Below are positions 1 to 22,688 of a DNA stretch of 22,688 bases, in pieces. Source of the stretch: a virus. Position 1 is the first letter of the stretch; every line of letters starts with the position of its first letter. A program made the translations under genes and the position numbers. Below the pieces are notes generated by a model. That model was not told where the DNA came from and made no database searches. It saw only the letters and a program-made list of their open reading frames with translations. The stretch is taken from IMG/VR virus record IMGVR_UViG_3300023223_000995, positions 1 through 22,688 of that record, one strand, 5' to 3'.

Positions 1-1
1 T

Positions 2-700
2 ATATCAGAGGAAGATAACGATTATTATGGAATCGTCTACACCCTCCGGGTTCAAGCTGACCAGGAAGCAATAGCCGCTTATGTTGAAACACAGAAAAAG
101 GTTTTCAGCACTGCATCTTCAGATGCGGATATCAAAGATACAACTGATGCAGCCGATTCCACTACCCTTGCAGCGGTATTCAAATCATTCAGTTATGCCA
201 GAAGCCAGGTCATTTACCTGTCAACTGCAGCAACTCAATTTCCTGAAGCTGCCCTTTTGGGATCTGTATTACCACTCGACCCTGGAACCTGGACAGCCAA
301 ATTCAAAACACTGGTGGGTATTACTGTTGACAATACCACTTCAACCCAGAGAAAAAATATCCTGGATAAAAATGCAACTCAGTATACTGAAGTTGGCGGG
401 GTAAATATAACTGAAGATGGTAAGGTTGCTGAAGGTGAACACCTGGATGTAATAGTTCTGGTGGATTTCGTGGATGCAAGGGGTATCACTGCAATTCAAT
501 CTGAGATAAACCAGGTGCTTTCAGATAATGTTGCCCTGGGTGGTATTGCAGCCGATCCCCCATTTACAATATCAGTTCCCAAGGCCATTGATGTTTCAGC
601 CGGTGATAAAGCTGCCAGAACATTAAACGGTGTAACATTTCAAGCAACCATATCAGGCGCAATTCACGCTGTCACAATTAACGGTACTTTGTCACTTTAG
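2..700 (+). CDS. Tail sheath protein, C-terminal part (DUF3383 family), 5' end cut by window
   Basis: The open frame runs from base 2 with no stop until TAG at 698-700, giving 232 visible residues; the start lies outside the window. The product looks like the C-terminal part of a DUF3383-type contractile tail sheath subunit. Visible features are the 'YYGIVYTLR' strand, a 'GTWTAKFKTLVGI' segment, an 'ITEDGKVAEGEHLDVI' turn, a 'DFVDARGITAIQSEINQVL' helix and a final beta segment ending GTLSL. Sheath subunits polymerise around the tail tube and contract to drive it through the host envelope. The tail tube gene follows after 28 bases, the usual sheath-tube order. A start at 257 would remove conserved upstream sequence that is clearly in frame, so I treat the gene as 5'-partial. 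The family call is from pattern recognition. Confidence 0.85.
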   Translation: MSEEDNDYYGIVYTLRVQADQEAIAAYVETQKKVFSTASSDADIKDTTDAADSTTLAAVFKSFSYARSQVIYLSTAATQFPEAALLGSVLPLDPGTWTAKFKTLVGITVDNTTSTQRKNILDKNATQYTEVGGVNITEDGKVAEGEHLDVIVLVDFVDARGITAIQSEINQVLSDNVALGGIAADPPFTISVPKAIDVSAGDKAARTLNGVTFQATISGAIHAVTINGTLSL

Positions 701-728
701 AATGTACCATTTAAAATAAGGAGTTATC

Positions 729-1172
729 ATGGGTTTAAAAACATTCGATCCAAAAGGTGTCAGCATTACTATGGGTGGTGGCATTGCAACAGGATTCGCA
801 GATGGTACATTCGTGGCCGTTGAAAGGGTAGAGGATGCATTTACAGAATCAGCTGGTCCTGATTCAGAAGTTGTAAGGGTGGCCTCAAACAATCCCATCA
901 CATTGGTCACATTGACTTTAATGCAATCATCAGATTTTAATTCGTTTCTATCTGCATTGCATCAATTGGATATCCGATTGGGCCAGGGCGTGGTGCCGTT
1001 TGCACTAAAAGAAATTGAAGGTGATACCCTGGTTATCGGTGGTAGAGCTTATATCAGAAAGTTTGCCAATATCGAATATGGCAAAGAAATATCAAACAGA
1101 GAGTGGATAATTGTTGTTGCCGATGCAGAAATGTTTGTTGGCGGTAATGTAGTATCCGGTCTTATACCTTAA
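729..1172 (+). CDS. Tail tube protein (DUF3277 family)
   Basis: This is a 147-residue protein with ATG preceded by AAGGAG at 719-724. It opens with KTFDPKGVSITMGG, then 'GFADGTFVAVERVEDAF', 'ITLVTLTLMQSSDFNSFLSAL' and a C-terminal 'KEISNREWIIVVADAEMFVGGN'. This pattern and the length fit the DUF3277 family, found directly after DUF3383 sheath genes in myophages and regarded as the inner tail tube subunit. Hexameric rings of such a subunit would stack to form the DNA conduit. The beta-rich body with one helix agrees with the gpFII/gp19-like tube fold. The gene lies between the sheath and the tail assembly chaperone, as expected. No unusual features. Confidence 0.85.
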   Translation: MGLKTFDPKGVSITMGGGIATGFADGTFVAVERVEDAFTESAGPDSEVVRVASNNPITLVTLTLMQSSDFNSFLSALHQLDIRLGQGVVPFALKEIEGDTLVIGGRAYIRKFANIEYGKEISNREWIIVVADAEMFVGGNVVSGLIP

Positions 1173-1209
1173 ACCATTCACAAAATACCAGCAGAGGAGA
1201 AAATGAATT

Positions 1210-1638
1210 ATGATAGAACCACAGGTGAAAAAAATAGATGATTTCGATGTTACCGTTCAGGCATGGCCTGCAAGGAAGGCGTGGAAATATCAAATTATGT
1301 TGGGAAAAGTATTTGGCCCTTCATTAAAAGAGCTTGGTGCAGCGTTTAACGAATCAAAAACATCAGGGACTGATTTCGATATTGGGAAAATAGGTGAAGC
1401 ATTTGCCAGCCTATTTGAAAATTTATCTGAAGCTGAATCTGAAAGTATCCTGATGAAAATTATTACTGGTGTTCTGATTGACAGCCAGGAAATGTCACCA
1501 GAAATATTTGATTTAAAATTTCAAGGTAAAATGGCATCTGTCTACAAAGTTGTATTCTTTGTATTGGAGGTGAACTACGGATCTTTTTTGGATCAAAGCG
1601 GTATTGGACAGCTCCTGAAGAAAGCCCCGACAGTGTAG
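1210..1638 (+). CDS. Tail assembly chaperone, zero-frame product
   Basis: A 142-residue, mostly helical, acidic protein. By position (tube, then this gene, then tape measure) and size it is the G-type tail assembly chaperone, thought to coat the tape measure while the tube polymerises. I chose ATG at 1210, not ATG at 1203: AGAGGAGA at 1193-1200 is well spaced for 1210 and too close for 1203, and the 1203 frame closes after 12 codons. Near the 3' end, codons 125-127 are tcT TTT TTG, a slippery heptamer, so a minority of ribosomes should enter the -1 frame and make the 205-residue extended form (see 1210-1826). The zero-frame tail after the slip site is only 15 residues. Confidence 0.8.
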   Translation: MIEPQVKKIDDFDVTVQAWPARKAWKYQIMLGKVFGPSLKELGAAFNESKTSGTDFDIGKIGEAFASLFENLSEAESESILMKIITGVLIDSQEMSPEIFDLKFQGKMASVYKVVFFVLEVNYGSFLDQSGIGQLLKKAPTV

Positions 1639-1826
1639 CTGTAAGATCCGCAAAGTATCTAGATGATGAATTAAACAAAGAGTATTTCTTATGGCGGTTA
1701 GTGTTGGAGGGATTTTGCAGCTTGCAGGAATTGGATACCAATTATTCCCTAGACGATGTAATGAAAGCCAATGCCTTACTCGATATGAAATATTATTACG
1801 ACAAGCAGAAGTCAAAGGAAAAATAA
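1210..1826 (+). CDS. Tail assembly chaperone, -1 frameshift extended product (G-T type)
   Basis: If ribosomes slip back one base at T_TTT_TTG (1584-1590), reading continues in the -1 frame from GGA at 1590 to TAA at 1824-1826, adding 78 residues and giving about 205 in total. The added segment reads smoothly as a helical protein (for example 'EYFLWRLVLEGFCSLQELD', 'YSLDDVMKANALLDMKYYY') and ends in a lysine-rich tail. This is typical of the T-domain that recruits the tape measure in lambda-type G/GT chaperones and P2 E/E+E'. The -1 segment has no well-placed start of its own with a ribosome site. Its stop overlaps the next gene's ATG (TAATG). The slip site and open frame are seen directly; efficiency is not known. 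Confidence 0.8.
1584..1650 (+). promoter_or_regulatory. Programmed -1 frameshift signal (slippery heptamer plus possible stem)
   Basis: TTTTTTG at 1584-1590 lies exactly in the X_XXY_YYZ register of the chaperone frame. Downstream, GGATC (1590-1594) can pair with GATCC (1645-1649), and inside it ACAGCT (1608-1613) pairs with AGCTGT (1637-1642), making a long, internally looped stem that might stimulate slipping. The outer arm overlaps the last base of the heptamer, so the real stimulator may be the inner stem or a pseudoknot. The heptamer is certain; the stem is a proposal. Confidence 0.7.
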
Positions 1827-2209
1827 TGGACAAAATACATCCGGTGGTGCTAGTATTTATATCCGGTATTTTCGGGGCACTTCTTACATATTTCTTTAAA
1901 ACTGTTTTTCAGACTAAATCTATTATCCAGATCATTCATAACTCAATAGGTGAGTCTATGAAAAAGGAATTTAAAACACATATTTTAATTCACCATAAAG
2001 ATGACCCGGATGAATTGGTCGATGATAAAATTGAAGCGTATTCAAGGGAAGTCGATTATAAAATTGAACAGCTTGAAAAACAAATTAAATCCGTTCTATC
2101 CCAGGGTACGGTTTCAAAAGAAATGCTTCACGGAATAGATATCACTATTGTTGGTATTATGGGAGATTTAAAAACACTGAAGGAAAAGATTAAAAATGGC
2201 AGCGGTTAG
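1826..2209 (+). CDS. Small single-pass membrane protein with coiled coil, unknown function
   Basis: A 127-residue protein. The ATG at 1826 overlaps the stop of the frameshifted chaperone (TAATG) and has AAGGA at 1815-1819; an upstream in-frame ATG at 1691 lies inside the chaperone extension and is rejected. Residues about 5-25 (PVVLVFISGIFGALLTYFF) form one hydrophobic helix. The rest is hydrophilic, with a charged helical stretch ('DYKIEQLEKQIKSVLS') that looks like a coiled coil, and a second helix near the end. The 3' end overlaps the tape measure start by 14 bases. The layout resembles spanin- or holin-like membrane proteins only superficially, and the place between chaperone and tape measure suggests a structural or assembly role. 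I do not recognise a family. Confidence 0.7.
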   Translation: MDKIHPVVLVFISGIFGALLTYFFKTVFQTKSIIQIIHNSIGESMKKEFKTHILIHHKDDPDELVDDKIEAYSREVDYKIEQLEKQIKSVLSQGTVSKEMLHGIDITIVGIMGDLKTLKEKIKNGSG

Positions 2210-3950
2210 GGAGTTAGTTACAAAGTTATCCTTCAGGGTTGATAGTGCCAAACTGCGTTCATTCGATCAGAAGATCGGGAGTATTAAAAATAATGTTCGG
2301 GGCCTTACTCAAAATATGCGGGGTTTGGCATCGAGCGTTCAAAGGGTTGGTGCTGGATTATCTGCTTTCGTAACATTACCCCTTACAGCCCTTGGTTTTG
2401 TTGCCTTAAAGACAACCGCCGATTTAGAGAAAGCGAAGATTGCCCTTGAAGTATTTCTGGGTTCAGAGGAAGCTGCACTTGCAAAGCAAAAGGAATTAAT
2501 TGAATTTGCAAAAGAAACTCCATTTCAGGTTTTAGGCATCCAGGAAACAGCCGGTCAGTTACTGGCTGCAGGTATTGAATCCGATAGGTTAATTACAACC
2601 ATGAATGCCCTGGGTAATGCCGCTAAAGGTAATCAGGAAGTATTTCAAAGGCTTGTATTAAACTTTTCCCAGGTTAAGACACAGGGTAAATTAACAGGCA
2701 GAGAACTCAGGGATTTTCTTGTTAATCAGGTTCCGCTGGTAAAGTTACTCGCAAAGGAAATAGGAACATCTGAATCCGCTATTAAAGATTTGGTGTCAAA
2801 GGGTGCTATCAGTTTTGATGTAATGGAAAAGGCTTTCTTCAATGCTTCTAAAGAGGGTGGTTTCTTTTTCGATTTGATGAAGAAACAATCAAAAACACTA
2901 TCGGGCCGGTTTTCAAATTTACAGGATACAGTTACACAGCTGCTGGATGAATTTGGTAAGGCTATTGATGAAACATTTAATTTGCGTGAAAATATCAATA
3001 AGCTGATTACATTCATTGATAAATTAAGGAATCGATTTACAAATCTGAATCCGAATGTTAAAAAATTAATTATTGTGTTTGCAACAATGCTTGCTCTGTT
3101 GGGGCCATTACTTCTGGTTCTAGGGACAATTGCAACTGCCATCCTAGCGTTAACTGCAGCGGCTTTTGTGCTTGATGTTGCATTGCTTCCTTTGATTATC
3201 ACAATTGGGCTTATCATTGCAGCCATTGCTGCAATCGGGTTTGCCATCTTCCTGGTTATAAATGATTTCAATACATGGCGGGATAATGGGGATTCTGTAA
3301 TTGGATTTCTAATTGGTAAGTTCATGCAATTCAAAGCCTTTGTCGGGGATATACTGAGATCCATTGGTGCATTTTTCGTCAATGCCTGGAACTTTGTTAT
3401 TAATGCAACCGATGAACAATGGGATGATTTAATAGATAGGATTATTGAAAAGGGGCTTACACTATTAACCAGGCTGAAGGAAACATTTATAAAAATCAAG
3501 GATGGAATTGTTGCGATATTTGTAGAGCTTAAAAATGATGTAATTGAAATATTCACCAGTATTATCCCAGAAGCATTTTCAAAAACACTTGGTAAATTAA
3601 AATCCTTAAAGGACAGAATCACCGGAAAGGTTGGGGCCGGCCTTGATATCGCCAAAAAACTGGGTGGTGGTCTTGCCAGGGGTGGTGCTGCCATCGCTAA
3701 ACAGGCAACTGATATAGGAATATTACCAAACATACCATTATTGGCTTCTGCAGCTGGTGGTCTTGGAAGGTCATCAACCAGTAATTCAAATCAAACAAGC
3801 ATAAGCCAGGATATTAAAATTGAAGTTCCACCTGGAACATCAGAACAGCAGGCGCAATTTATAGAAGATTCGGCAAAGGAATCATTTGGAAAAATGTTTA
3901 ATAATGAAATGACTAAAAATCTAATGGCAACCCCACAGGCTGAACAATGA
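2196..3950 (+). CDS. Tail tape measure protein
   Basis: A 584-residue protein that spans the tail lumen, sets tail length and is ejected ahead of DNA. Residues about 50-250 match the tape-measure N-terminal domain (TIGR02675 type): 'KTTADLEKAKIALEVFLGS', 'TAGQLLAAGIES', 'KLTGRELRDFLVNQVPLV', 'GAISFDVMEKAFF' and 'LSGRFSNLQDTVTQLLDEF'. A long hydrophobic stretch at about 291-356 contains several predicted membrane helices, as in many tape measures that insert in the inner membrane. After it come charged helices, a glycine/alanine-rich stretch near residue 490 and a serine/asparagine linker. At 584 residues the protein is short; by the usual rule of about 1.5 angstrom per residue it implies a tail near 90 nm (inference). 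It overlaps genes on both sides, ending ATGA into the baseplate operon. Confidence 0.92.
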   Translation: MAAVRELVTKLSFRVDSAKLRSFDQKIGSIKNNVRGLTQNMRGLASSVQRVGAGLSAFVTLPLTALGFVALKTTADLEKAKIALEVFLGSEEAALAKQKELIEFAKETPFQVLGIQETAGQLLAAGIESDRLITTMNALGNAAKGNQEVFQRLVLNFSQVKTQGKLTGRELRDFLVNQVPLVKLLAKEIGTSESAIKDLVSKGAISFDVMEKAFFNASKEGGFFFDLMKKQSKTLSGRFSNLQDTVTQLLDEFGKAIDETFNLRENINKLITFIDKLRNRFTNLNPNVKKLIIVFATMLALLGPLLLVLGTIATAILALTAAAFVLDVALLPLIITIGLIIAAIAAIGFAIFLVINDFNTWRDNGDSVIGFLIGKFMQFKAFVGDILRSIGAFFVNAWNFVINATDEQWDDLIDRIIEKGLTLLTRLKETFIKIKDGIVAIFVELKNDVIEIFTSIIPEAFSKTLGKLKSLKDRITGKVGAGLDIAKKLGGGLARGGAAIAKQATDIGILPNIPLLASAAGGLGRSSTSNSNQTSISQDIKIEVPPGTSEQQAQFIEDSAKESFGKMFNNEMTKNLMATPQAEQ

Positions 3951-4603
3951 CCGCATCATTATTATTTGGTAAAAAAGGCGCGAAGATTGGATCGCTTCAA
4001 CTGGATGCAACAGTAAGTGAAAGTCATGACTATGAAAATCAGGTTTCAGAATGGCCCGTTGAAAATGGTCAAACAATAATTGATAATATTCGTAAAGTTC
4101 CCGAAAGATTAACCATCAATGGATTAATCAGCAACTTCCCTATTGATGTAAGGTTTCAAGATGTAACTAATATCATCGATGGAAATTCAAACACTTCTGA
4201 ATCCAGAGTTGTTGCCAGGGAAGATACTCCAACCAGGGTTGAAACTGCACAAAATGTTTTGCTTAGAATCCAGGGCCGTGTAATACAGGGCAAGCCGGTT
4301 GATCCAGAAATTATAGATATTATTACCGGGCTGCGTGTTTACACAAGTATGGCAATGACAAAATTGCGGATCAACCGGGATCAGAGAACCGGTAAAGCAT
4401 TACCCTTCAGTGCTGACTTCATTCAAATAGAAACCAGTGAAGTTCAGATAATAGCTCCGCAACCACAAGCAGCCTTTCAGGATAAAGCCTCAACCAAAAT
4501 ACAGAAGGCAAAGCAAAAGGCAAGCCCCGCATCAGTGCAAACAGAAGGGAAGACCAGCATTTTAAAAGATGGATTCAATTTTGTTGGGAGGATATTTAAT
4601 TAA
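3947..4603 (+). CDS. Dit-like baseplate protein
   Basis: A 218-residue protein starting in the ATGA that closes the tape measure gene. The first half ('KIGSLQLDATVSESHDYENQ', 'WPVENGQTIIDNIRKVPERL', 'INGLISNF') has the character of the Dit-like phage tail protein N-terminal domain, a beta-barrel that forms the ring at the tail tip. The middle ('LRVYTSMAMTKLRINRDQRT', 'FSADFIQIETSEVQII') continues the beta sheet. The last 50 residues are lysine/glutamine-rich and end with a short hydrophobic helix. Position after the tape measure and before the plug, hub and spike genes fits a hub-ring role joining the tail tube to the baseplate. The family is recognised by pattern; the exact place in the baseplate is inferred. 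Confidence 0.75.
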   Translation: MTASLLFGKKGAKIGSLQLDATVSESHDYENQVSEWPVENGQTIIDNIRKVPERLTINGLISNFPIDVRFQDVTNIIDGNSNTSESRVVAREDTPTRVETAQNVLLRIQGRVIQGKPVDPEIIDIITGLRVYTSMAMTKLRINRDQRTGKALPFSADFIQIETSEVQIIAPQPQAAFQDKASTKIQKAKQKASPASVQTEGKTSILKDGFNFVGRIFN

Positions 4604-4926
4604 TGTCTGTTGTAATCCCATTCTTTAATCAACTGTCTAATTTCAGGGAAGAAATCATTCTGGATAATATTTCCTTTCTTTTTGATTTCAATTGGAATGA
4701 AAGGGCAGAGCAATGGAGCATGGCCATATTGCAGCCCGATGAAACGCCGATTATGTATGGTATTAAACTTGTTCTGGGTTATTCATTATTCGATCAGTTT
4801 GAATATTTGGGCCTGCCGCCTGGGGAATTATTCTGTGTGGATACTACCGATTCAGAAATAGAAGTCAATAGAAATAATATTGGTGATACCGTTGAACTCG
4901 TATACATTCCAGAGGCTGAAGCATGA
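4603..4926 (+). CDS. Baseplate plug protein (Pam3 gp18-like)
   Basis: A 107-residue protein starting in a TAATG overlap with the Dit-like gene. The pattern 'IPFFNQLSNFREEIILDNI', 'FDFNWNERAEQWSMAIL', 'ETPIMYGIKLVLGYSLFDQF' and 'NIGDTVELVYIP' fits the small domain described for the baseplate plug of cyanophage Pam3, common between the Dit-like and hub genes in myophages with simple baseplates. It is probably a beta-rich subunit at the hub interior. Alternative names in annotations are DUF6983-like or 'baseplate hub assembly protein'. Length and neighbours both support the call. Confidence 0.75.
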   Translation: MSVVIPFFNQLSNFREEIILDNISFLFDFNWNERAEQWSMAILQPDETPIMYGIKLVLGYSLFDQFEYLGLPPGELFCVDTTDSEIEVNRNNIGDTVELVYIPEAEA

Positions 4927-5774
4927 CTTTATTTAATCGGGTTGCCTCTATTGAAATCGTTACTGAAACGAATTTTATATTAAGAATATCGGGCCTTAGA
5001 ATATCATTCACCGTTGATAAAACTGAAAACAAAGATCCCAATACTGCCAAACTGCAAGTATATAATTTGGCACAGGATACCAGAAACATTATTAAAGATG
5101 TGGGCCGAAATGTTACGCTATTTGCTGGATATGAAAATGAGAATGGTGAGGAGCTTCTTTTTACTGGGGATATCACTAATATTACTCATAAGATTAATAA
5201 GCCTGATGTTATCACAGAAATTGAAGCCAGTGATGGTAAAGAAGCTCTGGATAAAGCTAAAATCGTTATTTCGCAAAATGAAAAAACCAGCGGGTTAGGG
5301 ATACTTCAAAAGGTACTGGGTAACTTTGATATTGGTAACAATCTCAATCAGGTAATAGTCCCGAATAAGATATATCAATCCGGGTTTGCCTTTGCCGGTC
5401 TTGCAAAAGATGCCCTTCAAAAAGTAACCAAATTTTTAGAAATGTCCTGGTCAGTGCAGAACAATGAAATCAATCTGGTATCATTCGATGGCAACAATCA
5501 GACCGGTATTATATTACTTACTGCTGAATCCGGGCTGATTGGTTCCCCTGAACGGCTATCCGGTAAATCCCGCAAAGCAAAAAACAAATCGAAAACAGAT
5601 AAGCCAGGTTGGAAATTCACTACACTATTATTTCCATCGATAAATCCATTGGGCCGGATAGCAGTACAGAGTGTTGAAATTAAAGATGTCACAGAATTTG
5701 TTGTTTATACAATTTCCCATTCCGGGGATACCCACACAAAAGAATGGACTTCAACAATTGAGTCAAGGGAATAA
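4923..5774 (+). CDS. Baseplate hub protein (gpD/gp27-like)
   Basis: A 283-residue protein overlapping the plug gene by ATGA. The beginning ('LRISFTVDKTENKDPNTAKL', 'VYNLAQDTRNII', 'NVTLFAGYENENGEELLFTG') is the typical start of phage hub proteins that form the trimeric ring above the spike. The central part ('LAKDALQKVTKFLEMSWSVQ', 'EINLVSFDG') matches the second barrel seen in gpD/gp44-type hubs. A basic, serine/lysine-rich insertion lies near residue 220 (KSRKAKNKSKTDK). The C-terminus ('VVYTISHSGDTHTKEWTSTI') is the conserved closing strand. The spike gene follows with a TAATG overlap, as expected for a hub-spike pair. No lysozyme domain is present, so peptidoglycan hydrolysis, if needed, is encoded elsewhere. 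Confidence 0.8.
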   Translation: MTLFNRVASIEIVTETNFILRISGLRISFTVDKTENKDPNTAKLQVYNLAQDTRNIIKDVGRNVTLFAGYENENGEELLFTGDITNITHKINKPDVITEIEASDGKEALDKAKIVISQNEKTSGLGILQKVLGNFDIGNNLNQVIVPNKIYQSGFAFAGLAKDALQKVTKFLEMSWSVQNNEINLVSFDGNNQTGIILLTAESGLIGSPERLSGKSRKAKNKSKTDKPGWKFTTLLFPSINPLGRIAVQSVEIKDVTEFVVYTISHSGDTHTKEWTSTIESRE

Positions 5775-6409
5775 TGACTGAAACCAATACATTGATTGAA
5801 GTCATTGATAATGCGGTTCTCAGGGCCTTTGAGGATGTTCATACTTCTATGCCTGGTAGATTTGAATCGTATGATTTCAAAACACAGAAAGCAACTGTGA
5901 AGCCTCTATTAAAGAAAATGTATCTGGATGAAACTGTACTGGATTTGCCGGTGCTTGGAAATGTGCCGGTTGTATTCCCTCGAACAAAAACATCCGGGAT
6001 GACCTTCCCCATAAATAAGGGTGATAAATGTGCATTGTTTTTTTCTGAAAGGGCTCTTGAACAATGGTATTTATCCGGGGATAATACAGAACCCGGTGAT
6101 CCTCGAAGATATGATTTATCAGATGCCTTTGCAGTACCTGGTCTGTTCTCATTTGCAGAAACTAACCTGGCTTCGAATAACAACAACCTTGAAATACATC
6201 ACAAAGGATTTAAAATTGTAATCACCCAGGCAGGGAAAATACAACTTATCGGTAAAGACGATGTTGATTTAATAAAGGTAATCGATGACTGGATGACACA
6301 ACTGAAATCAACTCTTGTTATCACTGGGATTGGACTTCAGCCCTTTGACCCTACATCTATTACAGCAATGACAGTTATTCAAACGGAATTACAAAAACTA
6401 CTGGTTTAA
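5774..6409 (+). CDS. Baseplate central spike (Gp138 N-terminal-domain family)
   Basis: A 211-residue protein, starting in TAATG. Residues about 15-125 resemble the Gp138 N-terminal OB-fold domain of membrane-piercing spikes: 'TSMPGRFESYDFKTQKATVK', 'LPVLGNVPVVFPRT', 'MTFPINKGDKCALFFSERAL', and a short stretch 'DPRRYDLSDAFAVPGL'. The remaining part ('LEIHHKGFKIVITQAGKIQL') has the short alternating repeats of a trimeric beta-helix stalk, then a helical end. It would sit at the tip under the hub and pierce the outer membrane on contraction. This is mild support for a Gram-negative host. No C-terminal metal-binding HxH tip is apparent within this gene. Confidence 0.8.
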   Translation: MTETNTLIEVIDNAVLRAFEDVHTSMPGRFESYDFKTQKATVKPLLKKMYLDETVLDLPVLGNVPVVFPRTKTSGMTFPINKGDKCALFFSERALEQWYLSGDNTEPGDPRRYDLSDAFAVPGLFSFAETNLASNNNNLEIHHKGFKIVITQAGKIQLIGKDDVDLIKVIDDWMTQLKSTLVITGIGLQPFDPTSITAMTVIQTELQKLLV

Positions 6410-6411
6410 TT

Positions 6412-6732
6412 ATGGCTATGAACGGAACAGATATGGCAGATGAAGTTGTTGATGCTTTAGTTACTGCAGGTAAATATAATGGGCTTAATGCTTCACAAAT
6501 TGCTGCCTTAAAAGTCGATATGGCAGTTAGTTATACTGCAATGCTCAATTATATAATTGCCAATCTTGAAATCAACGGTGTTGAAATTGATACTGCTGCC
6601 CTGTTAAGTGCCCCCACAGCTTTAACACCAGTACCGAATGATGGTGGTGCAGTTGTATCCGCGCAAATGGTAGGAAATGCAGATGGTTCAACACTTTCAC
6701 AAAATAACGATGGAACGGGATTAATCGCATGA
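6412..6732 (+). CDS. Small baseplate-operon protein of unknown function
   Basis: A 106-residue protein, ATG two bases after the spike stop. The first part is helical ('GTDMADEVVDALVTAG', 'ASQIAALKVDMAVSYTAMLN') and the second half is glycine, asparagine and alanine rich with low complexity. Small proteins with the 'MNGTDMAD-VV-AL' style start are common between spike and gp25-like genes in Mu- and Pam3-like phages, but no role is known to me. It could be the spike-tip or a spike chaperone, by position only. Confidence 0.6.
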   Translation: MAMNGTDMADEVVDALVTAGKYNGLNASQIAALKVDMAVSYTAMLNYIIANLEINGVEIDTAALLSAPTALTPVPNDGGAVVSAQMVGNADGSTLSQNNDGTGLIA

Positions 6733-7097
6733 GTTTAGATATAGCACTAGATCCAGATACACATGATTTGTTAATCAGGGATAATGATTTACAGATTGTG
6801 AATGATGCGGATCAGCTGGAACAAAATTTAAGAATAAGATTGCAATTTTTTATCCGGGAATGGTTTTTAAATATAAACAATGGACTTCCTTTCTATTCTG
6901 ATATCCTGGTAAGGAATCCCAATGTTTCAAATATTGACAGCATTATAAAGGCACAGATAATTGATACAAATGGAGTTGAAGAAATACTGGCATTCATTTC
7001 AACATTTGATGCTGCTGAAAGAAGGTATTCAATTACCTTCAAGGTAAGATCTGAATTTGGGGAATCTGAATTACAGGTTTCATTATTTAATAATTAA
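6729..7097 (+). CDS. Baseplate wedge protein, gp25/gpW-like (sheath initiator)
   Basis: A 122-residue protein, ATGA overlap with the preceding gene. It shows the features of the Mu gp46 / T4 gp25 / P2 gpW group: 'DPDTHDLLIRDNDLQIVND', 'QLEQNLRIRLQFFIREWFLN' containing the conserved E-x-x-x-N-L-R-x-R-L and W/F-L core, 'GLPFYSDIL' and a C-terminal beta hairpin 'YSITFKVRSEFGESELQVSL'. These subunits link the wedge to the first sheath ring and start sheath polymerisation. The J-like gene follows, the universal order in contractile injection systems. Confidence 0.88.
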   Translation: MSLDIALDPDTHDLLIRDNDLQIVNDADQLEQNLRIRLQFFIREWFLNINNGLPFYSDILVRNPNVSNIDSIIKAQIIDTNGVEEILAFISTFDAAERRYSITFKVRSEFGESELQVSLFNN

Positions 7098-7106
7098 GGT
7101 ACTCTC

Positions 7107-8783
7107 ATGGCTTTTGGATTAACTGACGATGGATTTATAAAAAAGACCTTAACGGATATTCTTGCAAAACTTGATGCCGATGTAAAGGCTGTATTTGGGG
7201 CCGCGAATGTGGAGCCCGATTCTGTATTTGGGCAGATGAATGGAATAATCGCTGAAGTGGTTGGGGATTTATGGGACCTTGCTGAATTGACCTATGCTTC
7301 ACAGTATGCACTCAGCGCAAAGGGTGTTTCAATGGATGCCGTTGCGGAACTTAATAATCTGACCAGGCTTGGTGCAACCGCATCAACAGTAAATGCCATT
7401 CTTGAAGGGGATGATTTAACAACCATTCCCCTGGGTACTCAATTCAGGCAAACCGGTACCGATGAAATATTTGCTTCATCATCTGAAATACAGCTTAATT
7501 TGACCACATTATTGAAGGTGGTAATTTCGGTAAATGATTTCGCCACAACCCCCCACACAATTGACATTGTAGGGGATGGGGAAGCCGTATTTTCAAGTTC
7601 TGTCAGTTCCAGTGCCCTGGATGTCCTGAATGACTTTCAGACCCAAATAAACACTGCTGGTAAGCATAACGCCGTTGTGGATGTTTCAGCTGAAACCCTT
7701 ACCATAACAAATCTTGATTTATCTGATATTACAACTTTCGGTATCATAATTGATGCAACTCTTACAATCGATGAACAGTGGTCCCCTGTTTCACTTGCCG
7801 CTTTAAATACCGGTGCAATCGCCGTTCCTTCTAATTCCATCCAGATAATTGAAACTCCTGTTGTGGGCCTTAATGCTGTTGATAATTTGAGTGTTGGAAC
7901 CCAGGGCCGGGATGTGGAAACTGATGATGATTTCAGGCTTCGAAGAAAACAAAGCATCCGGGTGGTTGGGGCCGCTACAGTTCCCGCAATGGAAGCCAGG
8001 TTGGTTGAAGAAATAGTGGAAATAGTGTCTGCTACCGTAAAAGATAACCGGACTGATTTTACAGATGTTGAAGGCAGGCCCCCACATTCTTTTGAAGCCA
8101 TTATAACTTTTTCCCCTGATACCGCTGCAATCCGTCAAATTATCGCGGATAAGATATTTGAAATTAAGCCTGCAGGGATTCAAACATTCGGCACCATTAC
8201 TGAACAGGTATCAGATTCAACCGGGGATCTTCAAACTATTAATTACTCACAGCCCACAAATAAATTCATTCATATCAATGTTGAAATTACCCTGAATCCA
8301 GAGGAAGTTTTCCCTGTCAATGGCCTGGATGCAATTAAAACTGCTCTGGCTGATTTTGGTAATGATCTTAATGCAGGTGAGGATGCAATTATACAAAGGT
8401 TTTTTAATTCTATTTATTCTGTCTCTGGTGTTGAGAATATTGAACTATTTGAATTTGCAACAACCGTAAATCCTGGTGACACACCAACAGTCTTAGATAC
8501 TTCAACAGTAGATAGTAATCCATCAGCTGGTGAATTCGGTATGTCAGGCGCACAGTTAATAACTAATGGTGTTGTAACTGGAATGGTTGTAAAAAAGACA
8601 GGTGGTGTTCCTGCATCATCAGTAAAACAGGTATTATCTGAAACCAATTTCATATCAAAAGATGATGTATTTTTTATAAGTGATGTTTTACAGTTCGGTG
8701 GATTCGGTGATACAAATATAGGAATTGCTGCTAATGAGATTACTAGGTTTGATGAATTAAGGATTGCTGTGGTGATTGTATGA
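7107..8783 (+). CDS. Baseplate J-like wedge protein with C-terminal extension
   Basis: A 558-residue protein with ribosome site AAGGTA at 7096-7101. The N-terminal helical region ('SVFGQMNGIIAEVVGDLWDL'), the 'LNNLTRLGATASTVNAIL' segment, the 'IPLGTQF' strand, the central 'VDNLSVGTQGRDVETDDDFR' stretch with the conserved 'RLRRKQSI', and the late 'INVEITLNPEE' and 'GVENIELF' strands are all typical of baseplate J (Mu gp47, P2 gpJ, T4 gp6 core). It forms the wedge dimer that opens on contraction. After 'SVSGVENIELF' (about residue 448), where many J proteins end, another 105 residues follow, glycine/serine-rich with a short beta-like domain. Base composition becomes visibly more AT-rich there. 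The extension may dock the adhesin cassette encoded just downstream (inference). Confidence 0.9.
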   Translation: MAFGLTDDGFIKKTLTDILAKLDADVKAVFGAANVEPDSVFGQMNGIIAEVVGDLWDLAELTYASQYALSAKGVSMDAVAELNNLTRLGATASTVNAILEGDDLTTIPLGTQFRQTGTDEIFASSSEIQLNLTTLLKVVISVNDFATTPHTIDIVGDGEAVFSSSVSSSALDVLNDFQTQINTAGKHNAVVDVSAETLTITNLDLSDITTFGIIIDATLTIDEQWSPVSLAALNTGAIAVPSNSIQIIETPVVGLNAVDNLSVGTQGRDVETDDDFRLRRKQSIRVVGAATVPAMEARLVEEIVEIVSATVKDNRTDFTDVEGRPPHSFEAIITFSPDTAAIRQIIADKIFEIKPAGIQTFGTITEQVSDSTGDLQTINYSQPTNKFIHINVEITLNPEEVFPVNGLDAIKTALADFGNDLNAGEDAIIQRFFNSIYSVSGVENIELFEFATTVNPGDTPTVLDTSTVDSNPSAGEFGMSGAQLITNGVVTGMVVKKTGGVPASSVKQVLSETNFISKDDVFFISDVLQFGGFGDTNIGIAANEITRFDELRIAVVIV

Positions 8784-9088
8784 CACACAGAGAGAAGATA
8801 AAATATTACAGTAGAAAGCCTGTCGGTATAGCAAGCATTATTAGTTTACTGGGTGCTAGTGGTTTTGGTGGATATAAGGCTGCAAGGAATTTTGTTGTAG
8901 AACCTGTAGTAAACAAAGTGAATGATGTTATTGTAAATATGAAGGCTGGTGCAGTTAGAGAAAATATTATTATTGAACAGAATGACAGATTAATTGCGTA
9001 TGAAGAATTAAAACTAAAGTTAAATTTTAGACCAGATGATATTAAAGCTGCTAAAAATGAAATGATAGCAGATGAATTTTGGGACTAA
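8780..9088 (+). CDS. Small protein with weak hydrophobic helix, unknown function
   Basis: A 102-residue protein starting in the ATGA of the J gene. A basic start (THREKIKYYSRKP) precedes a glycine/alanine/isoleucine-rich stretch (about residues 16-40) that could be a membrane or amphipathic helix; the rest is charged and helical and ends DEFWD. Codon use is markedly A/T-rich compared with the J gene body. I do not recognise a family. It opens the putative adhesin cassette; a membrane role or a virion linker are both possible. Confidence 0.55.
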   Translation: MTHREKIKYYSRKPVGIASIISLLGASGFGGYKAARNFVVEPVVNKVNDVIVNMKAGAVRENIIIEQNDRLIAYEELKLKLNFRPDDIKAAKNEMIADEFWD

Positions 9089-9109
9089 TAATTATAGGAG
9101 TAATTAAAT

Positions 9110-9637
9110 ATGAGTTTACCACTTGGTAATAATCTTAATTTTCCAATATTTCCATTTCTTGCTGATCAAATGGATACCCCAAATACTGCTGATTGGGCAG
9201 TAAATGCTTTTGCATTATTAGATCCTGATTCAAATAATGATGGATTTAAGGTCAGGCTTTTTGATGATACATTAGAGGAAGGTATTGGTTTAGAATTAGA
9301 TACTCCGTTAAATGCTACTAATATTATTTTTGAATTTAAATCCAGAGCTGAAACCGGAGCAGCTTCTAATCTTGGTGTTAGACCAAAACTATATGCCAGA
9401 GAGGCTCCCAACAATTTAATTGTTGAATCATGGGATGCTGGCACATTACTTGATGCTCTTACTATGGGAACATCAAATGAATTTTTACAATATGATATAC
9501 AAACTATTACACTTGCATCATTAAATCTTGTAGCTGGTAGAAAAGCTCAATTTGAAATTACAAGACTTCCATCAGATGGGAGTGATACTCTTGTAGGTGA
9601 TTGGGCATTGTCAGTCGTAAAGGTGAGTTTTACATGA
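9110..9637 (+). CDS. Probable virion decoration or tail appendage protein, beta-rich, unknown family
   Basis: A 175-residue protein, ATG at 9110 with a TAGGAG ribosome site just upstream. The sequence is regular, acidic and beta-rich: 'DSNNDGFKVRLFDDTLEEGI', 'TNIIFEFKSRAETG', 'KLYAREAPN', 'QTITLASLNLVAGRKAQFEI', ending 'GDWALSVVKVSFT'. This has the look of a jelly-roll or beta-sandwich subunit, like accessory virion proteins encoded next to fibre genes in many phages. There is no clear catalytic motif. The stop overlaps the next start (ATGA at 9634), so the two are probably made together and may form one structure. Confidence 0.6.
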   Translation: MSLPLGNNLNFPIFPFLADQMDTPNTADWAVNAFALLDPDSNNDGFKVRLFDDTLEEGIGLELDTPLNATNIIFEFKSRAETGAASNLGVRPKLYAREAPNNLIVESWDAGTLLDALTMGTSNEFLQYDIQTITLASLNLVAGRKAQFEITRLPSDGSDTLVGDWALSVVKVSFT

Positions 9638-10302
9638 TTGAATTTGCAACTGGTAGTAGTGAATTTATTCGCAGTACAGCTGGGTTAGTCCCTGCTACTA
9701 CTGGATCATTAACATTCTGGATGTTTATAAATTCCATGGGTAGTAATGCAGATATATTTTCATCTGACACCACAGGTCATAGAGTAAGGCTTTTAAGTGA
9801 TGGAACATTACAATCAAGAATGTTAAGAAGATTCAATGATACCGCTGATTCAGTTACCCTGTTGAGTGCTGGTGTTAGATATCACATTGGTCTAACATGG
9901 GAAAACGGTGTGCCTTCTGCCGGAAATACTAGAAATAATATTTATATTGACGGTGTAATTGATCTTGCTAATGATGATGGTAATGATGATCTACCAAGTA
10001 CAAATCCGCTTACATTAGCATCACACACTGATGGCGGTTCTAATTTTGATGGGCTTCTGGAGGATATCAGATATTATAACAGAATTCTTACTCCAGGGGA
10101 ATTTTCTACAATTCACACAGCTAGTGCCATTGATAATATCATAAACGGCCTTGAGCATAGATTTATTATGAATGAAGGGCCATCTGGGACTGTTGTAGGT
10201 GCTTCAGCTGTGAAAGATTATGCGGGGAATCTTGTAATGACTACAGTAAATGGTACCCCCACTTTTGAAGGGACTCAATTAAAATTAAGGAGACACATCT
10301 AA
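9634..10302 (+). CDS. LamG-like (concanavalin A-like) lectin-fold protein, putative adhesin
   Basis: A 222-residue protein. The right start is ATG at 9634, in the ATGA overlap and with AGGTGAG six bases upstream; a TTG at 9601 in frame is inside the previous gene. The order of strands is typical of LamG/laminin-G-3 jelly rolls: 'GSLTFWMFINSMG', 'RVRLLSDGTLQSRM', 'GVRYHIGLTWENG', 'NNIYIDGVIDL', and 'FDGLLEDIRYYNRILTPGEF', the last being the signature end of the domain (about residues 20-165). A second part (about 166-222) may be a small tail domain. Such folds in tail proteins bind cell-surface glycans (family knowledge). The location between baseplate genes supports a receptor-binding role. 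Confidence 0.8.
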   Translation: MIEFATGSSEFIRSTAGLVPATTGSLTFWMFINSMGSNADIFSSDTTGHRVRLLSDGTLQSRMLRRFNDTADSVTLLSAGVRYHIGLTWENGVPSAGNTRNNIYIDGVIDLANDDGNDDLPSTNPLTLASHTDGGSNFDGLLEDIRYYNRILTPGEFSTIHTASAIDNIINGLEHRFIMNEGPSGTVVGASAVKDYAGNLVMTTVNGTPTFEGTQLKLRRHI

Positions 10303-10869
10303 ATGAGTAATGTAATTATTTTCGATCCAGATGATTCTAATGTTCCAGGGCGTGTTACATATTATTTATTAAGTGTTCATACCCCTAGTTATATCGATAA
10401 TTCAAATGCACTTATAAATCCAGATGTATCATCACTATCATTAGTACCACAAAAACACTGGAAAGAAAGCTCGGGTTCTGTTGTAGAGATGTCACAGGCT
10501 GAAAAAGATGCTATTGATATTCCTGATTTGGATACTCAAAAACAAACAAAATATAATGCTATTGATCAAAAGACTGGTGTCTTAATCAGTGGTGGTTTTG
10601 AATATGATTCAATAACTTTTTCAGCATCATTGAACGCTCAGACAAATTGGAGTGCAATAAAAAATAATGAATCTGAATTTACATTTCCCTTGGAGATATC
10701 AACGAAATTGAATTATAAATACAGTTTAGCCCAAGCTGATGTTTCTGATTTTTGGATAGCGGGGAAAGATTTTATAAAAGAGCATTTAGATTCAGGTCGG
10801 GGCTTAAAAGTAAGTGTCAATGATGCAACTACACAAACTGAATTGGATGCAGTTGTAGATGAACGATAA
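10303..10869 (+). CDS. DUF4376-like tail protein
   Basis: A 188-residue protein starting immediately after the stop of the LamG gene. The first 70 residues form a compact beta-rich part ('VIIFDPDDSNVPGRVTYYLL'). The second half ('KQTKYNAIDQKTGVLISGGF', 'YDSITFSASLNAQTNWSAIK', 'ISTKLNYKYSLAQADVSDFW') fits the DUF4376 pattern that often ends tail fibre or fibre-assembly proteins. It may be a fibre chaperone or a small fibre subunit for the neighbours. The family call is moderate; the function is inferred by context. Confidence 0.55.
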   Translation: MSNVIIFDPDDSNVPGRVTYYLLSVHTPSYIDNSNALINPDVSSLSLVPQKHWKESSGSVVEMSQAEKDAIDIPDLDTQKQTKYNAIDQKTGVLISGGFEYDSITFSASLNAQTNWSAIKNNESEFTFPLEISTKLNYKYSLAQADVSDFWIAGKDFIKEHLDSGRGLKVSVNDATTQTELDAVVDER

Positions 10870-10892
10870 TCTTTATATAAGGAAGAAATAAA

Positions 10893-12413
10893 ATGGAATC
10901 AGGTATAATAAGACGCGGCGCAGATTTAATACTTTGGGCAACTCTTCAAAATAAAATAACTGGGATAGGCGTTCCAAGTGGTGGCGGACTTGTTGTAACA
11001 GGTTCAATTGAAAGGGATGATGATATGTTTTGGGATTCTACATCCACCCCTTCACCGGCATTTGATCTTGGAGCAGAACCGGCACTTGATGCATTGGCAC
11101 ATGACAATAATGGGTTATGGTTTTTTGTATTAGTTGGAGGTGCCGAAACTAGTGAGCGTGATTATAGATTACATATTGTTGTAACCGGTAATCCGGCTGT
11201 AAATACTAATGCAACTTTTGGTAGTACTATCAATGCAATTCCAAATGGAACATCCTATGAAGGTGGAAAAATCTGGATTGATACGGTTAACGGAAACGCT
11301 GGTACTTCACCTTTTATAAATGGCATGGTTGGGAATCCTGTAAATAATATTTCAGATGCCTTTGATCTAGCTGCTGATCCAAGTGTAAATCTAGATAAAT
11401 TTAATGTTGGGCCTGGTTCATCAATTATATTATTGGAAAATTCAGATGGCAAAATATTTGTTGGTGAAAATTGGACTCTTGATTTGGGTGGGGAGTCTAT
11501 TGTCGGTATTAGCGTAAATGGTGCATTCGTGTCTGGTATTGCAGCTGGTGTTGGAGCGCGTCAGAATTTCGATAACTGTTCGATGCTAGCAACCACACAT
11601 ATTAAAGGAACCCATATTGCAAAAGGTTCGATGATCGTAGGTAAACAAACAGTGGGCGAAGCTGGTACATATAATGTAATCGATTGCCATTCTGGTATGG
11701 AAGCGTCAGGGCCAGGATGGGATTATGGAGTGGGCTTAGGGGATACTGAAGTTAACTTTCATAATTATAATGGTCGTATCGAAGTTGAAAATATGAATGA
11801 AACTGGTTCAGATATAATGCACCTTCAAGGTCGGGGGGAATTAATTATCAATGTGAATTCTGTTGGGGGCATAATAGATTACTCCGGTAATTTTAGACTA
11901 ACTGACAATGCAAGTGAGGCAGTGGCATTAAATGAGCTTGCAAATATTAGTTCATTACAAGGTGATGATTATGGCGCACTAACTTATGACAGGACAGCAC
12001 ATTCAAACCAGGCAATTGTTGATAAAGTTGAGACCAATGCAACTGGTATTGCATTAGTTCTTTCAACAGGTGGTCCCGGACCTTGGACATCTGATGCTGC
12101 TTTAGAAGTAACATTAAAAGATAATGCTGCTAATAGAATAGTTCTTGATAAGATATGGGATGCATTGAGAGCAAATCATGTTGTCAATGCATCATTCGGG
12201 GAATTTGTTCTTTCAAATGTAATCAGGTGGGATGGTTCAGCAACAATTGATGGAAAGAGTTTAAAATTATGGGCTGAAATAATGCTGGCATATACAACTG
12301 GCAGATTCAGGACTAATAAACCTAATCCCGGTGATATAGAATTCTATAAACAGAATAGTACAGCAGTACTTTTTACATTGCATATTGTTGCAGGTCAAAG
12401 GACAAGGAATTAA
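10893..12413 (+). CDS. Tail fibre / distal tail protein with beta-helix body
   Basis: A 506-residue protein with ribosome site AAGGAAG before ATG 10893. The N-terminal third ('MESGIIRRGADLILWATLQN', 'FDLGAEPALDALAH') is like the beta-sandwich that attaches such fibres to the baseplate. From about residue 128 comes 'GGKIWIDTVNGNAGTSPFIN' followed by 'GNPVNNISDAFDLA', a phrase recurrent in phage appendage proteins that begins a right-handed beta-helix; this then continues with short turns ('ENWTLDLGGESIVGISVNGA', 'FDNCSMLATTHIKGTHIAKG', 'GELIINVNSVGGIIDYSGNF'). The end ('LDKIWDALRANHV', 'ASFGEFV') resembles the 'VWDEPLSNH' helix seen at the end of related tail fibres. It is a probable receptor-binding protein; the host receptor is unknown. 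Confidence 0.72.
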   Translation: MESGIIRRGADLILWATLQNKITGIGVPSGGGLVVTGSIERDDDMFWDSTSTPSPAFDLGAEPALDALAHDNNGLWFFVLVGGAETSERDYRLHIVVTGNPAVNTNATFGSTINAIPNGTSYEGGKIWIDTVNGNAGTSPFINGMVGNPVNNISDAFDLAADPSVNLDKFNVGPGSSIILLENSDGKIFVGENWTLDLGGESIVGISVNGAFVSGIAAGVGARQNFDNCSMLATTHIKGTHIAKGSMIVGKQTVGEAGTYNVIDCHSGMEASGPGWDYGVGLGDTEVNFHNYNGRIEVENMNETGSDIMHLQGRGELIINVNSVGGIIDYSGNFRLTDNASEAVALNELANISSLQGDDYGALTYDRTAHSNQAIVDKVETNATGIALVLSTGGPGPWTSDAALEVTLKDNAANRIVLDKIWDALRANHVVNASFGEFVLSNVIRWDGSATIDGKSLKLWAEIMLAYTTGRFRTNKPNPGDIEFYKQNSTAVLFTLHIVAGQRTRN

Positions 12414-13307
12414 ATGGCAACAGTCCCCGTATTTTTATCCAAATGGAACTCTGGTAACAATCCAGCTGGAATAACTATTGATAGTAATGGAGATGTGTAT
12501 GTTATAGACGGCACTTTAAATGTAGTAAACAAATATGACTCTTTAGGTGTTTTTATACTTTCGTTTGGGAGTGGTACGCTAAGCAATTCCAGGGCAATAA
12601 CACACGACGGCTCTGATAATATTTATGTAACTAGTAGAATTGCAACTGGTCTGGTTTTTAAATTTGATTCTGTAGGGAATTTATTAACAAGTTGGGTTGT
12701 ACCAGATTTCGCCACCCCTAATGGAATTACATGGTCACCTTTTAATAATTTCATCTATGTAATACGCACAAATAACGGTTTCGGGAGAATATTTGTATAT
12801 GACTTGATAGGTAACCCCCAATTTGATTGGGGAGATAACGGAACTAATATATTCACGGGGAGCACATTTGATGTATTGGCCGATTCACAAGGGTTCATAT
12901 TTGCTACAGAGGCCGGAGAGAACATACATAAATTTAATCCTGTGGGTGGGCTGCCTATAGCGACCATAAATATCGGTGGTAACGCAAGAGGGTTAGCACT
13001 TGGTCAAAATGATGATATTTATGTTTGCCAATCTAGTGACGATAAAGTTATACAATATGATAATGATTTAAACTTTATATTAGAGTGGGGTAGTCTTGGC
13101 ACCAGTGACGGAGAATTTGATGCTACAAATTACATAGATAGAAATCTAATAACCGGTGACATTTATGTAGATGATGTATTTACTACCAGAGTGCAAAGGT
13201 TTGGTCAACCAATAACACCTATAGGCCCAACCGATCCACCAATACCCGACGGCTTTATTGAAACCATCACAACAAGTGGTCAAACAGATGGTGAAATATT
13301 ACTATGA
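12414..13307 (+). CDS. NHL-repeat six-bladed beta-propeller tail protein
   Basis: A 297-residue protein beginning at the base after the fibre stop. Six repeats of the NHL type are visible, each with a G/A-I-T/A-x-D-x-x-[GD]-x-[IV]-Y-V strand pair: about residues 16-50 (AGITIDSNGDVYVID), 59-95 (AITHDGSDNIYV), 102-140 (GITWSPFNNFIYVI), 146-182 (DVLADSQGFIFAT), 190-226 (GLALGQNDDIYVC) and 235-265 (RNLITGDIYVDD). NHL propellers bind proteins, RNA or glycans, and some are enzymes; no catalytic residues are evident here. A proline-rich linker (PIGPTDPPIPDGF) and a short tail follow. Its 3' end overlaps the next baseplate gene by ATGA, so it is expressed with the baseplate. There is no signal peptide, which fits a virion protein rather than a secreted one. 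Confidence 0.82.
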   Translation: MATVPVFLSKWNSGNNPAGITIDSNGDVYVIDGTLNVVNKYDSLGVFILSFGSGTLSNSRAITHDGSDNIYVTSRIATGLVFKFDSVGNLLTSWVVPDFATPNGITWSPFNNFIYVIRTNNGFGRIFVYDLIGNPQFDWGDNGTNIFTGSTFDVLADSQGFIFATEAGENIHKFNPVGGLPIATINIGGNARGLALGQNDDIYVCQSSDDKVIQYDNDLNFILEWGSLGTSDGEFDATNYIDRNLITGDIYVDDVFTTRVQRFGQPITPIGPTDPPIPDGFIETITTSGQTDGEILL

Positions 13308-13957
13308 GTTTTGATGAATCCCTACTTGGCACCTTTGGGTGGGCTAAATTTCCGGTTCAGGCATCTGGATTAATTTTAGATTATTGTGAACGCGCAAAGT
13401 CAAGACTGATAGAACAGTTTGAAACCAAACCAAACATCGGAAACTATCTCTGTGCATTGATTGAATCCCTTCAGGAGCTTGAATTTGTATTCGGGGATTT
13501 ATTAACACTGAGAACATTGGATGAATCAACAGGGGTGCAGCTGGATGGCCTGGGTGATATTGTCGGCATCGAAAGACAGGGCCTGGGTGATGATGGTTAC
13601 AGGACAATAATAAGATTTCAAATCGGAATTAACTTTTCAAACGGTGAGCCCGAAACATTAATTGCTCTGACACAATTTATAACAGAGGGAACATTCGTAA
13701 AATATACAGAAGCGTTTCCTGCGAGGGTTTCATTACTTACTGATGGCATTGCAATTAATCAAGCTACCGTTCCAATTATTGAGGAATCTGCACCAGCTGG
13801 TGTAAAGATTGAATTAACATCGACTATGGGATCACTTATTCCTTTTGCATTTGCACCGGACCCTGGTGATGTTGACCCCATACCACAAGGATTTTCAGAA
13901 CCAAACTTTGCACCTGATGCAGGGCTTGGTGGTGAATTCGCTGAAAAATTTAGTTAA
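13304..13957 (+). CDS. DUF2612 baseplate protein (gp48/gpI-like)
   Basis: A 217-residue protein starting in the ATGA overlap. The core fits DUF2612, the Mu gp48/P2 gpI-like wedge protein: 'IEQFETKPNIGNYLCALIES', 'ELEFVFGDLLTLRTLDESTG', 'GVQLDGLGDIVGIERQGLGD', 'DDGYRTIIRFQIGINFSNGE'. In this group the protein caps J and connects to the fibres. The C-terminal 40 residues are a proline/glycine/phenylalanine-rich tail ('PDPGDVDPIPQGFSEPNF'), possibly a contact for fibre subunits. In most phages of this kind the gene lies directly after J; here six genes intervene. Codon use returns to the style of the early tail genes. Confidence 0.85.
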   Translation: MSFDESLLGTFGWAKFPVQASGLILDYCERAKSRLIEQFETKPNIGNYLCALIESLQELEFVFGDLLTLRTLDESTGVQLDGLGDIVGIERQGLGDDGYRTIIRFQIGINFSNGEPETLIALTQFITEGTFVKYTEAFPARVSLLTDGIAINQATVPIIEESAPAGVKIELTSTMGSLIPFAFAPDPGDVDPIPQGFSEPNFAPDAGLGGEFAEKFS

Positions 13958-13971
13958 GGAGAATATTTAAA

Positions 13972-14928
13972 ATGGCAACCGAACCTGTAAAATTACCAGA
14001 ATGGGCATCAGCAAATCCTACTGATGGTGTGAGTGGACAAGCTGCAATCATAGAACCATCAGAAGCAAAAAAAGATTCTGGATTTTTAAGATTAGAAAGA
14101 TCACCCAGGCAAGATCATAACTGGTTGTTCAACTTAATATTTCAATGGTTTGAATGGTTAAAGCAGCAAGAAAATTTAAACACGCCACATCGTACCGGAG
14201 ATGGAAGTGACCATTCTGATGTTGCGTTAAACACTACCCATAGTGGAAGTGATGGTTCAGACCATTCTGATGTCGGCTTAAACACAACACATCGGGGAGT
14301 AGTATCAGGGAACCCGCATAATGTCGGCGCAACTGAAATATCAGATTTCGATTCTGAAGTTGATAGTAATGCCAGCGTTACAGCAAATACTAATCATAGA
14401 AATGATGATGGAAGTGACCATGCAGACGTTGCAACAAACACATCCCATTCTGGTGGGGATGGATCAGACCATGCTGATGTTGCTGCAAATACTTCTGCCG
14501 CTGCGTTAAACACCACCCATAGAACGAGTGACGGAAAAAACCATAGTGATGTTGTATTAAATAACACTCATCGAGGATTAACAACAGGAAACCCGCATAA
14601 TGTTGTAGCAGCTGACCTCACACTACCTGTTACCTTGGTAACTCAATTGACAGGGCAATCATTTTTATGGCCATCAAATATAGATGATAATTCATCTGTG
14701 TATTCATCTGATCTTGCTGTGGCTGCGGCTAAAGTTGGTGACATAGTGTTAGTAACACCTACAGATAGAGTTGTAGCGACTGATCAAACAAATCGTATTA
14801 GTTTTGAAGGGATCGTTGCCTCTGCAGGCAACATTAAAGTAAATGCCGTAAACCATCATAGTACATCTGTCAGTGATAACAGTATCGAGGCCCTTTCTTT
14901 CAATGTTACCATAATCAGCTTCACATAA
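13972..14928 (+). CDS. Tail fibre with histidine-rich tandem repeats
   Basis: A 318-residue protein with AAGGAG at 13956-13961. The N-terminal 70 residues ('LPEWASANPTDGV', 'DSGFLRLERSPRQDHNWLFN', 'FQWFEWLKQQENLN') form the usual attachment domain of phage fibres of this kind. Residues about 77-215 contain five DG[SK][DN]H[SA]DV units (near residues 77, 94, 146, 163, 187), most followed by N-T-[TS]-H, and two 'GNPHNV' motifs (113-118 and 206-211). The final 100 residues form a globular beta domain ('VAAAKVGDIVLVTPTDRVVA', 'RISFEGIVASAGNIKVNAVN') that would be the tip. Regular histidines in trimeric fibres can coordinate metal, as in T4 gp37 (established there, inferred here). It ends the late tail operon; a terminator follows. 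Confidence 0.8.
   Translation: MATEPVKLPEWASANPTDGVSGQAAIIEPSEAKKDSGFLRLERSPRQDHNWLFNLIFQWFEWLKQQENLNTPHRTGDGSDHSDVALNTTHSGSDGSDHSDVGLNTTHRGVVSGNPHNVGATEISDFDSEVDSNASVTANTNHRNDDGSDHADVATNTSHSGGDGSDHADVAANTSAAALNTTHRTSDGKNHSDVVLNNTHRGLTTGNPHNVVAADLTLPVTLVTQLTGQSFLWPSNIDDNSSVYSSDLAVAAAKVGDIVLVTPTDRVVATDQTNRISFEGIVASAGNIKVNAVNHHSTSVSDNSIEALSFNVTIISFT
14200..14616 (+). repeat. Tandem histidine-repeat region inside the fibre gene
   Basis: Five copies of a unit encoding DG[SK][DN]H[SA]DV occur, with 17-residue spacing inside two pairs (77/94 and 146/163) and 24 residues to the last. The whole block appears duplicated once, since both halves end in THRG-x5-GNPHNV (first end near residue 118, second near 211). 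At DNA level the copies are similar but not identical, so the duplication is not recent. Confidence 0.8.
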
Positions 14929-14934
14929 TTTAAA

Positions 14935-14998
14935 GCTCTGGATTTGCTGTCAGAGCCTCCTCAATGGGCATCCTGGAAACAGGGTGCCCTTTCCCTTT
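14935..14998 (+). terminator. Rho-independent terminator of the late tail operon (double hairpin)
   Basis: GGGCATCCTG (14966-14975) pairs with CAGGGTGCCC (14980-14989) over ten pairs with one G-U, closed by a GAAA tetraloop and followed by TTTCCCTTT. A smaller hairpin precedes it, GCTCTG (14935-14940) with CAGAGC (14951-14956). It begins 7 bases after the fibre stop codon. The T tract is interrupted, but the stem and GNRA loop are strong. Confidence 0.85.
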
Positions 14999-15036
14999 CA
15001 AAAGTTTATATTAAAGCCAGGTAATCAAGAATTACT

Positions 15037-15129
15037 TAATGGAGGTTATCATGGGCAATTAATCCATGAGGGCGGGTACCTGCGAATAAATCCTGCAGGT
15101 TGGAAAACCCCGCCCCAATACCTCCGTTA
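15037..15129. ncRNA. Highly structured three-stem element, possible ncRNA or structured 3' UTR
   Basis: Three stems can form around one junction. P1: 15037-15046 (TAATGGAGGT) with 15120-15129 (ACCTCCGTTA), ten pairs with one T-G. P2: TCATGGG (15049-15055) with TCCATGA (15063-15069), seven pairs with a seven-base loop. P3: GGGCGGG (15070-15076) with CCCGCCC (15109-15115), continuing through an internal loop into ACCTGC (15078-15083) with GCAGGT (15095-15100). Nothing codes for protein here on the + strand. On the minus strand it is the 3' end of the transcript of the 73-residue gene, whose stop codon lies in P1. The strand in use is not known. I recognise no Rfam-type consensus. There is no T tract, so it is not a simple terminator. 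Confidence 0.5.
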
Positions 15130-15348
15130 CAGGGAACTGGGTTTTCTGATAATGTCTGCTGTTAATTTTCTCAGTTGTGAAGTCCAGATTTCGTGTGAAA
15201 GATTTGCTTTTTCAAACTCCGCTGTTATAGCAGCGTTTTTATCTTTGTCAGGAGTATGGTTGAACCACTCATCCAAAGAGAATCCTATTCCTGTTTTAGG
15301 GTTTGTGATTGAATTGATTGGATGGGTTCCTGAAATTGCTGGAATCAT
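15127..15348 (-). CDS. 73-residue protein, only minus-strand gene, unknown function
   Basis: The gene starts at ATG (complement of 15346-15348) with AGAGG five bases upstream (complement of 15354-15358) and a sigma70-like promoter (TTGATT, 17 bases, TATAAT) about 30 bases before the ATG. The protein has a polar N-terminal half ('GTHPINSITNPKTGIGFSLD', 'EWFNHTP') and a helical second half ('KNAAITAEFEKANLSHEIW'). It is not HTH-like by eye, and I recognise no family. It occupies the place of a lysogeny repressor, facing a Cro-sized HTH gene across a shared control region, yet is too short for a classic CI. It could be a small regulator, an anti-phage-defence or superinfection moron, or an early host-takeover protein. 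The opposing + strand frame (14984-15382) lacks a ribosome site and starts in the terminator, so I reject it. Confidence 0.7.
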   Translation of the reverse strand: MIPAISGTHPINSITNPKTGIGFSLDEWFNHTPDKDKNAAITAEFEKANLSHEIWTSQLRKLTADIIRKPSSL

Positions 15349-15375
15349 TTTCGCCTCTTTTGTTGATACAATACT

Positions 15376-15404
15376 ATTATAGCATGGGCCTGTAAATAAA
15401 TCAA
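15376..15404 (-). promoter_or_regulatory. Sigma70-like promoter for the minus-strand gene
   Basis: Read on the minus strand, -35 TTGATT (complement of 15399-15404), a 17-base spacer, and -10 TATAAT (complement of 15376-15381), with perfect -10 and good -35. The start of transcription would be near 15369, giving a leader of about 21 bases before ATG 15348. Confidence 0.75.
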
Positions 15405-15433
15405 GGGGCCAGATAAAAATAAATAAAATAATA

Positions 15434-15461
15434 TTGCCACATGCTAAATTATTACTATACT
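15434..15461 (+). promoter_or_regulatory. Sigma70-like promoter for the early operon
   Basis: -35 TTGCCA (15434-15439), 16-base spacer, -10 TATACT (15456-15461); a perfect TATAAT also overlaps at 15461-15466 but has a 21-base spacing from that -35. Transcription would begin near 15468 and run into the HTH gene (ribosome site AAGGTGG at 15481-15487, ATG 15491). It is the mirror of the minus-strand promoter, with a leader of similar length. Confidence 0.65.
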
Positions 15462-15490
15462 ATAATAGCAAACTCAAAATAAGGTGGATT

Positions 15491-15673
15491 ATGCCGAAAC
15501 AACTTAAAACCAGACTCCGCGAAGCCAGAGAAAAAGAGGGTTCAGGGCCTAAATTATGCATAAAAATGGGCATTTCGCCTGCACAACTGACCAAAATGCT
15601 GAAGGGTGAGAAGCCGAAACAGGACAGAGTTAAAATTGCCATCAATGGATATTTTGCCGAAACTGGTCTTTGA
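15491..15673 (+). CDS. Cro-sized HTH DNA-binding protein
   Basis: A 60-residue basic protein. ATG 15491 has AAGGTGG four bases before it; an upstream in-frame TTG at 15434 overlaps the promoter and is rejected. Residues about 24-45 ('LCIKMGISPAQLTKMLKGEK') fit a helix-turn-helix in which MGIS is the turn and PAQLTKML the recognition helix. The N-terminus is strongly charged ('KTRLREAREKEG'). It is the first gene after the divergent control region, the place of a Cro- or CII-type switch protein. The next gene overlaps the stop (TGATG). It may bind the paired operator-like sites at 15371-15384 and 15457-15470. The HTH call is by pattern; the regulatory role is inferred. Confidence 0.7.
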   Translation: MPKQLKTRLREAREKEGSGPKLCIKMGISPAQLTKMLKGEKPKQDRVKIAINGYFAETGL

Positions 15674-15882
15674 TGCCAAATTGCAGCAGCTGCCATTCAT
15701 CAATCGAATTAATAAAACGTGGGGGGAGTTGGATTACATTTGATCTTGGTAAAAATAGAATGCATAGTTGTCGCACAAGCCAAAGGGAAAATAAATACAG
15801 ATTAGCTCTGATCAGATACAATGATAGAAAATATGGAAAAGGAAACTCGCAAAACAATCACATCAATCACAACAGAGGATAA
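15673..15882 (+). CDS. Small CxxC zinc-ribbon-like protein
   Basis: A 69-residue protein starting in TGATG. It has C-x-x-C near the start (PNCSSCHSSIELIKRGGSW) followed by a beta turn 'SWITFDLGKNRMHSC', giving C-x2-C-x(n)-H-x-C, the layout of small phage zinc-ribbon proteins that usually end in 'HFATC'. The final third is basic and asparagine/histidine-rich with low complexity. A second protein with the same core plan is encoded at 19168-19350. Function is unknown; a DNA-binding role or a partner of a host protein is possible. Confidence 0.55.
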   Translation: MPNCSSCHSSIELIKRGGSWITFDLGKNRMHSCRTSQRENKYRLALIRYNDRKYGKGNSQNNHINHNRG

Positions 15883-15883
15883 A

Positions 15884-17122
15884 ATGACTGAAGAAAACAT
15901 GATTAAAAAACCATACGAAATTGAACCCCCCCGATTAATTAAAATGCTTATATATGGGCCACCGGGCCTGGGTAAAAGCACCGTTGCACTATCTGCCCCT
16001 TCACCATTATTATTTGATTTTGATGCTGGTATCCACCGGGTACTCGCTAAACATTGGAAGGATACGGTACAGGTCCGGTCCTGGATGGATGTGATTGCTG
16101 TACTCGATGCCAAGCATGGCGATTTGTCAGATCATAAAACATTCATTTTAGATACCGTGAGTAAGCTGCTCGATTTCATGACCGCCTATATTGTAAAGAA
16201 CAATTTAAAAGGTGATGTTAAAAAGGATGGTAATCTCACGTTAAACGGATACGGAACCCGGAAAAGTATGTTTCAACAATTTGTAGCCAGGGTAGGAATG
16301 ATGGGCAAACATCTGATATTTCTTGCACAGGAAGAAGAAAGGGAAGATGAAATTCGGCCAAAGGCAGGCGGTTCATCAGGCCCCGATTTACTTGAACAGC
16401 TGGACCTGGTTGGGCACATGGAAGCCAAAGGTAATGGCCGGGTAATTTCCTTTGAGCCCAATGAAAAATATTACGGTAAAAATTCATGTGGATTGCCTGC
16501 TGAAATGGAACTTCCCGATCCAGAGAAAACAGCAAATAATTTCATGGTAACTGTTTTTGATAAGTATAATGAAAACGCAAATGCCAGTATTGAGATTGCC
16601 AAAGAATATAATATCCTGATGGAAACCGTTGGCAATGATATTGATGAAATCCATGATGCCGATGAAGCGAATGATTTCGTTGCAAAGATAGATGGATACA
16701 CTCACATCTGGGATTCAAAACTTCAGGCATCGAAGGCAATGAAAAAGAAAGCCGCTGCTCTTAATTTAGTGCTTGATGTTGAGAACCGGGTATACAAAAA
16801 CCCTACCAATGATCAGGTTGAGCGCGATAAGGGTAAGGGTACAAAGGCTCAAAATAAAAAAACCACACCAAAGAATAAAAAGACCTCAACAAAAAAAGCC
16901 TCAACAAAAAAGACAGCCTCAAATCCTGGTAAGAAGCCACAGGAAAAAAGTAAACAGGATGAATTCGATGAACTCTGTAAAGCCGCAAAGAAGAACCCCA
17001 ACAAAGATACCATGGGTGCCGTTGATGTATTCTGGAATGCAAATGAAGAAATCCGCAATGAAGCAAACAGTGATATATTAATTGACCTGCAACATGATAT
17101 TCACGATAAGGATGGTAAATAA
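15884..17122 (+). CDS. Sak4-like RecA-fold ATPase (AAA_24), phage recombination protein
   Basis: A 412-residue protein; I chose ATG 15884 because AGAGGA lies five bases upstream and the preceding gene ends at 15882 (an ATG at 15821 would overlap that gene by 62 bases). The ATPase core shows Walker A GPPGLGKS (residues 25-32), Walker B 'TFILDT' (D90), a 'FDFDAG' strand, 'HLIFLAQEEE' and a 'GRVISFEPNEKYYGKNSCGL' region with R/K residues. This fits AAA_24/Sak4 ssDNA-binding nucleotidases used in phage single-strand annealing or strand exchange. The family core is about 230 residues; here helical sequence follows, then a lysine/threonine-rich low-complexity linker (about 305-355), then an acidic helical end. 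No SSB gene is obvious beside it, although Sak4 usually works with one. Confidence 0.82.
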   Translation: MTEENMIKKPYEIEPPRLIKMLIYGPPGLGKSTVALSAPSPLLFDFDAGIHRVLAKHWKDTVQVRSWMDVIAVLDAKHGDLSDHKTFILDTVSKLLDFMTAYIVKNNLKGDVKKDGNLTLNGYGTRKSMFQQFVARVGMMGKHLIFLAQEEEREDEIRPKAGGSSGPDLLEQLDLVGHMEAKGNGRVISFEPNEKYYGKNSCGLPAEMELPDPEKTANNFMVTVFDKYNENANASIEIAKEYNILMETVGNDIDEIHDADEANDFVAKIDGYTHIWDSKLQASKAMKKKAAALNLVLDVENRVYKNPTNDQVERDKGKGTKAQNKKTTPKNKKTSTKKASTKKTASNPGKKPQEKSKQDEFDELCKAAKKNPNKDTMGAVDVFWNANEEIRNEANSDILIDLQHDIHDKDGK

Positions 17123-17484
17123 TGAACAAATACAAAACTACACAAGAGGTTAGAAGTGAGTGGATATCCGAAGGATCAAAAGGTGATTTTGATGTATTTA
17201 TTAAAAATAAACTAAAACCCAAAGACCCGCTTTTTGAGAAGTGGAGTAAATTTTATAAAGATACATACGATTCTGCTGTAATAGATGATGAAGAGTGTAA
17301 ACAAAGCTTTTTTGTAAGATTTAAAGAAATATTCTCCGATGAACTGAATGGCACTGTTGGGCTGGATGAGGCTATTAAGTTTTTCAAAGAGCGTAAGGAT
17401 AATGCTAACAGTTCAGGGATAATGGTTGAATGTACCATAGCAATTAGTCATCTAACAGATATCAAAGCAAGGATGAAAATATGA
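17122..17484 (+). CDS. Phage protein of unknown function, helical
   Basis: A 120-residue protein with TAATG overlap to the ATPase gene. It is acidic-basic mixed and helical ('LFEKWSKFYKDTYDSA', 'KQSFFVRFKEIFSDE'). The last 40 residues ('GLDEAIKFFKERKDNANSSG', 'ISHLTDIKARMK') resemble, in layout, the end of the protein encoded next (G-L-x-E-A-I-[KR]-F-[FY]... L-K-[ED]-[IL]-K). It lies in the recombination part of the early operon. No function is assigned. Confidence 0.65.
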   Translation: MNKYKTTQEVRSEWISEGSKGDFDVFIKNKLKPKDPLFEKWSKFYKDTYDSAVIDDEECKQSFFVRFKEIFSDELNGTVGLDEAIKFFKERKDNANSSGIMVECTIAISHLTDIKARMKI

Positions 17485-17846
17485 AAACCACTATCTACAT
17501 CACAGAAGGTCGGCAACAATTAATCCTTACCCCTGGTAATGATCACGAAAAGAATATCCTTAAATCTATATTTGATAAACCGCAAACCGTATCCTTCAAA
17601 GTCGGTGGGTTTTATGCGTGCCAGGGTGGTTGGGATAGAGCTGAATTGGATAATTACATAATGGTGATTGAACAGAAAAAGGAAGATGGAGAAGCCAAAG
17701 ATGAACTGAATGCCGATGCTGGATTGGTTGAGGCTATTCGGTTTTATGAAGATTGGATCGCTGATTATCCCGGTGGAGATCCGGTTGTTCCATTGCCAGG
17801 CGTTGTTAAATATTTAAAAGAACTTAAAGAAAGGGTGGAAAAATAA
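17481..17846 (+). CDS. Phage protein of unknown function with 'Fy-CxGGW' motif
   Basis: A 121-residue protein, ATGA overlap with the previous gene. The first half ('TTIYITEGRQQLILTPGNDH', 'SFKVGGFYACQGGWDRAE') is a pattern I associate with small phage proteins of unknown role. The second half is a helical module shared in outline with the neighbour upstream ('AGLVEAIRFYEDWIA', 'VVKYLKELKERVEK'). It is the last gene before the compound hairpin terminator at 17847-17925. Confidence 0.65.
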   Translation: MKTTIYITEGRQQLILTPGNDHEKNILKSIFDKPQTVSFKVGGFYACQGGWDRAELDNYIMVIEQKKEDGEAKDELNADAGLVEAIRFYEDWIADYPGGDPVVPLPGVVKYLKELKERVEK

Positions 17847-17925
17847 AAGGGTCGGTGGGCTGAGTTTTGTTTAACAATTACTTCACTGTTAAATAAAGAT
17901 TCCTTGGCAGGCCCACCGGCTTTTT
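17847..17925 (+). terminator. Compound hairpin, probable terminator
   Basis: An outer stem pairs GTCGGTGGGCT (17851-17861) with GGCCCACCGGC (17910-17920) over eleven pairs (two G-U), extendable by G-U and A-T pairs into the flanking A and T runs. Its 48-base loop holds a second perfect stem, TTTAACA (17870-17876) with TGTTAAA (17887-17893). TTTTT at 17921-17925 follows. The large loop is unusual for a plain terminator and could make it partial or regulated. It begins right after the stop codon at 17844-17846, and no promoter is obvious downstream, so some read-through is likely. Confidence 0.65.
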
Positions 17926-17936
17926 AAAGGTAAATT

Positions 17937-18287
17937 ATGACTCACGATTTCACAGACCATAAATTCAAACAGGATACTTTATTCGGTGATAAGAAACTGA
18001 ATCAGAATTTCCGGCATTCAGATCCACCATCAAGTAAATTAGCCGGGGAAACTATTCACCGTTCAGGCAAGTCAAACAGTCAACGGCATGTTCTGGAATA
18101 CCTGGTTAGAAAGTATCCGGGGAAAACATCAAAGGAATTGGAATCACTTGCCATTCAAAAAGAACCGTTGTTGTTGAGGCTTACCCATACTCAGATTGGA
18201 AAGCGTGTTCATGAAATGGATCTGGTTGTATATGATACATCGGTTATCAAACTGGATAACTGTCACCCTATAAATTTAAAGGATTAA
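17937..18287 (+). CDS. Winged-helix-like phage protein, unknown role
   Basis: A 116-residue protein with AAAGGT upstream of ATG 17937. Residues 1-45 are polar and probably flexible. Residues about 48-105 ('SQRHVLEYLVRKYPGKTSKE', 'LTHTQIGKRVHEMDLVVYDT') have the layout of the small winged-helix domain often seen in phage proteins (VL..L...P..T..EL ... R.R.L...GLV). A role in replication or transcription control is plausible, but no partner is known. The Dam methyltransferase gene follows after two bases. Confidence 0.6.
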   Translation: MTHDFTDHKFKQDTLFGDKKLNQNFRHSDPPSSKLAGETIHRSGKSNSQRHVLEYLVRKYPGKTSKELESLAIQKEPLLLRLTHTQIGKRVHEMDLVVYDTSVIKLDNCHPINLKD

Positions 18288-18289
18288 AA

Positions 18290-18778
18290 ATGAGCGCAAC
18301 AGCACCCCGGAGTAAATCCACTACAAAACAGGACTATGGTACAGATCCAAAATTCTGGAAAATATTAAATGACCGGTTTGATTTTCAATGGGATTTGGCT
18401 TGTACCAGAGAAAATTGTTTAGTGAGGTCAATTACTGGTGCTGCTGTTGGCTACTGGCACCCAGAATACGATGCATTTAAATTTGATTGGCATGAAAAAG
18501 ATGGCTGGCTTTATCTGAATCCACCATACAAAGACATCAAACCCTGGGCAAAAAAATGTTATGAGGAGAGCCTGAAGGGTGCTAAAATTGTATTGCTTAC
18601 CCCTGCCAGCGTTGGATCTGTTTGGTTTGCTGAATGGATACATAACAGAGCCCATGTTTTATTTCTGAAAGGGCGGCTTACATTTGCCGGTGAAACTGCA
18701 CCCTACCCAAAGGATTGCATGATTTCAATATTTGATAATTTTCACAGGGGAATGGATATCTGGGATTGGAGAATATAA
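18290..18778 (+). CDS. DNA N6-adenine methyltransferase, Dam-type phage family (PF05869)
   Basis: A 162-residue protein with AAAGGA before ATG 18290. It has the phage Dam layout: 'KQDYGTDPKFWKILNDRFDF' near the start, 'QWDLACTREN' next, the catalytic motif NPPY at residues 77-80 ('GWLYLNPPYKDIKPWAKKC'), 'AKIVLLTPASVGSVWFAEWI' and 'HVLFLKGRLTFAGET'. The length is that of the family. It transfers a methyl group from S-adenosylmethionine to adenine N6 in DNA, often to shield phage DNA from host restriction; the target site cannot be read from sequence. There is no cognate restriction gene nearby, so it is an orphan enzyme. Confidence 0.9.
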   Translation: MSATAPRSKSTTKQDYGTDPKFWKILNDRFDFQWDLACTRENCLVRSITGAAVGYWHPEYDAFKFDWHEKDGWLYLNPPYKDIKPWAKKCYEESLKGAKIVLLTPASVGSVWFAEWIHNRAHVLFLKGRLTFAGETAPYPKDCMISIFDNFHRGMDIWDWRI

Positions 18779-18779
18779 A

Positions 18780-18980
18780 ATGAATAAATGGATACCAGTT
18801 ACACAAAGATTGCCAGAAGATGAAGGGTATTATTTGGTTTGGGATGGTGAAGAAAGAACTATTGAATGGTGGAATATTGCTTTTAAATGTTTCAGATATG
18901 AAATGGATTCCCCCGATGATCCAATGCCAATATGCTGGGCACATTTACTACCGATACCAACAAAGGAGAATACAATATGA
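18780..18980 (+). CDS. DUF551-like small protein
   Basis: A 66-residue protein; ATG 18780, two bases after the methyltransferase stop, with GGAGA upstream. The pattern 'KWIPVTQRLPEDEGYYLVWD' at the start and 'ICWAHLLPIP' near the end is that of DUF551, found in many phages and prophages. The function of the family is not known. An in-frame ATG at 18732 is inside the methyltransferase gene and not needed. The stop overlaps the next start (ATGA). Confidence 0.75.
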   Translation: MNKWIPVTQRLPEDEGYYLVWDGEERTIEWWNIAFKCFRYEMDSPDDPMPICWAHLLPIPTKENTI

Positions 18981-19171
18981 TTACTGGACAGCAATTTGTA
19001 AATGTATCTGAGTTAGACAGGGTTGTAATAATAAAACAAATATTGATGGGAATGACCCCAACAGAATCCATTATCATTAGTATTGGAAGTTACAAAACTA
19101 TGATGAGAACATTGGAAGGATGGGAAAAAGATTTAAACCAGGCTATTCATTTAGAAGGGGTGGGACCATGA
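18977..19171 (+). CDS. Small early-operon protein, unknown
   Basis: A 64-residue protein with AAGGAG at 18962-18967 and ATG 18977 in an ATGA overlap. It is helical: 'VSELDRVVIIKQILMGMTPT' and 'TMMRTLEGWEKDLNQAIHL'. I recognise no family. The stop overlaps the next start again. Confidence 0.6.
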   Translation: MITGQQFVNVSELDRVVIIKQILMGMTPTESIIISIGSYKTMMRTLEGWEKDLNQAIHLEGVGP

Positions 19172-19350
19172 CCGAATTAAAAATACAGAAATGCCGTAGC
19201 TGTGGGGCCGATGTATACTGGATAGGAAATAAGATAGTGGATGTTCAGAAGAAAGTTATCATCCTACCGGCAACCGGCGAAACTATATCGGGCCATGAAT
19301 CACACTTTGCAACATGCCCGGATGCGGGTAAGTGGAGAAAGAAAAAATGA
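19168..19350 (+). CDS. Small zinc-ribbon-like protein (CxxC...HFATC)
   Basis: A 60-residue protein; ATG 19168 lies in an ATGA overlap. It has 'KCRSCGADVYWIGNKIVDVQ' and, after a central beta hairpin, 'GHESHFATCPDAGKWRKKK', giving C-x2-C and H-x3-C ligands of a mini zinc ribbon. Proteins with this exact plan (CxxC, then HFATCP-A-xxR) are frequent in phages, without a fixed function. It shares the plan with the protein at 15673-15882. Confidence 0.75.
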   Translation: MTELKIQKCRSCGADVYWIGNKIVDVQKKVIILPATGETISGHESHFATCPDAGKWRKKK

Positions 19351-19631
19351 TTTTTTATTATATCTTAAAAGATAAAATCCCTATTGCTTGTGATGATGTT
19401 GTCACTTGGGGTAAGTTTTTTGAAAATGTAGAAAACCGGATAGTTGGCAAAACGAATGTGGGGAAGATAGAAATATCCACTGTATTTTTAGGATTAGAAC
19501 ATATTGGCGGAATGTTTGAGACTATGATATTTGGCGGCAAACATGACCAATATCAAGAAAGATGTGAAACCTGGGAGGGTGCTGAAACCCAACACCGTGA
19601 AGCTGTAGAATTAGTAAAGGAAATGGTTTAA
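19347..19631 (+). CDS. Conserved phage protein of unknown function ('VSTVFLGLDH' type)
   Basis: A 94-residue protein; ATG 19347 in an ATGA overlap. It shows a pattern I know from many phages: 'YYILKDKIPIACDD', 'WGKFFENVENRIVGKT', 'KIEISTVFLGLEHIGG', 'FETMIFGGKHDQYQERCETW' and 'AETQHREAV'. In spite of wide distribution no activity is established to my knowledge. The Ser-Thr-Val-Phe-Leu-Gly strand and FETM-FGG are the most conserved parts. Confidence 0.8.
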   Translation: MIFYYILKDKIPIACDDVVTWGKFFENVENRIVGKTNVGKIEISTVFLGLEHIGGMFETMIFGGKHDQYQERCETWEGAETQHREAVELVKEMV

Positions 19632-19795
19632 TGAATTTCTCTGACAGACCGAAACCACCATTTCCCCGTGAATGGGTGGATAAACATCCCAAAATAAAGA
19701 ATGCATTGCTGTATAAATTCTGGCTACTGGAGCGTGCAGTATTTAAATTCAAAGTGGCTATATTTAAGGGATTAAGTTTTAAACGAAAAAAGTAA
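19631..19795 (+). CDS. Short basic protein, unknown
   Basis: A 54-residue frame with ATG 19631 in a TAATG overlap and AAGGA about 10 bases upstream. It begins NFSDRPKPPFPREWVDKHP and continues as a basic, aromatic helical segment ending FKRKK. Because it fills the gap between two overlapping genes in the same direction and has a coupled start, I consider it a real small gene. No family is recognised. Confidence 0.55.
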   Translation: MNFSDRPKPPFPREWVDKHPKIKNALLYKFWLLERAVFKFKVAIFKGLSFKRKK

Positions 19796-19796
19796 A

Positions 19797-20015
19797 ATGA
19801 AAAACCTAGCATTTGAATTTTCAGTACCACAAGGTAAGATTTCAATTACCGTTGATTCTCTCATTGAAACTTTTAAGACTATTGGTAACACCGATGCTGT
19901 TGATATGATTAAATATTTAACAAATGAATATCAGCTTAGTAAACAGGGAATTAATACCGGCGCAAAATTAACGGAGGTCTATTACGAAAGGCCCGGAGAA
20001 AATAGTGGTAGGTGA
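19797..20015 (+). CDS. Small protein, unknown
   Basis: A 72-residue protein; ATG 19797 one base after the preceding stop, without a clear ribosome site, so probably translated by coupling. A beta hairpin ('LAFEFSVPQGKISITVDSLI') is followed by helices ('ETFKTIGNTDAVDMIKYLTN') and a polar end. Unknown family. It overlaps the next gene by 11 bases if the GTG start there is right. Confidence 0.55.
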   Translation: MKNLAFEFSVPQGKISITVDSLIETFKTIGNTDAVDMIKYLTNEYQLSKQGINTGAKLTEVYYERPGENSGR

Positions 20016-20373
20016 TATGGTGACTGAAAAAGAAATTATGATCCAAATCCCTGATCCCAACATGAGGCAATTCTCAAATCAAGGCCCATACTTTATTGAT
20101 GCGATACCCAAGGAATTGCTGCTTCTTGAACTCAGGATTGATTGTTTATGCATGAGAAATTTGGAATTGGAAATATACCAGGATTTAAAATATTACATGC
20201 GAACTCTCAAAAAGCTGGCTCTGGATAAGGGACTTCAAATCAGAACATTTCATGACTTTGTATCTGGGGAATTTGTTTACACTTTTGAAAAAGGGGAATC
20301 GCCTCCCCTGGCAGTACCGGATGTGGTGCTGAAACCCACAATCGACAAATCCGGTACTGCTTCGAATCAATGA
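20005..20373 (+). CDS. Small early protein, unknown
   Basis: A 122-residue protein if GTG 20005 is used (GGAG at 19995-19998, six bases before); ATG at 20017 is the alternative, four residues shorter and with a poor spacing from AGGTGA. The middle is helical ('LLLELRIDCLCMRNLELEIY', 'YMRTLKKLALDKG'), the end is proline-rich. I recognise no family. It overlaps the HTH gene after it by ATGA. Confidence 0.55.
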   Translation: MVGDMVTEKEIMIQIPDPNMRQFSNQGPYFIDAIPKELLLLELRIDCLCMRNLELEIYQDLKYYMRTLKKLALDKGLQIRTFHDFVSGEFVYTFEKGESPPLAVPDVVLKPTIDKSGTASNQ

Positions 20374-20585
20374 TGGAAAAAGCGAAATCAATTAAAATCT
20401 TAAAGCTGCTTAGAGAACTGCAGGCAACCCGGTATGGCATTTCAACCTTTACCCTTTGCTCAAAATACGAATTTTGCCCCAGAACCCTGAAGCGGTACCT
20501 GAAGGATTTTAGGGTTGCCGGGTATGATGTTCAAAATCTGGCTGTGGGTGTCAATAATGTGGGGGTATGGAAAATTGATTTGTAA
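20370..20585 (+). CDS. HTH DNA-binding protein, small
   Basis: A 71-residue basic protein, ATG 20370 in an ATGA overlap (a second ATG follows in frame at 20373). Helices at about 8-20 ('KILKLLRELQATR') and 22-50 ('GISTFTLCSKYEFCPRTLKR', 'YLKDFRVAGYDV') have the order of a DeoR/HTH_11-like winged helix, with 'CPRTLKRYLKDF' as likely recognition helix. It is encoded directly before the putative origin at 20591-20630 and might act there (inference). Confidence 0.65.
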   Translation: MMEKAKSIKILKLLRELQATRYGISTFTLCSKYEFCPRTLKRYLKDFRVAGYDVQNLAVGVNNVGVWKIDL

Positions 20586-20590
20586 ACATT

Positions 20591-20630
20591 TTATTCACAA
20601 TCTATCCACAGAAATTATTTTAAAATAAAA
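20591..20630. other. Putative replication origin: two DnaA-box-like sites plus AT-rich stretch
   Basis: TTATTCACA (20591-20599) fits the DnaA-box consensus TTWTNCACA, and CTATCCACA (20602-20610) differs from TTATCCACA by one base. They are in the same direction, 11 bases apart, about one helix turn. An A/T-only stretch (20614-20630) follows. The site lies in a non-coding gap upstream of a replication-type gene. This layout fits an origin where host DnaA helps, but two boxes in an AT-rich region could be chance. Confidence 0.45.
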
Positions 20631-20680
20631 CTTTGACGTTGCTGATTATTAATACAGTTTATTCAATACCTTTAAATTTC

Positions 20681-20793
20681 AAACAGCTATGAAATCCAAA
20701 ATAAAAAATTAAACGTCCTTACCCGGTTCCCGCTAGCGTAAGATATCGGGCCTGCTTTTGCATAGCTGTTTAACAGGAAGTAACTGGGTAAGG
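20681..20793 (+). promoter_or_regulatory. Interleaved inverted repeats forming a possible pseudoknot leader
   Basis: Two inverted repeats are interlocked. A: AAACAGCTATG (20681-20691) with CATAGCTGTTT (20761-20771), eleven perfect pairs. B: CCTTACCCGGTT (20717-20728) with AACTGGGTAAGG (20782-20793), twelve pairs with one G-U. The order A-B-A'-B' is a pseudoknot if transcribed. B' contains the AAGG that lies upstream of the start codon at 20806. CTTAC in the left arm of B (20718-20722) has an alternative partner, GTAAG at 20738-20742. The element may control translation of the replication gene, or act as DNA at the origin. Confidence 0.5.
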
Positions 20794-20805
20794 GCACAGG
20801 TCTTT

Positions 20806-21582
20806 ATGGCAAGAACAGCGAGAAACGATGTTGATTACTTCCCGCATAAAGTAGATCACGGTCGCAAAATGTATATCATCCGGGAGAAATACAAAAATGA
20901 TGGATATGCTGTATGGTTCGGGCTACTTGAAGAATTGGGGAAGGCTGATTATCACTATTTGAATTTATCAGATGATACTCAAATAATGTATTTATCGGCC
21001 CTTCTTATGGTAACAGAGCAGAATCTGTTAAATATAATTGCTGACCTGGTAAAGCTTGGTGAATTTGATGAAGAATTCTGGAAGAATGGGAAGATTCTTT
21101 TCAATGAACATTTTTGTAAAGAAATTTCAGATGCCTATGCAAAGCGTGCGAATTCGGTAATTACCAGATCCGGTTTATTCCAGAAGTTAACGGATAAAGG
21201 GATACTTAATGGGCAATTAGGGATGAGTCTATTGGATAACCGGGGTCAATCCGGTGGAATCAATTCACATACTATAGTAAAGGATACTATAGAAGAGGAT
21301 AGTAAAGAATATATTACCGCCTTTGATAAGTTCTGGAATATTTACCCAAAAAGAAAAGGTAAAAAGGTTGGCAAACAAAATGCATTTAAGAATTTCAAGA
21401 AAATCCCCATTGAATCCCTTCCCAGAGTAATCAAAAATGCGGGTAATTATGGCATAAATAATGATTATGCGAAAGACCCGGAAAGGTTTCTGAAGAATGA
21501 TTTCTGGAAAGATTGGGATGAACCGCCTGAAAAGCCATTAACACTTGAACAGAAAGCGGAGGCTCGTTTTGGCAAAGATTAA
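20806..21582 (+). CDS. Phage replication initiation-like protein (DUF4373 / Lin1244-Lin1753 N-terminal type)
   Basis: A 258-residue protein. ATG 20806 has CAGG (20797-20800) at five bases and AAGGG farther up; an in-frame TTG at 20758 lies in the repeat arm and is rejected. Residues 1-115 fit the DUF4373 plan: 'VDYFPHKVDHGRKMYIIREK', 'DGYAVWFGLLEELGKADYHY' and a following helical winged-helix core ending 'EISDAYAKRANSV'. This domain is found in replication or DnaD-like proteins of phages. After a linker, residues about 180-245 ('ITAFDKFWNIYPKRKGKKVG', 'KQNAFKNFKKI', 'DPERFLKNDFWKDW') are the 'F-xxYP-K-gK--A---w' C-terminal module common in phage replication proteins, next to helicase loading. 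Position beside the putative origin supports the call. Confidence 0.8.
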   Translation: MARTARNDVDYFPHKVDHGRKMYIIREKYKNDGYAVWFGLLEELGKADYHYLNLSDDTQIMYLSALLMVTEQNLLNIIADLVKLGEFDEEFWKNGKILFNEHFCKEISDAYAKRANSVITRSGLFQKLTDKGILNGQLGMSLLDNRGQSGGINSHTIVKDTIEEDSKEYITAFDKFWNIYPKRKGKKVGKQNAFKNFKKIPIESLPRVIKNAGNYGINNDYAKDPERFLKNDFWKDWDEPPEKPLTLEQKAEARFGKD

Positions 21583-22156
21583 TCTAAACAGCTTAATCCC
21601 CCAGGAAATCAAAAAAATGGCCCTTCGATACCGAAAGGAATATTCAGATGAAAAAATTCTGGATATGGCAGAAGTAACAGCCGGTGTCTTGAAGTACGTT
21701 CCCTCAGAACGCATAGCGGAGCTATTTGACGCGGCCTGTTCTGGCTCCCAGTATTTGCCAGATGATTTCAAGTTGCTTAAAACGTGGGGCCTGCTGAAAG
21801 GCAAGGGCAAATCTGTTGGGTACTATGACCATTGGGGAATTTGGGTAAGGGATGGATCGTATTATACCTGGATGACCTGCCCTGGTGGTGAGTGGATAAT
21901 TGCCGCTGATTTTGGTGAATGGGAACTCAGAACCCGGAACCGGTTGGGCCTTCTCAAAGAATCCCATCAGGAGAATTGGTACAGCCTACTCTCGAAGAAA
22001 TTCTTTGTGGGAAAGGGCCAGATCCAAAAACCCCGGCATGAATGGGACCATGAAGATAATGGTTTTCAGGCCCGGTTTAATACAGATTATGAAGAATTGG
22101 TTGCCAGCCATAAAAAGCTGGTGGAACGTCTTGAATCACAAGTGAGGAAAAAATGA
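21569..22156 (+). CDS. Protein of unknown function, TTG start
   Basis: A 195-residue protein. I chose TTG 21569 because GGAGG (21558-21562) lies six bases before it; it overlaps the replication gene by 14 bases. A TTG at 21545 has no ribosome site. The first third is helical ('LIPQEIKKMALRYRKEYSDE', 'VLKYVPSERIAELFDAACSG'). The middle is a beta-rich, tryptophan-rich part ('YDHWGIWVRDGSYYTWMTCP', 'GGEWIIAADFGEWELRTRNR'), and the end is charged and helical. I recognise no family. Directly after a replication protein one expects a helicase loader or helicase, but no Walker motifs are seen. Confidence 0.7.
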   Translation: MAKINLNSLIPQEIKKMALRYRKEYSDEKILDMAEVTAGVLKYVPSERIAELFDAACSGSQYLPDDFKLLKTWGLLKGKGKSVGYYDHWGIWVRDGSYYTWMTCPGGEWIIAADFGEWELRTRNRLGLLKESHQENWYSLLSKKFFVGKGQIQKPRHEWDHEDNGFQARFNTDYEELVASHKKLVERLESQVRKK

Positions 22157-22572
22157 AAACAGCAACATTACCCGATAAACCGTCCCTTCTAATTCATACC
22201 GCATTGGATGACTTGGAAGTGATTGAAAAAAGCAAGAAATATTTAATTAATATGGCCGTATTTCATGATCCTTTAGATGGCCGAAAAATGTGCGAGGTCT
22301 GCCTGGCCGGTTGTGTGATGGCTAACACGCTAGGATCAAGCCGTAATGATTGTGTGGAACCAAGCAGTTTCAGTGATAAATTGAGTGGACAGCTAAACGC
22401 CTTAGATTTTTTTAGAATGGGATCGGTTGAAGCTGCATTTGTGCAGTTAGGTCTTGGAATAGAAAAATTATTGCCCGCAGATATTGACATATACGAGTAC
22501 GATATGAATCCAAAAGAATTCAAATCCGATATGCGTGCTCTGGCAGATTTACTTTACGGACTGGGTTATTAA
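22153..22572 (+). CDS. Conserved phage protein with CxxCLAG motif, unknown role
   Basis: A 139-residue protein, ATGA overlap with the previous gene. It shows 'VIEKSKKYLINMAVFHDP', 'KMCEVCLAGCVMANTL' (about residues 45-60) and a helical rest with 'LDFFRMGSVEAAFVQLG'. The motif MxxWH-P...CxVCLAGxVMAxTL is one I know from phage and prophage proteins without assigned function; here the WH is FH. The two cysteines with a third one in CLAGC could bind metal, but there is no second ligand pair. It could be a host-interaction protein. Confidence 0.65.
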   Translation: MKTATLPDKPSLLIHTALDDLEVIEKSKKYLINMAVFHDPLDGRKMCEVCLAGCVMANTLGSSRNDCVEPSSFSDKLSGQLNALDFFRMGSVEAAFVQLGLGIEKLLPADIDIYEYDMNPKEFKSDMRALADLLYGLGY

Positions 22573-22596
22573 AAAAAATTCAACCAAAGGGATAGA

Positions 22597-22688
22597 ATGA
22601 ATCCAATCACAATAATTCATACCATGGGTGAAAAAAGCCAGGTGGTCCCGGTCAAAATGACAATCCTTCACAGCCGGGAAATATTCAT
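22597..22688 (+). CDS. Start of a further early gene, cut by window end
   Basis: ATG 22597 has AAAGGGA about five bases upstream, and the frame stays open for 30 codons to the window end. The visible start is MNPITIIHTMGEKSQ. Nothing can be said about function from this stretch. Confidence 0.6.
   Translation, partial: MNPITIIHTMGEKSQVVPVKMTILHSREIF

Follow-up and report, generated by a model that had tools for sequence, protein, structure and literature searches.

The window, by which we mean the whole stretch of 22,688 nt analysed here, is an uncultivated virus record and, judging from the genes present, a fragment. Pfam and PHROG scans delineate a contractile-tail operon in which the genes from the sheath through gpI and a fibre-like gene all lie on the + strand. 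The operon and the NHL gene on which this analysis centers comprise the following features:

2-700, + strand: tail sheath, partial (Pfam/PHROG scan)
after the sheath, + strand: PHROG 280 virion structural protein, the probable tube
between the PHROG 280 protein and the tape measure, + strand: tail assembly chaperone
2196-3950, + strand: tape measure (Pfam/PHROG scan)
between the tape measure and the hub, + strand: 218-aa protein of the PHROG tail fibre/endolysin type
4923-5774, + strand: baseplate hub (Pfam/PHROG scan)
6729-7097, + strand: wedge (Pfam/PHROG scan)
7107-8783, + strand: baseplate J / wedge subunit (PF04865, E 2e-8; phrog_6, E 1.3e-47)
8780-13307, + strand: block of six open reading frames (ORFs) inserted between J and gpI, the NHL gene being the last
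9601-10302, + strand: LamG/ConA-like lectin-fold protein in the J-gpI block (PF13385, E 3.5e-13)
10303-10869, + strand: DUF4376 protein in the J-gpI block, a weak match (PF14301, 21.5 bits, cut-off 25)
10893-12413, + strand: 506-aa putative fibre protein (residues 440-506 resemble the C-terminal end of a protein from another J locus, L144)
12414-13307, + strand: predicted NHL six-bladed propeller protein, 297 aa (ORF call, Pfam, profile, AlphaFold2, VIA)
12426-13208, + strand: predicted propeller domain, residues about 5-265, 24 strands (AlphaFold2; VIA Z 36.7 to 6xg7)
13209-13304, + strand: C-terminal proline-rich tail, residues 266-297 (low AlphaFold2 confidence)
13304-13957, + strand: DUF2612 / gpI-like baseplate gene (PF11041, E 3.2e-7; PHROG baseplate families)
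13972-14928, + strand: tail-fibre-like protein behind gpI, where such a gene usually lies (phmmer to ORFs of other J loci, best E 6.4e-14)

The boundaries of the NHL ORF are exact. Its ATG at 12414 abuts the stop codon (12411-12413) of the 506-aa ORF, and its own stop overlaps the start of the gpI gene at 13304 as ATGA, which bears out the overlap with a baseplate gene described in the first-pass annotation. That annotation also placed the gene behind a fibre gene; the adjacency is as described, while the 506-aa ORF has no convincing Pfam or PHROG family, and searches like those made for the NHL protein found no relatives of it. We infer that this ORF encodes a fibre. Given the position of the NHL gene in the tail operon and the tight joins on both of its sides, the NHL protein is very probably translated together with the tail. 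Several further observations concern the surrounding genes. The LamG/ConA-like ORF, as called, has a TTG start and overlaps the preceding ORF, and the fibre-like protein behind gpI contains repeated DGSDHSDV..NTTH units. GC3 in the six-ORF insert (0.14-0.27) is for the most part lower than in the tail core (mostly 0.30-0.36), and this may reflect separate acquisition. A gene for a Sak4-like ssDNA annealing protein (15821-17122; phrog_124, E 2.2e-49) lies shortly past the tail genes.

The 297-aa protein matches the Pfam NHL family (PF01436), scoring 23.0 bits where the cut-off is 20, and the Pfam scan gave no other domain above cut-off. A phmmer search against solved structures aligned the whole protein to the NHL domain of Drosophila Thin (E 1.6e-13, with E 9e-5 for the best single stretch), followed by TRIM proteins and the designed Pizza propellers. 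The protein has no membrane or signal segment, with a 19-residue hydropathy maximum of 0.99, and its proline-rich end begins after about residue 266, where the confidence of the structural model is low; both points agree with the earlier description. The propeller carries a net charge of -16, the pI of the whole protein is about 4.05, and the only histidines are His64 and His172. No close relative of the whole protein was found in phages by tblastn, nor in viral contigs and genomes by peptide patterns, a method limited to close relatives. A motif that the NHL protein and gpI share in their C-terminal tails (PIPDGF/PIPQGF) was considered as a docking signal and rejected: 291 of 5000 shuffles of the gpI tail scored as high, and the tails of 95 gpI-like ORFs elsewhere yielded three P.GF and two IP.G matches, none of which resembles the motif.

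The fold assignment rests on a repeat profile and on structure prediction. We derived a six-blade profile from 17 NHL segments of other viral contigs, leaving the protein of the window out; its columns are not wholly independent of that protein, as the underlying alignment was made with it present, which amounts to a small leak. This profile matches residues 15-266 with 98.9 bits, compared with 11.9 bits for the best of 2000 shuffled sequences and 5.9 bits for the reversed sequence. AlphaFold2 modelling with an alignment of viral NHL sequences gave a pLDDT of 88.5 and a pTM of 0.85, and the model contains 24 strands arranged as six blades of four, with the N-terminal strand (residues 6-12) supplying the 24th strand, which the last blade needs. 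From residue 271 onwards the mean confidence of 10-residue blocks is 65 or lower. Prediction from the single sequence, without an alignment, produced a poor model (pLDDT 47). The structure prediction and Foldseek comparison proposed in the first-pass annotation returned a six-bladed propeller, with Thin (E 9e-18) and the NHL domains of LIN-41/TRIM71 and Brat as the best matches; VIA-align superimposes the model on Thin (6xg7) with a Z score of 36.7 and an rmsd of 1.9 over 256 residues. Among the BFVD matches from Foldseek is an 'NHL protein' of a Myoviridae assembly. On the evidence of these models, the 297-aa protein is a six-bladed NHL propeller. The earlier reading of six blades is upheld by the profile and by AlphaFold2; in the Pfam scan of the sequence, just a single blade (residues 15-32) passes the NHL cut-off on its own.

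In order to place the insert among related tail operons, we used a J motif scan of viral contigs, which returned at least 120 stretches, with frames taken from stop to stop. Among the matches listed, the J profile matched 120 of 120 and the gpI profile 95 of 120; at 86 of these 95 listed loci J and gpI lie within 14 nt of each other or overlap, and the gap exceeds 100 nt in nine, the largest being 3306 nt. Four related records (L002, L003, L005 and L006) also have gpI directly after J, by ORFs or annotation. In the window, the distance from the last base of J to the start of gpI is 4521 nt (about 4.5 kb), and in the phage from which the window derives the NHL gene is an addition. Fibre-type genes are found in some of the larger gaps elsewhere. 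At one such locus (L144), an ORF adjoining gpI has a C-terminal domain in common with the 506-aa protein of the window (20/67 identical, E 4e-8); it directly precedes gpI, in a position as in the window, but without an NHL gene. At a second (L092), the insert contains a DUF4376 gene along with a fibre-like ORF. Judged from these sequences, genes for tail appendages therefore occasionally enter at the J-gpI gap. At a further locus (L182), a 481-aa protein encoded in the J-gpI gap (1140-2585, - strand) has propeller-like repeats by eye; its Pfam matches are weak, FN3 included, and it is possibly another propeller adhesin, although we do not count it among the evidence.

The first-pass annotation had raised the pairing of NHL genes with J/DUF2612 genes in other phages. 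As such it was not recovered: an NHL ORF is present at none of the 120 listed J loci within the fetched flanks, some of which are short or one-sided, and the Pfam NHL threshold is reached in none of 50 whole J records drawn from at least 120. The six-blade profile did find propellers behind gpI. It gave three matches among the 120 listed J records, one of which was rejected, leaving propellers in two of 120, and no match in five more related records (L002-L006). In the first (L203), a 381-aa propeller gene at 948-2093 lies directly downstream of gpI and belongs to the DUF5128 (6-bladed) family, with 28.1 bits against a cut-off of 22.9. In the second (L202), a gene for a 418-aa propeller-like protein lies downstream of gpI, past a fibre gene and two small genes; its Pfam matches, PQQ_2 and NHL, are both sub-threshold. 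The rejected candidate, a 743-aa protein (L155) with 16.1 bits to the profile, lacks any Pfam match and looks like a fibre in which repeats are dispersed.

A separate NHL motif scan of viral contigs returned 71 stretches, 50 loci of which were taken further. An NHL domain is present in 46 of these 50 records, a figure that is no measure of prevalence because the records were chosen by the NHL motif and cover 50 of the 71 loci. Baseplate_J was found in none of the 50, many of which are fragments. The loci with scanned neighbours were picked by hand, so that the counts that follow are not rates. In four unrelated viral contigs an NHL gene follows a tail gene: the tape measure gene in two (L075 and L026, a tail gene coming next in the latter), a minor tail gene in another (L069) and a tail fibre gene in the fourth (L035). 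Scanning the neighbours in L065 yielded an HNH endonuclease and a match of the tail/Ig type, and no function emerged for those scanned in L037, L039 and L040. In L013 the NHL gene adjoins a DNA methyltransferase gene and in L061 it lies near a helicase gene; NHL genes of viral contigs are therefore not always tail genes. Nevertheless, propeller genes recur behind tail genes in viral contigs other than the window. Some of the contigs hold NHL proteins of other architectures. The protein encoded at 2333-3658 of L075, with the tape measure gene directly upstream, has a polyproline linker joining the NHL propeller to an unassigned N-terminal domain; an ORF of L011 (2-2566, - strand) runs from an NHL array into a region resembling phage thermonucleases (query residues about 628-757), constituting an NHL-nuclease fusion; and two records classed as viral (G038 and G049, behind L022 and L073) contain 3552-aa open frames with many NHL repeats.

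We place the probability at about 0.6 that the NHL protein is a stand-alone propeller adhesin from an inserted fibre cassette, borne on the tail and gripping a ligand on the host surface. The fold, the operon position, the J-gpI insertion, the recurrence of propellers and the precedents of NrS-2/NrS-3, phi11 and PhiKZ support this reading; against it stand the absence of any close relative in our searches, the lack of a stem of the phi11 type, the settings of the NHL genes in L013 and L061, and the count of zero among the 120 listed J loci. A cassette of adhesion-type genes (LamG, DUF4376, the putative fibre and NHL) would have entered the J-gpI gap, which is empty in most relatives. The propeller would be made along with the tail and would most likely sit on the baseplate exterior or at the tip of the fibre encoded just upstream, with an exposed face of the rigid ring binding a glycan or an outer-membrane protein of the host surface, and the flexible proline-rich C-terminal tail may act as a tether to the fibre or baseplate; alternatively, the neighbouring fibre may hold the ring on the tail. 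We infer the presence of the protein in the virion, its attachment, its ligand and its binding function; receptor binding by the propeller is plausible. The further suggestion that the ring mimics a host protein found no support. More tentatively, the window may encode a two-part adhesin that would work in the manner of T-even gp37/gp38 but be built on the NHL ring, with a separate stemless NHL receptor-binding head clipped by its proline-rich tail to the neighbouring fibre, the whole forming a swappable J-gpI cassette.

A structural or assembly role in the baseplate without receptor function, as a cap, spacer or fibre-assembly factor, would fit a gene that lies between baseplate genes with overlapping codons, and among the BFVD matches of the model are proteins annotated as a virion structural protein (Noxifer) and, in an uncultured phage, as a baseplate wedge subunit. 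The NHL protein nevertheless seems dispensable for such baseplates, since no NHL ORF was seen in the 120 listed J-locus flanks, and its gene lies in a variable insert among other adhesion-type genes; we consider this role unlikely. Next in order, and likewise improbable, is a virion-associated enzyme acting on a host surface polymer or small molecule, after the manner of endosialidases, SMP-30 lactonases or PAL-type lyases. Enzyme propellers do match the model in VIA-align, namely PAL (3fvz, Z 29.2), an SMP-30-type protein (2p4o, Z 27.9) and phytases, although all score below the TRIM-NHL domains; the best structural matches are binding domains. The Pfam SGL family matches residues 94-131 weakly, its 23.5 bits falling short of the 26.3 required, and none of the other enzyme families reaches its threshold. 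Peptidyl-hydroxyglycine amidating lyase (PAL) has three zinc-binding histidines, for which the two of the NHL protein are too few. Virginiamycin B lyase has a catalytic His/Glu/His arrangement near its C-terminus; the last histidine of the NHL protein is at position 172, Vgb_lyase is not among its listed Pfam matches, and the Foldseek match of the model to this lyase fold is weaker than those to NHL domains.

We regard as still more doubtful a late-expressed cargo (moron) gene whose product acts in the host cell, for instance as an interaction scaffold, rather than in the virion. Propellers commonly serve as such scaffolds, and the methyltransferase and helicase settings of two phage NHL genes described above would suit this explanation, but the gene of the window lies inside a baseplate cluster with tight translational joins, and phage NHL or propeller genes are tail-linked in L026, L035, L069, L075 and L203. 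RNA binding in the manner of TRIM-NHL proteins is highly improbable: TRIM-NHL domains are the nearest folds among solved structures, and several were solved with RNA, but the propeller is acidic, Pfam finds none of the TRIM-NHL companions (RING/B-box/coiled-coil or filamin), and the similarity is one of shared fold.

That phage tails carry propellers is already known, and what distinguishes the protein described here is its stand-alone, stemless form together with its insertion between J and gpI. Sequence divergence makes the receptor-binding proteins of phages difficult to spot. Should NHL-type rings recur as tail adhesins, they would be among the few adhesins detectable by a repeat profile, so that phage genomes could feasibly be screened for NHL genes located behind tail genes. 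A second testable point is the entry of adhesion genes at the J-gpI gap. The general picture of host recognition by phages is left unchanged.

Comparison with solved cellular NHL domains, those of Thin (6xg7) and TRIM71/LIN-41 (7qrx), reveals the same fold as that predicted for the NHL protein, at about 20% identity, but these domains are parts of multidomain TRIM proteins of cells, whose ligands are RNA or proteins. The closest phage case from the related J loci, that of L203, shares the tail type, the order of J then gpI, a propeller adjoining gpI and a match to the six-blade profile; it differs in having an extra N-terminal region, in the placement of the gene after gpI instead of before it, and in its DUF5128 rather than NHL assignment. 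The premise behind the first-pass annotation, that NHL propellers would be alien to phage tails, is not supported in view of both the NHL genes beside tail genes in viral contigs and the tail fibre proteins of the Nitratiruptor phages NrS-2 and NrS-3 (NRS2_61 and NRS3_61), which contain an NHL domain according to the excerpted text of their description (PMC9723563). These fibres are the only NHL phage tail protein that we recognised among the results of our searches of the open PMC library. As in the window, the gene is a tail gene, here two places past the tape measure, and the authors count six NHL repeats in the fibre, the NrS-3 protein lacking a part that corresponds to three of them (PMC9723563, excerpted text). 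The differences are that the fibre is a 763-aa protein with other regions, the propeller is not a gene of its own and the phage is a siphovirus, and that our own Pfam scan assigns the repeats to SBBP and not to NHL.

Propellers of other types are known from phage tail proteins. As far as the available sections of PMC4901313 go, the receptor-binding protein Gp45 of phi11 has a five-bladed propeller and gp131C of PhiKZ, at the baseplate periphery, has seven blades, with PRD1 P2 and endosialidases also mentioned beside the phi11 propeller. Like these two, the propeller of the window is encoded within a tail/baseplate cluster, and the ring of Gp45 is similarly closed by an N-terminal strand; both are baseplate-periphery propellers thought to bind the host (PMC4901313, in those sections). 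Their five and seven blades are not of the NHL type, and Gp45 is a large trimer in which the propeller forms a single domain alongside a stem and tower. Beta-propeller lectins are also mentioned in the fibres of contractile injection systems, in the portion of that report available (PMC12923769). Unlike Gp45, the NHL protein has no stem, attachment or trimerisation domain, and beyond the predicted propeller it has just a tail some 32 residues long; for such a stemless protein, a separate fibre partner is possible.

Follow-up and report, generated by a model that had tools for sequence, protein, structure and literature searches.

A covarying pseudoknot in the leader of a viral replication-initiator gene

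Introduction

What is the role of two long, interlocked inverted repeats that lie directly upstream of a viral replication gene? The repeats occur in a virus record from IMG/VR that is 22,688 bases long (the window, meaning the whole stretch of DNA analyzed here), in which the replication module comes after a tail module. An earlier note on this DNA, made from the sequence alone, had proposed that they form a pseudoknot that serves as a translational or copy-control switch, or else an origin cruciform.

Control of initiator leaders by RNA pseudoknots is known from a few plasmids. In I-complex plasmids, initiator synthesis is under the control of a pseudoknot and of leader-peptide translation (PMC10286972, PMC8383071). 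A covarying knot before a phage replication gene, with similar ones before others, would suggest that the device is more widespread and has arisen more than once. Phage leaders of this kind would be small, directly testable systems for studying RNA control over the initiation of phage DNA replication.

Results

The Leader Precedes a DUF4373-Type Replication Gene

Profile searches bore out the assignment of the gene that starts at ATG 20806 as a DUF4373-type replication gene (rep): its product contains a Lin1244_N domain (46.8 bits, against a Pfam gathering cut-off of 25) and matches phrog_2562, "replication initiation protein," with an E value of 3.7e-19. A search for close homologues of Rep returned distant homologues in IMG/VR (two) and among phages (one), and none in GTDB or in plasmids; the 72,556 plasmids searched contained no Rep match and no significant match to the leader. 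The features of the locus are listed in Table 1.

Table 1. Features of the leader and its surroundings in the window
Feature	Position	Strand	Basis or remark
Sak4-like gene	15821-17122		window replication module
Dam	18290-18778		window replication module
Small gene upstream of leader	20370-20585		L008 orthologue is an HTH protein
Two DnaA-box-like sites in tandem, TTATTCACA + CTATCCACA	20591..20610	+	motif match; starts 20591 and 20602
Probable promoter region, CTTTGA + AATACAGTTTATTCA	20631..20665	+	kept in L008 (alignment); putative role
Arm A, 5' arm of pseudoknot helix, AAACAGCTATG	20681-20691	+	pairing and covariation; last bases are the leader-ORF ATG
Leader ORF, 7 codons, MKSKIKN	20689..20712	+	stop 2 nt 5' of P1
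5' arm of P1 (B plus 2 outer pairs)	20715-20728	+	pairing, folding, covariation
Hairpin P2 (CCCG/CGGG), adjoining P1	20729..20750	+	MFE; sequence not kept in L008
Weak hairpin P3 (CCUG/CAGG), loop CUUUUG + A'	20751..20777	+	MFE fold
Arm A', 3' arm of pseudoknot helix, CATAGCTGTTT	20761-20771	+	pairing and covariation
3' arm of P1 (B' extended)	20782-20795	+	pairing, folding, covariation; ends 10 nt 5' of ATG 20806
AGG, only SD-like triplet at usual ATG spacing	20798..20800	+	outside P1; putative role
Replication-initiator gene, Lin1244_N / PF14297 (DUF4373)	20806..21582	+	Pfam and PHROG matches

Two observations concern other parts of the window. The Sak4-like ATPase matches, with 46% identity, gp36 of Bacteroides phage BS-TP3 (L007, PQ571276.1, 7885-9852), and the annotation of gp36 as "terminase large subunit" is, judging from this match, probably a misannotation. 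An inverted repeat of ~15 pairs with a 40-nt loop and TTTTT at its end (17850-17921) lies just 5' of an ORF at 17937.

The Interlocked Repeats Exceed Shuffled Controls

The two repeats are present in the order A-B-A'-B', as had been claimed. A and A' form 11 perfect pairs; the core of B (CCTTACCCGGTT, 20717-20728) and B' (AACTGGGTAAGG, 20782-20793) form 12 pairs with one G-U (20725-20785), and outward extension gives the 14-pair helix P1. The helix energies are about -13.6 kcal/mol for A/A' and about -22.4 kcal/mol for P1. The nested fold is a three-way arrangement in which P1 encloses P2 and P3, and A' lies in the P3 loop, free to pair with A on the 5' side of P1. P2 is made of CCCG (20729-20732) and CGGG (20747-20750), which the earlier note had suggested as a further small stem. 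The 11-pair A/A' helix and P3 may be unable to coexist, in which case the nested fold would be one state of the leader and the pseudoknot another. A second partner, GTAAG, had also been proposed for CTTAC in the left arm of B, giving two exclusive folds. Both motifs are in place in the window, and their pairing is transient, being seen on folding a transcript cut at 20745, but the GTAAG between the P1 arms is absent in the relative described below.

In the window, the leader is the top interlocked pair on either strand. Its interlocked score is 58; in 2000 dinucleotide shuffles of this 131-nt stretch, scores averaged 30.1 (sd 3.3) and peaked at 45, and none reached 58. The leader also ranked 1st of the 2122 upstream regions scored, which belong to ORFs no shorter than 80 codons in the window and in roughly 80 related phage loci. 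Scanning all loci for interlocks with no constraint imposed proved too permissive to be useful. Nested folding exceeded shuffles on the + strand (z = -2.6; - strand, z = -0.8). The shuffled controls bear out the view that such an arrangement is unlikely to arise by chance.

A Syntenic Relative Preserves the Knot with Different Letters

Scanning IMG/VR with a Sak4 profile yielded 72 loci, among them L008, which is syntenic with the window (Sak4 56%, Dam 70%, and the upstream HTH gene 46% identical). In L008 the HTH gene is followed by a homologous intergenic region with a leader at 7926-8045. The gene after that leader is a different one, encoding a 239 aa protein (phrog_29280) with no detectable similarity to Rep of the window. 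A Dam scan for further relatives returned L008 again and nothing else, and a Sak4 search of GTDB gave no match.

L008 provided an out-of-sample test of the pseudoknot. MAFFT misaligned the 3' half of the leaders, and so the arms were aligned on the conserved anchors CTATGAAA, CTTACCC, and GGGTAAG, and pairs were counted. In this comparison of two sequences, all 20 comparable pairs are kept, and nine of them are changed on both sides (5/7 in A/A' and 4/13 in P1), so that the prediction of a pseudoknot in the earlier note passed in one relative. From the window to L008, the swaps in A/A' are G-C to A-U, A-U to G-C, A-U to C-G, and, twice, A-U to U-A. When the partners were slid by 1-3 columns, paired cells fell to 28-50%, and neither genome's A arm finds anything to pair with in the other's loop. 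When the anchor sets the arm, the 8-bp A/A' complement of L008 appears in 101 of 200,000 loop shuffles.

The L008 leader region folds with z -4.5, and its top interlocked pair is exactly the homologous one, with a score that 0/2000 shuffles reach. At the position of P2, L008 has another hairpin of different sequence, and P3 corresponds to a 7-pair hairpin whose loop likewise includes CUUUUG and A'. The eight central pairs of P1 are identical in the two genomes, in contrast to the rest of both helices, which suggests from the alignment an extra constraint on sequence. Interlocked helices with compensatory change are the mark of an RNA pseudoknot, and all nine double changes remain paired. Because the same knot is kept with different letters in a distant phage, the covarying pseudoknot RNA is, on this comparative evidence, almost certainly real.

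Searches with the leader DNA pattern gave other matches that we set aside, six being unrelated by inspection (L081, L083, and L085-L088) and one (L082) most likely due to chance. AAACAGCTATG resembles the lacZ start region; vector sequence is an unlikely source, given that the arm of L008 at this position differs.

P1 Ends Close to the Start Codon and Follows a Short Leader ORF

The AAGG within B' had been taken as the ribosome site of the replication gene. This AAGG is 12 nt 5' of ATG 20806, as against about 5-7 nt between the SD-like motifs of other window genes and their ATG, and L008 reads AAGA there; given this spacing and lack of conservation, it is probably not the Shine-Dalgarno sequence, and P1 of the window contains no SD. 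The distance from the end of P1 to the ATG is nearly the same in the two genomes (10 nt in the window and 9 nt in L008).

Between A and P1, the window has a leader ORF (ATG AAA TCC AAA ATA AAA AAT TAA), and L008 has one of 7 codons at the same place (ATG AAA AAC CCA AAA CAA ATT TAA), the stop of which adjoins P1. Both ORFs start at A and stop 0-2 nt before B. The leader ORF has no clear SD, and its peptide is not shared by the two genomes; with an A-rich linker besides, the ORF is possibly a coincidence. The kept geometry in both genomes is nevertheless suggestive, and coupling of the leader ORF to rep expression is a tentative reading, to which we give somewhat less than an even chance.

Folding predictions fit an ordered assembly. 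In MFE folds of growing transcripts, A/A' had formed at 20771 and P1 at 20795. Blocking the leader-ORF stop region in silico raised the mean unpairedness of the rep start from 0.26 to 0.35, a modest effect.

Sequences Upstream of the Leader

The two leaders are each preceded by the same AATACAGTTTATT (20651-20665 in the window and about 7893-7907 in L008), with CTTTGA about 20 nt before it, and from this conservation the region is probably a promoter or operator. Within the leader, no antisense promoter of the sigma-70 type was detected, with the reservation that the consensus may not be that of the host. The DnaA-box-like pair comprises the window's only exact TTATNCACA and a one-mismatch site, and its counterparts in L008 are degenerate. 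These sites make a possible origin before the leader, as motifs go, and the origin features are weak: no iteron array was found near the initiator gene, with only scattered two-copy repeats in 20500-21700. The window also has seven CTTACCCGG-like sites (at most 1 mismatch), including 16438, 19324, 20518, 20718, and 20784, mostly on the - strand.

Interlocked Leaders Precede Some Other Phage Replication Genes

With the same scoring, leaders of DUF6291 (PF19808) genes were near the top of the ranking. Interlocked leaders were found in L026 (11 + 10 pairs), in L039 and its relative L019 (9 + 9 pairs in L039, in the same order as in the window), and in L064/L065 (8 + 8 pairs, GAGG in the 3' arm). 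A tblastn follow-up added Nitratiruptor phage NrS-3 (L095, 1390-1500), whose DUF6291 gene has a leader of 17 + 10 pairs (z = 10) with AAGGA in the last arm, 1 nt before the ATG, so that the knot lies over the Shine-Dalgarno sequence. The 3' arm contains an SD-like motif in NrS-3, L064, and L026, and an ORF that starts with ATG crosses the knot and ends at +10 of rep in NrS-3, +10 in L039, and +3 in L064. The NrS-3 ORF has 35 codons. In the paper that describes these Nitratiruptor phages, neither pseudoknot nor leader occurs as a word in the main text (PMC9723563).

L026 and L039 were picked out by their own scores, and selection bias is absent only from the finds made later. Most related replication genes have no interlocked leader: none of 13 further Lin1244/DUF6291-type genes, fetched regardless of leader, reaches z = 2. 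We rejected the generalization that all Lin1244/DUF6291 genes have such a leader, finding no convincing interlock in L091-L094 and L096-L098. In two of these, the DUF6291 genes of prophage-like contigs (L092 and L093), a long plain hairpin (CTTTG..GCCCTC/GAGGGC..CAAAG), similar in both, lies just upstream of 2501. These interlocked leaders, which differ in sequence from that of the window, appear to be recurrent, possibly convergent, and not one family.

Discussion

We favor, with moderate confidence, the interpretation that the region is a cis-acting leader of the replication-initiator mRNA whose pseudoknot limits translation of the initiator, a reading that draws on the position of the knot and on analogy. 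The switch suggested in the earlier note is plausible, and the SD-like 3' arms of NrS-3, L064, and L026 are consistent with it, but for the window it is still conjectural. During transcription, A/A' could form first, because both of its arms emerge before the 3' arm of P1. P1 would then close over sequence flanking the rep start site on its 5' side, hindering the 30S subunit; the end of P1 lies within the space that a 30S subunit requires. We are less sure of what follows. A ribosome starting the 7-codon leader ORF would cover arm A, and one stopping 2 nt upstream would reach into the 5' arm of P1; through this overlap, translation of the leader would help to open the rep start site. The last is the least certain step, given how modestly the rep start was freed in silico.

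Other explanations account for part of the evidence. Inverted repeats of this size do arise by chance somewhere in genomes of this length, but an arrangement without function is hardly credible beside nine double changes in a syntenic relative and the failure of every shuffle in each of two genomes. The repeats might instead act at the level of DNA, as binding sites or a cruciform at an operator or origin recognized by a DNA-binding protein. The DnaA-box-like sites upstream, and the CTTACCCGG-like sites (7 in the window versus 1.8 expected from shuffles), would fit that account, which we nevertheless regard as improbable: complementarity is kept while sequence has changed, in interlocked arms 50-70 nt apart, there are no iterons, and only the + strand folds better than shuffles. 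The origin cruciform of the earlier note is accordingly not favored, the compensatory changes in interlocked arms being what an RNA pseudoknot predicts.

Two accounts keep the RNA and change what it responds to. A replication protein, or another phage protein, could bind the pseudoknot and repress its own translation. Such autogenous control has a phage precedent in gene 32 of T4 and RB69 (PMC535899), where gp32 of T4 acts in this way, and the central 8 pairs of P1 (CTTACCCG/CYGGGTAAG) are unchanged, as a recognized sequence would be. The proteins downstream of the leader in the window and L008, however, have no detectable similarity, so that retention of an operator specific to Rep would be unexpected, and we consider this account unlikely, if less so than a DNA-level element. 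The leader might also be a ligand-binding riboswitch or self-cleaving ribozyme of an undescribed class. Multi-helix pseudoknots are compatible with that, as are the short unpaired CTATGAAA and CTTTTG common to the two leaders; against it, the leaders share little conserved unpaired core, and the Rfam 15 covariance models gave no riboswitch or ribozyme family at the gathering threshold or in a permissive search, in agreement with the earlier failure to recognize a known core. Replication genes of phages are also not known as common targets of riboswitches, and we judge this possibility very unlikely.

A translational control leader working like the plasmid repZ/repA pseudoknots, perhaps coupled to the leader ORF, is by analogy the best reading. 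A broader proposal is that leader-ORF-coupled pseudoknots are a recurring, undescribed control of initiator dose in phages of unrelated hosts (the window's group, the DUF6291 phages, and the Campylobacterota phage NrS-3), convergent with plasmid copy control. We offer it as a speculation that is more probably wrong than right.

The leader can be set against several known systems. Like the I-complex repZ/repA genes (IncI-alpha ColIb-P9 repY-repZ; IncB and IncL/M repB-repA), the window has a pseudoknot in the leader of a replication initiator near the start site, and a leader ORF in the same region (PMC10286972, PMC8383071). It differs from them in host and initiator family, and no sequence homology was found; its leader ORF has 7 codons and ends before P1, and in the plasmids the pseudoknot activates translation and an antisense RNA blocks it. 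The T4/RB69 gene 32 operator is likewise a phage leader pseudoknot 5' of the initiation region of a replication gene (PMC535899), but it measures about 28 nt and is followed by an unstructured SD region, whereas the helices of the window, of 11 + 14 pairs, span about 115 nt and end 10 nt from the ATG. The H-type pseudoknot riboswitches SAM-II and preQ1-II share the A-B-A'-B' order and a 3' helix near the start codon; the window leader has longer helices, an internal three-way junction, another gene context, and no Rfam match. The undescribed NrS-3 leader also places long interlocked helices directly before a phage replication-type gene, but it is not homologous, its 3' arm contains the SD and touches the ATG, and its ORF crosses the knot. 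The leader is therefore new as a sequence family (not in Rfam 15) and known as a kind of device, for which the nearest working model would be I-complex repZ/repA and, among phages, the T4 gene 32 operator.
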